From positions 62,001 to 126,000 of the forward strand of contig NZ_JANKBZ010000012.1 in assembly GCF_024623785.1 (NCBI RefSeq): a DNA stretch of 64,000 nt, written 5' to 3'. The stretch comes from Archangium lipolyticum (GTDB lineage: Bacteria > Myxococcota > Myxococcia > Myxococcales > Myxococcaceae). Below, piece by piece: positions 1-64,000 of the stretch (position 1 is its first letter; every line of letters starts with the position of its first letter). Below the pieces are notes generated by a model. The model was not told the origin of the DNA. It did no database searches and saw only the letters and a program-made list of their open reading frames with translations. Both the position numbers and the translations under genes were made by a program.

Positions 1-2
1 CC

Positions 3-659
3 GAGGAGTACGAGCGGATGCTCCTCCGCGGGTGGCGCCGGTTCGGGCCGATGTACTTCCGTCCCGCGTGCCAGGCGTGCAACCAGTGCGTCTCGCTGCG
101 GCTGCCGACGGACACCTTCAAGCCCAACCGGAGCCAGCGCCGGGCGAGGGCCGCGTGTGCCCACTTCCGCGTGGAGGTGGGGCCCCCCCGGGTGGACGAG
201 GAGCGGCTGGCGCTCTACCGCGCCTGGCACGCGGAGCGCGAGCAGACGCGCGAGTGGGATGCCTCGCCGCTGGGCCCGCGCGACTACTTCCTCCAGTTCG
301 CCTTCCCCCACCCGGCCGCGCGCGAGGTGGCCTACTACGACGACACCGCCGAGGGTGGGCCGAGGCTGGTGGGCCTGGGCATCTGCGACGAGATGCCCCG
401 CGCCTGGAGCGCGGTGTACTTCTTCTACGACCCGGCCTATGCGAGGTACTCACCGGGCTCGGCCAACGTGGTGTTCCAGGTGGAGCTGGCGCGGGCGCGG
501 GGCATCCCGCATGTGTACCTGGGCTATCGCGTCCAGGACTGTGCATCCCTGCGCTACAAGGGGACGTTCCGCCCCCACGAGCTGCTCCAGGGCCGGCCCG
601 GACCGAGGGAGACTCCGGACTGGCGCCCGGTGGACACCTCCGAGGACTCCCAGCCGTAG
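3..659 (+). CDS. bpt: Aspartate/glutamate leucyl- (arginyl-) tRNA-protein transferase, 5' end outside window
   Basis: Transfers leucine (or arginine) from aminoacyl-tRNA to N-terminal acidic residues, marking cytosolic proteins for ClpS/ClpAP degradation (N-degron pathway). The 218 visible residues contain the family core: the FRPACQACNQC cysteine cluster, then the GNAT-like C-terminal half with VYFFYDPAY and YLGYRVQDC near the end. The reading frame is open to the left edge, so the start and N-terminal zinc-cluster residues are missing. It ends seven bases before the convergent monooxygenase stop codon. Family assignment is firm; Bpt versus Ate naming rests on bacterial convention. Confidence 0.9.
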   Translation, partial: EEYERMLLRGWRRFGPMYFRPACQACNQCVSLRLPTDTFKPNRSQRRARAACAHFRVEVGPPRVDEERLALYRAWHAEREQTREWDASPLGPRDYFLQFAFPHPAAREVAYYDDTAEGGPRLVGLGICDEMPRAWSAVYFFYDPAYARYSPGSANVVFQVELARARGIPHVYLGYRVQDCASLRYKGTFRPHELLQGRPGPRETPDWRPVDTSEDSQP

Positions 660-665
660 AGCGCG

Positions 666-1832
666 CTACCGGCCAGCTTCCAGCCGCCAGTTCCAGAGCT
701 GCTCGTACTGCTTCATCATGACGCGCATGGGCGTCAGCCGGATGGACTGCTCGCGAAGCCAGACCGCCAGCGGGTTCTGCCACTGCCCGACGACGCCGAA
801 CATCCACGAGCCCCGCTGCAACCAGGAGGTCCGCGACTGACGCCGGGCCTCGTAGCGCCGCAGCCCGCTCGCGATGTCCTCCGTCTCCTCCAACGCAGCG
901 GCGAGTACGACGGCGTCCTCGATGGCAGAGCACGCCCCCTGCCCCAGGTTGGGCATCATCGGATGGGCGGCGTCCCCCAGCAGCGACACCCTCCCCTCGC
1001 CCCACCGTTCGAGCGACAGGCGGTCATGGAGATCATTGCGGAGCACATCCGCCTCATCCGTGGCCGCGATGAGCTCGGAAATGGGGGCGTGCGCCGTCCG
1101 GAAGGTCTCCAACAGGAAGGCCTTGTCGCCCCCGGGGACGGGCTTCTCCTGGGGCCAGTTGACCGTGGCCCACCAGTAGACGAGGTCCTCTCGCACGTAG
1201 CCCGCGGCGAAGCGGACCCCCGCTCCCTGGGTCTCGCGAAGGATGCCTCGAGGGAGCGCCGGGTGCTCGAAGGAGCGCACCAGGCCGCGCCAGCACGGAT
1301 AGCCGGCGTAGCGCAGGGGCTCGCCCGGGTGGAGCCGCGCACGTACCACCGAGCGCAGGCCGTCCGCCCCCACCAGCACATCCCCACGCGCCTCGCGTCC
1401 ATCCTCGAACCAGGCCCTCACGGTGCGCCCATCGTCCTCGAAGCGCGCCAGCCGTGCCCCCAGGTGCACCCCTTCGTTTCCGAGTGCCTCGTGCAGCGCC
1501 CCGTGCAGGGCCGCGCGGTGGAACAACGTGGGCGGCGCATCCGCGCAGAACCCAAGCTCCGCCGAGCTGCCCCGCACGAGCGGAGTCCCTCGCCACGAGC
1601 ACATCTCGAAGTGCGTCATCTCCGCCCCCCGCTCCGCCACGTGCCGCAGCCCCAGCCCGAACAGCACGCGCATGGCGTTGGGGGAGAGCATCAGCCCCGA
1701 GCCCACCTCGCGCAGTCGCGGCGCCTGCTCGAACACCTCCACCTCCCAGCCGCTCCGCCGCAAGGCGAGTGCCGCCGTCAGCCCGCCAATGCCACCGCCA
1801 ATGACCAGGACCTTCCGCTCCGCTCCGCGCAT
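666..1832 (-). CDS. FAD-dependent aromatic-ring monooxygenase (PHBH/salicylate hydroxylase class)
   Basis: A 388-residue class A flavoprotein monooxygenase. The N-terminal dinucleotide fold shows GGGIGG at residues 12-17. The FAD/NADPH DG motif is in GDVLVGADGLRS, and the second FAD motif is GDAAHPMMPNLGQGA. Such enzymes use NAD(P)H and O2 to hydroxylate or epoxidise a small, often aromatic or polyketide-like substrate; the substrate cannot be told here. It lies downstream of a tetR gene on the same strand, separated by about 85 bp that hold a long double palindrome (1847-1884), so repression by that TetR is likely. It could serve xenobiotic detoxification. Confidence 0.85.
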   Translation of the reverse strand: MRGAERKVLVIGGGIGGLTAALALRRSGWEVEVFEQAPRLREVGSGLMLSPNAMRVLFGLGLRHVAERGAEMTHFEMCSWRGTPLVRGSSAELGFCADAPPTLFHRAALHGALHEALGNEGVHLGARLARFEDDGRTVRAWFEDGREARGDVLVGADGLRSVVRARLHPGEPLRYAGYPCWRGLVRSFEHPALPRGILRETQGAGVRFAAGYVREDLVYWWATVNWPQEKPVPGGDKAFLLETFRTAHAPISELIAATDEADVLRNDLHDRLSLERWGEGRVSLLGDAAHPMMPNLGQGACSAIEDAVVLAAALEETEDIASGLRRYEARRQSRTSWLQRGSWMFGVVGQWQNPLAVWLREQSIRLTPMRVMMKQYEQLWNWRLEAGR

Positions 1833-1846
1833 GTGACACCCCCGAC

Positions 1847-1884
1847 ATTTCCGAACATGTTCTAATTTGAACGCGTTCGGAAAT
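1847..1884. promoter_or_regulatory. Double-palindrome operator, probably for the neighbouring TetR
   Basis: Two 10-bp perfect palindromes, GAACATGTTC (1853-1862) and GAACGCGTTC (1869-1878), are separated by TAATTT. They are embedded in a larger inverted repeat whose outer arms are ATTTCC (1847-1852) and GGAAAT (1879-1884). The site lies 15 bp upstream of the monooxygenase start. Paired palindromes of this kind suit two TetR dimers. That the adjacent TetR binds here is inference. Confidence 0.7.
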
Positions 1885-1917
1885 CCAGCGCCCCCTGGAG
1901 CGGAGCTGATGGCGGGC

Positions 1918-2550
1918 TCAAGTCCGGCTCTTGCGTCCGGGGGAGGTGTCGGGCCGGAGACCGCGCAGTTGAAGCTCCAGGCTGGTGCGCAGGGCGGCCC
2001 GGGTGTCCTCCTGCCCTCGAATGCCGCTCAACCAGGCGGAGAGGTGGAAGAGGTACAGCCCGAACAGGTTGGTGGCGGCGGAGAGGGGCTCGATCCGCGA
2101 GTCCACCTCACCCCGCTGCTGGGCGCGCCCGACGAGCCCGCCCACTCGCTGGATGACGCGCAGGCCACGCTCCAACCGGGGCCCCATGTCGCCCGCTCCG
2201 GGGAAGAGGGTCTCGCGGACATAGAGGCGGGACATCTCCGGGTCGCGCGCGTAGTGGTCCATCATCCTGCCGAAGACGTGCAGGAGTGCATCCACCAGAC
2301 CCGCGTCCTCCGGGAGGGAGGCATAGGACTCGTCCTCCACGCGCCCCCAGTCGTCGAGGAAGACGAGATCCAACAATTCATGCTTCGTCTGGACGTAGGA
2401 GTAGAGCGTGCCCAGGCCGATGCCGGCGTGCTCGGCGATCTGCCGGATGGTGGTGGCCTCGAAGCCCTGGCGGGCGAACAACTCCCGCGCCGCCTTCTTG
2501 GCCCGCTCCAGCTTCTCGCGCTTGTTGCGCTCCCGAAGACCCTCGGCCAT
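1918..2550 (-). CDS. TetR/AcrR-family transcriptional repressor
   Basis: A 210-residue regulator. The N-terminal helix-turn-helix is clear: KKAARELFARQGFEATT followed by IRQIAEHAGIGLGTLYSYV. The C-terminal ligand-binding half is typically divergent. The ATG at 2550 was chosen because the HTH then begins around residue 10, as is usual; the reading frame runs open 29 codons further but without family similarity. It sits upstream of the FAD monooxygenase on the same strand and 86 bp from the divergent FAD oxidoreductase at 2637, so it may control either. The palindrome at 1847-1884 favours the monooxygenase. Confidence 0.88.
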   Translation of the reverse strand: MAEGLRERNKREKLERAKKAARELFARQGFEATTIRQIAEHAGIGLGTLYSYVQTKHELLDLVFLDDWGRVEDESYASLPEDAGLVDALLHVFGRMMDHYARDPEMSRLYVRETLFPGAGDMGPRLERGLRVIQRVGGLVGRAQQRGEVDSRIEPLSAATNLFGLYLFHLSAWLSGIRGQEDTRAALRTSLELQLRGLRPDTSPGRKSRT

Positions 2551-2636
2551 CGGCTCCCTCTCCCGGTCCTTTTTGAACCCCTTTAGCGGGAAAGCGCTGC
2601 CGGGCCCACGGCAACGTGTGTAGTGTGCGCGGCGCA

Positions 2637-4157
2637 ATGGCCACTCCCGTCGTCAGGTCCAAGCCGCTCCCCTCCGCCACTGCCCCCTCCCGGCACGTCT
2701 ATGACGTGATCGTTCTGGGCAGCCAGCTCGGCGGGGCGCTCGCCGCGGCGCTGCTCGCCAAGCGGGGCTACAGCGTGCTCCTGGTGGAGCATGACGGTAC
2801 CGGCCCGGGCTACGAGCACGACGGCTACGTGCTGCCCTACGCCCCCTTCATTGCCCCGGCCCTCAAGACGATGCCCGCGGTGGAGGAGGCCTTCACCGAG
2901 CTGGGCATCACCACCACGCTCCATCGCCACCAGCAGCCCCATGTGCCGGAGCTGCAGCTGGTGATGCCGCGCCACCGGGTGGATCTGCACGCCGACGCGG
3001 CCCGCCGTCGTGCCGAGCTCGTCCGCGAGTTCGACGCCCAGGGCGAGCGCATCCTCGCGGACCTCGCCGCCACGGCGACCCAGCACGAGACCTCGGACGC
3101 CTTCCTCAAGGAAGCCCCGCCGCTGCCCCCGGACGGCTTCATGGAGTCCTGGAACCTCAACAAGCGCGTGCGGCAGCACCCGGGGCTGGAGACGGAGCCG
3201 CGGCTGGCTGGAGAGGACGAGCCCTCGAAGCTGCTGCGCGGCCTGCTGCCCTTCGTCACCCACCTGGATCAGCCCTCCTCGCCCCTGGCGCGCACGCGCC
3301 CCCTGTCCCAGGCACTACAGACGCCCTGGCGCTACCCGGGCGGGCGCGATGGCCTGCGCAAGATGCTCTTCGAGCGCTTCACCGAGCTCGGGGGAGATCT
3401 GCTCAGCCCCGAGAACACGGACACCTACGTGGTGGAGGAGCTGCACTTCGACGGAGGCCGCTTCTCCGGGGTGAAGCTGCTGCGCTCGGACACGCTCTAC
3501 CGGGCCGCGTGCCTGGTGTCCGCCACGGACGCGGGGGCGCTGCGGCGGCTCATCACCGATCGCAAGAAGCACCGCAACCTGAGCGAGCACCTGGACCTGT
3601 CCACCACGAAGTCCTTCCTCTTCGCGGTGAACTGGGTGCTGCCCGAGGCGGTGCTCCCGCGCGGCATGGGCGAGTTGGTGCTGGTGGACACCGAGGACGC
3701 CGAGCTGGGCCCGCTGCTCGTCCAGCAGCACCCCGCCCGGACGCACGAGGGCAAGGAGGATCCATCCCTGCGCGTGGTGTGCGCCGGGGCCTTCGTCCCC
3801 ACGAGCGTGCGCGACCTGGGCGAGGGCTATCTCCAGTCCCTGGCCATGCGCATCGACGCCCACCTGGACGGCCTGATGCCCTTCTCCAAGGACAAGCGGA
3901 TCGTGCGCTCGGCCCCCTACCTGGACGCGGGCGCGGTGCGCGGCAGCCGGCTCATGCCCCACCCCCACTACACCTTCGACACGGAAGTGAAGCTGGGGGT
4001 CACCGGTTTGAAGCAACACACTCCCACGAAGAACCTGCTGCTGGCCGGGCGGGAGGTCCTCCCCGGCCTGGGGCTCGAGGGAGAGTTCCTGGCTGGTGCG
4101 CGGGCAACCCGCCTGGTCCAGGAGATGCTGAAGAAGAAGGACGTCCTCAAGCGCTGA
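2637..4157 (+). CDS. NAD(P)/FAD-dependent oxidoreductase, phytoene-desaturase-like fold
   Basis: A 506-residue flavoprotein. After a polar 25-residue leader comes a Rossmann strand-loop-helix, VIVLGSQLGGALAAALLAKRGY, with a GSQLGG loop in place of strict GxGxxG, ending in the acidic residue of LLVEHD that binds the ribose. The C-terminal part closes with GRE-LPGLGLEGEFLAGARA, the FAD-closing motif of carotenoid-desaturase-type oxidoreductases. ATG 2637 is preferred; the longer frame at 2616 lacks a clear ribosome site. The substrate is unknown. It is divergent to tetR and followed by rpmB after 100 bp. Confidence 0.75.
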   Translation: MATPVVRSKPLPSATAPSRHVYDVIVLGSQLGGALAAALLAKRGYSVLLVEHDGTGPGYEHDGYVLPYAPFIAPALKTMPAVEEAFTELGITTTLHRHQQPHVPELQLVMPRHRVDLHADAARRRAELVREFDAQGERILADLAATATQHETSDAFLKEAPPLPPDGFMESWNLNKRVRQHPGLETEPRLAGEDEPSKLLRGLLPFVTHLDQPSSPLARTRPLSQALQTPWRYPGGRDGLRKMLFERFTELGGDLLSPENTDTYVVEELHFDGGRFSGVKLLRSDTLYRAACLVSATDAGALRRLITDRKKHRNLSEHLDLSTTKSFLFAVNWVLPEAVLPRGMGELVLVDTEDAELGPLLVQQHPARTHEGKEDPSLRVVCAGAFVPTSVRDLGEGYLQSLAMRIDAHLDGLMPFSKDKRIVRSAPYLDAGAVRGSRLMPHPHYTFDTEVKLGVTGLKQHTPTKNLLLAGREVLPGLGLEGEFLAGARATRLVQEMLKKKDVLKR

Positions 4158-4257
4158 GGCCGGATCAGACTGGATTTTCAGGTGGTTTGTGGGTAGGTTC
4201 CGCCGCTCTCATTTGGGCGGGCCGTCAATTCGCCCCTGATTTCAAGGAGTTGTAGTC

Positions 4258-4449
4258 ATGGCTTGGAAATGTGACATCTGCGGGAAGCGGCCGCTGGTGG
4301 GCAACAACGTCAGCCACGCGAACAACAAGACCAAGAAGCGGACCCTCCCGAATCTTCAGAAGATCCGGGCGTCCGTCGAGGGTCGGACGGAGCGCGTGTT
4401 GGCCTGCACCCGCTGCATCAAGGCGGGCAAGGTGACGAAGGCGGCCTGA
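4258..4449 (+). CDS. rpmB: 50S ribosomal protein L28
   Basis: A 63-residue ribosomal protein of the large subunit. It is the zinc-binding (C+) form: CDIC at residues 5-8 and CTRC at 50-53. The canonical [14 protein letters not shown] block sits between them and binds rRNA. The length matches bacterial L28. A Shine-Dalgarno-like AAGGAG lies 7-12 bases upstream of ATG. murQ begins 9 bp after its stop. Confidence 0.97.
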
Positions 4450-4457
4450 GGAAGCCG

Positions 4458-5411
4458 GTGAGGTCGAAGGTGGGAAGATCGCGCTCGAAACGAACCGCGC
4501 TTCCTCCCACCGAGCGACTGCATCCTCGGGCGGATGACCTGGACCTCGTCTCCACGGAGGAGGTCGTCCGCCGTCTGCATCAAGAAGACGAAGCCGCCGT
4601 CCGTGCGGTCCGTCCCGCGTTGCGTGAAGTGGCGCGAGTGGCGCGGGCCGTATCGGACGCATTGCGGGCGGGTGGCCGCCTGCTCTACGTGGGAGCTGGC
4701 ACCAGCGGGCGCCTCGGGGTGCTCGACGCGAGCGAGTGCCCGCCCACGTTCGGCGCATCTCCCCAACAAGTCCAAGCGGTGATCGCCGGCGGACGCCGGG
4801 CGATGACGCACGCGGTGGAAGGCGCCGAGGACGACGCCGAAGCGGGAGCCGCGTCGATGATCCGGCTGCGGGTGGAATCTCGGGACGTGGTGTGCGGCAT
4901 CTCCGCGAGCGCCCGGACGCCCTTCGTGCTGGGCGCGCTGGAGGAGGCGCGGCGGAGGGGAGCGCGCACGGTGCTGGTGTGCTGCAACCGGCCGGGCCCG
5001 CGGGTGCGGGTGGAACACGTGCTGCTGGCCGAGACGGGACCGGAGCTGGTGGCGGGGAGCACGCGGCTGAAGGCGGGAACGGCGACGAAGCTGATCCTGA
5101 ACGCCCTCACCACGGCGGCCTTCGTGACCCAGGGGAAGGTGTACCGGGGGCGGATGGTGGACGTGAGGCCCACGAACGAGAAACTGCGGGCGAGGGCGAC
5201 CCGAATGGTGGCGGAGCTGACGGACCTGTCCCCCGCCGCGGCGGCGCGATTGCTGGAGCGAGCCAGGGGCGAGGTGAAGGTAGCGCTGGCGATGCACTTC
5301 ACGGGGCTGCCGGAGAAGGAAGCGAAGCGCCGCCTGAAGCAAACGACCCTGAGAGACCTGGTCAGCAACAAGAACAAAAACCCCTCTCCCTCTGGGAGAG
5401 GGACAGGGTGA
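4458..5411 (+). CDS. murQ: N-acetylmuramic acid 6-phosphate etherase
   Basis: Cleaves the lactyl ether of MurNAc-6-phosphate to GlcNAc-6-phosphate and D-lactate in peptidoglycan recycling. The SIS-fold signature YVGAGTSGRLGVLDASECPP (residues 77-96) carries the phosphate-binding loop and catalytic Glu. The later AGTATKLILNALTTAAF helix and the NEKLRARATRMV segment are also typical. The GTG start at 4458, nine bases after rpmB, is chosen; ATG codons lie too far inside. The last 14 codons run into a palindromic repeat (5381-5414) that supplies the stop, so the native C-terminus was probably a little different. The partner kinase anmK is in this window at 13229. Confidence 0.93.
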   Translation: MRSKVGRSRSKRTALPPTERLHPRADDLDLVSTEEVVRRLHQEDEAAVRAVRPALREVARVARAVSDALRAGGRLLYVGAGTSGRLGVLDASECPPTFGASPQQVQAVIAGGRRAMTHAVEGAEDDAEAGAASMIRLRVESRDVVCGISASARTPFVLGALEEARRRGARTVLVCCNRPGPRVRVEHVLLAETGPELVAGSTRLKAGTATKLILNALTTAAFVTQGKVYRGRMVDVRPTNEKLRARATRMVAELTDLSPAAAARLLERARGEVKVALAMHFTGLPEKEAKRRLKQTTLRDLVSNKNKNPSPSGRGTG

Positions 5412-5414
5412 GGG
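5381..5414. repeat. REP-like palindromic element
   Basis: CCCTCTCCC (5382-5390), a TCT loop and GGGAGAGGG (5394-5402) form a perfect 9-bp hairpin, followed by ACAGGGTGAGGG. This sequence type is scattered between genes in many high-GC bacteria. Here it overlaps the murQ 3' end and could act as a terminator between murQ and the convergent hydrolase. No second full copy was found in the window. Confidence 0.6.
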
Positions 5415-5444
5415 TATCGGGAGAACCCGGCATCAACGAGCCGT

Positions 5445-6629
5445 TCACCCGTTCAACCACTCCACCGCGCGCCCGAACACGGAAGAGAAGGCGCGTTCGA
5501 CCTCGACCTCGGAGACGCCGTTCACGGGGAACGGATTCGAGTGCTCGTAGTCATACGGCGGAGCGAGGATCTCCACGTGGGCGCCGGAGCCGGAGAGGGT
5601 CTCGGCCACGGCTGCGGAGGGCATGACCCGATCGCCTTGAAACGAGATGGCGACCATGCGGGAACCGAGCCGTTGGAGTGCGGTCTCGCGCTCGGGGCGG
5701 TAGCGGTCGGGATGAACCATGGACTGGAAGGCGCGGCCAACGGAGTCCTCGGAGAGCAACCTGCCCAGGGCGGGCCGGAGCTGCTTCTGCGCCTCGAGCT
5801 CATCGAGGAACCGGTGCAACGAGAGGGCGGCGGCGCTGTCGAGGATCTCCCGGGACAGGGGCGAGGTCCGAGCGAGCACGCAGCCCCCGCAGAACGTGAC
5901 CAGCCGTGACGCGGCGAAGCGCCCTTCGGCATCACCCATGAGGAGGACCTCGGCCAGGAAGGCGCCGATGGAGTAGGCGAAGAAATCGAGCCGGGCGTCG
6001 GGGGCGAGCAGCGGCTCCTGGCCCTGGCGGACGCAGTCCGAGAAGCGCGCGAGATCCTTCGAGGTCCGCAGTCCAGACAAGACGAAGCGCTCCGGGCGGG
6101 CATGGAGCCGGGTGCTCAGGGCGGCGTTGGCGAAGCTGGAGGCCTCGAGCTCCGGCATGCGGCGCAGACGCTCGCGGCTCAACTGCCGCATGGGCCTGGG
6201 CTCGGACCAGAGTGCGGGGGAGCGGTCCATGTGGAAGGCCACGGGGAAGAGGACGATGGGAGCCCCGAGTCCCTCGGCGAGCGCCTTGGCCCAGGGCAGG
6301 TACTTCTCCCAGCGGCGCTCGTTGAGCCCGTGGAGGAGGAGCACGCCCCGATCACTCCGCTCGCATCCGGACGGAGCGACGATGCGGTAGGGGAACTCGA
6401 GGTTCTCCTCGACACCGTCATCCCGGTGGAGCAGGCCGCGCAGGAAGTCCGGCTCGAGCGCCGCCTCGGACACGGGGAGTTCCCCGGGGCTCACCGTATC
6501 CACAGCCTCCCGAGCCTCCGAGGAGCGGAACCGGCGCTGATGCAGGACGAGGCCGTCCTCCAGAACGCCGTTCCCCCTACCCTCCTGAAACGCTTCGGCG
6601 AGGCTGCGAAAGGTATCGACGTAGCCCAT
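5445..6629 (-). CDS. Alpha/beta-hydrolase-fold protein (DUF6051-like)
   Basis: A 394-residue cytoplasmic protein. Hydrolase landmarks can be seen in order: RGVLLLHGLNER, with the HG oxyanion motif; FFAYSIGAFLAEV, with the nucleophile elbow AYSIG in place of GxSxG; ISFQGDRVMP, with a candidate acid; and YDYEHSNPFP, with a candidate catalytic His near the C-terminus. ATG 6629 is chosen because GAGAGGGG lies just upstream. The DUF6051 name is from memory of this architecture and is less certain than the fold. Substrate unknown. Confidence 0.65.
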   Translation of the reverse strand: MGYVDTFRSLAEAFQEGRGNGVLEDGLVLHQRRFRSSEAREAVDTVSPGELPVSEAALEPDFLRGLLHRDDGVEENLEFPYRIVAPSGCERSDRGVLLLHGLNERRWEKYLPWAKALAEGLGAPIVLFPVAFHMDRSPALWSEPRPMRQLSRERLRRMPELEASSFANAALSTRLHARPERFVLSGLRTSKDLARFSDCVRQGQEPLLAPDARLDFFAYSIGAFLAEVLLMGDAEGRFAASRLVTFCGGCVLARTSPLSREILDSAAALSLHRFLDELEAQKQLRPALGRLLSEDSVGRAFQSMVHPDRYRPERETALQRLGSRMVAISFQGDRVMPSAAVAETLSGSGAHVEILAPPYDYEHSNPFPVNGVSEVEVERAFSSVFGRAVEWLNG

Positions 6630-6711
6630 GAGACCCCTCTCCCGGTGGGAGACCAGCATGCCACCATTCAGGCTGACACGGCGTGTCACAACCCGGTCAG
6701 GGGCGGAGGGA

Positions 6712-6745
6712 GGCCAGGACAGGGCAACTCCGCCCTCTCCTGGCC
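6712..6745 (-). terminator. Hairpin downstream of the PilY1-like gene
   Basis: GGCCAGGA (6712-6719) pairs with TCCTGGCC (6738-6745), and AGGGC (6721-6725) with GCCCT (6732-6736), around a six-base loop with one C-C mismatch. It begins 19 bp past the stop of the 6764-8485 gene. There is no U-tract, which is common in this GC range. Confidence 0.5.
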
Positions 6746-6763
6746 CGTCTCAAGCCACGAGCG

Positions 6764-8485
6764 TCACGGCGCGGCGCAGAAGGGAGCCTGTACCTCGCCC
6801 AGGGCGAAGAGGATGGCGTCCTTCAGGCTCGTCGGCTGGTTCGCCCGATAGAACCGGCCCTGGCCCGCCAGGGCGATGCTCTGGAGCATGGGGCTGCTGT
6901 CGCCATAACCAATGACGAACGTGCGCACCGTCTGGTTGCCGGGCATGTCGCCCCGCAGGTCCGCGTGCGACAGGAAGAACGCCGCATCATCCATGAAGTT
7001 CTTGTTCGTCTTCGCCAGACCGGTGGGCCAGTTGTAATCCGTATAGTCGCAGTCCTCCTGGGTTGCACCGAACAGGTGGCAATAATTGACGCCACCCGGA
7101 TTGGGGTTCGTCTCGGAGTTGACCGGATCGAACGTGAGCAGCGCACCATTCGGGTGCCGGGCACCATTGGCCTTGAGGATGTCCATCATCTTCGTGATGG
7201 GCACCGTGTTGTCGTAGGTGGGAGTGCCCCCCGTCACCACGATGACAGCACTGCGCTGGGAGTCACCGCAGACGGACTTGTCGAAACCCGTGCCCTCCCA
7301 GGGCTGGGCCGTCTTGAGCCACTCATCGGATTGCACGCCCCAGTACCGCCCATCCCCGCCCGTGTTGGGGTTGTCATACGTGCCGCCGTTGCAGCAACCC
7401 GGCCAACCCCAGCCAGGATTGAGAGGCTGCTGGAACCAGCTCGTCCACCGGTTGTCCACCTTCTGCGAGGAGAAGTAGGCACCGAGACCGAAGAGCGCCT
7501 CGCCAATGGAGCGCTCGTTGTTGCGGAACACGGTCTTGTTGACGGCCCGCATCAGAAGGGGCCGGTTGAGCGATGCCTCATCGATGACGGGCGAGGACTT
7601 GTCGCAGGTCGGCCGCAGCTTCTCGAACATCTGGGGCGGATCGTACCAGCCGGCATCCGGACCGAAGGTGGCCACGCCCATGCGCACGTTGCTCGCGGTG
7701 GCGATGACCTCCTTGAGCATCTTGCGAGCAATCACGAACCTGGGCGGACGCACGTTGAGCACCCGGCCACTGACGACCCACTTGCGGAACGCCTCTCGAG
7801 GAAGCGGCGGCTCGTCGAGCGCACGCAGGGGGCCATTCATTCCGTAGGTCGAGGAATCCGCGGGGTGCGTGACGAGAGGGCCACGCCACCAGCCCTTCGT
7901 CGTCACGCAGGAGATGCACTCGTTCAAGACGGGCGAATTCCAGTACACGTCCTTCCAGTTCAGCGTGGCCCAGCAGGCGGACATCGCGTCCGAGGTACCG
8001 CTCGTCGTACGGAAGTCGACGGAGACCGAGGCCGGCGTCTCCTCCACCACCCACGAGAGGCGACGACCCCGCGACGAATAGAACAGGTTCGGATCGAAGA
8101 ACTGGGGCGTGGCGCCGAAGTCGGCGTCGTTGTCGTAGGGAATGGAGCCGTTGAGCTTCGGATCGGAGCTGTTCTTGTCGAACCAGCTCATCGCCGAAAC
8201 CAGCGCCGGATCCGAGCAGCCCGTACCGACGTTGAGACCCGCGTAACCATCGGCCCCGAACTGACCGGACATCGCCACACCGGGAGGATTCGGCACGGCT
8301 CCGGCGTCTCCGTTGACCTCGGGCAGGAACTGCGGGAAGTCCTGCATGGACTCATGGTTGTCCAGCAGGAAGATGACGCTGGGAGGCGCCGTCTCCGCGT
8401 GGCTCGGAAGGGACAACAACGCCGCGCCTCCGGCGGACACCCATCCCAGGGTCAATCCCAATCGCTGGCTGAGCGATCGTCTCAT
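6764..8485 (-). CDS. PilY1-like exported von Willebrand A domain protein, short form
   Basis: A 573-residue secreted protein with a signal peptide (residues 1-30, ending SLPSHA). A vWA domain opens with SVIFLLDNHESMQDFP and continues to FVIGYG near residue 540. It resembles the N-terminal half of myxobacterial PilY1 tip adhesins, including many paired cysteines, but lacks the roughly 600-residue C-terminal beta-propeller. The metal-binding DxSxS motif reads D42-N-H44-E-S46, with His in place of the first Ser. The start at 8485 is supported by GAGGAG 8 bp upstream; a longer frame to 8518 is possible. It may be a stand-alone adhesin or sensor, or a paralogue that lost the propeller. Confidence 0.7.
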   Translation of the reverse strand: MRRSLSQRLGLTLGWVSAGGAALLSLPSHAETAPPSVIFLLDNHESMQDFPQFLPEVNGDAGAVPNPPGVAMSGQFGADGYAGLNVGTGCSDPALVSAMSWFDKNSSDPKLNGSIPYDNDADFGATPQFFDPNLFYSSRGRRLSWVVEETPASVSVDFRTTSGTSDAMSACWATLNWKDVYWNSPVLNECISCVTTKGWWRGPLVTHPADSSTYGMNGPLRALDEPPLPREAFRKWVVSGRVLNVRPPRFVIARKMLKEVIATASNVRMGVATFGPDAGWYDPPQMFEKLRPTCDKSSPVIDEASLNRPLLMRAVNKTVFRNNERSIGEALFGLGAYFSSQKVDNRWTSWFQQPLNPGWGWPGCCNGGTYDNPNTGGDGRYWGVQSDEWLKTAQPWEGTGFDKSVCGDSQRSAVIVVTGGTPTYDNTVPITKMMDILKANGARHPNGALLTFDPVNSETNPNPGGVNYCHLFGATQEDCDYTDYNWPTGLAKTNKNFMDDAAFFLSHADLRGDMPGNQTVRTFVIGYGDSSPMLQSIALAGQGRFYRANQPTSLKDAILFALGEVQAPFCAAP

Positions 8486-8826
8486 CAAACGGCTCCTCGT
8501 GCCGAAATCACTGTGCATGTCGCGGGCTCCAGACGGTACAGACCATGACCTCCACCGGCCTCGAGGTCATCTCCTTGATACCTCATGGGGAGCACGCGAA
8601 TACATACGAAACAGTGAATGGCTTCGTCATCCACTCCCAAGCCAAAGATTCCGTGTCACGACACAGGCCGACACGTGGTCGTCACGGTCGAAGCTGATAG
8701 GGAAAGGCACGCGAGCCGCTCACGCCGGGCACGAACAACCTGTGGCGAGCGCCCCCGGAAAAGTGCAAAGTGGGCGGCCGCCTGGGTGGACAAACAGGCG
8801 CACACACAATACGGAGTTCGCGAAAC
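8486..8826. other. Divergent intergenic region, no gene seen
   Basis: About 340 bp between the divergent PilY1-like and GST genes. It is locally A/T-richer around 8590-8650 and presumably carries both promoters. I could not assign -35/-10 boxes with confidence, and no conserved small frame is apparent. Confidence 0.4.
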
Positions 8827-9435
8827 ATGAAGCTCTACTACTCCCCCGGTGCCTGCTCGCTGTCGCCGCACATCGTCCTGCGCGAGGCGGGCGTGTCCTT
8901 CGAGATCGAGAAGGTCGACCTGCGCACCAAGAAGACCGAGTCCGGCAAGGACTTCACCGCCATCAGCCCCAAGGGCTACGTCCCGACGCTCCAGCTGGAT
9001 GACGGCAGCATCCTGACCGAGGGCCCCGCCATCGTTCAGTACATCGCCGACAAGGCCCCCCAGGCGAAGCTGGCGCCGGCCAACGGCACCATGGAGCGCT
9101 ACCGCCTCCAGGAGTGGCTCAACTTCATCAGCACCGAGCTGCACAAGGGCTTCAGCCCCCTCTTCAACCCCGCCTACCCCGAGGATGCGAAGAAGATCGT
9201 TCGCGACAACCTCGCCAAGCGCTTCGACTACCTGCGCGCCACGCTCGAGAAGGGTCCCTTCCTCATGGGCGAGCAGTTCACCGTCGCCGACGCCTACCTC
9301 TTCACCGTCGCGAACTGGGCTGGCTTCGTCAAGCTGGACCTCGCCCCGTTCCCGTGGGTGCAGGCCCACCAGGGCCGCGTGGCGGCGCGTCCCAACGTGC
9401 AGGCGGCCCTCAAGGCCGAAGGCCTCCTGAAGTAA
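8827..9435 (+). CDS. gstA: Beta-class glutathione S-transferase
   Basis: A 202-residue cytosolic GST. The thioredoxin-like N-terminal domain begins KLYYSPGACSLSPHI, with the beta-class catalytic Cys10, and continues to PTLQLDDGSILTEGPAIVQYIAD, the glutathione gamma-glutamyl binding SNAIL-like motif. The all-helical C-terminal domain has FTVADAYLFTV. The length matches E. coli GstA (about 201). ATG 8827 fixes Cys at position 10. It is one of three GST genes in the window; the others are at 43226 and 52548. Confidence 0.92.
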   Translation: MKLYYSPGACSLSPHIVLREAGVSFEIEKVDLRTKKTESGKDFTAISPKGYVPTLQLDDGSILTEGPAIVQYIADKAPQAKLAPANGTMERYRLQEWLNFISTELHKGFSPLFNPAYPEDAKKIVRDNLAKRFDYLRATLEKGPFLMGEQFTVADAYLFTVANWAGFVKLDLAPFPWVQAHQGRVAARPNVQAALKAEGLLK

Positions 9436-9459
9436 CCCACCCGTAGGCAGTCCAGGTGG

Positions 9460-9509
9460 CACCGTGCTGTATTCGGCTCCCTTCTTCCCGGACCGGAGAC
9501 AGCACGGTG
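9460..9509 (+). promoter_or_regulatory. Inverted repeat covering the M20 peptidase start codon
   Basis: CACCGTGCTGT (9460-9470) is perfectly complementary to ACAGCACGGTG (9499-9509). The last three bases of the right arm are the GTG start of the peptidase gene. The loop contains the GGAG ribosome site. In mRNA this would hide the start codon. It could also act as a terminator for gstA or as a DNA operator. Confidence 0.45.
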
Positions 9510-10826
9510 AAATCCATCCCCCTCCTCGCCCTCCTCCTCACCGCGACCGCCTGGCCCCCGGCCGACGCGCGGGCGGCCGAGGCCCCCTCCCCCGTCCTCA
9601 AGCCCCTGGATGGGCTCTACCCCGAGCTGGATGCCCTCTACCGGGAGCTGCACCAGAACCCGGAGCTGTCCTCGCGCGAGGAGAAGACCTCGGCGAAGCT
9701 GGCCGAGCGCCTGCGCAAGCTCGGCTTCGAGGTGACCCAGAATGTCGGCGGCCACGGTGTGGTGGCCCTCCTCCGCAATGGCAAGGGCCCCACGGTGCTG
9801 CTGCGCACCGACATGGATGGCCTGCCGGTGGAGGAGAAGACCGGGCTCCCCTACGCCAGCAAGGCGACGATGAAGGACGAGACCGGCCAGCCCGTGCCGG
9901 TGATGCACGCCTGCGGGCACGACGTCCACATGACCGCCTGGATGGGCACCGCGACCCTGCTCGCGAAGTCGAAGGACCGCTGGCGCGGCACCGTCCTGCT
10001 GGTCGGCCAGCCGGCCGAGGAGACGGGCAGCGGCGCGCGGAAGATGCTCTCGGATGGCCTCTACAAGCGCTTCCCCAAGCCGGACTTCGCCATCGCCATC
10101 CACAACAGCGCCAGCGCCGCGGCGGGCACCATCGAATACGTGCCCGGCTACGCCCTGGCGAGCGTGGACTCCGTCGATCTCACCCTCTACGGCAAGGGCG
10201 GGCACGGCGCCTATCCGCACACGACGGTGGACCCCATCGTGCTCGCGGCGCGCACCATCCTCTCGCTACAGACGCTCGTGAGCCGCGAGAAGTCGCCGCT
10301 GGAGCCCGCGGTGGTGACGGTGGGCTCCATCCACGGGGGCACCAAGCACAACATCATCCCGGACGAGGTGAGGCTCCAGCTCACCGTGCGCTCCTACAAG
10401 CCCGAGGTCCGCAAGCAGCTGCTCGCCGGCATCGAGCGCATCGCCCAGGCCGAGGCCCTGGCGGCCGGCGCGCCCCGGAAGCCGGAGATGTCCGTCACCG
10501 AGGGCACTCCCGCCACCTACAATGATCCGGCGCTGACGAAGCGGCTGGCCGACGCCGTCTCGCGGGTGCTCGGCGCGGAGAACGTCCGCGAGGGCCAGCC
10601 CGTCATGGGCGGCGAGGACTTCTCCGAGTACGGCCTCGCCGGAGTCCCCGCCGCGCTGCTCTGGGTGGGCACCGTCGAGCCCAAGCGCCACGCGGAGGCC
10701 CGGACATCGGGCGAGGCGCTCCCCTCCCTCCACTCCCCCCTCTTCGCTCCGGACCGCGAGCGGACGCTCCGCACCGCCGTCACCACGCTGACCACCTCGG
10801 CCCTCGAGCTGCTGGGCAAGCCGTAG
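9507..10826 (+). CDS. Exported M20-family metallopeptidase/amidohydrolase
   Basis: A 439-residue zinc hydrolase of the hippurate/N-acyl-amino-acid amidohydrolase group (M20D). A signal peptide (IPLLALLLTATAWPPADARAAE) directs export. Metal-binding motifs are MHACGHDVHMTAW, GQPAEETGSGA, the FAIAIHNS region and GGEDFSEYG near the C-terminus. The dimerisation domain (about residues 210-330) contains GKGGHGAYPHTTVDP. The GTG at 9507 was chosen because the signal peptide starts there and GGAG lies 10 bp upstream. Likely substrates are periplasmic acyl-amino acids or peptides. Confidence 0.88.
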   Translation: MKSIPLLALLLTATAWPPADARAAEAPSPVLKPLDGLYPELDALYRELHQNPELSSREEKTSAKLAERLRKLGFEVTQNVGGHGVVALLRNGKGPTVLLRTDMDGLPVEEKTGLPYASKATMKDETGQPVPVMHACGHDVHMTAWMGTATLLAKSKDRWRGTVLLVGQPAEETGSGARKMLSDGLYKRFPKPDFAIAIHNSASAAAGTIEYVPGYALASVDSVDLTLYGKGGHGAYPHTTVDPIVLAARTILSLQTLVSREKSPLEPAVVTVGSIHGGTKHNIIPDEVRLQLTVRSYKPEVRKQLLAGIERIAQAEALAAGAPRKPEMSVTEGTPATYNDPALTKRLADAVSRVLGAENVREGQPVMGGEDFSEYGLAGVPAALLWVGTVEPKRHAEARTSGEALPSLHSPLFAPDRERTLRTAVTTLTTSALELLGKP

Positions 10827-10874
10827 CGCCCGGTGCTCAGCGGCGGATCTGCCCCATCCGCCCATTCCGCGTGT

Positions 10875-11282
10875 TCATGCCCGGACCTCTCGATCGAGCC
10901 CTCCACGGGCGAAAAGACGATTGAACGGCGGCAGCACCTCGTGCCGGCGAGCGAGACCGACGATCACCGCAAGCGACAGGAGGACCAGGGGAGAGACCAC
11001 ATGCGAGGCCTCTCCCGCCTTCAAGTGCGTGAGCACGGCGCCCACCATGGTGCCAGCCGCCAGGCCAGCGCCCAGGGTCGCCGTGCGCGGAACGAGCAGC
11101 AGCAGCGCCGCCAACACCTCGATGGCCCCGGTGACGTACAGGAACCACAGGGGATAGCCCCAGCGCGCGAAGTTCTCCGGACCCGGCGCCACCCCCGTCA
11201 GCTTCGCGCTCCCCGCTCCCAGGAACGCGACCGCGAGCAGCACCGTCGCGACCCAGACACCCACCTTCTTCGATTTGGACAT
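10875..11282 (-). CDS. DoxX-family integral membrane protein
   Basis: A 135-residue inner-membrane protein with four predicted hydrophobic segments (about residues 8-26, 45-63, 67-85, 93-111). The opening FLGAGSAKLTG and the ARWGYPLWFLYVTGAIEVLAALLLL block are typical of DoxX/DoxD-like proteins. These often associate with thiol or redox stress functions. Two copies of a 17-bp motif lie directly upstream (11317-11333 and 11350-11366), and a third lies in front of the marR gene behind it, suggesting MarR control. Confidence 0.85.
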   Translation of the reverse strand: MSKSKKVGVWVATVLLAVAFLGAGSAKLTGVAPGPENFARWGYPLWFLYVTGAIEVLAALLLLVPRTATLGAGLAAGTMVGAVLTHLKAGEASHVVSPLVLLSLAVIVGLARRHEVLPPFNRLFARGGLDREVRA

Positions 11283-11316
11283 GACCGTCTCCCTTCATCC
11301 TTTCGAGCACGAACCA

Positions 11317-11366
11317 TTCGTACTGGAACTAAACACGCGAGAGAAATCCTTCGTTCTGGAAGTAAA
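11317..11366 (-). promoter_or_regulatory. Two copies of an operator-like motif upstream of doxX
   Basis: TTCGTACTGGAACTAAA (11317-11333) and TTCGTTCTGGAAGTAAA (11350-11366) differ at two positions and lie 33 bp apart, about three helical turns. They fall within 85 bp upstream of the doxX start. The second also pairs with AGAACGAA at 11374-11381. The same motif occurs before marR (11857-11873). Binding by the MarR protein is inference. Confidence 0.6.
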
Positions 11367-11382
11367 ATGCGCGAGAACGAAA

Positions 11383-11838
11383 TCAGTTGCGGGACAGCGA
11401 CAGCCCCAGTTTCTTGCAGAGCGCGCCGAGCTGCTCCTGCTCCTCGGCGGTCAGGACTCCCAGGAGCGCCGCGACGTGGGCGGCATGGACGGGGAAGACC
11501 TTCTCGATGACGCGCCGCCCCTCCGGGGAGAGGCTCACCACCATCACCCGGCGGTCCTCGGGGCTGCGCGCACGTTGGATCCACCCATTGCGCTCCAGGT
11601 TGTCCAGCAGCGCGGTCATGTTGGGGTTGCTGCGCAGCAGCTTGCGGCCGAGCTCCCCCTGGCTCATCGGCCCGAGGTGCAACAGGGTCTCCAGCACCGC
11701 GAACTGGGGCGTGGTGATCTCATGGCTGGCCAGGTGCCGGTGAAGCTCGCCCCCCAGCGTCTCCACGGCCCGGATCAGCTTGATGAACGTGTCGAGCGCC
11801 CGGGTCTCCCGTGCGCTGCCTTTGTAGTGGGTCGGCAT
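11383..11838 (-). CDS. MarR-family transcriptional regulator
   Basis: A 151-residue winged-helix dimer. The segment FAVLETLLHLGPMSQGELGRKLLRSNPNMTALLDNLERNGWI is the DNA-binding helix pair. The wing is RARSPEDRRVMVVSLSPEGRRVIE, including the conserved D-R-R. It is the upstream neighbour of doxX on the same strand. A 17-bp motif at 11857-11873 lies 19 bp before its start and matches the two copies before doxX, so autoregulation and control of doxX are likely. Such regulators commonly respond to phenolics or oxidants. Confidence 0.9.
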   Translation of the reverse strand: MPTHYKGSARETRALDTFIKLIRAVETLGGELHRHLASHEITTPQFAVLETLLHLGPMSQGELGRKLLRSNPNMTALLDNLERNGWIQRARSPEDRRVMVVSLSPEGRRVIEKVFPVHAAHVAALLGVLTAEEQEQLGALCKKLGLSLSRN

Positions 11839-11856
11839 TCTTTCCAGCCCTGAAGG

Positions 11857-11873
11857 TTCGATCTGGAACTAAT
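11857..11873 (-). promoter_or_regulatory. Third copy of the MarR/DoxX motif, upstream of marR
   Basis: TTCGATCTGGAACTAAT matches the two doxX-upstream copies at 14-15 of 17 positions and has the same orientation relative to its gene. It is placed where a repressor would block the marR promoter. Confidence 0.6.
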
Positions 11874-12075
11874 CCCGGACCCGGACTTTTGCAAGGGCGA
11901 AGCATCTCGGTCTCAAACCAAACACAGACAGGATTGGCCATCCGCGCCCGCAGGCCCACCCTGTGGGCAGGTCACGGACGCTCGTCTCCTCGGAGGCCCC
12001 CACACCTCGTCCGGTCAAGACTCGCACCCCGCGAGGTGGTCTCGAGAAGTGCCTGGCGATAGCCTGCATGCGGTC

Positions 12076-13086
12076 ATGCGGTTCGTACTCCTCACGCTGC
12101 TCCTGCTGCTCCCCACCATGGCGTCCGCGACGGACGTGAAGGGCACCCTCTCCTCGTCCACCGTCTGGACGAGGCGCGGCAGCCCCTACGTCTTGAAGGG
12201 GGATGTCACCGTGGCCTGGGGCACGAAGCTGACGATCGAGCCCGGCGTCCGGATCATCGCCTCCTCCACGGACGCGCTGCGCTCCGGGGTGGACCCGGAG
12301 CAGGTGGAGCTGATCGTCGATGGCACCCTGGTGGTGCGTGGCACCCGGTCCCGTCCGGTCGAGCTCACCGCGCAGGGCTCCCTCGGCTCCTGGTACGGCA
12401 TCCGGGTGCGCGGCGGCCGGGGCACGGTGATCGACGGAGCCGTCGTCACCCAGGCACGGCAGGGCATCTCGCTGGACATGGGTGCGGTGGTGCGGAACAC
12501 CTCGGTGAGCGCCACCGAGAAGGACTGCCTCCGTGTGAGCTGGGGCCAGTCCACCCTGGAGGGCAACCAGTTGAGCGGGTGCGGGGGGAACGGGTCCAGC
12601 GAGGACTCGTGGACCCTGGCCCGTGCGCGGGCCACCGCCAGCGTCACGCGTTCCGGTGAGAGCGCCCTCCAGCGCACCGGCCTGTTCGAGGCTCGCGTCC
12701 GGGGCAGGGCCGTCTTCGCCCACCACCTGCGCGGCACCCGGGGTGGAGCCATCGCCCGCGTGTTCGGGCGCGCCGCTCACCGCCCCGGAAAGCCGTCCGC
12801 CGTTGCCAGTGTCTCCCCTGCCCCCTCTCGGGAGTCGCAAGCGCTCGCGCGCGTGATTCCGTCTCCCGGAATGGGAGAAAGGGCCGACGAATCCCTCCGG
12901 TGGAGACTCCCGCGTGGAAGTGGCCCCACCGACGAAGCGGGCATCCGCTCCGATTCAGCGCACCTCTCCAGCGGAGGAGTCTGGCGTCACGAGCCCATCG
13001 CCGGGCCCGAGCAGTGGACCTCCCCGGGCCGGGTGAGGAAGAAACCCGGATGGCCTGAGGAACCACGGCCCGCCCTCGTCACCTGA
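12076..13086 (+). CDS. Exported right-handed beta-helix-like protein, C-terminal part doubtful
   Basis: The start at 12076 gives a clean signal peptide (FVLLTLLLLLPTMASA). Residues 20-175 show beta-helix-type repeats with inward hydrophobics: YVLKGDVTVAWGTKLTIEPGVRI, then LIVDGTLVVRGTRSRPVELTAQ, then YGIRVRGGRGTVIDGAVV. From about residue 180 this pattern ends, and beyond about 12790 the frame loses its strong third-position GC bias. The last 100 residues look like read-through into non-coding DNA. The gene may be truncated or frameshifted relative to longer relatives. Function unknown; the fold is common in surface polysaccharide-binding proteins. Confidence 0.5.
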   Translation: MRFVLLTLLLLLPTMASATDVKGTLSSSTVWTRRGSPYVLKGDVTVAWGTKLTIEPGVRIIASSTDALRSGVDPEQVELIVDGTLVVRGTRSRPVELTAQGSLGSWYGIRVRGGRGTVIDGAVVTQARQGISLDMGAVVRNTSVSATEKDCLRVSWGQSTLEGNQLSGCGGNGSSEDSWTLARARATASVTRSGESALQRTGLFEARVRGRAVFAHHLRGTRGGAIARVFGRAAHRPGKPSAVASVSPAPSRESQALARVIPSPGMGERADESLRWRLPRGSGPTDEAGIRSDSAHLSSGGVWRHEPIAGPEQWTSPGRVRKKPGWPEEPRPALVT

Positions 13087-13228
13087 CCCCACCAAGAGCA
13101 CCCAGCCAGCCCGGGCACCGCGCCACGCTGTCATGTTCCCCCATGCCCCCTGACCAAGAAGCCTCTGGCTGACACTCGGGAGGGGACCGGGGCGGCATCC
13201 GTCGGACCGGGTCCTTACACTTGCGGGT

Positions 13229-14374
13229 ATGGATTCGCGACCGCCTCGCCCCAACTCGCGGCTGTGCGTCGGACTGCTGTCGGGCACCAGCGTGGACGCG
13301 GTGGAGGCGGTGCTCTGCCGGATCAACGGCTCGGGCCCGGAGGTCCGCGTCACCCTCCTGGCACACATCTCCCGCCCGTTCACTCCCGAGTTCACGAAGC
13401 AGGTGCTGGCCGCCAACGACGCCCGCTCCCTCTGCGAGCTCAACTTCGCCCTGGGAGAACACTTTGCCGAGGCGGCCCTGGAGGTCATCGCCCATGCGGG
13501 CCACCGCCCCCAGGACGTGGACGCCATCGGCTCGCACGGCCAGACGGTGGCCCATCTGCCCTCGAGCCTGTCCAGCACGCCCTCCACCCTGCAGCTCGGG
13601 GAGGCGTCCGTCATCGCCGAGCGCACCGGCATCCCCGTGGTGAGTGATTTCCGCACCCGGGACGTGGCCGCGGGAGGCCAGGGCGCGCCCCTGGTGCCCT
13701 ACCTGGACTGGGCCCTGTTCCGGAAGCCCGGGGTGGCGCGAGCCCTCCAGAACATCGGAGGCATCGGCAACGTGAGCGTGGTGAGCGACCGGCTGGAGGA
13801 CACGGTCGCCTTCGACACCGGGCCGGGCAACATGGTGCTGGACGGCCTGGCCCGGCGCGTCACCGGGGGCAGTCTCCAGTGCGACCTGGATGGCTGCCTC
13901 TCCCGCCAGGGCCGGGTGATGCCGGAGCTGCTCGAGGAGCTGCTCGCGCACCCCTTCCTGGCCCTCCCCCCACCCCGCAGCGCCGGCCGCGAGGGCTTCG
14001 GTGACGCGCTGGTGGGCCGGCTGTGGGAGCGCCACGGCGCCTCGCGCCCCTATGACTTGATGGCCACGGCCCTGGCGTTCACGGTGGAGGCCACGGCCCG
14101 CGCCTATGAGCGGTGGCTCCTGCCGCGCTTCGCCCTGGAGGCGGTGTACGTCTCCGGCGGCGGCATCCGGAACCCGGTGCTCATGGAGCGGCTGACGGCC
14201 CGGCTGGCCCCCCTGCCCGTCCGCCCCCTGGACGACCTGGGCCTGCCCGAGGGGGCCAAGGAAGCCGTGTGCTTCGCCCTGTTGGCGAACGAGCACCTGT
14301 CGGGTACCCCCTCGAATGTTCCGTCGGCAACTGGCGCCAGGAGGCGAGTCGTTCTAGGTAAGCTGACACCGTGA
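13229..14374 (+). CDS. anmK: Anhydro-N-acetylmuramic acid kinase
   Basis: Phosphorylates and hydrolyses 1,6-anhydroMurNAc, made by lytic transglycosylases, to MurNAc-6-phosphate, the substrate of MurQ. The 381 residues carry the family signatures: GLLSGTSVDAVEAVL near the N-terminus (the usual GTSxDGxD with A and E substitutions), GSHGQT, QNIGGIGN, FDTGPGNMVLD, and VSGGGIRNPVLMERL near the C-terminus. The stop overlaps the start of the next gene (GTGA at 14371), so the GTPase is translationally coupled. murQ is 9 kb away on the same strand. Confidence 0.93.
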   Translation: MDSRPPRPNSRLCVGLLSGTSVDAVEAVLCRINGSGPEVRVTLLAHISRPFTPEFTKQVLAANDARSLCELNFALGEHFAEAALEVIAHAGHRPQDVDAIGSHGQTVAHLPSSLSSTPSTLQLGEASVIAERTGIPVVSDFRTRDVAAGGQGAPLVPYLDWALFRKPGVARALQNIGGIGNVSVVSDRLEDTVAFDTGPGNMVLDGLARRVTGGSLQCDLDGCLSRQGRVMPELLEELLAHPFLALPPPRSAGREGFGDALVGRLWERHGASRPYDLMATALAFTVEATARAYERWLLPRFALEAVYVSGGGIRNPVLMERLTARLAPLPVRPLDDLGLPEGAKEAVCFALLANEHLSGTPSNVPSATGARRRVVLGKLTP

Positions 14375-15528
14375 GCAGCGTAAATCTGGTAGCCCGGGAA
14401 GTAGCGGTGAAGATCGTCTTCTACGGACCTGGTCTGTCCGGGAAGACGACGAGTCTGCGGAAGATCTACGAGACCGTGCGCCCCGCGCACCGTGGCGAGA
14501 TGATGTCCATCGCCACCGAGGGGGACCGCACGCTCTTCTTCGATTTCCTGCCCGTGAAGGTCGAGCGGGTGAACGACTGCACCGTGCGGCTCGCGCTGTA
14601 CACCGTGCCCGGCCAGGTCTTCTACAACGCCACGCGCAAGCTGGTGCTCCAGGGCGCCGACGGCGTGGTGTTCGTGGCGGACTCGCAGCCGGAGATGGTG
14701 GACGCCAACCGCGAGTCGCTGGCCAACCTGGAGGAGAACCTGCTCGAGCAGGGCGTCCGGCTGGAGCGCTTCCCCCTGGTGTTCCAGTGGAACAAGCGCG
14801 ACATCCCCAAGGCCCTGCCCGTCTCCGAGCTGCGCGCCGCGCTCAACCCCCGGGGCGTCCCCGACTTCGAGACCGAGGCCCTCAGCGGCCGCGGCGTGAT
14901 GGACGCCCTCAAGGCCATCACCCGGCTCGTCATCCAGGATCTGCGCGCCAAGCGCATCGTCCCCCCGCCCCGCGTTGCCACTCCGGCGATGCCCTCGCTG
15001 GGTGCCCCCAAGGGAGCGAGCGGACTCGAGGCGCAGTTGAGCCAGCTCGCCGGAAACCGGCCCGCGGTCTCCGCCGCCCCGGCGCCCACCTCGGTGCCGC
15101 GCCCGGCGGGCCCCATCTCCCGCAGCATGCCGGCCGTCGTGCCCCAGACCCAGGTCCAGGTGGCGCCTCCCGTCGCGCCCCCCGCCCTGACGGGACAGCG
15201 CCCCCTGGGGGCCGCCAGCGCGCTGGCGCCCTCGGACCTGTTCGACCACGCGCGGGCCGCGGAGGGGGCCTTCGCCTCCGGGGATTACGGGACGTGCATC
15301 CAGGCGTGCCTCGATGCCGTGCGGCGAGGCCTGGCTTTCGCCGGGGAGGGCCCCCTGGGTTCCCAGGCCCACCTGCTCCAGGTCGACGGGGGAGATCTGC
15401 TCAAGCTGCAGACGCTCGCGGCGCGCATGAGCAACCGCGTGGATGACGCGGCGTTCGCGCTCTACGTGCTGATGCAGATCTTCACCCGGCTCCACGCGGC
15501 CGGGCTGCCCGCTCCCGCGACGGAGTAG
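14371..15528 (+). CDS. MglA-like small Ras-superfamily GTPase with long C-terminal extension
   Basis: A 385-residue protein. Residues 1-195 are an MglA-type GTPase: P-loop GPGLSGKTT, switch 2 YTVPGQVFYNATR (the TVPGQ form typical of this family instead of DTAGQ), and guanine-specificity motif QWNKRD. The extension is a Pro/Ala-rich linker (about 196-290) and then a helical domain (about 290-380) starting SDLFDHARAAEGAFASGDY. MglA switches cell polarity in Myxococcus; this is a paralogue with an added domain, not mglA itself. The GTG start overlaps the anmK stop. Confidence 0.85.
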   Translation: MSSVNLVAREVAVKIVFYGPGLSGKTTSLRKIYETVRPAHRGEMMSIATEGDRTLFFDFLPVKVERVNDCTVRLALYTVPGQVFYNATRKLVLQGADGVVFVADSQPEMVDANRESLANLEENLLEQGVRLERFPLVFQWNKRDIPKALPVSELRAALNPRGVPDFETEALSGRGVMDALKAITRLVIQDLRAKRIVPPPRVATPAMPSLGAPKGASGLEAQLSQLAGNRPAVSAAPAPTSVPRPAGPISRSMPAVVPQTQVQVAPPVAPPALTGQRPLGAASALAPSDLFDHARAAEGAFASGDYGTCIQACLDAVRRGLAFAGEGPLGSQAHLLQVDGGDLLKLQTLAARMSNRVDDAAFALYVLMQIFTRLHAAGLPAPATE

Positions 15529-15642
15529 CGCCGGTGGAACTCATTCCGAACGCGGTGACCCTTCGTCTCGCGGTACGGATCTGGCCGCTCTCGCACGCGC
15601 GGCTGCGCAGGACCCACAAACAAGGGCCCGAAGGGAGGTCGA

Positions 15643-15671
15643 GGGAAGACAGGTTCAAGGCCTGTCTTCCC
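15643..15671. terminator. Perfect hairpin between convergent genes
   Basis: GGGAAGACAGG (15643-15653) and CCTGTCTTCCC (15661-15671) form an 11-bp perfect stem with a 7-base loop. It lies between the GTPase (ending 15528) and the kinase (ending 15697) that converge on it. There is no U-tract; it probably works in both directions. Confidence 0.55.
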
Positions 15672-15678
15672 GGCCATC

Positions 15679-15698
15679 AGCACCCCGTGCGGGGTGCT
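15679..15698. terminator. Second hairpin overlapping the kinase stop codon
   Basis: AGCACCCC (15679-15686), GTGC loop and GGGGTGCT (15691-15698) form a perfect 8-bp stem eight bases after the first hairpin. Two bases of its right arm belong to the stop codon of the kinase gene. Together the two hairpins mark a strong convergent boundary. Confidence 0.5.
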
Positions 15699-18645
15699 AG
15701 AGGTCCAGGCCACCCCGGCTCTGGAGCCGTGCCGCGTATTCAGCGGCGAGTTGAGGCTTGCCCAGCGCGTTATAGATGTTCATGAGGCCGAACATCGCAA
15801 TCCCGTTCAGAGGATCGTGCTGGAGGGCCAACTCGAAGTGCGTGGCGGCCTTCTCCAGCTCTCCAAGCGCGGCACGGATCATCCCGAGGGCCCCCTCTAC
15901 ATTCGCGTTGCTGCCCCCTACCCTCTTCGCGCGCTCCGCGAACGCAAGCGCCTCCTGTGCCTTGTTCTGCTGTATCAGCAGGTGGGTCTTCAGGAGCAAG
16001 GCATTCACGTCGTTGGGATTCAGGAGCAGGCGCTGCTCACAATCCCGCAGCGCCCCTTGCAGATCCCCGGACATGAGCCTTGCTTCCGGCGAGTCACCGA
16101 TGTCGGGCCGCTCCGTTGAGAGGGAGCGCAATCCCGGGTCCATCTCCCCAAGCCGATTCAGCAGGAGCCGGACCTCTCGAGGCGTGCCATTCCGATACTC
16201 CCCCGAAACGTTCACGGTCTTCTCGACGGCCACCCTGAAAGCATCCGGAGTCACCATGCGTCGAGCACGGGCTTCCCGGTCGACGAACATCACATCCGGG
16301 CGGTCCATCGGAGCCTGCGTGAACCCGGCGGCCTCGCATACCGCGAGCAACTGCCCGGCAAAGGCGGCATCGCTGGGCTGGAGAAGCACGAGCAGCGGGA
16401 TGTCCTCGGCGTCATACGTCTCCAATCCGAGGCGCTGCTGGATCTCCTCGAGCAGGCGGGACAGGGCCGGCTCGCGCACGGGCGACGTGATGCTTCGTTG
16501 TTCGCAGTTGCGGCAATCCAGCTCGTATCCGATGTCCCGGTTCGTGAGGACCAGGTAGCCGCACCCCGGGCAGCGGGTGAAGTAGAGGACCGTTGTCCGA
16601 AGGTCGCGCCCCATGCGCGTCGAATTCGTGTTCTGGATGGAGCGGTAGGCGTACTCCAGTTGCTGGAGGTACTGGGGCTCTTCCGGCCGGCCATAGAAGT
16701 CGAATCCCAGGGTGTTGTCCGCGTACATCCGCGTATTCATGAACGGACCGGACAAGCCAGGATCCGGCTCCGCCCACGAGTCCTCCGGCTCCGGCGTAAC
16801 CTCGTTGGGAGAGGGCTCTCCCAGGGAGTCCTCCCGCTTCGAGGCAAACCGATCGCTGAGCTCGTTCAGGGCTTCCATCGCGCGTCTCGCCCCCTCGGGC
16901 GTCCGCGACTCGGTCGCCCGCCGGACGAGGGCGAGTGCCTCCTTGCCGAAGCGTTCCTCCAGTGTACGGACGGATTCCAGAGCCTCCTCGTACCTGTCGA
17001 GCATCAGCTCGCACCACAACATGCGCGGAGCTAGCGCTGGGTGGTCGAAGCCCTGCTGATAGCTGTCCCGCAGGGCGATCAGTGCATCCGTCGGACGTTT
17101 CAGCTCGTCCATCAGCAGGCTCGCGAGCCTGAAGCGGATGGATGCCAGGTGTGGAGTGAGCCGCAGCGTTCGCTGGAACGCCTCCGCTGCTTCGGGGAAC
17201 CGCTCCTGCTGCTGGTAGGCCAGCCCGAGGTTGGCCCACATCTGGCCCACGTCAGGCCACCTGCGCAGGCTTGTCTCGAGCAACGAGATGGCTTCTTCCG
17301 GTTCCTCCTTGACCAGGTGGACACTGGCGATGTTGGTGATCAGCTCGGGCAGTGACTCCTCATCCGTGTAGGGCATGAGGTTCTTCAGGATACGGAGGGA
17401 TTCACCGAAGAGACCCAGGCGCTTGAGTGACAGTGCCAGTTCCATCAAACACGAGTGCCTGAGCTCCTTGTCCGGCCCCATCTCGAGTGCCGTCTTCAGG
17501 CAGGGGAGAGCCTCCTCGTCCCGCCCCAGCAAGGACAACGCCGTGGCCTTGTTGCACCACATCCTCGCATCCAGCTCCTCGAGCGGGAGTTGCTCAATGA
17601 GCTCCAGGGCCAACGCCGGCTGTTCGATCTCCAGTAGCGAGCGCACCGAGGCGCCGCGGAGTTGCCGCTGCACGTCCTTGAAATGATGGCTGCGCTCGGC
17701 AGCTGAAGCCATGACCCGCAGGCAAAGGAGGAAATCGTGCTCCTCACCGATGGCGTTGAGCATGTCGTGAACGGCATCGAAGGTGGCCGGACGCTTGACC
17801 GGATCCTTCTCCAGGCAGGCCCGCGCAAGCTCGTGGAGCGCCGCAGCCAGCGCATGCCCCTGCGTCGTCGGCTCGGGAACGGGAGCCGACAGGTGGGCGT
17901 CGCACCAGCCCCTCGCATCCTTCTCCTCGAAGGGGCGGGTCCCGTGGAGCATCTCGAAGAGCATGACGCCAAAAGCGTAGACGTCCACGGCGGGAGTCAC
18001 CGGATGTCCGAGCCATGCCTCTGGAGCCCGGTAGGCATGGGTGCTTTCCAGGGCGGAGGGCTCATCGTCCGCGAGTACCCGGGCGAGCCCGAAGTCCGAG
18101 ACGTGCAGGCCGTCCCCGAAGAAGAGTGCGTTTTCGGGCTTGAGGTCGCCGTGGACGAAATCCCCGAGCACATGCGCCGCATTGCGCATGGCGAGCGAGA
18201 GCTGGAAGGCGAGACCAAAGGCCTGCTCGGGAGCCAATCGCGTCCGTGAGAGCAGGCCACGCAAGGTCCCGTCCGGACTGATTCCCGTCGTCGCCACCGG
18301 CATGACGACAAAAGGGTGGCCGTCGAGCAATTCGATACTCAGCGCCGGTACGACGTAAGGCAGCCCGTTGAGCCGCATCCAGACGGAGATCTCGCGAATG
18401 AACGCTTCCCGGTGCTCGCGGCTGAAGAAGAAGCGGGGCTGGAAGCTCTTGAGCGCGACCGGGAGGACCTCGTCGCCCTCACCGAGCACCCTGCAGATGT
18501 AGACCTCCCCCATTCCCCCACGCCGTGGCGTGTCCTCCAGTGTCAGGAACTTCCCACCGAGCAGGGAGCCGCGAGTCGAGCCGCTCCGCGCCCCCGGGTC
18601 TGGCGTGCCGACGGGAGTCCCTTGTAGCGTTGCCTGGCGTGTCAT
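15697..18645 (-). CDS. Ser/Thr protein kinase with TPR repeats and a zinc-ribbon-like module
   Basis: A 982-residue cytoplasmic kinase. Kinase domain about residues 35-300: RRGGMGEVYICR loop, Lys66 in VALKSF, catalytic FVHGDLKPEN (HGD, so a non-RD kinase), DFG in VSDFGLARV, and RAPEAW. TPR-like helical pairs follow (about 370-640), for example MWANLGLAYQQQERFPEAAEAF. A four-cysteine module CPGCGY...CRNCEQ sits near residues 730-755, and a second TPR block runs from about 850 to 975. There is no transmembrane segment, unlike many PknB-type kinases. ATG overlaps the stop of the upstream gene (ATGA), so the two are translationally coupled and probably act together. Substrate unknown. Confidence 0.85.
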   Translation of the reverse strand: MTRQATLQGTPVGTPDPGARSGSTRGSLLGGKFLTLEDTPRRGGMGEVYICRVLGEGDEVLPVALKSFQPRFFFSREHREAFIREISVWMRLNGLPYVVPALSIELLDGHPFVVMPVATTGISPDGTLRGLLSRTRLAPEQAFGLAFQLSLAMRNAAHVLGDFVHGDLKPENALFFGDGLHVSDFGLARVLADDEPSALESTHAYRAPEAWLGHPVTPAVDVYAFGVMLFEMLHGTRPFEEKDARGWCDAHLSAPVPEPTTQGHALAAALHELARACLEKDPVKRPATFDAVHDMLNAIGEEHDFLLCLRVMASAAERSHHFKDVQRQLRGASVRSLLEIEQPALALELIEQLPLEELDARMWCNKATALSLLGRDEEALPCLKTALEMGPDKELRHSCLMELALSLKRLGLFGESLRILKNLMPYTDEESLPELITNIASVHLVKEEPEEAISLLETSLRRWPDVGQMWANLGLAYQQQERFPEAAEAFQRTLRLTPHLASIRFRLASLLMDELKRPTDALIALRDSYQQGFDHPALAPRMLWCELMLDRYEEALESVRTLEERFGKEALALVRRATESRTPEGARRAMEALNELSDRFASKREDSLGEPSPNEVTPEPEDSWAEPDPGLSGPFMNTRMYADNTLGFDFYGRPEEPQYLQQLEYAYRSIQNTNSTRMGRDLRTTVLYFTRCPGCGYLVLTNRDIGYELDCRNCEQRSITSPVREPALSRLLEEIQQRLGLETYDAEDIPLLVLLQPSDAAFAGQLLAVCEAAGFTQAPMDRPDVMFVDREARARRMVTPDAFRVAVEKTVNVSGEYRNGTPREVRLLLNRLGEMDPGLRSLSTERPDIGDSPEARLMSGDLQGALRDCEQRLLLNPNDVNALLLKTHLLIQQNKAQEALAFAERAKRVGGSNANVEGALGMIRAALGELEKAATHFELALQHDPLNGIAMFGLMNIYNALGKPQLAAEYAARLQSRGGLDL

Positions 18646-19709
18646 GCCCTCTCCTGGAACGGAGTCGGGGTGGAAGCCATCTTGCGTGGCGTGGCGTGGG
18701 CGGCGCGCAGGAGCCGCTCGAACTTTTGCGGCCCCATCCACCGGGTGATTCGCGCCAGGGTGGAGCTGTTGCCCCGCAGCACCGCGATGAGGAGCTCCCT
18801 CTCGGAGACGAACGGATGGCCCTGGGCATGGGCAAGCTCCTGTGCCGCCATGACATCAGGGCGCTCCATCCATTCGAATGGGGTATAGCGCTCCTTCTCG
18901 CCGGCGATCTGCCCAGCAAGCAGTGTGGCAATGAACTCGCGGAGCTCCGCATGGAACCCCGGAGCGACCGCATCACAGCAACGCTGTGCGAAACCCCTGG
19001 CCGGGTCCCCGGCGCCTGCGGTGGCGCCCTCCGGCCGGAAGACGAGCAGGTCCTGGAGGAAGCTGGTCGTCCGATACGGAAGCCCGCGCGCGGCCCACTG
19101 TTCGCGCGTCGCCTCCAGGTGCTCGAGAAGAGCGGACTCGATCCGGATGGCCCGAGCCGCCATCCTCTGCGTCTCCCTGAGCTGGGTCAGGGACAGCTCC
19201 AGGAGCCGGGCCTCCCGTTCGAGCACCTCGGCGAAGGTGCTCTCCTGGAACCGCGGCAGGCTCGAAGCAGTGGACAGGATGACGCGGCAGGACTTCTCCA
19301 GGCTCCGGGTGAAGATGCTGGCGCCGACCTCGGAGAGCGTGCGTATCCGTGGTGCGGCCTCGTCGAGCAGATGCCGCGCGAGCCGGTCTGGAGAGAGCGC
19401 CAGTCTCGCGACCAGCGCGCTGTCGATGGATTCCAGGCTGCTCGCCAGTTCCTCGGCGACGGATTCCGCCTCATGCTCCTCCAGCGCGACACCGTCCAGC
19501 GCTAGCGCCTCGCCCATGCTGCGCGTCAGCTGCGCCGCGAGCCGCGACATGGAGTCGGCCTTTCGCCGCAGCGACTGTTCAGCCTGGCTCTTCGCGAGGT
19601 CGAGGGCTGTCCCGGCCAGCTCGGGAGGAATCTCCTGAGCCCAGGCCTTCACGATGGCTTTGGCCATGGCCATACCAAGTTGAAGCAATACCCGCTCTGC
19701 AACAGCCAT
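18642..19709 (-). CDS. All-helical protein with NACHT-N-like and ClpN-like segments, partner of the Ser/Thr kinase
   Basis: I do not know a named family for the whole protein (355 residues). Residues about 95-175 (SLEKSCRVILSTASSLPRFQ, then TFAEVLEREARLL) resemble the helical domains found N-terminal to bacterial NACHT ATPases. Residues about 281-335 (DVMAAQELAHAQGHPFVSER, then ELLIAVLRGNSSTLARI) resemble a Clp N-terminal substrate-binding repeat. There is no ATPase domain. It precedes and overlaps the kinase gene by four bases. The pair could form a signalling or conflict module. Both domain likenesses are judged by eye and need profile searches. Confidence 0.55.
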   Translation of the reverse strand: MAVAERVLLQLGMAMAKAIVKAWAQEIPPELAGTALDLAKSQAEQSLRRKADSMSRLAAQLTRSMGEALALDGVALEEHEAESVAEELASSLESIDSALVARLALSPDRLARHLLDEAAPRIRTLSEVGASIFTRSLEKSCRVILSTASSLPRFQESTFAEVLEREARLLELSLTQLRETQRMAARAIRIESALLEHLEATREQWAARGLPYRTTSFLQDLLVFRPEGATAGAGDPARGFAQRCCDAVAPGFHAELREFIATLLAGQIAGEKERYTPFEWMERPDVMAAQELAHAQGHPFVSERELLIAVLRGNSSTLARITRWMGPQKFERLLRAAHATPRKMASTPTPFQERA

Positions 19710-20152
19710 GAGCCTTCCTTTGGCGGGGGGCCGCGCTCACGTCGTCAGACGAAGAGAGACCTGTCCGGAAAGACTTCGAGTCTAAGCCATCCCGGGGAAG
19801 TTCCGTCAGGGGCGGGTGCTGCTCCGCCGAGGGCGAGCATTGATTAAAGGCCTCAGCCCATCAGGAGTGGAACGCACAGAAACTGGGAGTGTTTCATGCG
19901 CATGAGGGCAGACTCCCACCTCCGTCAGGGCCACAGCCGGCCCCGAGCGGCGAGCCCGTGACGGTTGCACTCCAGCCTGTCGAAGAGGCGCGTCACGCAG
20001 GAGCTCGTGCGTTCGCGCGTGTGGTTCCAGCTCCGATGTCGTGGTCGTAGACGTGAGGACTGGCAATCATGGACTGGCGCTCCGGCCGTTGGAGGGGAGC
20101 CGCGCTCCCCGCTCGGTGCTCGGCGCGAACGTCCGGCGCAGCGGCCCGGCCC
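19710..20152. other. Intergenic region, nothing identified
   Basis: About 440 bp upstream of the helical-partner/kinase pair. No frame with convincing codon bias or family similarity was found. It probably contains the promoter of the minus-strand pair. Confidence 0.4.
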
Positions 20153-20350
20153 TCAGAGGGACGGCTGCCCCTGATGCATCAGGGCCTCCACCTGGCGCTG
20201 GAGGGCCTGCAACTGGTGGAGCTTCTCCCTCAGCTCCCCGCGCATCTCGCGCTGGTCGGTGTGGAGGACCTCGTCGTGCAGCTCCTCGATGCTTTCGGCC
20301 AGGCAGGCGTGGAGGAGATTGACTTGCTGCTGGGAGAGCTCCAGGACCAT
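20153..20350 (-). CDS. Small conserved helical protein
   Basis: A 65-residue acidic protein. LSQQQVNLLHACLAESIEEL, HDEVLHTDQREMRGELREKL and LHQLQALQRQVEALMHQ form two or three amphipathic helices, likely a coiled-coil hairpin. This pattern (ESIEELHDEVLHTD) is familiar from small uncharacterised proteins in myxobacteria. A Shine-Dalgarno GAGAGGT lies before the ATG and third-position GC bias is strong. Function unknown. Confidence 0.65.
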   Translation of the reverse strand: MVLELSQQQVNLLHACLAESIEELHDEVLHTDQREMRGELREKLHQLQALQRQVEALMHQGQPSL

Positions 20351-20762
20351 GGGACACCTCTCTGTCAGCGGAACAGCGATAACTCCTCCCTCACACCCGA
20401 GGGAGCGGGTGCGAGCGCGCGCGCGTCAGGCCCGTGGGAGCCGATGCTGCTGCTCCTGATGCCTGGCGCGCAGGCGGTCGCGGAACACGATGAAACGTAG
20501 CACGCGCTCGCCCACCGCGCCGGGGCCCTGGCCGACATCTCATGCCGGGATGTTCGGTGTCCTACGTCAGCGGCTCGAGCCACTGCCGGGGTCGCGCGTC
20601 CGTCCGGCGCGCACCTCCTCCGGCCAGGTCCGTCCCGACCCACCCCCTCATCCAACCGGGACTCCGAGGAACCGCACGGCCCCTCGGGGGGGGACGCGTC
20701 GTACGAGCCACCGCTCGTGGTGCGGGCGCCTCGGCCTCGAGGCGCCGCACCGCAAGCGCTGG
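20351..20762. other. Intergenic region, nothing identified
   Basis: About 410 bp between the small helical gene and the 3' end of hppA. The only open frames are antisense continuations of hppA and have no independent support. Confidence 0.4.
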
Positions 20763-22841
<2,079 letters not shown>

Positions 22842-23358
22842 CCATTCTCCAGAGCAGTCCCGGGGCCAGCCCTTCGGGCCGCTCGTATGTGCAAAATTGT
22901 ACGGAGGGCCTATACGGGATTTCAGAGCAAGAGCGTAGGAGGAACAGGCGGCCTTTTCGTGCGCATGCCCAACAACCCGTTGTGAATCGCCCACACTCTC
23001 GGTATGAGCCGGGCGCCACAGGCCCCCCTCCCCGTCTTCTCGCCTCCGGGACGGGCTCCTCCCGTGCACCACCCGGGACTTCCATCCCGGCCCGCCGATC
23101 AGCCGCGAATTGCATTCCCTGGAGTCATACCGGCCTGGTGTCGGGCTCGGTTTGTCATGTCGCTTGTTATTGATGCTGCGATTGAGCGAAGAGTGAAATG
23201 GGTGAAGCCCTTCCTCCCCTGTGGGCCGGGAAGAAGGCTGGCCGCGGAGCGCCGAATAACCGGGGTGAGCACTTTGTTCCGGCCCGAACGCCTATGATCC
23301 GGCGTGCGGGCGCGACGACGTCACGGGGACCGGTTCTCGCCAGCGGGTGTGCTCATCG
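22842..23358. other. Divergent intergenic region, nothing identified
   Basis: About 515 bp between hppA and the giant kinase. It should hold both promoters. A relatively A/T-rich patch lies at 22890-22925. I see no conserved small frame, repeat or RNA fold that I can defend. Confidence 0.4.
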
Positions 23359-26300
23359 ATGCTCGATATTCCAGGGTACAGGGTTCTTGGCCTCATCCGG
23401 GGCACGGGCTCGAACGCGCTTTTCCAGGCGGTGCGTGAAGCCGATGGCCTGCCGGTCATCATCAAGACGCCCGTGGCTGTTTCCGCTGGCCGCGCGGAGA
23501 GCGAGCGATACCGGCGGGAGTTTGGAATCCTGCAGCGGCTGCGTGACGTGCGAGGGGTGGCCAGGCCGTATGCCTGCCAATGGATCGGTGAGCGGCCCGT
23601 GCTGCTGCTGGAGAGGGTGCGGGGCCAGCCCCTGTCCGAGTCCACGTCGACGGGCCAGCCCCTGGAGCTGTCCCGGTTCCTGCAGCTGGCCCTCTCGCTG
23701 GTAACCACCCTGGGGGAGGTCCACTGTCGCGACGTCATCCACAAGGACATCAAGCCCTCCAACATCATCCTGGAGCCCTCGGGAGAAGCGAGGCTCATCG
23801 ACTTCGGTGTGGCCACGCTGCAGAAGGTGGAGTACCTGGACGCGGCTCCGACGCACCTGGTCGAAGGGACGCTGGCGTACATGTCGCCGGAGCAGACGGG
23901 GCGGATGAACCGGGCGGTGGATTACCGCACGGACTTCTACTCGCTGGGCGTCATGTTCTACGAGTTGTTGACGGGACGGCGGCCCTTCCAAGGGAAGGAT
24001 GCGCTCGAGTGGTTTCACGCCCATATGGCGCAGGCGCCCAGGCCTCCGCACGAGCTGAACCCGCGGGTGCCCCCTGCCCTGTCCGCCGTCGTCCTCAAGC
24101 TGCTGGCGAAGACGGCCGAGGAGCGCTACCAGAGCGCCGAGGGACTGCGGGCGGACCTGGAGCGGTGCCGCGACGCGTCGAGTCAGAACGGGCGAGAGGT
24201 GTTCGCGCTGGGCACGCAGGACACGCCCATCCGGTTCCAATTGCCGCAACGGCTCTACGGGCGTGAGGCCCAGGTGTCCACCCTGTTGGAGGGCTTCGAG
24301 CGGGTGAGGCGCACGGGCAGGCCGGAGCTGTTCCTGGTCAGCGGGTACTCGGGCATCGGCAAGTCCTCGGTGGTGCATGAGCTGCACAAGCCCGTGGTGG
24401 AGCGCCGCGGCTTCTTCCTGAGCGGCAAGTTCGACCAGTTCCAGCGGGACATCCCCTACGACATCCTGGCGCAGCTCATCCGTGCGCTGGTGCCGCAGGC
24501 GCTCGCGAGGAGTGAGGAGGAGATCGCCCGGTGGCGCCAGCAGGTGAACGAGGCCTGGGGAAGCCACGGCCAGATGCTCGTGGACCTGGTACCCCAGCTG
24601 GAAGTGCTGGTGGGCTCACAGCCCGCGCCCCAGGCGCTGCCCCCGGCAGAGGAGGCCCAGCGCCGCTTCTATTGGGTGGTCCGCCAGTTCTTCGGGGTGT
24701 TCGCCACCCCAGCGCATCCCCTGGTGCTGTTCCTGGATGACCTGCATTGGGCGGACCCCGCCAGCCTCCAGATGCTCTCCCATCTGCTCTCCGAGTCGGA
24801 CATCCCACCGATGTTGTGGCTGGGCGCCTACCGGGACAACGAGGTGAACGCCTCGCACCCGCTCATGCAGATGTTGGAGGGGGTGCGCAAGGCAGGGGGG
24901 AAGCTGAAGGATCTCCGCGTGGAGCCGCTGAGCGTGGCGCAGGTGGAGCAGCTGGTGGCCGACACGCTGCCGGGGGCGGAAAGGGAGGTGGTCGCTCCCC
25001 TCTCGGCGTTGGTGCATGGGAAGACGGGGGGCAACCCCTTCTTCCTGCTGCAGTTGCTGGTGGCGATCCACCAGGATGGCTTGCTGGTGCGGGTGCCCGG
25101 AGGCGGCTGGCGGTGGGATGCCGAGGCGGTGCGGACGCGCGACTACTCGGAGAACATCGTCGACTTCATGGTGGGCAAGCTGCGCCAGTTCCCCGCTGGC
25201 ACGCAGCACCTGCTGCGTCTGGCGGCGTGCGTGGGCAAGGTCTTCTCCCTCCAGATGCTGGGCGTCCTCGCCGGCCTCGGACAGGGGGGAGACGTGGAAC
25301 AGGGGCTCGAGCCCGCGCTCCTGGAGGGCATGTTGGTGCGCTCCGGCCCGTCGCACTACCGGTTCCTGCACGACCGCATCCAGCAGGCGGCCCATAGCCT
25401 CTGCTCCGAGTCGGAGCTCCAGGCCGTTCACCTGCGCATCGGCCGGTTGCTGCTCGAGAGCCTGTCCCAGGAGCAACTGCGCGAGTCGATCTTCGACGTG
25501 GTGAGCCAGCTCAACGCCGGGGCCGGGCTCATGGAGGATGCCGCCGAGCGCCACCACCTCGCGCGGCTGAACGCCGAGGCGGGTGACAAGGCCAGGGCCG
25601 CGGTCGCGCTCCGCCCCGCCCTCACCTACTTCTCGACGGCCTTCTCGCTCATTCCCGGAGACCCCTGGGAGACGGACCACGCGCTGGCCTTCAAGCTGAA
25701 TTTCTCCCAGGCGCGCTGTGAGTTCATGAGTGGCAACATCGCCGAGGCGCGCCGCCTGGTCGAGACACTCCGCCCCCGGGCGAGCACCCGTTCGGACATC
25801 GAGGCCGCCTATGGCCTGAAGCATGACGTCCACTTCGCCGCCGGTGAGCGCCAGGAGGGCGTCTCCTGCATGTTGGAATGCCTGGCGCTGCTGGGCATGC
25901 CGCTCCAGCAGCACCCCTCCTGGGAGGAAGCAGTGGCCGCCCATGAGGAGATATGGGCCTTGCTGGGGGAGCGTCCCGTCGAGAGCCTCATCGACCTGCC
26001 CCCCATGACCGATCCGGATGTGAAGCTGGTCATCCGGGCCCTCTTCACGCTCTTCAATTCCGCGTACTCCACCAACCCCCCCCTGCTCATCGTCCTCTTG
26101 AGCCGGATGGTCTCCCTCTCCCTGCGCCACGGCTTCGTGGCTGCCGCGGTACCCGGATTCAGCTGGTTTGGCGTCATCACCGGCTCGTTCTTCAAGCGGT
26201 ACCGGGATGGCCTTGCCTTCGCGAGGCTCGCCCGCGAGCTCGTCGAGCGGAACGACCTGTCCGCCGAGCGGGGCGAGGTCTTCCTCAGCATGCAGTTCAG

Positions 26301-28635
26301 CAGCTATTGGAGCCAGCCCCTTTCCAGAGCGCAGGAGCTCGTCGTCAGCGGCTTCCAACACGCGCTTCAAGTGGGGAACACGGCTGCCGCCGCCTACTGC
26401 GGCCTCGAGATCGTCCTGAACCGCCTGGCCATGGGACACAACCTGGAGGAGGTCCACCAGGAGTCGCTCGTCCGCGGCGAGTTCTTGAGCAAGACGGGCT
26501 TCCTGGATCCCCAGGAGTCGCTCCTCCTGGCGCAGCGCTACGTGCAGCAGATGCGCGGATGCTCCCTCTCGTTCGGCACGCTCGATGGGGAAGGATTCGA
26601 TGAGCGGACCTTCGAGGCCAGGCTGCCGCCAGTCCCCAGGAGGAGCACGCGCGCCTTCTGGGTCACCCGGCTCCAGTCGCGATTCATGTGCGGCGACTAC
26701 GCGGAAGCCCGCCGGGCGGCGGACAGGGCGGCCGAGCTCCTGAAGGCCAACAATGGCATCCTCTTCTTCCGCGAGTTCAACCTCTACCGCGCCCTGGTCC
26801 TGGCCGCGTGCTTCGAAGGCGTCACCGCGGAGGAACAGCGCCAGTTCCTCGAGGCCATCCAGCGTCACCAGCAGCAGCTCGCGGAGTGGGCGGAGAATTG
26901 CCCCGAGAACTTCCACGCGCTCGAGCGGATGGTGGCCGCGGAGCTGGCCCGCCTCCAGGGGCGGCTGGATGAGGCGATACGCGCCTACGAGGAAGCCATC
27001 CGCTCGGCTCGGGAGAATGGGGCCACCCACCATGTCGGACTGGCCGCCGAGCTCGCGGCGAACTTCTGGCGCACGCGCCAGGCCCCCCTCGTCGCTCAGG
27101 GCTTCGCGCGCGAAGCCCGGGCGGCGTACCTGCGGTGGGGCGCCCTGGGCAAGGTCCAGCACCTGGAGTCCCAGTGGCCCCACCTCGCTTCCGCGGCGTC
27201 CACCCGGGACGAGCTGACCACCAGCGGTACGGCCTCGACCCGCATCGACGCGCTCACGGTCGTCAAGGCCCAGCAGGCCGTCTCCAGTGAAATCGTCCTG
27301 GAGCGTTTGGTGACCACGCTGCTGCACGCGGCGATCGAGAACGCCGGAGCCCAGAGAGGCGCCCTGTTGCTCCCCGACGGGGACACGCTGTCGGTGGCGG
27401 CCCTCTCCGAGGCCCCGCCGGAGGGGGAGGCCCCCGAGTTGCCCTGGTCGCTCTTCTCCTATGTCCGGCGCACGCGGGAGCACGTGCTCATCGGCGATGC
27501 CTCCAAGCCGCACCCCTTCTCGTCCGATGAGTACCTGGCACACAGCGGAGCGCGTTCGGTGTTGTGCCTGCCCCTGGTAAGGCAGGAGCGGTTCTCCGGC
27601 GTGCTGTACCTGGAGAACGACCTGGCGGCGGATGCCTTCAGCCCGGCGCGACTGGCGCTGTTGGAACACCTGGCCTCCCAGGCGGCCATCTCCATCGACA
27701 ATGCCCGCCTCTATGAGGACGTCCAGCGCGCCAGGGCGGAGCTCCGCCAGGCGAATGAAGAGCTGGAGCAGCGGGTGGAGGAGCGCACGCGCGAGCTCAA
27801 GCAGGCACAAGCCCGGCTGGTGGATACGGCGCGAGAGGTGGGCATGACGGAGGTGGCCTCCAACGTGCTGCACAACGTGGGCAATGTGCTCACCAGCGCC
27901 GTCGTCAACCTCGAGGTGATGCGCAAGGCGGTGGGCTCGCTGCGCGTGGGCCGCCTGAGGCAGGCAGCGGCGCTCCTCGTGGAGCAGCGGGAGAACCTGG
28001 CGGACTTCCTGACGAAGAGCACCCGGGGCAGGCAGCTGCCGGACTACCTGACGGCGCTGGGGGAGGAGTGGATGAAGGATCAGATGCGCCTGATGGAGGA
28101 CATGGATGTGATGACCCGGCACGTCGAACACATCCGCGCCATCGTCCAGGTGCAACAGACGTATGCACGGAGCTCGCTGATGACGGAGGAGTGCGAGCTG
28201 GCCCAGCTCGTCGATGACGCACTGCGCGTCCAGATGGTGGCCTTGCAGCGCCACGGTGTCACCGTGCACCGGCAGCTGGAGGCGGTGCCGCGGGTGAAGG
28301 TGGACAAGCACAAGGTGCTGCAGATCCTCATCAACCTCATCAGCAACGCCAGGCACGCGCTGGACTCGAAGCCGGAGGGCCAGCGCAACCTGTGGGTGAA
28401 GCTGAGGGCGGAGGGGCCGGTGGCACGCATCCAGGTCGTGGATGATGGAGTGGGAATCGCCCCCGAGGTGAAGGGGAAGCTGTTCTCCCACGGCTTCACC
28501 ACGCGCAAGGACGGCCATGGCTTCGGACTGCATTCCAGCGCGTTGGCGGCACAACTCCTGAATGGCCGCCTCTGGATCGACAGCGAGGGACCCGGGCGGG
28601 GAGCCGTGACCACGCTGGAACTTCCGCTTCACTGA
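23359..28635 (+). CDS. Trifunctional Ser/Thr kinase - AAA ATPase - GAF - histidine kinase
   Basis: A 1758-residue signalling fusion typical of myxobacteria. Order: Ser/Thr kinase (about 1-270; Lys36 in VIIKTP, VIHKDIKPSN, LIDFGVATL, YMSPEQ). Then a STAND/AAA-type ATPase (Walker A SGYSGIGKSS near 328, Walker B LVLFLDDLHWADP). Then a long helical repeat region to about 1290 and a GAF sensor (about 1300-1450) ending LEHLASQAAISIDNARLY. A coiled coil follows, then a histidine kinase with HNVGN (His about 1505) as phosphoacceptor block, N box INLISNARHAL, and G boxes DDGVGIAP and KDGHGFGLHSS. No receiver domain is fused. ATG 23359 is chosen over GTG 23347. Confidence 0.93.
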   Translation: MLDIPGYRVLGLIRGTGSNALFQAVREADGLPVIIKTPVAVSAGRAESERYRREFGILQRLRDVRGVARPYACQWIGERPVLLLERVRGQPLSESTSTGQPLELSRFLQLALSLVTTLGEVHCRDVIHKDIKPSNIILEPSGEARLIDFGVATLQKVEYLDAAPTHLVEGTLAYMSPEQTGRMNRAVDYRTDFYSLGVMFYELLTGRRPFQGKDALEWFHAHMAQAPRPPHELNPRVPPALSAVVLKLLAKTAEERYQSAEGLRADLERCRDASSQNGREVFALGTQDTPIRFQLPQRLYGREAQVSTLLEGFERVRRTGRPELFLVSGYSGIGKSSVVHELHKPVVERRGFFLSGKFDQFQRDIPYDILAQLIRALVPQALARSEEEIARWRQQVNEAWGSHGQMLVDLVPQLEVLVGSQPAPQALPPAEEAQRRFYWVVRQFFGVFATPAHPLVLFLDDLHWADPASLQMLSHLLSESDIPPMLWLGAYRDNEVNASHPLMQMLEGVRKAGGKLKDLRVEPLSVAQVEQLVADTLPGAEREVVAPLSALVHGKTGGNPFFLLQLLVAIHQDGLLVRVPGGGWRWDAEAVRTRDYSENIVDFMVGKLRQFPAGTQHLLRLAACVGKVFSLQMLGVLAGLGQGGDVEQGLEPALLEGMLVRSGPSHYRFLHDRIQQAAHSLCSESELQAVHLRIGRLLLESLSQEQLRESIFDVVSQLNAGAGLMEDAAERHHLARLNAEAGDKARAAVALRPALTYFSTAFSLIPGDPWETDHALAFKLNFSQARCEFMSGNIAEARRLVETLRPRASTRSDIEAAYGLKHDVHFAAGERQEGVSCMLECLALLGMPLQQHPSWEEAVAAHEEIWALLGERPVESLIDLPPMTDPDVKLVIRALFTLFNSAYSTNPPLLIVLLSRMVSLSLRHGFVAAAVPGFSWFGVITGSFFKRYRDGLAFARLARELVERNDLSAERGEVFLSMQFSSYWSQPLSRAQELVVSGFQHALQVGNTAAAAYCGLEIVLNRLAMGHNLEEVHQESLVRGEFLSKTGFLDPQESLLLAQRYVQQMRGCSLSFGTLDGEGFDERTFEARLPPVPRRSTRAFWVTRLQSRFMCGDYAEARRAADRAAELLKANNGILFFREFNLYRALVLAACFEGVTAEEQRQFLEAIQRHQQQLAEWAENCPENFHALERMVAAELARLQGRLDEAIRAYEEAIRSARENGATHHVGLAAELAANFWRTRQAPLVAQGFAREARAAYLRWGALGKVQHLESQWPHLASAASTRDELTTSGTASTRIDALTVVKAQQAVSSEIVLERLVTTLLHAAIENAGAQRGALLLPDGDTLSVAALSEAPPEGEAPELPWSLFSYVRRTREHVLIGDASKPHPFSSDEYLAHSGARSVLCLPLVRQERFSGVLYLENDLAADAFSPARLALLEHLASQAAISIDNARLYEDVQRARAELRQANEELEQRVEERTRELKQAQARLVDTAREVGMTEVASNVLHNVGNVLTSAVVNLEVMRKAVGSLRVGRLRQAAALLVEQRENLADFLTKSTRGRQLPDYLTALGEEWMKDQMRLMEDMDVMTRHVEHIRAIVQVQQTYARSSLMTEECELAQLVDDALRVQMVALQRHGVTVHRQLEAVPRVKVDKHKVLQILINLISNARHALDSKPEGQRNLWVKLRAEGPVARIQVVDDGVGIAPEVKGKLFSHGFTTRKDGHGFGLHSSALAAQLLNGRLWIDSEGPGRGAVTTLELPLH

Positions 28636-28706
28636 TCGTCAAACTTGTTTCGAGAGGGTGCGTGCAATAGTGTCCGCGCGCCCGCATCCCAGAGGAGGGG
28701 TTGACG

Positions 28707-29468
28707 ATGAAATTGCTGAGTCGGCTTGTTGTCCTGACGCTGTGCCTTGCCGCTACTCTTGCCGAGGCGCGGACGTTCGAGGAGATCAAGAAGGACGGCA
28801 AATTCATCGTGGCAACGGAGGGCGGGTTCCCTCCCTTCAACTTCTACCGGGGCCCGACGCTCACCGGCTTCGAGGTCGAGATCGCGGAGGCGCTGGCCAA
28901 GAAGATGGGCGTGCAGATCGAATGGCGCGTCCTCGCGTTCGACGCGCTCCTGGCCGGCCTGCGCCAGGACCGCTGGGACATGGTGATCGCCTCCTTCGCC
29001 ATCACCCCCCAGCGTGCCAAGGCCGTCTCCTTCTCGGACCCGCACTACTGCTCGGGCGGAGTGGTTGTCGCGAAGGACCCGGCCATCCGCACGGCCCAGG
29101 ATCTCTCCGGCAAGGTGGTGGCGGTACAGACGGGGACCACCTACCTGGAGAACGTGCAGAAGCTCCCGGGCGTGAAAGAGGTGAAGAACTTCCCGAAGGA
29201 TACCGACGCCCGGGCCGCGCTCATGAGCGGCCGCGTGGACGCGTGGGTGACGGACAAGTTCGTCGCCAAGGCCGCCCTCGAGTCGAGTGCCTCCGCTGGC
29301 TTGAAGCTCGGCGACTTCGTGTTCGTCGAGAAGATCGCCCCCGCGGTGAAGAAGGGCAACACCTCGCTCGTGGAGGCGATCAACAAGGCCCTCAAGGAGA
29401 TCATGGCCGACGGCACGTACGAGGCGATCTCCAAGAAGTACCTGAACGAGGACATCCGCTGCAGGTGA
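28707..29468 (+). CDS. Polar amino-acid ABC transporter, periplasmic binding protein
   Basis: A 253-residue solute-binding protein of family 3. A signal peptide (LLSRLVVLTLCLAATLAEA) is followed by the two-lobe fold: FIVATEGGFPPFNFY, GFEVEIAEALAKKMG, WDMVIASFAITPQRAKAVSFSDPHY and LSGKVVAVQTGTT. AGGAGG lies 8 bases before ATG 28707. It is the first gene of an importer operon (binding protein, permease, ATPase, porin). The exact amino acid cannot be read from sequence. Confidence 0.9.
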   Translation: MKLLSRLVVLTLCLAATLAEARTFEEIKKDGKFIVATEGGFPPFNFYRGPTLTGFEVEIAEALAKKMGVQIEWRVLAFDALLAGLRQDRWDMVIASFAITPQRAKAVSFSDPHYCSGGVVVAKDPAIRTAQDLSGKVVAVQTGTTYLENVQKLPGVKEVKNFPKDTDARAALMSGRVDAWVTDKFVAKAALESSASAGLKLGDFVFVEKIAPAVKKGNTSLVEAINKALKEIMADGTYEAISKKYLNEDIRCR

Positions 29469-29511
29469 GCACGCGTCCCGGCGACAACGACCCCGCGCTC
29501 CTGATGCCCGT

Positions 29512-30297
29512 ATGAACGGCCTCCTCTCCGCCTGGCCCCAGGGTTGGACGCGCCAACAGCGCAGCACCGCCACCATCGCCCTGTCGGGCGCCGTGCTGGT
29601 GGCATTCTTGTGGCTCGTGGCGACGCCGCTCGCGTTGTTGCCAGAGCCCATCGGCCCCGCCGCGCAGGAGTTCGCGGAAGGCGCGCGCGTCACGGTGGGG
29701 CTGACGCTCGTCTCGGGCCTGGTCGGCATCGTCCTCGGCGTGCTCGCCGCCCTGGCGAAGCTGGCGCCCTTCCCGCCCCTGCGCTGGGTGGCGGGGCTCT
29801 ACATCTGGGTGATCCGCGGCACGCCGCTGCTCGTGCAGGTGCTGTTCGTGTTCCTCGCCCTGCCCATGCTCCTGCCGGGGGTCCAACTCTCGGACTTCAA
29901 CTCGGCGGCCGCGGCGCTCGCGGTGAACGTGGGGGCCTACAACGCCGAGGCGCTCCGGGCGGGCATCCTCGCCGTTCCCAAGGGGCAGACCGAGGCGGCG
30001 CGGTCGCTGGGCCTCTCGCCGACGCAGACCTTCATCCACATCGTGTTCCCGCAGAGCTTCAAGATCGCGCTGCCACCCCTGGTGAACAACGTGGTGGCGC
30101 TGCTCAAGGACTCCTCGCTGGCCTATGTCATCGGCGTCGTCGAGCTGACGAACGTCGGCAACCGGGTGCAGGCCGCCACGTTCGAGCCCGTGCCGGTGTT
30201 CATCGCCACGGCGTGCATCTACCTCATCCTCACGACCGTGCTGACCCAGATCTCGGGTGCCATCGAGCATCGGCTCGATGTCGAGCAGCGCACCTGA
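29512..30297 (+). CDS. Polar amino-acid ABC transporter, inner-membrane permease (HisMQ type)
   Basis: A 261-residue permease with five to six membrane segments. FAEGARVTVGLTLVSGLVGI opens the transport domain, VIRGTPLLVQVLFVF is the family hallmark, and the EAA loop reads EAARSLGLSPTQTFIHIVFPQ, which docks the ATPase. It follows the binding-protein gene by 43 bp and precedes the ATPase by 3 bp. A single permease implies a homodimer. Confidence 0.92.
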   Translation: MNGLLSAWPQGWTRQQRSTATIALSGAVLVAFLWLVATPLALLPEPIGPAAQEFAEGARVTVGLTLVSGLVGIVLGVLAALAKLAPFPPLRWVAGLYIWVIRGTPLLVQVLFVFLALPMLLPGVQLSDFNSAAAALAVNVGAYNAEALRAGILAVPKGQTEAARSLGLSPTQTFIHIVFPQSFKIALPPLVNNVVALLKDSSLAYVIGVVELTNVGNRVQAATFEPVPVFIATACIYLILTTVLTQISGAIEHRLDVEQRT

Positions 30298-30300
30298 AGC

Positions 30301-31074
30301 ATGCGCCTTCCCATGCCGCCCCCCCCTGACGCCTCGCCCCAGACGCCCCTCATCATCGCGGAGGGCGTGAACAAGCACTTCGGTCCCGCCCACGTCCTGC
30401 GGGATGTCTCCACCCGCTTCTACGAGGGGGAGGTCGCGGTCATCATCGGCGCGTCCGGGTCCGGCAAGTCGACGTTCCTGCGCACGCTCAACCGGCTGGA
30501 GAAGCACGACTCCGGGCGGATCGTGGTGGATGGCATCGAGCTCAATGACAGCGTGAAGAACCTCGATGCGATCCGCCGCGAGGTCGGGATGGTGTTCCAG
30601 CAGTTCAACCTGTTCCCGCACCTCACCGTGCTCGAGAACATCACGCTCGCCCCCCGCCGCGTGCGCAAGACTCCACGCAAGCAGGCCCAGGAAGCGGCGC
30701 TCGAGCTGCTCACCCGCGTGGGGCTGAAGGACCACGCGCACAAACACCCGCACCAGCTCTCGGGCGGTCAGCAGCAGCGCGTGGCCATCGCGCGCTCGCT
30801 GGCCATGCAGCCGAAGATCCTGCTCTTCGACGAGCCGACCAGCGCCCTCGACCCCGAGATGATCAACGAGGTGCTGGATGTGATGAAGGACATCGCCAGC
30901 TCGGGCATGACGATGATCATCGTCACGCACGAGATGCGCTTCGCCCGTGAGGTGGGTGACCGGATCCTCTTCTTCGATCAGGGCACCCTGCTACAGGAAG
31001 CGCCTCCCGACGAGTTCTTCGACAGACAGCAGAACGAGCGGATCCGGGTCTTCCTGGGACAGCTCGCGCACTAG
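30301..31074 (+). CDS. Polar amino-acid ABC transporter, ATP-binding protein
   Basis: A 257-residue ATPase of the GlnQ/HisP type. Walker A GASGSGKST, Q-loop MVFQQFNLFPHLTVLENI, signature LSGGQQQRVAIARSLAMQP, Walker B ILLFDEPTSALDPE, and switch His in IIVTHEMRFAREV. Start is three bases after the permease stop. All motifs are intact, so the importer should be functional. Confidence 0.95.
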   Translation: MRLPMPPPPDASPQTPLIIAEGVNKHFGPAHVLRDVSTRFYEGEVAVIIGASGSGKSTFLRTLNRLEKHDSGRIVVDGIELNDSVKNLDAIRREVGMVFQQFNLFPHLTVLENITLAPRRVRKTPRKQAQEAALELLTRVGLKDHAHKHPHQLSGGQQQRVAIARSLAMQPKILLFDEPTSALDPEMINEVLDVMKDIASSGMTMIIVTHEMRFAREVGDRILFFDQGTLLQEAPPDEFFDRQQNERIRVFLGQLAH

Positions 31075-31116
31075 CAGCCAAGACAATCAGGTCGCACGGC
31101 CTCGGAGGACACCAGA

Positions 31117-32592
31117 GTGACGAGGATGGATCGGATGTTGAGGGGTATCTCTACTGCGCTCCTCTTGCTGGGCGCCAGCGCCGCCCTCGCGGATCAGGCC
31201 CAACCGGCCGCGACGCCGCAGGCGGCCCAGCACCCCTCGGATCTCGAGGATCTGCGCGCGGAGCTCAAGCGGTTGCGCGAGGAACTGGATGCACTCAAGG
31301 CCGCGAAGCCCGAGGCCGCCGCCGGGTCGGCGTTCGCGCAGGGCGAGTCCAGCGAGGTCGAGGAGCGGCTGGATCTCCTCGAGGTGAAGCAGGAGGACGC
31401 GGTGGTCGCGGGTGACATCCCCGGCTCCTTCCGCGTGCCCGGCACGGACATCTCGCTGCGGATCTACGGCATCGCGGAGCTGAACTGGATCCACGACTTC
31501 GAAGGCGACAATACCGACATCGACTACGCGACGTTCTCCCCGTATCTGCCGCTCGAAGGCACGCCCGCGGGGAACCGCAAGAATCGCGACTTCCTCACCG
31601 CCCGCACGTCCCGCTTCGGGTTCGAAGCGGGCATTCCCACCCGCCTGGGCCTCATCGGAGTGAAGCTCGAGGGAGACTTCAACAACGAGCCGCGTACCGG
31701 TGATACCGCGCAGTACGGCTCGCCCCGGAACGTCATCACGCAGCAGCAGACGAGCAGCTACGGCTTGCGCTTGCGCCACGCGTACGGCCAGTTCGGCGGG
31801 CTGCTCATCGGCCAGACCTGGTCCACCTTCATGGACGTGGACAACTACCCCGAGACCGTGGACTTCAACGGCCCGGTAGGTGGGACCATCAGCCGCCAGC
31901 CGCAGATCCGCTTCTCCTACGTCACACAGCCGGCGGGCACGTTCACCGTCGCGCTCGAGAACTCGTCGAGCTACGTGCTCGACGACGAAGGGGCTGTGAT
32001 GGCCTCGAGCCTGTCCCGCATGCCCGACCTCGTCTTGCGCTGGGACAAGGGCTTCGAGTGGGGCGCGACGAGCGTGCGCGCCGTGACGCAGGAGCTCCGC
32101 GTGGATGACGGAGAGGGGGCGGAGGGGATCCGGCGTGGATGGGGCGCCGCGGCCAGTGCTCTCGTGAAGGTCCGCGGGAAGGACCTGCTCACCCTCGGCG
32201 TGACGGGTGGCGAAGGCATCGGGCGGTACCTCAACTACATCGAGGGAGCGATCTACGACGCGGACGCCGACAGGATCGAGGTCGAGCGGGCCATCGGCTT
32301 CGTCGTCGGCTACCAGTTCAAGCCCACCCCCTGGGTGCGCTTCAATCTCGTCTACGGCATGACGCGCAACTTCGACAACGCGTTCACCGAGGTCGCCGTG
32401 GCGAACGGGATCGACTCGGGCCGCTTCGGCATCAACCGCTGGGTCCAGCAGGCCCAATTCGGCCCGATCTTCACGCCGGTGCAGGGCGTCGACCTGGGGC
32501 TCGAGGCGATCTGGGCCGCGCGCGAGACGCTCGCCGGTGAGCGGGGCTATTTGACGCGTCTGAACTTCCTGGGCCGGTACTACATCAACTGA
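31117..32592 (+). CDS. DcaP-like trimeric outer-membrane porin
   Basis: A 491-residue outer-membrane protein. A signal peptide (to about ASAALA) is followed by a short coiled coil (DLEDLRAELKRLREELDALK), as in DcaP porins. The barrel then shows alternating strands such as ISLRIYGIAELNWIHDFEG and ends NFLGRYYIN, an aromatic/polar end typical of BAM substrates. The GTG start has GGAGG 8 bp upstream. It is cotranscribed with the amino-acid ABC genes (42-bp gap), so it probably supplies that importer's substrate across the outer membrane. DcaP relatives take up negatively charged small molecules. Confidence 0.82.
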   Translation: MTRMDRMLRGISTALLLLGASAALADQAQPAATPQAAQHPSDLEDLRAELKRLREELDALKAAKPEAAAGSAFAQGESSEVEERLDLLEVKQEDAVVAGDIPGSFRVPGTDISLRIYGIAELNWIHDFEGDNTDIDYATFSPYLPLEGTPAGNRKNRDFLTARTSRFGFEAGIPTRLGLIGVKLEGDFNNEPRTGDTAQYGSPRNVITQQQTSSYGLRLRHAYGQFGGLLIGQTWSTFMDVDNYPETVDFNGPVGGTISRQPQIRFSYVTQPAGTFTVALENSSSYVLDDEGAVMASSLSRMPDLVLRWDKGFEWGATSVRAVTQELRVDDGEGAEGIRRGWGAAASALVKVRGKDLLTLGVTGGEGIGRYLNYIEGAIYDADADRIEVERAIGFVVGYQFKPTPWVRFNLVYGMTRNFDNAFTEVAVANGIDSGRFGINRWVQQAQFGPIFTPVQGVDLGLEAIWAARETLAGERGYLTRLNFLGRYYIN

Positions 32593-32654
32593 GCGGAAGT
32601 CATCGCCCAGCGACGAGTGCCGCCTCTGGCGGTTGAAAAAGACTGAGCAAACGG

Positions 32655-32692
32655 CGCGGGCCGGCTCCGGATCTCACCGGTGCCGGCCCGCG
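32655..32692 (+). terminator. Terminator of the ABC/porin operon
   Basis: CGCGGGCCGGC (32655-32665) pairs perfectly with GCCGGCCCGCG (32682-32692). Inside, CCGG/CCGG adds four pairs after a T-T mismatch, around an ATCTCA loop. It is 63 bp after the porin stop and followed by TCTGTGT. Confidence 0.7.
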
Positions 32693-32738
32693 TCTGTGTA
32701 TCAATTGAGCGAGCAGCCGACCCAGGGGCGGAGGTGGG

Positions 32739-33287
32739 ATGAGAGGCCTCACATCCATGTCGAGGACTTTCCAATACTCGAAAGGACCCACACAGCACAT
32801 GGACTCATCTTCCCCCCCATCCACCCAGAAGACCCCGCAGCATTGCGAGTGCCCCACAAACCACCTGACAGCCTTCCGGAGTACCAACGGGAAGTGGCGG
32901 GGCACATTCACCCAGTACGCTCTCGATGGCCAGGTACAGAGAGCGTATTCGATCGAATCGGAGAATCGGCTCGACTGCGATTCCTTCTACTCCCTGATCA
33001 TCCTCACGGATGCCCAGGGACAACAGCAGCGGCTGGAGTTCACCGTTCCGTACTCCCGGGAGATCGACGGCTTTCTGCTGGAGACCCCGACCATCAAGGG
33101 GACCGCTCGCCAGGTCGGAGACTCGGCGGTGTTCATGTTCCAGGAGCAGACCCCCGAGGGCCCCAAGGACACTTTCGAGGTCATCTCGGCGAAGGGCAGA
33201 AACCGTTTCCAGATGTTCCAGTACTCCATGGGGGACACCTTCACGGGCTACACCATCATCCATCAAACGAGGGTGGATGAGCCGTAA
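32739..33287 (+). CDS. Hypothetical soluble protein, possible beta-barrel/lipocalin-like
   Basis: A 182-residue protein without signal peptide. Not recognised. From about residue 50 it alternates polar and hydrophobic residues in strand-like fashion (KWRGTFTQYALDGQVQRAYS, RLEFTVPYSREIDGFLL, FQMFQYSMGDTFTGYTII), suggesting a small antiparallel barrel. GGAGG lies 5 bp before ATG 32739; an internal ATG at 32799 has no such site. Codon use is less GC-biased in the first 50 codons. Probably single-gene transcription between two hairpins (32655-32692 and 33289-33347). Confidence 0.55.
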   Translation: MRGLTSMSRTFQYSKGPTQHMDSSSPPSTQKTPQHCECPTNHLTAFRSTNGKWRGTFTQYALDGQVQRAYSIESENRLDCDSFYSLIILTDAQGQQQRLEFTVPYSREIDGFLLETPTIKGTARQVGDSAVFMFQEQTPEGPKDTFEVISAKGRNRFQMFQYSMGDTFTGYTIIHQTRVDEP

Positions 33288-33288
33288 C

Positions 33289-33347
33289 GCATGAGAGGGA
33301 TGGGAGGGTCTGCTCCCGCCAACTCCCCTCCCCTCCCTCCCTCATGC
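33289..33347 (+). terminator. Imperfect hairpin after the hypothetical gene
   Basis: GCATGAG (33289-33295) pairs with CTCATGC (33341-33347). Adjoining purine-rich GGGATGGGAGGG and pyrimidine-rich CCCCTCCCTCC tracts extend the stem with a few bulges. It begins one base after the stop codon. Confidence 0.45.
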
Positions 33348-33522
33348 CGCAAGCCCACTGGACCGGCTTCCGAATGAGCCCTCCGAAGCCCGGCTCTTCC
33401 CGTGGGCCAACACCCGTGCGCCTCTGGACTCGCGAATCCAGGCGCCGGAGCCTATCATGTCGTCCCAGCGGTGTTCGGCCGGGTCCGCCGCCTCGTATCT
33501 ACGATTGCTCGTGTCTACGACC

Positions 33523-35289
33523 ATGAGACCCTTCCGAATCCTCGCCGCGGCCACCAGTGCACTGCTGTTCACCCCCCCCGCTGTCGCAGCCACGGAGGAG
33601 GGAATCCTGGACGGCCACCCCGTCGTCCTCGACTCCCAAGGCAAGCTGCTCTCCTGGCTGACTCCCCAGGAGACGGCCTATGACCAGACCGTCCGTCTCT
33701 CGTGGGAGTTCCTGAAGACGGGACTGCCGCTCGGCGCCAACGGGCTGCCGCTGTACTACTCGCACTCCACGTTCGATTTCCCGCAGCTGACTGGCGGCAC
33801 GTGGATCCACAACCCCGCGGGCCTCAACGCGATGATGGTGGACTCCGCCATCAGCTACCACGCGTACTCGGGGGATCGCACCGTCCTCGACCTGGTGCGA
33901 GGCGCGCTCGAGCATCAACTGGCGCACGGGACGACGCCGGAGGAGTGGAGCTGGGGGGGTGTACCCTACGCCAGCGCCGAGGCGGGCGCGGTCGACTACC
34001 GGGGCGTGGATGATGTCGCCATCTGCGGCTACCCCTGCGGGCGCGGGGATGGCGTTGGCGCCATCGAGCCCGACAAGGTGGGCGAGCTGGGGCTGGGGTA
34101 CCTGAAGTTCTATGAGCTCACGGGCGAGAAGCACTTCCTCGAGGCCTCCCTGCGCTGCGCGAATGCGCTGGTGGACAACGTGCGCACGGACGGGGACAGC
34201 CACCGCTCCCCCTGGCCGTTCCGGGTCTACGCGGAGAACAACGTCCCGCGCGAGGAGTACACGGCCAACGTCATCGGTCCCATCAAGCTCTTCGAGGAGC
34301 TGATCCGGCTGCGCCTGGGCCGGGTCCAGGATTACGAGCGGACGCGGCAGCTCGCCTGGGAGTGGCTGCTGGCCTACCCGATGAAGAACGGGGCGTGGTC
34401 CGGCTACTTCGAGGACGTGCTGAAGATGGAGGACCCCTGGCAGAACATCAACCAGTACATCCCCATGGAGACGGCCCGGTACATGCTGGAGCACCCCGAG
34501 AGGGATCCGGACTGGGCCCGGCACGTGCCCGCGCTCATCGCCTGGGTGGAGGAGAAGTTCGCCCAGGACACGCCCGACACGTTCAACGAGAAGGGCCTGC
34601 AATGGGGCGCCCATGCCATCTCCGAGCAGATCGAGGACATGGGAAAGATGGGCAGCCACACCGCGCGCTATGCCTCCATCAATGCGCGCTGGCACGAGCT
34701 GACCGGCGACCCGGAGGCCCGTGAGAAGGCGTACCGCTCATTCAACTGGGCCACCTACCTCTCCGACGAGCAGGGGGCTGTCAGCGCGGGCGTGAACGAC
34801 AGCCAGGGCTGGTGGTTCACGGACGGCTACGGAGACTACATCCGGCACTTCATGGCCGGCATGGGCTCCATCCCCGAGTGGTCGCCTCCTGGCGAGAACC
34901 ACCTGCTGCGCTCCAGCTCCGTCGTCCGGCAGGTTTCCTACTCCTCCGGGCAGCTGAGCTACGTCACCTTCGATGCGAACGCCACCGAGGTCCTACGGGT
35001 GATGACGCGGCCCACCTCCGTGCGCGCGGGGGACAAGCGGCTCGAGGAGCGCAACTCCCTCTCCTCCGAGGGGTACACCCTGCAACCACTACCGGGAGGC
35101 GACTTCGCGCTCCGCGTCCGTCACCAGCGCTCGGGGGACGTGCGGATCTCCTTTGGAGCGGAGGACGCCAACGGCTGCGGGTGCACGTCGGGGGCGGACG
35201 CGGGTGCCACCCTCGTGCCACTGCTCCTGGTGGGCCTGGGGCTGCGCCGCCGCCGCGAGCAACCCCCATGTCAGAGGGGCCGCGTATAG
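33523..35289 (+). CDS. Secreted alpha/alpha-barrel (C5-epimerase/glycoside-hydrolase-like) protein with MYXO-CTERM tail
   Basis: A 588-residue exported protein. Signal peptide residues 1-23 (FRILAAATSALLFTPPAVAA). The body is helical with repeats such as LGLGYLKFYELTGEKHFLEASLRCANAL and ARYASINARWHELTGDPEAREKAYRSF, typical of six-hairpin glycosidase-like or D-glucuronyl C5-epimerase-like barrels. The C-terminus is a MYXO-CTERM signal: Cys-rich CGCTSGADAG, a hydrophobic helix and an RRRRE basic tail. The protein should therefore be sorted to the cell surface after cleavage and lipidation near the Cys. Likely polysaccharide-modifying; catalytic residues not assigned. Confidence 0.72.
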   Translation: MRPFRILAAATSALLFTPPAVAATEEGILDGHPVVLDSQGKLLSWLTPQETAYDQTVRLSWEFLKTGLPLGANGLPLYYSHSTFDFPQLTGGTWIHNPAGLNAMMVDSAISYHAYSGDRTVLDLVRGALEHQLAHGTTPEEWSWGGVPYASAEAGAVDYRGVDDVAICGYPCGRGDGVGAIEPDKVGELGLGYLKFYELTGEKHFLEASLRCANALVDNVRTDGDSHRSPWPFRVYAENNVPREEYTANVIGPIKLFEELIRLRLGRVQDYERTRQLAWEWLLAYPMKNGAWSGYFEDVLKMEDPWQNINQYIPMETARYMLEHPERDPDWARHVPALIAWVEEKFAQDTPDTFNEKGLQWGAHAISEQIEDMGKMGSHTARYASINARWHELTGDPEAREKAYRSFNWATYLSDEQGAVSAGVNDSQGWWFTDGYGDYIRHFMAGMGSIPEWSPPGENHLLRSSSVVRQVSYSSGQLSYVTFDANATEVLRVMTRPTSVRAGDKRLEERNSLSSEGYTLQPLPGGDFALRVRHQRSGDVRISFGAEDANGCGCTSGADAGATLVPLLLVGLGLRRRREQPPCQRGRV

Positions 35290-35341
35290 AACGTGGAGCG
35301 CCCAGGAGGGCCTATCGTCCATGGCCTTCTCCGGCTCCGAG

Positions 35342-37024
<1,683 letters not shown>

Positions 37025-37093
37025 CTAACATGCCCCCCTGACATTCGAACCAGGCTCCCAAAACCTGAGCAAACATGAAAAACAGACAAGACC

Positions 37094-37122
37094 TTGACCC
37101 CTGATAAGTTGGACCTTAAAAC
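37094..37122 (+). promoter_or_regulatory. Sigma70-type promoter of the repeat-peptide operon
   Basis: TTGACC (37094-37099), a 17-bp spacer and TAAAAC (37117-37122). The segment is distinctly A/T-rich against its surroundings. Expected transcription start is near 37129, giving a leader of about 100 nt before the peptide ATG at 37232. Confidence 0.65.
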
Positions 37123-37137
37123 AAACATACGGTCGCG

Positions 37138-37179
37138 CAGCCGGGCCGTGGAGCACCCGAGCACATCCGGGTGCGGCTG
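37138..37179 (+). other. Stem-loop in the 5' leader of the repeat-peptide mRNA
   Basis: GCACCCG (37153-37159) pairs with CGGGTGC (37168-37174), and CAGCC (37138-37142) can close the structure with GGCTG (37175-37179). It lies between the predicted promoter and the ribosome site. It may stabilise the mRNA or regulate it; unproven. Confidence 0.4.
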
Positions 37180-37231
37180 TGGGAGTATGTATTTGTATGC
37201 ATCATCCACCCGTTCAGTCTCGGAGGTTCGA

Positions 37232-37426
37232 ATGAATAGCCTGATTCGTCAGCTCGCCCAGGATCATCTCTGGAATCAGTGGGTCGCGGCCAACTCTGCC
37301 GGTGCGCCGATCGTCGAGGCCGGTTGCATCTCCGGGCCGGCTGTCGCCGTGAAGGCCGGCTGCATCTCCAGGGGCGCTGCCCCCGTGAAGGCCGGCTGCA
37401 TCTCCAAGACCGGCTGTATCAGCTGA
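37232..37426 (+). CDS. Repeat-core peptide, candidate RiPP precursor
   Basis: A 64-residue peptide. GGAGG stands 6 bases before the ATG. Residues 1-28 look like a helical leader (SLIRQLAQDHLWNQWV). Residues 29-64 hold four copies of a [EK]-[AT]-G-C-I-S motif starting at 29, 41, 53 and 59, with spacers GPAVAV and RGAAPV after the first two. The repeats are thus spaced 12, 12 and 6 residues, and the last one ends exactly at the stop. The only cysteines are the four in the motifs. This matches leader plus multi-core logic of ribosomal natural products. It heads an operon with an adenylating enzyme, a GRDP-like protein and an exporter. No similarity to a named family is known to me. Confidence 0.7.
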   Translation: MNSLIRQLAQDHLWNQWVAANSAGAPIVEAGCISGPAVAVKAGCISRGAAPVKAGCISKTGCIS

Positions 37427-37441
37427 TAGGGTAGTCCGGGT

Positions 37442-37494
37442 CGCGAGCGAGGGGGGAATGCGCCTTGTTCCCGTGCCTTCCCTCCTCGCTCGCG
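37442..37494 (+). terminator. Large hairpin between precursor and enzyme genes (attenuator-like)
   Basis: CGCGAGCGAGGGGGG (37442-37456) pairs with CCCTCCTCGCTCGCG (37480-37494): 15 base pairs including one G-U, with a 23-nt loop. There is no U-run. In operons with a small abundant product first, such a stem limits read-through and protects the upstream mRNA, giving excess peptide over enzymes. That role is inferred from position. Confidence 0.65.
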
Positions 37495-37566
37495 CCCGCT
37501 CCGATGGGTTGGTGCAACGCTTTTCATGGGTCCGTTCAACCGTCTCCCCTCCCCCCGACTCCACCG

Positions 37567-38838
37567 ATGGACACCCGAAGACAGACGCTTGTTGAGATGA
37601 TCGAGCAGGTCAGGGACATTCCCATCTACCAGCAATCGCTCGAGCAGGGGTTCTTCCCGATCCTGGAGAAGCCAGAGATCGCCAGGGGGTTCCCGGACAA
37701 TTGGATGACCCCGAGGCTCGCTGAAGCGTTGAAGGTGGGTGAGGCGGAGTTCGTGCTCTCGACCGGAACCAATCACGCGCGGATGCAGATCATCCGTCCC
37801 CCCTTCTTCCTGTTGAAGTCCTACTACCAGTTGTGGAGCGAGCATCCCGACATCGCCGTCACCTGGCAGCAGAACTGTCAGCGCGTCTCGATCACCACCG
37901 TGCTGGCGACCGAGCACGTGGCGCGGCTCAACGCGAGGAAGCGCGGCGCCGAGGCGCAGGCCCTTCCGAGCCTCGAGGAGCGCCGGCTCGACTCGCGCAC
38001 GCTCTATCTCAACCTGAGGCTCGACCCGGCGCTTTGGGAGCGCGGTGACGTGGAGCGCATGCTCGATGAAATGACCGCTGTCCAGCAGGCGCATCCGCTG
38101 GGCGCGTATCACCTCGACTGCGACAGCTACCACCTCGCGCATCTGGTGCGGAAGGCCCTGGACTGGGACGAATGGCGGCGCTTTCCGAAGCCGGCCAGCA
38201 TCATCCACGCCTACGAGTACACGCCGAGGAACGTGCGCCGGTTCCTGCAACGGCATTTCGAGTGCCCGATCATCGACCTGTTTGGCAGCACCGAGCTGGG
38301 GTATCTGTATTACAACGATCGTCACGGACGATACTGGCCCTACCTCGACAAGATGCACCTGGAGCTGATCCCCGTCGAAAAGGGCAGCACGATCTACAGC
38401 ATCATCGTCTCGAGCTTGCGCAACCCCTACATGCCGCTGATTCGCTATCGCTCCGGTGATTGTGCCGAGACACTCGATGGCTCCCCCGACCCGCTTCGGA
38501 TTCGCCGGTTCTGCGGGCGGGAGAGGGAGCTGCTGCGGCTCGAGCGTGGAGGCGTGATCTCCCAGGCGGATCTCGACGACTGGATCGCTGACGCCACACC
38601 GTCCATCTTCCTCTATCAACTCCACCTGAAGGCGCCGCGGCAGGCCCGACTGCTGTACACCACCTTCGACAACAGGCCCGTCGATCCAACCGTGGCGCGC
38701 GAGCTGCGGCACAGGAGCCTGGAGGTGGCCGGGCTCGAATGCGAGCTCGAGCATCGCGAGCACATCGCGATCGGCAAGTCCGGGAAGTACGCCTGGCTGG
38801 TGCAGGACTCCGAAATGACAGGACAAGGTGTGTCATGA
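37567..38838 (+). CDS. PaaK/CoF-synthetase-like adenylate-forming enzyme
   Basis: A 423-residue ANL-superfamily enzyme of the phenylacetate-CoA ligase/F390-synthetase-related branch. Motifs: FVLSTGTNHARMQII (62-76, the ATP loop), DLFGSTELGYLYY (237-249), RYRSGD (293-298) and GRERELLRL (317-325). A Lys in GKSGK (403-408 region) may be the C-terminal catalytic Lys. Such enzymes activate a carboxylate with ATP; the acid could be a small aryl or acyl acid or a peptide carboxyl. ATG 37567 begins the conserved part but lacks a clear Shine-Dalgarno. Its stop overlaps the next ATG. Confidence 0.78.
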   Translation: MDTRRQTLVEMIEQVRDIPIYQQSLEQGFFPILEKPEIARGFPDNWMTPRLAEALKVGEAEFVLSTGTNHARMQIIRPPFFLLKSYYQLWSEHPDIAVTWQQNCQRVSITTVLATEHVARLNARKRGAEAQALPSLEERRLDSRTLYLNLRLDPALWERGDVERMLDEMTAVQQAHPLGAYHLDCDSYHLAHLVRKALDWDEWRRFPKPASIIHAYEYTPRNVRRFLQRHFECPIIDLFGSTELGYLYYNDRHGRYWPYLDKMHLELIPVEKGSTIYSIIVSSLRNPYMPLIRYRSGDCAETLDGSPDPLRIRRFCGRERELLRLERGGVISQADLDDWIADATPSIFLYQLHLKAPRQARLLYTTFDNRPVDPTVARELRHRSLEVAGLECELEHREHIAIGKSGKYAWLVQDSEMTGQGVS

Positions 38839-39380
38839 ACTCCCATCAACCCAAGGTGACAACCGCCGCGCTGAGGGCTTTGCTCGATGAAGCGTTCTTC
38901 TCCGGCGTGGTGCGGCACTTCGTGCGGACCACCGGCGAGGAGCCCACGTACGTCGAGCGTCAGGTCATCGAATGCCTGAAGTATCTGTACCTGATCTCCC
39001 GCTACCCGGAGCGGCTGGCCGGGCTGTTCCTGCCCGTGGAGCAGGCGATCGATGAGGTCTGGCACTATTTGATTCTGCAGACCCGAGAGTATCGGCAGCT
39101 GTGCGAGGAGCGCCTGCCGGGCCGCTTCTTCATCCATCACCGCAGCCTGCCGTACGAGGACTACCAGCAGAGCCAGCCCGGCCGGGAGCAGATGCTCGAG
39201 GAAGCACTGCGCTGGCTGCCGCTGTATCGCGAGGAGTTCGGTCCCTTCGACGAGGGCGCACTCCCCCACTGGACGATGGTCCGCTTCCTCCACCAGCAGT
39301 TGGGCCTTTCCCTGGGCACCATCGCGGCGCTCGAAGCGGAAGGCCCGGCCGCACAATCCGATACGGAGCACGTCCGTTGA
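38835..39380 (+). CDS. GRDP-like (glycine-rich domain protein-like) helical protein
   Basis: A 181-residue protein. The central segment AIDEVWHYLILQTREYRQLC, followed by EERLPGRFFIHH, matches the DevWHxhiLxTxxYxxxC...GrxxxH pattern of the GRDP-like family (PF07173), whose biochemical role is unknown. The His/Asp/Cys set could bind metal. Starts at ATGA overlapping the adenylating enzyme stop and ends at TTGA overlapping the transporter start, so it is made in step with both. Its conserved place in the operon suggests a role in maturation or carrier function. Confidence 0.6.
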   Translation: MNSHQPKVTTAALRALLDEAFFSGVVRHFVRTTGEEPTYVERQVIECLKYLYLISRYPERLAGLFLPVEQAIDEVWHYLILQTREYRQLCEERLPGRFFIHHRSLPYEDYQQSQPGREQMLEEALRWLPLYREEFGPFDEGALPHWTMVRFLHQQLGLSLGTIAALEAEGPAAQSDTEHVR

Positions 39381-40591
39381 GCCTTCGAGCTGCGCGGGCC
39401 GTGCCCGCCACGTCCATCAACACGCTGGTCCTTTTGCTGTGTCAGGTCGTAGGGCTCGCCAGCGCGGTCTCGATCCAATTCGTTGGCAGCCTGGTGGGTA
39501 AGTGGCTCGCGGTGGATATGCGGCTCGCGACCCTCCCGGTTGCCGTGATGGTGCTGTCCTCGGCGCTGGGCACCTGGCCCGCCAGCCAGCTGATGCGTCA
39601 TTTCGGACGCAAACGCTGCTTCATCGCCTCGGCGCTGCTGTCCGCCTGCTGCCTGGCACTCGCGGCACGAGCGGTGCACCGGTTCGACTTCTGGCTGTTC
39701 TGCGCAGCCGTTTTCGGCGTGGGCCTGCACGGCTCCTTCGTGCAACAGTATCGCTTTGCAATCCTCGAAGGACAGGAGAGCAGCAGGGCCCCGCGCCTGT
39801 TGACCCTGATCCAACTCGCGAGCGCCGTTGGCATCTTTCCCGGCATCTCACTCTTCGGCCTGCTGGCGGGAAGGACGTCCGATTACGTGCCTCGGGTCCT
39901 GCTGGTCCTGGCGATGCTCCAGGTGATGGCCGCGCTCTCACTTCTGCTGTACCGGCAGCAAAGCGCGGTCGTCGCCGAGGTTTCCGCCACACCCGACACA
40001 AGCGTTCGCGCGTTGTATTGGCCGATGGTGGTCATGGGCGCCGGAGCCTTCCTGGTGATGAGCCTGCTGATGGTGCCAACGCCCTTGCAGATGTGTGGCT
40101 TCGAGCAATACATGCTTCAAGAGGCGAGCTGGGTGATACAGGTGCACCTGCTGAGCATGTACCTGCCCTCGCTGTCGATCAGTGTCATTCTGAGAAGAGT
40201 GTCGATCGCACGGTTGCAGGGGTTGGGGCTGCTCTTCCTGCTCGTGGGGTTTCTGAGCAGTTGGATTCCAGGACTTGGAGGGCACATGGTCGGGCTGGCG
40301 CTGGTCGGCGTGGGGTGGTGCTTTGTGTTCGTGACCGCGACGACCCTGGTGGCGCGCAGCCGCTCGGGCTCGGAGCGTTTTCGTGCACAGGGTATCAATG
40401 ACCTGTGCGTGTTTGCCGCCAGCGGCGTGGCCTCGCTGACGTCCGGAGCGCTCCTCTCGGTGCTGGGGTGGAACGGTTTGCTGAGCCTCGGCTCGTTGCT
40501 GGTTCTGTTCTTGATGGCACTGGCCTGGTATGTCCACCGCGGACCAACCGAACCCGAGGCGTCCCGCAGCGACCTGACCGCCGCACGGTAG
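39377..40591 (+). CDS. MFS transporter, probable exporter of the operon product
   Basis: A 404-residue major-facilitator protein with about 12 hydrophobic segments. The loop 2-3 signature is degenerate (LMRHFGRKRCFIASAL, resembling G-x-x-x-D/R-R-x-G-R-K/R). The start codon is TTG at 39377, overlapping the preceding stop as TTGA; CGGAG lies 8 bases upstream. The next in-frame start (GTG 39401) would remove only eight polar residues. Substrate is inferred from operon context. Confidence 0.75.
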   Translation: MSLRAARAVPATSINTLVLLLCQVVGLASAVSIQFVGSLVGKWLAVDMRLATLPVAVMVLSSALGTWPASQLMRHFGRKRCFIASALLSACCLALAARAVHRFDFWLFCAAVFGVGLHGSFVQQYRFAILEGQESSRAPRLLTLIQLASAVGIFPGISLFGLLAGRTSDYVPRVLLVLAMLQVMAALSLLLYRQQSAVVAEVSATPDTSVRALYWPMVVMGAGAFLVMSLLMVPTPLQMCGFEQYMLQEASWVIQVHLLSMYLPSLSISVILRRVSIARLQGLGLLFLLVGFLSSWIPGLGGHMVGLALVGVGWCFVFVTATTLVARSRSGSERFRAQGINDLCVFAASGVASLTSGALLSVLGWNGLLSLGSLLVLFLMALAWYVHRGPTEPEASRSDLTAAR

Positions 40592-40626
40592 AGAGTCTCA
40601 GGCCCTGGCCATGGCGAGACCTCTAC
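40588..40626 (+). terminator. Terminator of the repeat-peptide operon
   Basis: GTAGAG (40588-40593) and GTCTC (40595-40599) pair with GAGAC (40616-40620) and CTCTAC (40621-40626), leaving a single bulged A. The stem overlaps the MFS stop codon. It closes the four-gene unit. Confidence 0.6.
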
Positions 40627-40648
40627 GGCGTGCTGTCACGTCACCCGG

Positions 40649-40678
40649 TTGACAGTGATTCCTCCTCTTCACTACGGT
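40649..40678 (+). promoter_or_regulatory. Sigma70-type promoter of the small lipoprotein gene
   Basis: TTGACA (40649-40654), 18-bp spacer, TACGGT (40673-40678), 39 bp before the ATG at 40718. This fits the loose TAnnnT -10 box seen at myxobacterial housekeeping promoters. Confidence 0.6.
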
Positions 40679-40717
40679 CGACACCTCGACCCGTAAGCAA
40701 GGATTGACGAGGATTCC

Positions 40718-40996
40718 ATGCGCATGAGGAGCACGTTGGGCGGGCTGTTGGCGGCAGGGCTGTTGTCCGTGGGCTGTGGCGGCATGATGCCGGAGGAGCA
40801 GCCGGAGCAGAGCCTCCCTCGAGCCGAGCAGGAGCTCACCCCGAGCTGCCCCGCTGGTTACACGTTGGGCGCCTACTGGGACTGCGCCCAGATTTGCGGC
40901 GCCGGGTGGGGCAACTTCGTTCGCTACTACTGCACCAACGGCGCGGACTACTACGAAGCAGGAACCGGCAGTCATAGCTGTGGAGACTGTTACTGA
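40718..40996 (+). CDS. Small cysteine-rich lipoprotein
   Basis: A 92-residue exported protein. Signal peptide with lipobox LSVGC (Cys20). After a short acidic linker the mature part has six cysteines (44, 56, 60, 72, 88, 91), enough for three disulfides, in an aromatic/Gly-rich context: SCPAGYTLGAYWDC and YYCTNGADYYEAGTG. Small lipoproteins with this SCPAGYT opening are frequent in myxobacteria and uncharacterised. It has its own promoter after the operon terminator, so a link to the peptide operon is not indicated. Confidence 0.7.
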   Translation: MRMRSTLGGLLAAGLLSVGCGGMMPEEQPEQSLPRAEQELTPSCPAGYTLGAYWDCAQICGAGWGNFVRYYCTNGADYYEAGTGSHSCGDCY

Positions 40997-41101
40997 GGTC
41001 CAACGCGCCCTTGGGGGTGGTTGGCTCCCCCGAGCGCTGATGGCTGGGAGTCAGGGCTGAACCTGTCTCCCGTCATTCTGGCCCCGCCCTCCCAACCAGC
41101 C

Positions 41102-41359
41102 ATGCCCGACCCCTACAGACCCTCGAAGCCCGTCGCCGCCCTCTACTTCCTGTGCAGCCCCTTCACGGCAGCAACGGTGGCATCATCCGCCGGTCGTGAT
41201 CTGCAGCAGCTTGTGTTCTCGTTCCTCATCTCCCTCGTGATCCTCGGCTTGGGCTACCGCTGGGTCCGCCAGAGTGAGATGCGCACCACCCTCGCCACGC
41301 TCATCGTCACGGTGATGGCGGTGCCCTCTTGCTTCTCCATCATCGAGCTCTTGTCCTGA
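41102..41359 (+). CDS. Small two-helix membrane protein, hypothetical
   Basis: An 85-residue protein with hydrophobic segments at about 11-22 and, more strongly, 35-52 and 62-80 (LVFSFLISLVILGLGYRWV; TLATLIVTVMAVPSCFSII). Not recognised. ATG 41102 is chosen because upstream residues of the open frame look non-coding. No clear Shine-Dalgarno, so the call is moderate. Confidence 0.45.
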   Translation: MPDPYRPSKPVAALYFLCSPFTAATVASSAGRDLQQLVFSFLISLVILGLGYRWVRQSEMRTTLATLIVTVMAVPSCFSIIELLS

Positions 41360-41462
41360 GTTCCGTTCCAGGTTGCCGCCCTGGATGAGGCGGAGCTCAG
41401 TGAACAGCGGTTCAACAAGGTCTTCGCAGTGAACGTCGGGCTGTTCAGTCAGCAGCCGACCG

Positions 41463-43007
41463 CTAGGGAACGGCGGTGGCCGGGGGCTCGACGAGGAACT
41501 CGATGTGGCTCGCGGCCGCGCAGGAGGTGTCGGGCCGCACCGTGGGCTTGCGCAGGAACTCCCGGGCGATGTCCGCCGCGCAGGTGTTGGTGTCGAGCAC
41601 CGCGTGAGCACCTCCGGCGATGACCACGTGGTGGCCGCGCTCGAGGGTCTGCTCCGCGGCGCTCCCCAGTGCTGGCGGGGTAACGGGATCGAATTCCCCC
41701 GAGAGCAGCAGCGTGGGGACCCTGGACACCACCGGCTCGTACCAGGACGGGTCCGCGGCACCCGATGGCCACTGGGCGCAGGTGCTGAACATGCCGAGCT
41801 GCGTGGGCAGGAAGAAGCCCTGGAGCTCCGGCAGCGTACCGGCCGCTCCCGCGCTCACCGCCGCGGGGCTGGTGGCGGATACCTCCTCGCGGCACAGGGT
41901 GGAGAGGTGCATTCCGTAGCTGAGGCGCATGAACGACGTCAGCATCGGCGAGGCGCCGATGGCGTTGCCGAGCAGTGCGGTCCGCCCCTCCATCACACCG
42001 TGGAGCATGGCGGGAATCGTCTCGAGGATCGCCGGGTCCTGGAGGAAGCCGGACAGGAACTGGATGAAGACGGCCCCGTCTACCCGCAGGCGGCCGGGCC
42101 GGCCTTCCGGAGTCTCGAAACGTACATCGAGAGGACTCGCATTCAGTGAGCGCACCACCTCGGAGAAGACCTGCTCCAGCTCGGGATAGCGGGCATCACA
42201 GGCCGCATCCGCGGCGCAGGCCTCGAACACCCTGCGCAGGGAGCGGTCGAAGCCCGGCACCGCCTGGAGGTAGAGGTTGTCCCGCGGTGGCAGCACCGAG
42301 TCGATGATGACGCTGCGCACGCGCTCGGGCGCCCGGCGGAGCACCTCCAGCGCGAGCCGCGAGCCGTAGGCGGAGCCTCGGAGGTTGATGTGCTGGAGTC
42401 CCAGCGCCAGCCGGATTGCCTCCACGTCCTCGGCGCTCTCCTGGGTGTTATAGGCGGTCACATCGATGCCCTGGCCCCGCAGGCGATCGCCGCACCGGCG
42501 CAGCGGGTCCGGATAGGGCATGCCGACCTCCCAGCACTCCAGCGCGGGCTGGGAGCCCCCGACGCCGCGCTGGTCGAACACGATGAGCTGCCGCTCCGAA
42601 GCGAGGGCTTCCACCCGCTCCCGCGTCAGGGGCTTCTCGAGCTGGGCGAGGCGAAGTCCCGGGCCTCCCGTCAGGAGCACCACCGGATCCTTCGCCTTCG
42701 CCTCCCCGGGCGCTCCGAAGATGGCCACCGCGAGGCGGATCCACCGGCCATCCGGTTGGGCATGGCGCTCCGGGACGGCGACGTAGCCGCACCGGACCGT
42801 CTCTCCTTCCACCTGATCTGGCGCCAACATGAACCAGCACGGTGCTGGCTCGAAGCCCGCCGGCGCCCGCTTCTCCGCCAGGGGCCGCCCGGTGTCGTCT
42901 GTCGGGGTGGACAGCTCGGCAGCCATCGCCTGGCCGCAGCCCGCGAGCAGCAGCCCACTCCCCACCCGTACCAGCCAGCGTGTCAGTCCGCTCCCCGAGA
43001 AACGCAT
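41463..43007 (-). CDS. Tripeptidyl-aminopeptidase-like alpha/beta hydrolase, nucleophile replaced
   Basis: A 514-residue exported hydrolase of the SlpD/TAP family. The signal sequence has a lipobox-like LLAGC. Oxyanion segment VVLLTGGPGLR; FDQRGVGGSQP; elbow INLRGSAYGSRLALEVLRR; acid SGEFDPVTPP; His in GGAHAVLDTNTC; and the TAP C-terminal domain. In active relatives the elbow is G-x-S-Y-G; here it is G-S-A-Y-G, so Ala occupies the nucleophile position. The enzyme is either inactive or uses the shifted Ser. AGGAGGAGG stands upstream of the start at 43007. Confidence 0.8.
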   Translation of the reverse strand: MRFSGSGLTRWLVRVGSGLLLAGCGQAMAAELSTPTDDTGRPLAEKRAPAGFEPAPCWFMLAPDQVEGETVRCGYVAVPERHAQPDGRWIRLAVAIFGAPGEAKAKDPVVLLTGGPGLRLAQLEKPLTRERVEALASERQLIVFDQRGVGGSQPALECWEVGMPYPDPLRRCGDRLRGQGIDVTAYNTQESAEDVEAIRLALGLQHINLRGSAYGSRLALEVLRRAPERVRSVIIDSVLPPRDNLYLQAVPGFDRSLRRVFEACAADAACDARYPELEQVFSEVVRSLNASPLDVRFETPEGRPGRLRVDGAVFIQFLSGFLQDPAILETIPAMLHGVMEGRTALLGNAIGASPMLTSFMRLSYGMHLSTLCREEVSATSPAAVSAGAAGTLPELQGFFLPTQLGMFSTCAQWPSGAADPSWYEPVVSRVPTLLLSGEFDPVTPPALGSAAEQTLERGHHVVIAGGAHAVLDTNTCAADIAREFLRKPTVRPDTSCAAASHIEFLVEPPATAVP

Positions 43008-43225
43008 GCTTCCTCCTCCTTGGCGTGTCCGGACACGATTACAAGAATGATTGAAAATTTGGAAGCGCCTGTTATTTCGGAATAGCCGGTCAGATTCCGC
43101 ACAACTCCTGAGCCAGGATCCGCGGGCATCTTGGTCGCGCTCGAACCGCTGTTCGCCGCGTATGTTCGCGACCGGCAGCCCGGTGGACGGGCGTGAGCCG
43201 TCGACCTTCTCGCCGTTCGCTGACG

Positions 43226-43876
43226 ATGCGCATCCTCTTCCACATCCAGACCTCCCCCTTCGCCCGCCGTACCCGCCTCGCACTCGCGCACAAGGGGCTC
43301 ACCGTCGAGCTGCGCAACGTGCGTGCCCACCCGGAGCTCCTCGAGGAGTCGCGCCGCCTCTCCCCGCTCAAGACGACCCCCGTCCTCGTCGAGGAGGATG
43401 GACGTGTCCTCGGGGACTCGACCGCCATCTCCCACTACCTCGATCGGGCCTACCCCTCGGCTCCGCGTCTCTGGCCGTCGGAGCCCGATGATGCACTCGC
43501 CGTCTTCGAGATTGCCTCGCTCGTCGACCTCGCCCTGAACACCATCGCCGATCTCGGCGCCCGGTACTACGCGCTTCACTCCTCCGAGGCCTGGAGTGAC
43601 GTGAAGACCGAGGCGATGGAGCGCGCCCAGCGCGCGCTGGATGCACTGGGCCAGCGCGTCTCGGTGCTCTCGCGCCCCACCATCGCCCGTAGTGGCTGGT
43701 CGGCGGCGGATATGTGGCTCGTCACCGCTGAGCACTGGCTTGCCACGATGCCCGAGCGTGCGCCCAGGTTCCCCGTCATCGCGCAGCTGGCCTCGCTCGG
43801 TTGGCGCCTGCCCCCGGAGCTCTCCCGCTGGGCCGATCAGCACCGCAACCGGCCCGATGTGCTCGCGCTCGGCTAG
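43226..43876 (+). CDS. Glutathione S-transferase-family protein
   Basis: A 216-residue GST-like protein. The N-terminal thioredoxin-like domain begins ILFHIQTSPFARRTRLALAH, with the SPF active-site turn (Ser likely the thiolate-stabilising residue). It continues TTPVLVEEDGRVLGDSTAISHYLDRAYP, binding glutathione. The C-terminal helical part has SAADMWLVTAEHWL. It is divergent from the aminopeptidase-like gene. Substrate unknown. Confidence 0.85.
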   Translation: MRILFHIQTSPFARRTRLALAHKGLTVELRNVRAHPELLEESRRLSPLKTTPVLVEEDGRVLGDSTAISHYLDRAYPSAPRLWPSEPDDALAVFEIASLVDLALNTIADLGARYYALHSSEAWSDVKTEAMERAQRALDALGQRVSVLSRPTIARSGWSAADMWLVTAEHWLATMPERAPRFPVIAQLASLGWRLPPELSRWADQHRNRPDVLALG

Positions 43877-43943
43877 CTTCTTCGCGAACGGACAGCTCCA
43901 CCCTTCTTCGGCTCCGCCCCGCTCGAGGGAGCCGGGCTGGCGG

Positions 43944-44016
43944 TTACTTGCCGCCAGCCTTGGTGAACTGCATGAGCGCGTCAGACGTGAGCTTGTAGTC
44001 CGGGCTCAGCGACGTG
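43944..44016 (-). pseudogene. C-terminal gene remnant
   Basis: Read on the minus strand, a short frame gives HTSLSPDYKLTSDALMQFTK followed by AGGK and TAA at 43944-43946, with coding-like G/C third positions. It has no start and meets an in-frame stop about eight codons before the His. It looks like the tail of a lost gene. Parent not identified. Confidence 0.3.
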
Positions 44017-44154
44017 TGGCGTCGGCCGACACGTCATCTGGGTCAACCGACATGTCAACATGGTTGGATGCCCATGGCGAGGAGCTGTGGAACCACGTCA
44101 GGCGCCAGGCGTGCCACCAGTCGAAGTGGGGCAGAATCCCTCGAAGGAAACCCC

Positions 44155-45189
44155 ATGCACCCCGGTGTATCGCTGACGTCGGATGACACGGAAGACTGGC
44201 GCCTCCCCGTCGTGGGGCCTGGCCTGTTGCTGGACGTCCCCGCGAGGGGACGCTGGCTGCAACGCCCGTCCCTGCACCTGGAGGCGGCACCGCGCTACCG
44301 GCTGCGACTGGTGTGGCGTGGCCAGCCGCTGCTCTGGGCACGCATTGCCGGCTACTGGGACCAGTGCGTCCTCGTCCGCGGACCGGCGGATGTGCGGGGT
44401 GCCCTCCCCCTGCTGACGGCCCCCGACGTGCGCGCGGTAGGCCACGAGCCGGGAACGCCGGCCTGGTGGGAGGCCTGGGCGAGGCAGTGGGGACGCATGC
44501 TGGTGGACGCCTCCGAGTCCGTGCTCTACACCGGCCGCTGGTGCTTGCGCCCCATGCGAGCCATCTCCGCGAACCAGGCATCACGCCACGCCATCAGCAC
44601 GATGGAGTGGTCCTTCGGCCAGCCACCCATGCCGCCGCACTCGCTGGACGCTGTGCTGCGCTTCCGCTCGGCCTGGGTGGAGAACTGGTGGGAGGAGATT
44701 GCGGACCAGAAGCCGGGCACCGTGCTCCCCCTGCGCGCCCCCTCCGACGCGGAGGACGGCCGCATCAAGAGCTGGCGCAAGCGCGCGAGGGACGGAACAT
44801 TGCCGCCCGCACTGCTGCTCTACGTGGACTTCCTCGGGAAGTGGCTCCTGCTGGACGGGCATGACCGCATCCATGCGGCGCTGCTCGAAGGGCGGGACCC
44901 CCCGTTGATGGGACTGTGGCCCGTCGTGGAGACACGTCGCCCCGGGAGCAGGGTGCGCGAGGAGGGCGCGCTGATTGGCGCCGAAATCCAGCTGCGCGCC
45001 GGGGCCACGCCGGAGGTCATCGACCGCGTCAACCGCCTGCTGGTGCGCAGCTTCAGCTGGTCCGGACGCGGCACCGTCACGCGCGCGTGGCCCGTGGCTG
45101 GAGGCATCAAGGTCTGGCAGGCGGAGTTGCGCGCGTGGCGAAAGTGGAACCCCGCCCCCCTGGAGGCGGATGACGGGGATTGGCTGTAG
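44155..45189 (+). CDS. Uncharacterised protein with ParB/sulfiredoxin-like motif
   Basis: A 344-residue cytoplasmic protein. Not recognised as a named family. Near residue 235-255, LLYVDFLGKWLLLDGHDRIH followed by AALLEG resembles the DGHHR(L/I)xA motif of ParB-like nuclease/sulfiredoxin folds. The N-terminal half is Trp-rich (WWEAWARQWGRM; WVENWWEEIADQ). GAAGGAAA precedes the ATG. The next small membrane-protein gene begins 39 bp later and may be cotranscribed. Confidence 0.55.
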   Translation: MHPGVSLTSDDTEDWRLPVVGPGLLLDVPARGRWLQRPSLHLEAAPRYRLRLVWRGQPLLWARIAGYWDQCVLVRGPADVRGALPLLTAPDVRAVGHEPGTPAWWEAWARQWGRMLVDASESVLYTGRWCLRPMRAISANQASRHAISTMEWSFGQPPMPPHSLDAVLRFRSAWVENWWEEIADQKPGTVLPLRAPSDAEDGRIKSWRKRARDGTLPPALLLYVDFLGKWLLLDGHDRIHAALLEGRDPPLMGLWPVVETRRPGSRVREEGALIGAEIQLRAGATPEVIDRVNRLLVRSFSWSGRGTVTRAWPVAGGIKVWQAELRAWRKWNPAPLEADDGDWL

Positions 45190-45228
45190 ACTGGCCCATC
45201 ACGGTACCCACGGAGGCACTCTCAGGGA

Positions 45229-45567
45229 ATGTCGCTCATCGGATTGCTCGTCAGCCTGTTCCTGCAATGCTGCCTCGGGACCTGGCTGTTCATGGTGGTG
45301 GCCTTTTCCGCTGGCGGGCTGGGGAATGGCCGCACCCTCCCGACCTGGCAGACCCGGGTGCTGGACCTGAGCCTGCTCGCCGTGCCGGCATCCAGTGCGG
45401 TCGTGGCACTGGGGATGCTCGCGCTGTATCTGGTGGGGTCCCCCTGGCTCTCCTGGTGGTGGAATGCCCTGCCGGTAGGAGTCGGGCTGGTGTACTTCTT
45501 GTTCTTCGGCTACGCATCCCGCTCGAGAACGAACCGGCATGTGGCCTCGTCACCCGGGCGGGATTGA
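45229..45567 (+). CDS. Small membrane protein, hypothetical
   Basis: A 112-residue protein with three hydrophobic stretches (about 4-26, 45-68, 74-95) and a basic tail. Not recognised. ATG 45229 directly follows AGGGA. It may be cotranscribed with the ParB-like-motif gene. Confidence 0.45.
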   Translation: MSLIGLLVSLFLQCCLGTWLFMVVAFSAGGLGNGRTLPTWQTRVLDLSLLAVPASSAVVALGMLALYLVGSPWLSWWWNALPVGVGLVYFLFFGYASRSRTNRHVASSPGRD

Positions 45568-45661
45568 AGCCCGATGTGGATGTTGCTTCATTCACCATGA
45601 TGGGTGACGATGCGCTCATCGCTGGGGTATCGACATGGACACCGCGTCTGCAGACCACTGA

Positions 45662-45693
45662 GCCGCAACAACAACGGAAGTCGTTGTTGCGGC
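45662..45693 (+). promoter_or_regulatory. Stem-loop 82 nt upstream of the Cml-like exporter gene
   Basis: GCCGCAACAACAAC (45662-45675) and GTCGTTGTTGCGGC (45680-45693) form a 14-position stem with one mismatch around a GGAA tetraloop. It lies inside a short open frame (ATG 45598 to TAA 45719) ahead of the exporter. cmlA-type genes are known to be controlled by leader-peptide attenuation, so a regulatory role is plausible. A terminator for the previous gene is the alternative. Confidence 0.45.
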
Positions 45694-45775
45694 CATCTGC
45701 TTCAGACATCCACGAGTAACGTCCTGGAGAGGCAGATCGCCGCCAAATGTTCCTCATTTGCGCGGGTGTATCGTC

Positions 45776-47005
45776 ATGCCTCGAGAAAACCGTCCGGTCT
45801 GGACTCATTCGCTTTCCGTAGCACTGCTGCTGATGGCCCCATTCGACCTGCTGGCGTCGATGGCCATGGACCTCTATCTGCCGGTGGTGCCGGCAATGCC
45901 GGCCATTCTCGCCACCTCGCCCGAGGTCGTTCAGTTGACACTGAGCCTCTACATGGTCGTCCTGGGCGCGGGGCAACTCGTGTTCGGGCCGATCTCCGAC
46001 AGGATGGGGCGCCGCCCCGTCCTCTTCGGCGGTGCGGTCCTGTTTGTCATTGCCTCCTTCCTGCTTGCCGGCACCACGTCCGCGGCGACCTTCGTGAGCC
46101 TTCGTGTCATCCAAGCCCTGGGGGCGGCAGCGACACTCGTTGCCACCTTCGCGACGGTGCGCGATGTCTATGCGGATCGCCCAGAAGGAGCGGTCATCTA
46201 CAGCCTGTTCAGTTCGATGCTGGCGTTCGTGCCGGCACTGGGACCGGTCCTCGGCGCCCTGATTTCCAACCATTTCAGCTGGCGAGCCAACTTCATCCTG
46301 CTGGGTGTCCTCGCGGGTATCGCCACGCTGAATGCGTTGCCAAAGTGGAACGAAACGAGGCCCCTGAATGGAATCAGGCCGCACGTGGCGTTCGGGCCGA
46401 TTCTCACCGACCTCCCTTTCTGGAGCTACACGCTCGGGTTCAGCGCGGCGATGGGCGCGTTCTTCGTCTTCTTCTCGACGGCCCCCCGTGTCCTCATCGA
46501 TCGAGTCGGCTTTTCGCAGCTCGGCTTCAGCCTCGTGTTCGCCACGGTGGCGCTCGTCATGATCGCGACGACACGGTTCGCCAGGCTGTTCGTGGCGCGG
46601 TGGGGTAACGCCGGGAGCCTCGTCCGCGGAATGGGACTGTTGCTCCTGGGGGCGGCACTCCTGGCGACGGGTGAGCTGACCGCCGCTCCGTCCTTCTGGG
46701 TCTTCATCCCACCGATGTGGCTCATCGCGATGGGCATCGTCTTCACCTGTTCGGTGACAGCGAATGGCGCGCTCCAGGCCTTTGGCCATGTCGCTGGCAC
46801 GGCGACCGCCCTCTATTACTGCATCGAAAGCCTCATCGTCGGTGCGGTGGGGACGGCACTGGTGGTTCTCTTGCCCGGCGACACGGCATGGCCGCTGGTT
46901 GCCTATTGCACGCTCATGGCGCTCGTCACGCTGGGTTGCAGGAGGCAGGTGGATTCCACTCAGAAGGCCCAGCCCACGGCCAGCGAGGTGCGCTCTCCTC
47001 ATTAG
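45776..47005 (+). CDS. CmlA/FloR-like MFS drug exporter (Bcr/CflA family)
   Basis: A 409-residue, 12-segment proton antiporter. The N-terminal MAPFDLLASMAMDLYLPVVPA, the motif FGPISDRMGRRPVLFGGAVL, RVIQALGAAATLVATFATVRDVYA, the FFVFFSTAPRVLIDRVGFSQ region and NGALQAFGHVAGTATALYYCI all match the chloramphenicol/florfenicol exporters CmlA and FloR in order and spacing. Whether it confers resistance is untested. ATG 45776 aligns with the known start. Its base composition is slightly less GC-biased than neighbours, consistent with acquisition. Confidence 0.85.
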   Translation: MPRENRPVWTHSLSVALLLMAPFDLLASMAMDLYLPVVPAMPAILATSPEVVQLTLSLYMVVLGAGQLVFGPISDRMGRRPVLFGGAVLFVIASFLLAGTTSAATFVSLRVIQALGAAATLVATFATVRDVYADRPEGAVIYSLFSSMLAFVPALGPVLGALISNHFSWRANFILLGVLAGIATLNALPKWNETRPLNGIRPHVAFGPILTDLPFWSYTLGFSAAMGAFFVFFSTAPRVLIDRVGFSQLGFSLVFATVALVMIATTRFARLFVARWGNAGSLVRGMGLLLLGAALLATGELTAAPSFWVFIPPMWLIAMGIVFTCSVTANGALQAFGHVAGTATALYYCIESLIVGAVGTALVVLLPGDTAWPLVAYCTLMALVTLGCRRQVDSTQKAQPTASEVRSPH

Positions 47006-47063
47006 GCACCCGTGAGGGGCAGGGAGCGGGGCGGCACGAGGCCTCGCTCCCTTGGAAGTCGTC

Positions 47064-48689
47064 CTATCGCCCCGTGAGCGCCTCCGCGCGCGGCTTGCCT
47101 TCAGCCGATGCGGGCATACCCATCTCCAGGAGCGCGGACAGCGTGGGGGCCACATCCACCGGGTCGATCTCCTGGAGGTACAGTCCCGGCTTCACACCCC
47201 GGCCCGCGAACACCACCGGCACCTGAGACTCGTATGAGTAGGGCACGCCGTGGTTGGTTCCGCGTGGGTAGTCGGTCACGACCTGGAACGGCTTCACCAT
47301 GAAGAGCACATCCCCGCTGCGCCGCGGGTAGTAGCCGCGCCGCAGTGGCTCCACGAGGCCCTCGGTGTCCGGCGCCGTGTCCAGGTCATCCCGGGCCACC
47401 GCCATCACCGCGAAGGGCTGCTGCGCGAGCCATTCCGCCGCCGCTCGCCGGACCGCCGCGCCATCCACCTGGCCTGACTCCAGGGCCTTGCCTCCCAGGT
47501 ACACGTCCAGGTCCAGCATCTCCACCGTCACGTCTACCCCGAATTTCGTGCGCAGCTCCGTCGCCAGCGTCTTGGACATCTCCACGGAGTTGATGCGCCT
47601 GGCGGGCATGCCCGCCTGGGCCCAGGCCTCCGGAATCTCCGCGCCTCCGTGGTCCGCCGACAGCGCGATGAGCAGGTTCGCTCGGCCTCCCGCCGCGCGC
47701 TCGGCGGCCGCGATGAGCTCGCCCAGCGCCTGATCCAACCGCAGCAGCGAGTCCTGGATCTCCCACGAGTACGGACCGAACGCGTGGAACACCTCGTCCG
47801 TGCCGCTGAAGCTCACCGCGAGGATGTCCGGCACGTCGTCCTTGCCCAGGCCCTCCCCCACCAGCGCCGCCTTCGCGGCCTGCACCAGCAGGTCGTGCGA
47901 ACGGGGCGACACGGCGAAGGCCTTGTAGGACTTGGGGCCCGGTGCCGTGAGCCCATTGCGCAGGGAATGGGGGAACGTGCGGCCCATGCCATAGGCGTCC
48001 GGCTCCGCGGCGCGGTCATCCTCCCCCACGTACTCCGCGCGCGGGCGCAACAGCTCCCAGGTCTTGCCGAAGCCCGCGTCCGCCAGCTTGCGCGCGTTGA
48101 GCTCCTGCATCCACGCGGGCACCGCCTTCGCGTACCAGGTGCTCGTCACCATCTTTCCCTCCACCCCGTCGAACCACCACGCCTGGCCCAGCCGCCCGGC
48201 CAGTGGAATGGCCGCGCGCGCCTTGAACGACAGCGCCACCACCTTGCCCCTTCCCTGCGTGGAGACGCGCAACCGGTCCGCCAGCGTCTCCGCCATCAGG
48301 TTCTCGGGGCTGGTGTCCGAGGTGGGATCGGTGGCTCCGTCCAGGACCGGATGTGTCGGGTCCATGTAGACCTGCACGCGCTGGCCGGTGGCGCGGTCAT
48401 GGACGTCGTTGTCCACGATGCCGTGGCGCCAGGGGTTCGCGCCGGTGGCCAGCGTGGCGTGACCCGGTGCGGTACGAGTCTCCGCATAGGCATACCGGGC
48501 GTAGGGGTAGAACGCCCCCGTGTTGAGCAGCTGCCCCAGACCCCCCGTGAGGCGCGGACGGTTGCGCAGGAGCAGGTCGCTGCCCAGGGCATCCACGCTG
48601 ATGAACAGCGTGAGCTTCGGAGCCTTGGCGGAAGCGGGCAGGGCGAACAGGGTGGAGAGGGCCACGAGGGCGGCGAGGACACGCGACAT
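47064..48689 (-). CDS. Exported alkaline-phosphatase-superfamily phosphodiesterase (PafA/NPP-like)
   Basis: A 541-residue periplasmic metallo-enzyme. Signal peptide (SRVLAALVALSTLFALPASA). The metal and nucleophile site is ISVDALGSDLL followed by ETRTAPGHATLATGANPWRHGIVDN (Thr in the TAPGHATL block is the likely nucleophile). Further ligands: SFSGTDEVFHAFGPYS, ALSADHGGAEIPEAW, and the late NHGVPYSYESQVPVVFAG. It hydrolyses phosphate mono- or diesters, perhaps in phosphate scavenging. ATG 48689 begins the signal peptide. Confidence 0.88.
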   Translation of the reverse strand: MSRVLAALVALSTLFALPASAKAPKLTLFISVDALGSDLLLRNRPRLTGGLGQLLNTGAFYPYARYAYAETRTAPGHATLATGANPWRHGIVDNDVHDRATGQRVQVYMDPTHPVLDGATDPTSDTSPENLMAETLADRLRVSTQGRGKVVALSFKARAAIPLAGRLGQAWWFDGVEGKMVTSTWYAKAVPAWMQELNARKLADAGFGKTWELLRPRAEYVGEDDRAAEPDAYGMGRTFPHSLRNGLTAPGPKSYKAFAVSPRSHDLLVQAAKAALVGEGLGKDDVPDILAVSFSGTDEVFHAFGPYSWEIQDSLLRLDQALGELIAAAERAAGGRANLLIALSADHGGAEIPEAWAQAGMPARRINSVEMSKTLATELRTKFGVDVTVEMLDLDVYLGGKALESGQVDGAAVRRAAAEWLAQQPFAVMAVARDDLDTAPDTEGLVEPLRRGYYPRRSGDVLFMVKPFQVVTDYPRGTNHGVPYSYESQVPVVFAGRGVKPGLYLQEIDPVDVAPTLSALLEMGMPASAEGKPRAEALTGR

Positions 48690-48906
48690 GGTGGACAGCC
48701 TCTCCGGCCGGATGGTCAGAAGCAACCCACATGCGTCCCCACCGCCTGGACACGTCACCCTGCACTGATACTGGCGGCATGCACGGGGCAAGCCAGTTTT
48801 GGGGGCACGGGCCGTACAGGCGCAGCATCCACATACCCGGCCCGAGCGCCTCGAGCGCAGCCCGCGGCCGTTGGGGCATGCATCCTTGCCCCAGGCCCTG
48901 CGGAAG

Positions 48907-49262
48907 TTACGTGAACAGTCTCGTGCTTTCGTCGAGGCGTTCCGCGAGGCGGCTGCTCGGTGGAAGCCAGGAGATTTCTCGGCCGGTTTCCTCTCTTTCC
49001 TGCATGAACTGGACGCTCGGTTGGGAGAACTGTTCCTCGAGTTCCCTCCACCCGATGAGCTCCCACGCCCTCTCCTCCAGATGGCGGACAGCAATCTTGA
49101 AGAGGATGGGCTTGGAAGCGATCCGCTCCAGGTCGGAGTCCGGAGTGTTCGTCCTGTAATCGTAATAGGCATCATGCGGCAACTTGAGCACTCTGCCGTA
49201 GGCGAATGAGCCGTCAGCAAGAGGAACTCTCAAGAACGACCCGGTTTGTAGATCCGCGGCAT
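48907..49262 (-). pseudogene. Imm26-like immunity gene, frameshifted and truncated
   Basis: Minus strand: ATG 49262 opens MPRIYKPG and then stops (RS, TGA). One base later the frame continues SFLRVPLADGSFAYGRVLKL, AYYDYRTNTPDSDLERIASK and PILFKIAVRHLEE, characteristic of the Imm26 immunity family. So a single-base deletion near codon 8 has split it. After SVQFMQ the sequence no longer follows the family and ends early at 48907. The ATG stands only two bases after the stop of the presumed toxin fragment, the usual toxin-immunity order. Confidence 0.6.
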
Positions 49263-49264
49263 CC

Positions 49265-49549
49265 CTAATATGCCGTGCAAGGGTGAAGTTGGCCCCACAA
49301 CGCCGAGGCGGCGTCGTGGAACCTTCTGCCTCGTGGATTGTCTTTCGCCACGCCGCGCACGGCAGTCTCGGTGCGATAAGGCTCTCCGGTGTCAGCGCGG
49401 GCCCCTCCCAGGGAATCCATCAACTGCTGCTCTCTGCCGCGAATCCGCCAATACGCAACGTCGTCATATCTCCGGTCATGGTCAACGGCAGCCCCGACAT
49501 CGAACTTATCGACTTCCGCCTCGGTGAACAGTGCTCTGGGGTTCGGCAT
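49265..49549 (-). pseudogene. Fragment of a polymorphic-toxin C-terminal domain (candidate)
   Basis: A 94-residue frame on the minus strand: VDKFDVGAAVDHDRRYDDVA, YWRIRGREQQLMDSLGGARA and YRTETAVRGVAKDNPRGRRF are recognisably protein-like. There is no N-terminal delivery domain, and an in-frame stop lies four codons before the ATG. It is directly followed by the Imm26-like gene, which is why I read it as the surviving toxin tip. Toxic activity cannot be inferred. Confidence 0.4.
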
Positions 49550-49570
49550 TCTCGTTCTTCAAAACCTCTC

Positions 49571-49939
49571 CTACGGACTTTGGATCAATCCTGCCTGGTA
49601 GCCCTTCTTCATGGGCCGCACCACGGATAACAGTCTCTGCGCGCTCCCTTGCACCAGCGCTCGCACGACTTGGGGCTCGGTGCGATTGACTTTGTCGTAG
49701 AGCGCCGCCAGCGAGACGGTCTATTGCTTGTCCCTCTGTGCTTCAAATACCTCATCAATCCACTGCGAACTCAGGGCATGCTCGAGCGTGCGGCGCACCA
49801 TCACCGTCACGGGGCTGCGCTGCGTGAAACGCTCCACGATTGCATTCAAGACCACGTTCATTCCTCCGCGTCTGGGCGCGAGGAATTCGTCTTGGCCGTC
49901 CGCCATCCCGGATCCACCTCCGCCCAGGTGGGCATTCAC
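49571..49939 (-). mobile_element. IS4-type transposase N-terminal remnant
   Basis: Minus strand: VLNAIVERFTQRSPVTVMVR, then RTLEHALSSQWIDEVFEAQR, then an in-frame TAG at 49721-49723, then TVSLAALYDKVNRTEPQVVR and ALVQGSAQRLLSVV. Both parts match the start of IS4-family transposases, but the stretch normally between them is missing. The DDE catalytic domain is absent. It is a dead relic beside the decayed toxin/immunity pair. Terminal inverted repeats were not identified. Confidence 0.6.
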
Positions 49940-50069
49940 CTTCCCACCTGACCGCTATGGTAGCACCCTCCACATGACCTGAAATTTGACACTGTTTCCG
50001 GACACCGTCTTCGGAATCCATGACAGCTCTTGGGCGCTGGGCCTAGAGTGCGCGCCGTAAGGAGGAGTC

Positions 50070-52337
50070 ATGAGCGAGAAGTTCCATCCGAACTATGGCG
50101 GTGCAGCCACCGAGTCCTTGAGGGACGCGCTACAGAAGCGACTGCGCTCCAATGAACTGACGCACCGATTCCAGGTCACGGCTCAGCCCCGCGAGGCCCC
50201 CGCCGTTCCAGGAGGCCGCCAGGTGGAGGCCTGGTTCCTCGGGCCCCGCGCCGAGAATGCCGAGCTCTTCGAGCAGCTCGTCGTGGAGGCGCTGCGCGAT
50301 CACGCCTTCTGGCGCCGCAACTTCCATCCCAGCGATCCCCCTGCCATCACCCAGAGTATCAAGCGCGATCCGGGCTACCTGCAGGCGCTGGACACGCTCC
50401 ACACCGAGTTCGACACGCTCCTGGCAGAGCTCAAGAAGTCCGCCCCCTTCTTCAGCATGCGCTACCAGGGACACATGACGTGGGATCAGACGATCCCTGG
50501 CATGGCCGGGTACTTCGCCGCGATGATGTACAACCAGAACAACGTGGCGCTCGAGGCCTCGCCCCTCACCACGGTGCTGGAGGTGCGCGTTGGACAGGAT
50601 CTCTGCCGCATGCTCGCCTTCCCCGAGCACGAGGGGATCAAGCCCTGGGGCCACCTCACCAGTGGTGGCACCACCGCCAACATCGAGGCCATGTGGGCCG
50701 CGCGCAACCTGAAGTTCTATCCGCTCTCGCTCCAGGCGGCCATCCATGAGAGGCCTGAACTGGCCCCGTTGAAGGACTTCCGGGTCACCTTGCCCTCGGG
50801 CCGGAGCGCGCTTCTGGTGGAACTGGACACCTGGCGGGCGCTGAACCTGGGGGTGGACGAGGTGCTGGGCATCCCGGCCCGCATCGAGCAGCAGTATGGC
50901 GCCTCGCACGGCCTCACCGTGGCCAGACTCACCCAGCTGGTGTCGGATTACACACTGCAGGATCTGGGGCTCGTCGAGTTCACCCGCCGTCACCTGAACG
51001 GGGTGGGCTCACCCGTGTTCCTGGTGCCGGGCTCCAAGCACTACTCGCTGCCCAAGGCCGCGGCCATCCTGGGGTTGGGCGCGGACCACATGTACAGCAT
51101 CCCTCTGGACGTCGAGGGCCGGATGGATGTGGCACGCCTGGAGGCGAAGCTGGATCAGTGTCTGGCCGAACGCCGACCGGTGATCGCCGTGGTGGCTGTG
51201 CTGGGCACCACGGAGGAGGGGCTGGTAGACCCGCTCGCCAAGGTCCTGGCCCTGCGGCGGGACAAGTACCGTCCGGCGGATATCGAGTTCTGCGTGCACG
51301 CGGACGCAGCCTGGGGCGGCTACTTCGCCTCGCTGCTGCGCGAGCCGCCGCAGGGCATGCGGACCGCCGGTCCTACTCCAGCGCTCTCCCTGAGCACCTA
51401 CGTCACCGAGCAGTACCTGGGCCTATCACAGGCGGACACCGTCACCCTGGATCCCCACAAGACGGGCTACCTGCCCTATCCGGCGGGCGCCATGTGCTAC
51501 CGCAATGGCGCCATGCGCAGCCTGGTGGCCTTCGAGGCCCCGTATATCAACACGGCCGGCGGCCAGGAGGAGCTCACCGTGGGCAAGTACGGCGTGGAGG
51601 GCTCCAAGCCCGGCGCCGCCGCCGCGGGCGTGTACCTCAGCCACGCGGTGATCCCGCCGGATCAGCGTGGCTATGGGCAGATCCTCGGCAGAGCCCTGTA
51701 CAACTGCAAGATGTTCCACGCCGGGCTCTTGTTGATGAATGAGCCTTCGGACCCCTTCGTGGTGGTTCCCGGGCCGCGCTTCCAACTCCCGCCGTCCCTC
51801 ATGGAGCGCTACGGAGGCACCAGTCAGGCGCTGGAGCGCCTGCGGCACGTGGTCCGAGGCAAGAGCAGCGCGAGCCTCTTCTCTACCGCGGAGGGCGAGG
51901 ATCTGGAGTTGTTGCGTGAGATTGGCGCGGATCTCAACATCGTCACCTACGCCTTCAACTTCAAGACGGCCGGCGGGCTCAACCCCGACATGTCTCTGGT
52001 CAACCTCTTCAACCGGAAGATCTACGACAGGCTAGGGGTCAAGGCGGATGGCCGGGACATCTACGGCTACCAGCTGCTGGTGAGCACCACGGACTTCATC
52101 GAAGCGGACTACGGCAAGGCCTTCTTCGAGGACTACCAGCGGCGGCTGCTGGGCACCTCCACCCCCATCGGCCCCTCCGAAGGGAAGATCAGCGTGCTTC
52201 GGTCGGTGATCATGGATCCATGGATCGCCGAGGATCTCCAGGGGCGCCCCTTCATCGAGACGATCATGGAGGAGATGCGCTCCACCGTGTTGGACGTGCT
52301 CAAGGAGTTGCAGGAATCAGGTGAGCTGCCGTCCTGA
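50070..52337 (+). CDS. PLP-dependent group II decarboxylase-like protein
   Basis: A 755-residue fold-type I PLP enzyme, longer than typical glutamate or aromatic-amino-acid decarboxylases (about 470-600). Cofactor motifs: HLTSGGTTANIEAMWAARN, VLGTTEEGLVDPLAKVLALR, CVHADAAWGGYFASL (Asp binds the pyridine nitrogen) and TLDPHKTGYLPYPAGAM (Schiff-base Lys). The RYQGHMTWDQTIPGMAGYFA region is the substrate-site entrance. GGAGGAG lies 7 bases before ATG. Substrate not assignable; isolated from other biosynthetic genes. Confidence 0.88.
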   Translation: MSEKFHPNYGGAATESLRDALQKRLRSNELTHRFQVTAQPREAPAVPGGRQVEAWFLGPRAENAELFEQLVVEALRDHAFWRRNFHPSDPPAITQSIKRDPGYLQALDTLHTEFDTLLAELKKSAPFFSMRYQGHMTWDQTIPGMAGYFAAMMYNQNNVALEASPLTTVLEVRVGQDLCRMLAFPEHEGIKPWGHLTSGGTTANIEAMWAARNLKFYPLSLQAAIHERPELAPLKDFRVTLPSGRSALLVELDTWRALNLGVDEVLGIPARIEQQYGASHGLTVARLTQLVSDYTLQDLGLVEFTRRHLNGVGSPVFLVPGSKHYSLPKAAAILGLGADHMYSIPLDVEGRMDVARLEAKLDQCLAERRPVIAVVAVLGTTEEGLVDPLAKVLALRRDKYRPADIEFCVHADAAWGGYFASLLREPPQGMRTAGPTPALSLSTYVTEQYLGLSQADTVTLDPHKTGYLPYPAGAMCYRNGAMRSLVAFEAPYINTAGGQEELTVGKYGVEGSKPGAAAAGVYLSHAVIPPDQRGYGQILGRALYNCKMFHAGLLLMNEPSDPFVVVPGPRFQLPPSLMERYGGTSQALERLRHVVRGKSSASLFSTAEGEDLELLREIGADLNIVTYAFNFKTAGGLNPDMSLVNLFNRKIYDRLGVKADGRDIYGYQLLVSTTDFIEADYGKAFFEDYQRRLLGTSTPIGPSEGKISVLRSVIMDPWIAEDLQGRPFIETIMEEMRSTVLDVLKELQESGELPS

Positions 52338-52410
52338 GGACCGCCTGGGCCGTGGAGCCGTTGCTCAGGCTCCCGGCCTGATCTCCAGGGGCCGGCTCGA
52401 GGGGGATCCT

Positions 52411-52556
52411 TCAGCCGGCTTCCCTGGCCCCGGCGGCCAATCGAGCGATCACGCGGCGGACGTACCGGCGTTCCTCATCGAGCGCCACGCGCGGGCGAAA
52501 CCGCCCGAAAACTCGGATGACGACTTCGAGCCCAGGACAGACCTCAATCAACCGAT
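52411..52556 (-). pseudogene. C-terminal remnant of an unidentified gene
   Basis: On the minus strand a 48-codon frame reads RLIEVCPGLEVVIRVFGRFR, then VALDEERRYVRRVIARLAAG, ending TGA at 52411-52413. It has coding-like composition but no start: its upstream end disappears into the last codons of the GST gene. It may be a gene truncated when the GST segment inserted. Parent unknown. Confidence 0.3.
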
Positions 52557-53201
52557 TGGTGGCTCTCCGGTGTAAACCGCCAATTGAGCGGCGAAAGCCC
52601 GCTTGTAGGCGGGCCGCGCTTCGCCGCGGGCGACATAGGCGGCCAGGTTCGGAAATTCATCCAAAATGCCCGATGATTTCAGCCTGAGCAGCACCGACAC
52701 CATCATCAGGTCGCCCGCGCTGAACGCACCGTCGAGCCAGTCGGCATCGCCCAAGCGAGCAGATAGTTGCTTCAGCCGGCCGCGCACGCGATCCTCGACC
52801 AGAGGCATGCGCTCCTTATTCCAAGGCTTGTCGCCCTCGAGGAGCTTGGCGGTTCCGAGCTCAAGGATCGGCGGCTCCACTGTGTTGACCGCGGCGAACA
52901 TCCAAGTGATCGCGCGCGCCCGGGCATTGGCATCGTCCGGCAGCAAGCCCGCATGGCGCTGGGCGATATGGAAGACGATCGCTCCTGTCTCGAACAGCGC
53001 AAGATCGCCTTCCTCATAGGTCGGAATCTGGCCGAAAGGATGAAGCGCCAGATGCGCGGGCTCCTTCATCGCACGGAAGGAAACAAGGCGAACCTCGTAA
53101 GGTTGGCCCACTTCTTCAAGCGCCCAGCGAACGCGCGTGTCACGCGCCAGCCCCTTGCCGCCGTCGGGCGAACGTTCGAAGGCGGTGATGGTGATGGTCA
53201 T
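52548..53201 (-). CDS. Glutathione S-transferase-family protein, probably acquired
   Basis: A 217-residue GST. N-terminal domain TITITAFERSPDGGKGLARD, RVRWALEEVGQPYEVRLVSF, then FGQIPTYEEGDLALFETGAIVFHIAQ (glutathione-binding P and E/T residues). C-terminal helical domain with WLDGAFSAGDLMMVSVLLRL. Codons such as CTT, GTT, CGT and GAA are much more frequent than in neighbouring genes, a composition closer to alphaproteobacteria. Together with the remnant at its 3' side, this suggests transfer. Confidence 0.85.
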   Translation of the reverse strand: MTITITAFERSPDGGKGLARDTRVRWALEEVGQPYEVRLVSFRAMKEPAHLALHPFGQIPTYEEGDLALFETGAIVFHIAQRHAGLLPDDANARARAITWMFAAVNTVEPPILELGTAKLLEGDKPWNKERMPLVEDRVRGRLKQLSARLGDADWLDGAFSAGDLMMVSVLLRLKSSGILDEFPNLAAYVARGEARPAYKRAFAAQLAVYTGEPPIG

Positions 53202-53380
53202 CGTGAGGCTCCTCCTAGCAAAATCATCGGCTGCGAGGCCGGCAAGCTGTCAAGGCAAATTCAACGAGACACCGTCGCCGCGGACGTTCAAATGTCTTCT
53301 CTGCTTGTGACTACGCCCCCACAATAGAAGGGCCCCAGGGTCCCAGCGACGCTGGCGCCTCACCCTGCTGGTGAGTGAGG

Positions 53381-53412
53381 CCGGTCCAAGTTCCCGCGCT
53401 TCGTCATGCCCG
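53381..53412. repeat. Left copy of an imperfect direct repeat around the GNAT gene
   Basis: A 32-bp sequence beginning CCGGTCCAAGTTCC and ending TCGTCATGCCCG, matching 53966-53997 at 29 of 32 positions in the same orientation, 585 bp apart. The pair encloses the acetyltransferase gene. Confidence 0.5.
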
Positions 53413-53485
53413 AACAAGATAGAACCCTTCCGCCATTCGCCTCGCGACCTCCCTCGGGGCGCAGACTGGACGGAGCCTTTTCAGA

Positions 53486-53938
53486 ATGATCCTCCGCAAC
53501 GTCACAGATGAGGACCTTCCCATCTTCTTCGAACACCAGCGCGACCCAGAAGCGCTGCGCATGGCCGCATTTCCATCGCGGGAGCGCGACGCGTTCATGA
53601 CCCACTGGCGCACAAAGGTTCTCCGCCCTGAAAACGTCACCCGCACCATCGTCATGGGCCGCGTGGTCGTTGGGTACATCGGCAGTTGGGAACAGGATGC
53701 CAGGCGCCTCGTCGGCTATTGGATTGGTCGCGAGCATTGGGGCAAAGGCATCGCCACTCGGGCCCTCTCTGAGTTTCTCGTGCTCGAGCCCGCCCGGCCG
53801 CTTCATGCGTGGGTCGCTCTCCACAACCTCGCGTCGATCCGCGTCCTCGAGAAGTGTGGCTTCCACACCATGCTCAACGAGAACCCGCATCACCCGGGTG
53901 GAGTTGCCGAAGTCCTCATGAGGCTTGGTTCGACGTAG
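53486..53938 (+). CDS. GNAT-family N-acetyltransferase
   Basis: A 150-residue acetyl-CoA-dependent acyltransferase, RimJ/RimL-like. LRNVTDEDLPIFFEHQRDPE is the N-terminal strand-helix. The acetyl-CoA pyrophosphate loop is YWIGREHWGKGIATRAL, and ALHNLASIRVLEKCGF is the C-terminal substrate/CoA block. The family modifies protein N-termini, antibiotics or small amines; the substrate is open. Bracketed by imperfect 32-bp direct repeats and with less GC-biased codons than the surroundings, so probably mobile in the past. Confidence 0.85.
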   Translation: MILRNVTDEDLPIFFEHQRDPEALRMAAFPSRERDAFMTHWRTKVLRPENVTRTIVMGRVVVGYIGSWEQDARRLVGYWIGREHWGKGIATRALSEFLVLEPARPLHAWVALHNLASIRVLEKCGFHTMLNENPHHPGGVAEVLMRLGST

Positions 53939-54658
53939 TGAGTGTGGCTCGCGCTACGACGACTTCCGGTCCAAATTCCGGCGCCTCGTCATGCCCGCCA
54001 ACATCCCGATGTGCTCTGGCGTCTTGGGCAGGACTTCGGCCTTGTGATCGAGGCGCACACCGATGTGAAGGACAGCACCCAGCCCATCGGAGCCAACAAG
54101 GTGCGGCAGACGAAGAGCCCCCTGATTGGGTTGCAGCGCGCGGGCGCCTTCGGGACGGAGTGCGCGCCACGGCCGTACTCGTGTCGCCCTGCACAAGCGT
54201 TACGACGGGGGTCCACCCCCACGCGGATGGCGTCCTTTTGAGGGGCCGGGCTCCGAGGGATGTGGGCCGGGGACGGCGCCCTGGCCGGACGGTGCAACCC
54301 CTTGGGGCACACCCCTGCCCTGGCCGCCCTGGCTCGAGGAGAGAGGCAGTGAGTTGGGATATGTCGGACAGACACCTGCCCGCGACTACTTGTCGTATCG
54401 GGCCGCGTCGGCGCCGTCGTAATTCCTCGCCCGTCCCCGTCGCGACAGGAAAGACGTAGCGTGCGAAGGTCACTGAGCCGCTTCATCCTGTACACAAGCG
54501 GCTGGAACGAGGCCGGTTCCGGCTACCGCAAGACGAAGGGCCGGTGACTGTTCGAGGCGGGGCCGGTGTTCCACGAGCGGATGCCTGTCTTTGCCGTACC
54601 AGCAGCGGGTCCGGCAGGTGCGGCACCACCGCCACCTTTCCTGAAGGAAATGACACCC
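53939..54658. other. Gene-poor, possibly decayed stretch
   Basis: About 720 bp between the GNAT gene and the esterase. It contains the right repeat copy (53966-53997). Several short frames on both strands have no convincing bias or similarity; one (ending near 54546, SRFILYTSGWNEAGSGYRKT) looks protein-like but has no start. I read it as eroded sequence. Confidence 0.4.
53966..53997. repeat. Right copy of the imperfect direct repeat around the GNAT gene
   Basis: Same orientation as 53381-53412 with three substitutions in 32 bp. On the minus strand both copies can be read as GMT(K/R)R-x-NLDR, so they may be two tails of a duplicated gene rather than attachment sites. Confidence 0.5.
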
Positions 54659-55777
54659 ATGCGTCATCTCACGGCCGTCACAGTGCTGTTCCTTGCCCTG
54701 TTCGCATCGCCCGCCACGGCGGACACGGCGCCCCACCTCCCCAGACCCACCGGCCGCCAGCCGGTCGGCACCACCTCCCTGTACCTGAAGGACACCTCGC
54801 GCCCCGACCCGTGGGTGCCATCGGTGAACTACCGGGAGTTGATGGTCTCCCTCTTCTACCCGGCGACCTGGGCGAACGGTCCGAAGGCGCGGTACATGAC
54901 CCCGGAGGAGTCGGCGGCACTGATCGCGGACACTGGCATCCCCGACGTGCCACCCGAGCTGCTGAGCACGACGCGGACCAACTCCGTCCGCGATGCGTGG
55001 CCGGCCGGTTGCGCGCACAGCCTGCCGCTCGTCGTGCTGTCGCCGGGCTACAAAAAGCCCCGTGCCACGCTCAGCTCACTGGCCGAGGACCTGGCGAGCC
55101 ACGGCTACGTCGTGGCGGTGGTCGACCACACCTACGAGACCCTCGCCACCAGCTTCCCCGACGGGCACGTCACCGGGTGTGCTTCGTGCGACATACCGCA
55201 CGACCTGGAGTTCTGGCAGAAGCTGGAACAGGGCCGGGCGGCCGACGTGTCGTTCGTGCTGGACGCCCTGACCGGGCCGCGCTCGAAGTGGCGTGGCGCG
55301 TACCTGATCGATCCGTCCCGCATCGGGATGGCCGGCCACTCCGTGGGTGGCGCGAGCACCATTCCCACCATGGTCAACGAGTCCCGCATCCGGGCCGGAA
55401 TTGACATCGACGGCGACACGGACACCCCGCTCCTCGCCCCCGGGCTGTCCCGGCCGTTCATGTTCCTGAGCCACCAGCTCACGCCCACCCTGTGCCAGCC
55501 CGGCGTGAACACGCACTGGGAACGGGACTGGCAGCAGATGACCGGATGGAAGCGCTGGTTCGAGGTGGCGGGCACGGTGCACGCGTCGTTCACCGACGTC
55601 GGGCTGGTCGCGGACCAGCTCGGCGTCGACATCGGCGCGAGCACCACCGGGGAGCGCACCCAGGCCATCACCCGGGCCTACGTCAACGCGTTCTTCGACC
55701 AGCACCTGCTCGGCAAGCCGCAGCCACTGCTGGACACGCCCTCGCCGCTGTACCCCGAGCTCGTCCTCTGCCACTGA
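54659..55777 (+). CDS. Exported PAF-acetylhydrolase/cutinase-like esterase
   Basis: A 372-residue secreted alpha/beta hydrolase. Signal peptide RHLTAVTVLFLALFASPATA. SLPLVVLSPGYKKPRATLSS is the oxyanion region, IGMAGHSVGGASTIPTM has the GHSVGG nucleophile elbow, and DIDGDTDTP carries a candidate Asp. A candidate His lies in VAGTVHASFTDVGLV. This layout matches actinobacterial lipase/PAF-AH-II proteins. The ATG at 54659 has AAGGAA 8 bases upstream; one at 54650 is also possible. Codon choice and the protein style are actinomycete-like, suggesting transfer. Confidence 0.8.
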   Translation: MRHLTAVTVLFLALFASPATADTAPHLPRPTGRQPVGTTSLYLKDTSRPDPWVPSVNYRELMVSLFYPATWANGPKARYMTPEESAALIADTGIPDVPPELLSTTRTNSVRDAWPAGCAHSLPLVVLSPGYKKPRATLSSLAEDLASHGYVVAVVDHTYETLATSFPDGHVTGCASCDIPHDLEFWQKLEQGRAADVSFVLDALTGPRSKWRGAYLIDPSRIGMAGHSVGGASTIPTMVNESRIRAGIDIDGDTDTPLLAPGLSRPFMFLSHQLTPTLCQPGVNTHWERDWQQMTGWKRWFEVAGTVHASFTDVGLVADQLGVDIGASTTGERTQAITRAYVNAFFDQHLLGKPQPLLDTPSPLYPELVLCH

Positions 55778-55854
55778 GCGTATCCGTCGTGGCGTATAGG
55801 TGGGGATGTGCCTCCGGTCCCGAGTTGGGGCGGCTCCGCCGTTACCGGATCGTA

Positions 55855-56937
55855 CTAGCGCAGTTGCAACAATCCCATCCGCATCAGCTTGGCCAGGGTC
55901 TTCAGCGTCTCCAGCTCGCGCGCGGGACTGGCCAGCACCAGCGTCGACACGTCCCATGAGCCGTTGACCAGCCCCGCCAACTGACGCTCCTCCTGCTTGA
56001 GCAGAGATTGCGCCTCCGGATCCGGCCTCATCACCGGCACCGCCAGCGGCGGCAGCTCCGCGTACAGCGCCGCCACGTGCTCGCTCTGCACCATCCGCGC
56101 GAACTCGCGCACCCGCCGGTCCGCCGGGTCACTCGCCAGCAGCGACGCGCACACCAGTTCCGCCGCGTCGTACTGCCCCTCGCGCACCAGCACCGCGCCC
56201 TTCTCCAGCATGTCCGTCACCGGATCCACCACCACCTCCGGCGCCCCCTCCACCTCCACATGCTTCGCCCTCAGCAGCTCGAACACGCGGCGCGTCACCG
56301 ACGAGCGCGACAGGCTCAGTGACAGCCGCAGCCGCCCCAGGTTCTGCCCTCCCGCGCACATCGTCAGGAGGATCCGGTGCAGCAGCGGCTGGCGCGGGCT
56401 CGGCTGCACCTTCGAGCGCACCGTCAACGCGTCCCCGGGCAGCACCCGGTCCACGTCCGGCTGCTCGTCCACCCACCGCAGCGACTCGAAGAGCAGCTCC
56501 CGGAGGCTCATCTCACAGGGCGCCCACTCCTCGCCCCCGCGGTCCAGGTCCTCCGTCCAGTGGAAGGCGCCATGCCCTCCCCGCGTCTGGTCCACCATGG
56601 AGCCGAACATCTCCTCGCGCACCAGCTCGCGCACCAGCTTCGGCTCCACCTTGTGGGCCCGGAGGACGGCGTCCACGTCCTCGCCCCCCGGCGGCAGCGC
56701 CTTGAGGGCCGCCAGCACCTCCGCGCCATCCGCCAGCTTCGCCAGCGAGAGCACCCGGGCCACCCTCCCCCACAGCCCCTCGTGGGCCACGGCCAGCACC
56801 TGCCCGGAGAGCAGGAAGAGCTTTCGCTCGCCTCCTTCCCAGGACAGGAGCTGGAGCGTTCCCGTCTTCCGGGAGCTATCCAACCATTGGAGCAATTCGG
56901 GCAGGGGGAAGCTGGAGAAATCGCCGTGCAGGGCCAT
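55855..56937 (-). CDS. DUF4388-domain regulator-like protein
   Basis: A 360-residue cytoplasmic protein. The N-terminal DUF4388 (PATAN-like) domain opens LHGDFSSFPLPELLQWLDSS and continues KTGTLQLLSWEGGERKLFLL, the hallmark of deltaproteobacterial signalling proteins. The remaining helical part includes LGRLRLSLSLSRSSVTRRVF, a winged-helix-like segment, and a TPR-like EGQYDAAELVCASLLASDP. ATG 56937 begins exactly at the domain. It is divergent from the metalloenzyme gene with 33 bp between starts. Function unknown. Confidence 0.78.
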   Translation of the reverse strand: MALHGDFSSFPLPELLQWLDSSRKTGTLQLLSWEGGERKLFLLSGQVLAVAHEGLWGRVARVLSLAKLADGAEVLAALKALPPGGEDVDAVLRAHKVEPKLVRELVREEMFGSMVDQTRGGHGAFHWTEDLDRGGEEWAPCEMSLRELLFESLRWVDEQPDVDRVLPGDALTVRSKVQPSPRQPLLHRILLTMCAGGQNLGRLRLSLSLSRSSVTRRVFELLRAKHVEVEGAPEVVVDPVTDMLEKGAVLVREGQYDAAELVCASLLASDPADRRVREFARMVQSEHVAALYAELPPLAVPVMRPDPEAQSLLKQEERQLAGLVNGSWDVSTLVLASPARELETLKTLAKLMRMGLLQLR

Positions 56938-56970
56938 GGGGGTCTCCCATCGAGGATACAGTCGGGCGTC

Positions 56971-57909
56971 ATGCGCGTCGCGGTCCTGTTCATCGATGGT
57001 GTTGGCATTGGACGAAACGAGCCGGAACAGAACCCCCTCGCCGGGAGGGATTACCTCCTCTCCCGGTTCCAGGACGCCCCCGATGCTCCCCTCCCCGAGG
57101 GCGGCCAGTGCTTCCCGGTGGACACCACCTTCGGCGTCGCCGGGCGCCCGCAGTCCGCCTCCAACCAGACGGCCATCCTCACCGGCCAGCCCGCCCCCAC
57201 CCTCATCGGCCGCCACGTGCTGGGCTACCCGGACAAGCCCCTGCGCGACATCCTCTCCCAGCACTCCATCATCAAGCGCCTGGTGACCGCGGGCCGCAGC
57301 GCCACCTTCGCCAACAGCTACCCCGTGGCCTACCTGGACGCGCTCAAGCTCCACCGGCGCCCCTCCACCAGCGGCCCCGAGTTCACCCTGCCCCCGGCCG
57401 CCCTGCGCCGCCTGAAGGCCTCGGCCACCACCCTGGCCTTCACCGCCGGTGACATCGCCCTGCGCACCTTCGAGGACGCCCAGGCAGGCCACGGCCTCAC
57501 CCATGACATCACCGGCGAGCGGGCCCGGGCGAAGGGCATGACCGCCGTCCCCCAGCGCACCCCGGCCGAGGCCGCCGAGGTCTTCTGGCGGGTGGCCGGC
57601 GAGGTGGACTTCACCTTCTTCGAGCACTACCTGGCCGACGAGGCCGGGCATGCCCGCGACTTCGCCGCCGCCCGCGAGGCCCTGGACACCTTCGACGCCT
57701 TCGCCCGGGCCGTCATCTCCACCCGGCCCCCCGACGCGCGGGTGCTGGTGTGCAGCGACCATGGGAACGTGGAGGACTTGACTACCCGTTCACACACCTT
57801 GAATCCCGTCCCCGTGCTCTACTTCGGTCCGCCAGCGCCCGGGTTGAAGGCCCTGGCCACCGTGGCGGACGTGGGCCGCACGGTGCTCCGCTGGTTGGAC
57901 GTGGAATGA
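56971..57909 (+). CDS. Alkaline-phosphatase-superfamily metalloenzyme (phosphomutase-like)
   Basis: A 312-residue cytoplasmic protein. VLFIDGVGIGR (metal Asp), SASNQTAILTGQPAPTLIGR (Thr/Ser nucleophile block), and VCSDHGNVEDLTTRSHTLNP (metal Asp/His plus the late His) match the core of phosphopentomutase / cofactor-independent phosphoglycerate mutase enzymes. It is shorter than either and lacks the mutase cap. The specific reaction is unknown. Its stop overlaps the next start (ATGA at 57906), coupling it to the protease-like lipoprotein. Confidence 0.75.
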   Translation: MRVAVLFIDGVGIGRNEPEQNPLAGRDYLLSRFQDAPDAPLPEGGQCFPVDTTFGVAGRPQSASNQTAILTGQPAPTLIGRHVLGYPDKPLRDILSQHSIIKRLVTAGRSATFANSYPVAYLDALKLHRRPSTSGPEFTLPPAALRRLKASATTLAFTAGDIALRTFEDAQAGHGLTHDITGERARAKGMTAVPQRTPAEAAEVFWRVAGEVDFTFFEHYLADEAGHARDFAAAREALDTFDAFARAVISTRPPDARVLVCSDHGNVEDLTTRSHTLNPVPVLYFGPPAPGLKALATVADVGRTVLRWLDVE

Positions 57910-58790
57910 GGCTCTCGATGCGCGATGGCAGTGGGCTGGGAGGCGTGGGGCGGGTGGTGGTGATGGGGGTGTTGCTGCTCCTCCCGGCATGTGCCTCACC
58001 CAGGAGGCTGGCGACGCCCGAGGCGGCCCTCGAGTCCTCCATGGCGAGCCCCTCCGGGCTGTACCGCATCGAGTTCATCCGCGCCGACGCGAAGGACGCC
58101 GCCCGCCTCCAGCGGGCCGTGGAGCACGCCCTGCCCCGGCTCGAGCGCTGGGGCACGCTGCGCGAGCCCATCACCCTCAAGGTGATGCCCGACCATGCGT
58201 CGCTGGAGGCCGCCACCCAGCAGCACGGCGTCGACTGGCTGCGCGCCTGGGGCCGCTATGACGAGCTGCTCGTGCAGGCCCCCTCCACCTGGGGCGTGGC
58301 CGGCGCCACCCAGCCGCAGCTCAACGAGCTCATCCTCCACGAGCTCACCCACAACCTGATGTACCAGCTCTCGGCGGACCGGCTCGGCTGGTCTCGCAAG
58401 CAGATCCCCCTGTGGTTCCGCGAGGGCATGGCCTCGTACACGGCGGAGCAGTCCTACCGCTGGGTGACCCTGGAGGAGATCGCCCGCCACCTGGAGCGCT
58501 TCCCCCAGAGCGAGCCCCTGCGCAACCCGGCCGAGCTGTACCGGGACGACGCCAACCTCCTCTACGGCGTGGCCCACCAGGCCTTCGCGTTCCTCCTCCA
58601 GCGCTACGGCGAGGACTCGGTGCGCGCCCTCCTGCGCGAGATGAAGGGCGGGAAGAACTTCCCGGAGGCCTTCGAGGCCACCATCGGACTGTCCCCGGAG
58701 TCCTTCGTGCGCGACTTCACCCGCTATGTGCGCTGGCGCGGGTTCCGCAGCACGCGCGCGACGCCACGCGCGGTGGAGCCGCGGGACTGA
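57906..58790 (+). CDS. Lipoprotein gluzincin metalloprotease (peptidase MA-like)
   Basis: A 294-residue probable lipoprotein: VVVMGVLLLLPAC gives a lipobox Cys near residue 29. The zinc site is ILHELTHNLM (HExxH), with the downstream Glu in WFREGMASYTAE, the gluzincin arrangement seen in peptidase MA/DUF2268-like proteins. Start ATG 57906 overlaps the metalloenzyme stop; ATG 57918 is an alternative. Probably acts in the periplasm or at the outer membrane. Confidence 0.78.
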   Translation: MRLSMRDGSGLGGVGRVVVMGVLLLLPACASPRRLATPEAALESSMASPSGLYRIEFIRADAKDAARLQRAVEHALPRLERWGTLREPITLKVMPDHASLEAATQQHGVDWLRAWGRYDELLVQAPSTWGVAGATQPQLNELILHELTHNLMYQLSADRLGWSRKQIPLWFREGMASYTAEQSYRWVTLEEIARHLERFPQSEPLRNPAELYRDDANLLYGVAHQAFAFLLQRYGEDSVRALLREMKGGKNFPEAFEATIGLSPESFVRDFTRYVRWRGFRSTRATPRAVEPRD

Positions 58791-58950
58791 ACAGCGGCCT
58801 GCTACCTCGGGAGGCACCCGAGCACGTCCTCCTTCCCAGGCCCTACCTATTGGCTCACCGACCCGCTTTTCTGTTACGACAGACGCGGACCTTCCCCACC
58901 CAGGTTCGCGTTCCCCCCACGCGGACCGACAGTGTGAGGAGACTGCACAG

Positions 58951-59769
58951 ATGAAGCTGCGTACGTTGGGCCTGACGGTACTCGGTGCCGTGGGACTCTC
59001 CGCCCTGACGGGCTGCAAGAAGGACGAGGCCCCTGCCGCCCCCGCCGTCCCCCAGGCCCCGGCCGAGGCCTCCATCAAGGCCGCGCCCCTGCCCGCCGAC
59101 ACGCCCCTGCCCCAGGAAGAGGCCGCCCAGGCCCCCAAGGGCGGCGGCACCGTGCGCGGCGTCGTCACCTTCAAGGGCAAGCCCCCCGCCGCCACCCCCA
59201 TCACCCCCGGCACGGATCCCAACTGCGACGGCATGGACCTGGTGGAGCAGCCCGTGCAGGTGCGGGAGGGCAAGCTGGCCAACGTCCTCGTGCGCGTGCA
59301 GGGCAACGTGCCCGGCCAGCCCACCACTCCGCCGAGCTCCATGGTGGTGGTGGACCAGAACCGGTGCACCTACCAGCCGCGCGTACAGGGCGCGGTGATC
59401 GGCCAGCCGCTCGTGTTCATGAACAGCGACGGCACGCTGCACAACGTGCGGGGCCTGGCGGGCGGCAAGCAGCTCTTCAACGTGACCCAGCCGCCCCTCA
59501 AGACGCGCGAGGCCCGGCCTCCCCAGGACGCGGAGATCATCCGCCTCAAGTGCGACATCCACCCGTGGATGACGGCCTGGGTGGTGGTGAACCCGAACCC
59601 CTACTTCGCCACCTCCACCGAGGACGGCGCCTTCTCCCTGCAGGGCGTGCCGCCGGGGACGTACACCCTGGAGGCCTGGCACGAGACGCTCGGCGCGAAG
59701 ACGGCCCAGGTGACGGTGAAGGAAGGCGAGGAGGCCCAGGTCTCCTTCGAGTTCGTGGCCGCGAAGTAG
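58951..59769 (+). CDS. Cupredoxin-like lipoprotein with carboxypeptidase-regulatory domain
   Basis: A 272-residue lipoprotein (lipobox SALTGC, Cys22). A Pro/Ala-rich linker (25-70) leads to a cupredoxin-like region: TLHNVRG supplies the first His, and LKCDIHPWMTAWV supplies Cys, His and Met in the type-1 copper spacing. A C-terminal beta-sandwich GAFSLQGVPPGTYTLEAWHE is of the carboxypeptidase-regulatory type. Such proteins bind copper or carry electrons outside the inner membrane. The metal assignment is by motif only. Confidence 0.75.
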   Translation: MKLRTLGLTVLGAVGLSALTGCKKDEAPAAPAVPQAPAEASIKAAPLPADTPLPQEEAAQAPKGGGTVRGVVTFKGKPPAATPITPGTDPNCDGMDLVEQPVQVREGKLANVLVRVQGNVPGQPTTPPSSMVVVDQNRCTYQPRVQGAVIGQPLVFMNSDGTLHNVRGLAGGKQLFNVTQPPLKTREARPPQDAEIIRLKCDIHPWMTAWVVVNPNPYFATSTEDGAFSLQGVPPGTYTLEAWHETLGAKTAQVTVKEGEEAQVSFEFVAAK

Positions 59770-59831
59770 CCGCGCGGCCACCGGGCCCGCCCGCCCCCAC
59801 CGCCAGGCGGAGGAGCGGGCGGAGGTACCGC

Positions 59832-60659
59832 CTACTTCTTCTTGATGGTCAGCTTCGTCTCGGCGGCCTTGCTGCCACCCTCGGCCTTGATCGTCACGGC
59901 GCCCGCCTTCACGGCCGTCACCTTGCCGGTGGCGTCCACGGTGGCGATCTTCTCGTCGCTGGTGGTGAAGGTGAAGGAGACGCCCTGGATGGCGGCGCCG
60001 TCGGTGGCCTTGGCGACCACGGCGAGCGAGGCGCTCTCACCCACCTTCAGGGTGGCCGGCACGGTCTCGAAGGCCACCGCCTCCACGTCCGGCAGCTTCA
60101 CGGTGACGTCGAAGGCCTGCTTCAGCTTGCCGGAGGTCACCGTCACGGAGGCGGTGCCCACGCCCTTGGCCACCAGCTGATTGCCACTCACCTCCACCAC
60201 GTTGGCGTCGGCGGCGGCGTACTCCAGCTTCGCGTCCTTCACGGGGCGGCCGGCGTCATCCTGCACCTCGGCCTCGACCACCGCCTGCGAGCCGATGCCC
60301 GTGAGCGTGAAGGGCGCGCCCTTGATGAGGATGGCGGAGGGGATGACCACCTCCACGGGAGCCGAGGCGCTCTTCTCACCGGACTTCACGGTGATGGAGG
60401 CCGAGCCGCTCTTCACGGCCGTCACCTTGCCCGTGGCATCCACGGTGGCGACCTGCGCGTCGCTGGAAGCAAACTCGAACTCCGCCTTCTCCACGGGCTT
60501 GCCGTCCTCGGTGAGACCGCGGGCGGACAGGGTGACGGACTGGCCGGCCTCGGCGAGCTCCACCTTCGCCGGAGAAACCTCGATCCGCTCCAGCTTCGCG
60601 CAGGCGGAAGCGAGCAGGACCACCGACGCGGCCATCAGGGGATTGAACAGTCGATTCAT
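59832..60659 (-). CDS. Lipoprotein with three bacterial Ig-like (Big2) domains
   Basis: A 275-residue lipoprotein (lipobox LLASAC). Three tandem Ig-like domains; the first and third share SSDAQVATVDATGKVTAVKSG and TSDEKIATVDATGKVTAVKAG, near-identical Big2 loops. The protein is rich in Lys/Glu/Val and ends in KLTIKKK. Likely a surface structural or adhesin-type protein. It converges with the cupredoxin-like gene. ATG 60659 starts the signal peptide. Confidence 0.82.
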   Translation of the reverse strand: MNRLFNPLMAASVVLLASACAKLERIEVSPAKVELAEAGQSVTLSARGLTEDGKPVEKAEFEFASSDAQVATVDATGKVTAVKSGSASITVKSGEKSASAPVEVVIPSAILIKGAPFTLTGIGSQAVVEAEVQDDAGRPVKDAKLEYAAADANVVEVSGNQLVAKGVGTASVTVTSGKLKQAFDVTVKLPDVEAVAFETVPATLKVGESASLAVVAKATDGAAIQGVSFTFTTSDEKIATVDATGKVTAVKAGAVTIKAEGGSKAAETKLTIKKK

Positions 60660-60932
60660 GGTGCGTGAGTCTCCAGGAACTTGGCGTTCCAATGAACTTG
60701 GGTGGTAAAACCCGTCACGCCCCAGCAAGCCCTGTTCCATTTGTGACATCCCACGAGAGACCCGGGAGGCCGTGGAGAAAAGGGACAATCAACGCCTCGC
60801 GTTGTCCTTTTTCTCCCCAGGTGCCCTCCCGCTCGACATCGGGTAACGGTGGGAGCACAACCGCACGCGCCACATGAATCACCACGACAGAGCCGCCGAG
60901 ACACACGCCGGGTACGGACCCCGGAGGGATTC

Positions 60933-62531
60933 GTGGTGAAGGGCTGGTGTCTCCCCTTCCTCCTGTTCGGCCTCACGGTCTGGGCGGCGCCGCCGGGGAT
61001 GGCGGTGTGCGAGCCGCCGCGGGTCTCCGCGCCCGAGGTGGAGCGGCCCTTCTCCGAGGAGGAGCAACGGGCCCTCGACGCGCTGATCCGCGCGGAGCTC
61101 GCCCGGGAGCCGCACGTAGGACTCGCGGTGGGCGTCCTGCGGGGGAGCCAGCGCTGGGTGGGCGCCTACGGACTGCGCGACGCGGCCCGGGGCCTGCCGG
61201 CGACCTCGCGCACCACCTGGCGGATGGCCTCCATCACCAAGTCCTTCACCGCCGTGGCCGTGCTGCAGCTGGTGGAGCGGGGACTCATCGACCTGGACGC
61301 CGACGTCCACACGCTGGTGCCCGCGTGGCCGGAGAAGCGCTGGCCGGTGACGGTGCGGCAGCTGCTCGGACACCTGGGGGGCGTGACGAACTACGGCCGC
61401 TTCGGCCCGAGCCATGACACCGGGCCGCTCGACACCGCGGGCGCGGTCGCCCTCGTCTCGGGCTACGACCTGGAGGCCGAACCCGGCACGCGCTTCATCT
61501 ACAGCACCTGGGCGTACAACCTGCTCGGCGCCGCCATCGAGGCCGTGTCGGGCCAGTCCTATGGTGAGTACCTGCGGGAGCACGTTTTCGGACCCGCCGG
61601 CATGGAGCACGCGAGCCTGGATGATCGCCGCACGCGCGACGAGCACCACGCCGCGGGCTACCGCCTCCGGGACGGACAGCGGGTGCCCTCCAAGGTCGTC
61701 GACGTGTCCGGCCGCTTCGCCGGCGGAGGCACGCGCGCGTCGATCGAGGATCTGCTCGCCTTCGGAGGGGCCCTGCTCGACTACCGGCTGGTGTCGCGCG
61801 ACAGCACGGGGCGGATGCAGACGCCGATGAGCACCCGGGACGGGCACCTCACGGATTACGGCATGGGCTTCGCCACGTACCCGGTCCGAGGCCACTACGT
61901 GGTGGCGCACGCGGGGGCGCAGCCGGAGACGTCGACGCTGCTGCTGCTGCTGCCCGGGGAGGACGTGGCGATCGCGCTCGCGAGCAACGTGGAGGGCCAG
62001 GCCGCGTCGCTGCGGCGCATCGCGCTCGGCATCATCGAGTTGCTGCTCGAGGACGGAGGCCCCCGGCTGAGCGCGCGCCTCCAGACCTCGGTGGACGCGG
62101 TGGTGAACGAGGCCCTGGGCCGCATCTACGGCTATGGGCTCGCGTACCACCAGTGGGCCTCGCGAGGGCCGGGGACCCTGCCCGGGACGGGCGGACTCCC
62201 GGAGGCCTTCGAGCAGGTGACGAGGCTGCTCGATGCGACCGCCATCGCGAAGTCCCCGAACACGACGCTCGAGCGCATCCGCTCCGCCCACGAGCCGCGT
62301 GAGGACTGGCTCTTCGTCCGGGTGGGCGCGCAGATGGCCCGGACGTTGGAGGAAGCCCTGGGCCCCGAGCGGCTGCGCGGCTATTCCTCGCGAGGCGCGC
62401 TCGCCTTCTTCAACGACTACCTGGCCGTCTGCGAGTCGAAGGGCTGTCCAGAACCCTTCCGCTTCAACGAGACACTCCGCGCGGATCTGCGCCGTTTCAC
62501 CACGGGAAGCCACAGGCCTCCCGCCCACTGA
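60933..62531 (+). CDS. Exported serine hydrolase, class C beta-lactamase fold
   Basis: A 532-residue penicillin-binding-protein-like hydrolase. Signal sequence WCLPFLLFGLTVWAAPPGMA. Catalytic motif 1 is SITKS (SxxK) in WRMASITKSFTAVAVLQLVE. Motif 2 is YSTWAYN (Tyr kept, Asn of YxN replaced by Thr). Motif 3 is HAG in VVAHAGAQPETS. A roughly 150-residue C-terminal extension has no recognised domain. GGAGGG stands before the two GTG codons at 60933/60936; one of these is the start. Likely an esterase or peptidase, not a proven beta-lactamase. Confidence 0.82.
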   Translation: MVKGWCLPFLLFGLTVWAAPPGMAVCEPPRVSAPEVERPFSEEEQRALDALIRAELAREPHVGLAVGVLRGSQRWVGAYGLRDAARGLPATSRTTWRMASITKSFTAVAVLQLVERGLIDLDADVHTLVPAWPEKRWPVTVRQLLGHLGGVTNYGRFGPSHDTGPLDTAGAVALVSGYDLEAEPGTRFIYSTWAYNLLGAAIEAVSGQSYGEYLREHVFGPAGMEHASLDDRRTRDEHHAAGYRLRDGQRVPSKVVDVSGRFAGGGTRASIEDLLAFGGALLDYRLVSRDSTGRMQTPMSTRDGHLTDYGMGFATYPVRGHYVVAHAGAQPETSTLLLLLPGEDVAIALASNVEGQAASLRRIALGIIELLLEDGGPRLSARLQTSVDAVVNEALGRIYGYGLAYHQWASRGPGTLPGTGGLPEAFEQVTRLLDATAIAKSPNTTLERIRSAHEPREDWLFVRVGAQMARTLEEALGPERLRGYSSRGALAFFNDYLAVCESKGCPEPFRFNETLRADLRRFTTGSHRPPAH

Positions 62532-62545
62532 GTCCGAGCACCCCC

Positions 62546-63211
62546 ATGTCCACACAACCCGACAGGACCCTGACGGCCGAGCAACGGCTCGCGAAAGAGG
62601 ACGCCTTCGAGAACGAGACGTTCGCCGACCTGGATCTCCAGGGCCACGACCTCGGCCAGAAGGAGTTCTACAAGTGCACCTTCGAGAGGTGCCAGTTCCA
62701 GGAGAGCGGCTGGAAGAGGACCGTGCTCGAGGCGTGCGTCTTCAACGGGTGCGATCTCACCCGCGCGCAGTTCTCGCAGACGGCGCTGCGGGACGTGCGC
62801 TTCGAGGGCTCGAAGCTGATGGGTATCGACTGGACGAGCGTGTCGCCCAACCCGGAGCTGGCGTTCGAGGGGTGCGTCCTGCGTTACACCTCGTTCGTCG
62901 GCCTCAGCTTGAGGAAGACCTCCTTCCTGCGCTGCACCGCCCAGGAGGCGAACTTCTTCGATCTGGATCTGACGGACTCGGACTTCACCGGAACGGACCT
63001 CACGGGCAGCAACTTCCGGGGCTGCACGCTCACCCGGACGAACTTCGAGAACACGGTGGGCGCCTTCCTCGACCCGGCGCGCAACCGCCTCAAGGGCACC
63101 CGCGTTCCCGTGGAGACGGCGGTGATGCTGGCGCAGACGCTCGGGATGGTCGTCTCGGGATTCAACGATGCCGGCGGTGCCGAGCGCGGTGGCCGGAAGA
63201 AGACCCGGTAA
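62546..63211 (+). CDS. Pentapeptide-repeat protein
   Basis: A 221-residue protein with A(D/N)LxX-type pentapeptides forming a right-handed quadrilateral helix: FADLDLQGHDLGQKEFYKCT, SDFTGTDLTGSNFRGCTLTR and the TNFENT unit. The middle is less regular. A short polar tail (GGAERGGRKKTR) follows. Some relatives shield DNA gyrase as DNA mimics; that role is only a possibility here. It starts 14 bp after the serine hydrolase, so they may share a transcript. Confidence 0.85.
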   Translation: MSTQPDRTLTAEQRLAKEDAFENETFADLDLQGHDLGQKEFYKCTFERCQFQESGWKRTVLEACVFNGCDLTRAQFSQTALRDVRFEGSKLMGIDWTSVSPNPELAFEGCVLRYTSFVGLSLRKTSFLRCTAQEANFFDLDLTDSDFTGTDLTGSNFRGCTLTRTNFENTVGAFLDPARNRLKGTRVPVETAVMLAQTLGMVVSGFNDAGGAERGGRKKTR

Positions 63212-63473
63212 TCCCTCTTCGCCGTCGAAGGCAGGGCGATCACGCCGTCCGAGCCACGTAGCTCCTGCGGGAAGGCTCCGCTGGGACCCGGGGCGATGGT
63301 GATGGGACGCCGATGCACCTTCCCACGATGGCCCACGGGCAGTCCTGCCGTCGCAGTCGAAGCGGCCATGGGGCCAACCACACGCCATGTCCCGGCGGAA
63401 TGGGTTGCCGTCACCGGGTGGCGACAACAGCGTGCGAGGTGCGTCGCCCTCTTTCTTCCCGGAACCCGCCCCC

Positions 63474-64000
63474 ATGCTTTCCCTGCTCCACCTCCCTCCC
63501 CGCTTCTTCCGAGGTCGGGCCCCACGTCCTCCACCCCGGGCCCCTCGGGAGCCAGCGCCCCGGGCGGAGCAGCCTCGGCTCGGCCACCTGGAGCTCGGGG
63601 AGGTGCTCGGGGTGGCGCTCCGAGCCGGGCAGGTCATGGTGGAGAGCGGCGCCAATGCCTCCCGGGTGGAGGATGCCATCGTCCGTTTCGGCCTCGCGCT
63701 CGGCGCCGAGCGGATGGACGTGTACGCCACCCCCACGGGCATCGTCGCCTCCGCCCTCGCCCAGGCTCAGCACCGCACCCGGGTCGTGCGCGTGGTGAAG
63801 ACCGGCATCGACCTCAATCGCGTGGCCGCCATCCTCCAGCTCGCGGAGCGCGCGAGCTCCGGGGCGTTCACCCGGGCCCAGCTCCGCACGGAGTTGGAGC
63901 GCATCGCCAGCCAACCCCGCCTCTATGGGCTCTTCACCACCCTCTTCTCGGTGGGAGCCGCCTGCGCGGCCTTCGCGCTCCTCTTCGGAGGCCACGCGCT
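63474..64000 (+). CDS. ThrE/DUF1212-type threonine/serine exporter, 3' end outside window
   Basis: 175 codons are visible. After a Pro/Arg-rich leader, LGHLELGEVLGVALRAGQVM, VESGANASRVEDAIVRFGLA and ERMDVYATPTGIVASALAQA form the hydrolase-like N-terminal domain of ThrE exporters. LYGLFTTLFSVGAACAAFAL begins the first membrane segment at the window edge. ATG 63474 is the first start after an upstream gap of 262 bp; the real start might lie further in, before LGHLELGE. Confidence 0.82.
   Translation, partial: MLSLLHLPPRFFRGRAPRPPPRAPREPAPRAEQPRLGHLELGEVLGVALRAGQVMVESGANASRVEDAIVRFGLALGAERMDVYATPTGIVASALAQAQHRTRVVRVVKTGIDLNRVAAILQLAERASSGAFTRAQLRTELERIASQPRLYGLFTTLFSVGAACAAFALLFGGHA

Follow-up and report, generated by a model that had tools for sequence, protein, structure and literature searches.

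Cyanobactins and ustiloxins are produced from multi-core RiPP precursors. Core repeats are likewise described for graspetide precursors in the part of PMC8939145 devoted to them, and the same source, in its account of pheganomycin (a system also named in a passage of PMC7794033), presents PGM1 as the enzyme that joins an acid to a ribosomal core peptide. On the side of acyl-adenylate chemistry, the PaaK-family protein NatL2 forms an ester from its acyl-adenylate and thereby uses an acceptor other than CoA, as given in the corresponding section of PMC7204872.

The locus analysed here belongs to a 12.6 Mb genome and lies in a stretch of 64,000 nucleotides, referred to as the window; its features are collected in Table 1. 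A short peptide gene with four GCIS motifs is followed on the same strand by genes for a PaaK-family ligase, a small protein and a transporter. To our knowledge, none of the PaaK-family AMP-ligases of natural-product pathways (NatL2, AjiA1, ClxA) acts beside a ribosomal peptide, and we know of no RiPP class with such a combination of precursor, ligase and small-protein genes. The peptide gene is almost certainly a functional precursor, real and linked to the ligase. With a rough probability of 0.55, it is a multi-core RiPP-type precursor whose GCIS units are acylated via the ligase, cut out and exported. Taken part by part, it is probable that the precursor is the source of a released and exported peptide product, while acylation of the GCIS unit by the ligase is a proposition that we place a little short of even.

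Table 1. Features of the GCIS peptide cassette in the window.
Feature	Position	Strand	Remarks
Baeyer-Villiger monooxygenase (BVMO), accessory	35342..36982	-	divergent from the operon; phenylacetone monooxygenase 1w4x, E 1.8e-225
Promoter-like pair TTGACC - 16 nt - TTAAAA	37094..37121	+	putative, by eye
Ribosome binding site GGAGG	37222..37226	+	GGAGG or near also in the relatives inspected
Precursor peptide gene	37232-37426	+	64 residues and stop; translation MNSLIRQLAQDHLWNQWVAANSAGAPIVEAGCISGPAVAVKAGCISRGAAPVKAGCISKTGCIS
Putative leader region, residues 1-28	37232..37315	+	L4, W14, W17 and N21 identical in 65/65 peptides
Motif copy 1, EAGCIS	37316..37333	+	starts at E29
Motif copy 2, KAGCIS	37352..37369	+	starts at K41
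Motif copy 3, KAGCIS	37388..37405	+	starts at K53
Motif copy 4, KTGCIS	37406..37423	+	starts at K59; followed by the stop codon, 37424-37426
Strong predicted hairpin between precursor and ligase genes	37442..37494	+	folding compared with shuffles
PaaK-family (ANL) AMP-ligase, 423 aa	37567..38838	+	fold match and motifs STGT, GSTE, RYRSGD, CGR, SGKYAW
Small conserved protein, 181 aa	38835..39380	+	start overlaps the ligase stop; match at 66/66 loci
MFS transporter	39323..40591, exact start not fixed	+	MFS_1, E 9.1e-11

Translation of the frame agrees with what a sequence-only reading of this DNA had reported: 64 residues with four [EK][AT]GCIS motifs at residues 29, 41, 53 and 59, a spacing of 12, 12 and 6, a last copy that abuts the stop codon, and all four cysteines inside the motifs. 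The strong ribosome site claimed there corresponds to the GGAGG shortly 5' of the ATG. The copies do use partly different Gly-Cys codons (GGT TGC, GGC TGC, GGC TGC and GGC TGT), and across the family the motif serine is encoded 108 times by AGY and 102 times by TCN; this even split indicates that the protein motif, and not the DNA, is the conserved level, as had been proposed. In the upstream regions, inspected by eye, the TTGACC/TTAAAA pair recurs at every locus of the window's family but L040 (6 of 7), and the Streptomycetaceae relatives display TTGACA ... TTTAC. The untranslated region 5' of the peptide (window 37127-37231, + strand) is conserved in part among the loci of the window's family and those of Sorangium. 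An RNA fold conserved in this region was considered and rejected, as only 2 of 23 predicted pairs exhibit double-sided change, with a covariation term of +0.19; Rfam gives no match on window positions 36000-39000 or on three loci. The peptide itself has no match in Pfam or NCBIfam, and viral relatives were discarded, none of 23 pattern matches in viral contigs being related.

Among 96 genomes of the window's family, the peptide search retrieves 7, the window's own included, at E 1e-14 or better, the rest lying at E 7e-4 or worse. Peptide, ligase (E below 1e-280) and small-protein (E below 1e-100) searches converge on these same 7 genomes, with 5 further weak matches for the ligase (E 4e-53 to 4e-21) and three for the small protein. 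A ligase scan of named genomes yields seven loci, in Sorangium cellulosum (3), Streptomyces (2), Amycolatopsis coloradensis and Saccharopolyspora hirsuta, all with a GCIS peptide immediately 5' of the ligase. Searching the families of three reference loci (L064, L066 and L061) with a 14-row ligase alignment gives positives in 46 of 394 Streptomycetaceae, 7 of 249 Pseudonocardiaceae and 5 of 108 Polyangiaceae genomes; 394 genomes drawn from the Streptomyces class contain only 7 loci, all already in the set. The resulting collection of 66 loci consists of the 7 of the window's family, the 46 of Streptomycetaceae, one extra Streptomyces locus (L065), the 7 of Pseudonocardiaceae and the 5 of Polyangiaceae. 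These loci were chosen by ligase, so that its presence is given by construction, and the independent tests are the peptide-first and small-protein-first searches. In 200 Streptomycetaceae genomes both arrive at the same 14, which are ligase-positive too; one weak peptide match occurs in G209 (E 5e-4), and 41 further genomes of that family have weak small-protein matches. No ligase match is found in plasmids, and the ligases of L056-L060 from the window's class (27-31% identical) were rejected as family members, having neither a GCIS peptide by pattern nor a small-protein match at E<=0.01. An unrooted tree of the ligases from 65 loci joins the window's family with Polyangiaceae (100/100) and places both in a group with Pseudonocardiaceae (100/99), separate from Streptomycetaceae, a topology with which transfer between phyla would be consistent.

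The sequence-only reading had proposed looking for the peptide at homologous loci in other genomes, and a homologous repeat peptide is present at 65 of the 66, the window included, in soil bacteria of four families and two phyla; this makes a chance origin of the GCIS frame untenable. A homologous locus without the repeat peptide, named there as the refuting case, does not occur among those 65, and the one that exists, L158 (G506:C60), is a cassette whose three core genes have all decayed together, a natural knock-out: the peptide has shrunk to MEQLIKAGCIS, the ligase contains an internal stop, and a deletion fuses the ligase into the small-protein gene. L158 is excluded from the peptide counts and from the ligase tree.

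The conserved N-terminal segment of the peptides reads LIxxxAQDxxWxxWVAANS, and the total length ranges from 38 to 76 residues. The 65 peptides contain 211 motif copies, 2 to 7 per peptide, in which G and C are present in 211 copies each, Ile in 206 (Val in 5) and Ser in 210 (Cys in 1, the odd GCIC copy of L118). Two residues before the G, Lys is found in 199 copies, Asp in 10, Glu in 1 and Arg in 1. The minimal unit that the copies share is GCIS, in nearly every case preceded by a Lys. The position immediately before the G is far more variable (A 87, S 40, D 32, T 19, N 18, E 9, Q 4, G 1, Y 1); in Streptomycetaceae, 37 of the 46 first copies have D or N here and 45 of the 46 last copies have A, S or T, and the residue can vary among the copies within one precursor. 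The suggestion that several identical products are cut from one chain may hold for the near-invariant GCIS but not for the residue preceding it. Linkers between a motif and the next Lys-x span 0 to 6 residues. All seven Pseudonocardiaceae have two copies, Streptomycetaceae between two and four (three in 43/46), the window's family four or five and Polyangiaceae three to seven. An exact GCIS C-terminus is observed in 58 of 65 peptides, the exceptions being 6 of the 7 Pseudonocardiaceae and L122.

The neighbour described as PaaK-like from sequence is, as judged from its AlphaFold2 model (mean pLDDT 73.9), of the PaaK/ANL fold. The model matches PaaK1 2y27 (VIA, Z 18.5 over 300 residues, rmsd 4.1 A, 11% identity) and 4rvn (Foldseek, E 3.1e-12), and its fold matches also include AjiA1, NatL2 and ClxA, with 12-17% identity in the match lists. 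The adenylation motifs and the C-terminal Lys are invariant in the 14-row alignment; over the 66 loci, the strict patterns are found 65 times for STGT and GSTE, 63 for CGR, 62 for R[YF]RSGD and 57 for SGKYAW. Sequence comparison with the PDB gives no match at E<=0.01, and Pfam AMP-binding matches 7 of 14 members (best E 0.069). The best NCBIfam match is the DVU_1553-family AMP-dependent CoA ligase (E 6.6e-10, 38.6 bits against a cut-off of 300), and the NCBIfam PaaK model scores 14.6 bits against a cut-off of 646.3, so that by model the ligase is not that equivalog. Two points here count against the acylation reading: the best NCBIfam match, under its cut-off, is to a CoA ligase, and on such sequence grounds the enzyme could be one without bearing on peptide chemistry; and the link to PaaK comes from a fold comparison at 11% identity with a model of pLDDT 73.9.

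In the reading that we prefer, an acylated multi-core precursor, we infer modification, cleavage and product as follows. The conserved N-terminal segment would act as a leader that recruits the ligase and the small protein. The ligase would convert a carboxylic acid into an acyl-adenylate, and the acyl group would be taken up by a nucleophile within each GCIS unit or adjacent to it, either the Cys thiol or an amino end freed by cleavage, with the 181-aa protein serving as binding partner or second enzyme. Cutting of the array at Lys-x before each GCIS could then give several copies of a GCIS-derived conjugate, for export by the MFS protein; in some lineages the BVMO may oxidise the acyl part, and the hairpin 3' of the precursor gene may ensure more precursor than enzyme. 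This reading is supported by the same leader at 65 of 66 loci, by motifs that are near-invariant while linkers and copy number vary, by peptide, ligase and small-protein searches that reach the same genomes, and by the joint decay of the three genes in L158. The PaaK fold of the ligase, the hairpin after the precursor gene, the MFS gene directly downstream in 43 of 66 loci and the precedent of NatL2 as a PaaK-family ester-forming enzyme (PMC7204872, in part) argue in the same direction. Two elements of a RiPP locus are found, an encoded precursor with putative leader and core (conserved N-terminal segment and 2-7 copies in 65 peptides) and an adjoining candidate modifying enzyme whose genomes are reached by peptide-first searches. 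RiPP antibiotics do not usually keep a core unchanged in every letter over two phyla, and this identity counts against the reading. The multi-core RiPP-type assignment of the sequence-only reading stands as far as leader, repeats, 2-7 copies, stem-loop, fixed gene pair and usual transporter are concerned, while the processing is something we infer.

The release step has its own difficulty, since no protease is recognised by Pfam scan among 16 recurrent neighbour families, 5 of which have no Pfam family; a protease of the host may do the cutting. LanB/C/M, YcaO, radical SAM and ATP-grasp enzymes are likewise absent by Pfam among nine window neighbours and these 16 families, the scan over the 66 loci covering recurrent neighbours. 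The type I BVMO fingerprint FxGxxxHxxxW[PD] is present in the window protein, and its strict pattern in 14 of 18 BVMO neighbours. A BVMO is located near 18 of 66 loci, in several orientations, namely at 7/7 of the window's family, 5/5 Polyangiaceae, 3/7 Pseudonocardiaceae and 3/47 Streptomycetaceae.

These neighbours are also relevant to an alternative in which the peptide is not the product but a thiol carrier, made on the ribosome and taking the place of an acyl carrier protein: each Cys would receive an acid from the ligase in thioester linkage, the bound acyl group would be a substrate of the BVMO or other enzymes, and a small molecule would be released. Such a role would suit an array without a recognised protease and with a BVMO related to phenylacetone monooxygenase, and PaaK-type enzymes are generally known to pass acyl groups to a thiol. 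The GC pair retained in 211 of 211 copies over two phyla, amid a variable pre-G residue and variable linkers, has the pattern of an attachment site, although this invariance is compatible with core and carrier alike. A carrier has no obvious need for the Lys two residues before the motif (199/211) or for a last motif that ends at the stop codon (58/65 peptides), Ile and Ser after the Cys are nearly as fixed as the Cys itself, and 2 to 7 copies would fit product dosage equally. Cores are favoured over carrier sites by the nearly constant Lys and by a last copy that ends exactly at the C-terminus; we consider the carrier, the main rival, unlikely, and a multi-core precursor remains the preferred reading.

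Export is suggested by an MFS match in 50 of 66 stretches, the other 16 including some ended early by contig ends. The MFS gene is on the same strand directly after the small-protein gene in 43 of 66 loci (7/7 in the window's family, 5/5 in Polyangiaceae, 1/7 in Pseudonocardiaceae and 30/47 in Streptomycetaceae); it is on the opposite strand in 5 Pseudonocardiaceae, and elsewhere and distant in L117 and L167. The 16 loci without a match, together with the 7 in which the gene is elsewhere or on the other strand, count against export by this protein. Directly 3' of the MFS gene, at window 40718-40996 (+ strand), lies a small Cys-containing lipoprotein-like frame. None of the six further cassettes in the window's family contains a match to it; look-alikes, identified by eye, are found near weak small-protein paralogues in L195 and L196.

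In Streptomycetaceae, a SulP transporter (probe matching Pfam Sulfate_transp, E 3.4e-63) accompanies 34 of 47 loci, against 0 of 19 others, and a carbonic anhydrase, named by eye, accompanies 31 of 47, with one weak 33% match elsewhere (L147). Being nearly confined to this family, the two were rejected as part of the cassette core. Mapped on the ligase tree, SulP appears in several orientations. Twenty cassette genomes have 2 to 7 SulP matches each, some partial; they were hand-picked, nearly all with SulP beside the cassette, and do not form an independent sample. The SulP/carbonic anhydrase link looks like one above background, with counts inflated by shared ancestry. Neither BVMO, SulP nor carbonic anhydrase is present at 15 of 66 loci, which counts against the acylated-product reading. 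Other recurrent neighbours, a molybdate-type ABC transporter, an amino acid permease, regulators and TerD, occur in Streptomycetaceae subsets only. A formyltransferase/enoyl-CoA hydratase fusion-like protein is located on the opposite strand about -2400 from the ligase at 10 Streptomycetaceae loci, among them L111, L112, L117, L122, L164 and L167. We read these subset neighbours, the fusion-like protein included, as local synteny.

The transporter, the invariant Cys, and the SulP and carbonic anhydrase genes near many Streptomycetaceae loci, which might mean an anion or zinc context, could also be accommodated by a secreted metal-binding or thiol peptide of metallophore-like character, in which Cys and Ser bind the metal and the ligase adds a capping acid. 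Each motif, however, has a single isolated Cys, with no CxxC or CxC except in the odd copy of L118, and we regard such a function as quite improbable.

The small protein matches at every locus, one of the 66 matches being a truncated remnant, and the cassette provides a first setting for it. The label 'GRDP-like' that it had been given has no Pfam support: a Pfam comparison of 14 members yields no family, and GRDP/DUF1399, which we take to be the model behind the label, has no hit at E<=10. Its structural model (pLDDT 74.8) finds nothing in the PDB at E<=0.001, the best Foldseek value being E 1.8. Two candidate relatives were rejected, DrdV chains on account of a best VIA Z of 4.0, and iota-carbonic anhydrase as a short and not credible stretch of PDB sequence similarity (E 0.2). 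By eye, the protein falls within a broad family sharing a W-H..IL.T..Y...C motif, with weak paralogues in many Streptomycetaceae. Several of these paralogues (L197-L205) have a Cys/Gly-rich tail, for example CSHTPKPGGCGPINPGGCASHC. One Streptomycetaceae genome, G211, encodes a good homologue (E 2.8e-33) without a ligase match, which counts against the acylated multi-core reading. At this locus (L194, G211:C1:5566000-5584000, reverse strand) the homologue follows a 54-residue frame ending ...FARNCWSAAS, and the neighbours seen by eye are PLP-type enzymes, an FAD monooxygenase and an ABC transporter, with no PaaK-type ligase match. L194 is possibly a second peptide system with the same small protein.

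The peptide stop and the ligase start are separated by 140 nt, and the start of the small-protein gene overlaps the ligase stop. The intergenic fold of the window has a z of -3.61, with 0 of 200 dinucleotide shuffles as good; ten loci give z values from -2.3 to -6.0 with dinucleotide shuffles, and with mononucleotide shuffles z is below -2 in 44 of 65 loci compared with 3 of 65 control stretches. RiPP precursor genes are often followed by such a hairpin, which keeps the output of precursor above that of enzyme. A short frame directly 5' of an operon, followed by a strong hairpin, is also what a regulatory leader peptide would look like, its Cys (or Ser) codons tuning the ligase operon in the manner of an amino-acid attenuator. 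The family does not fit this arrangement: purifying selection maintains leader and Ile as protein sequence while codons are chosen freely, AGY and TCN for Ser among them, the Cys codons are scattered without forming a run, and the peptides are 38-76 residues long. Attenuation is accordingly very improbable.

The peptide frame is under purifying selection, as demonstrated by a pN/pS of 0.283 in the sense frame, the remaining five frames ranging from 0.54 to 2.06. These values derive from 243 colinear pairs out of 276 same-length within-family pairs, those with identity outside 70-97% or shifted motifs having been dropped; the 243 are related sequences and hence not independent. With a slightly looser detection rule, 7 of 2131 control windows (930 nt, taken elsewhere in the same loci) are positive, none with at least two GC[IV]S. 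Long antisense frames span the arrays, yet with this pN/pS contrast and with start and leader conserved in 65 peptides, a chance frame over a DNA tandem repeat, or an antisense frame as the real gene, can practically be dismissed.

The architecture points to a RiPP-like family that is apparently undescribed. Full-text searches of a literature that takes in few subscription journals give, among the papers listed, no description of a GCIS peptide or of a cassette of ribosomal peptide and PaaK/AMP-ligase, in agreement with the initial statement that no family with a GCIS core is known. The strict filter of decRiPPter, in the portion of PMC7794033 that sets it out, asks for a peptidase and a regulator; with no peptidase gene recognised in it, the cassette may have been overlooked by filters of this kind, although the decRiPPter tables may still include it. 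Approximately 1 in 9 sampled Streptomycetaceae genomes has the cassette (46/394, one decayed), in a family heavily mined for antibiotics. It is doubtful, but of wider consequence, that the GCIS units are acceptors, through the Cys thiol or a freed amino end, for an ANL-type AMP-ligase acting on a ribosomal scaffold spread from Actinomycetota to Myxococcota; in its boldest form this would be a ribosomal multi-site thiol carrier standing in for acyl carrier proteins. If true, the acyl-adenylate chemistry of the NRPS and CoA-ligase world would be joined to a ribosomal scaffold, opening a new route to conjugated peptides. Three genes and a transporter make a compact system in which to test directly whether ribosomal peptide and ANL-type AMP-ligase are linked.

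Compared with known systems, the accessory BVMO is closely related to phenylacetone monooxygenase 1w4x, and it is near 18/66 loci only. The cassette ligase has its fold and a natural-product setting in common with NatL2, AjiA1 and ClxA, which are known from small aromatic acids (3-HAA and the like), unlike the ribosomal-peptide setting here. Pheganomycin, as described, resembles the locus in that a ligase is joined to a ribosomal core peptide, acid-to-core joining being what is proposed here; PGM1, in the text of PMC8939145 concerned with it, is an ATP-grasp enzyme, whereas the cassette ligase is predicted to have the PaaK/ANL fold (Z 18.5 with 2y27). With the multi-core RiPPs, namely cyanobactins, ustiloxins and graspetides, the locus shares a leader, several core copies, short spacers and a changing copy number; none of their class-defining enzymes turns up in the cassette, whose putative core is a near-fixed tetrapeptide across two phyla.
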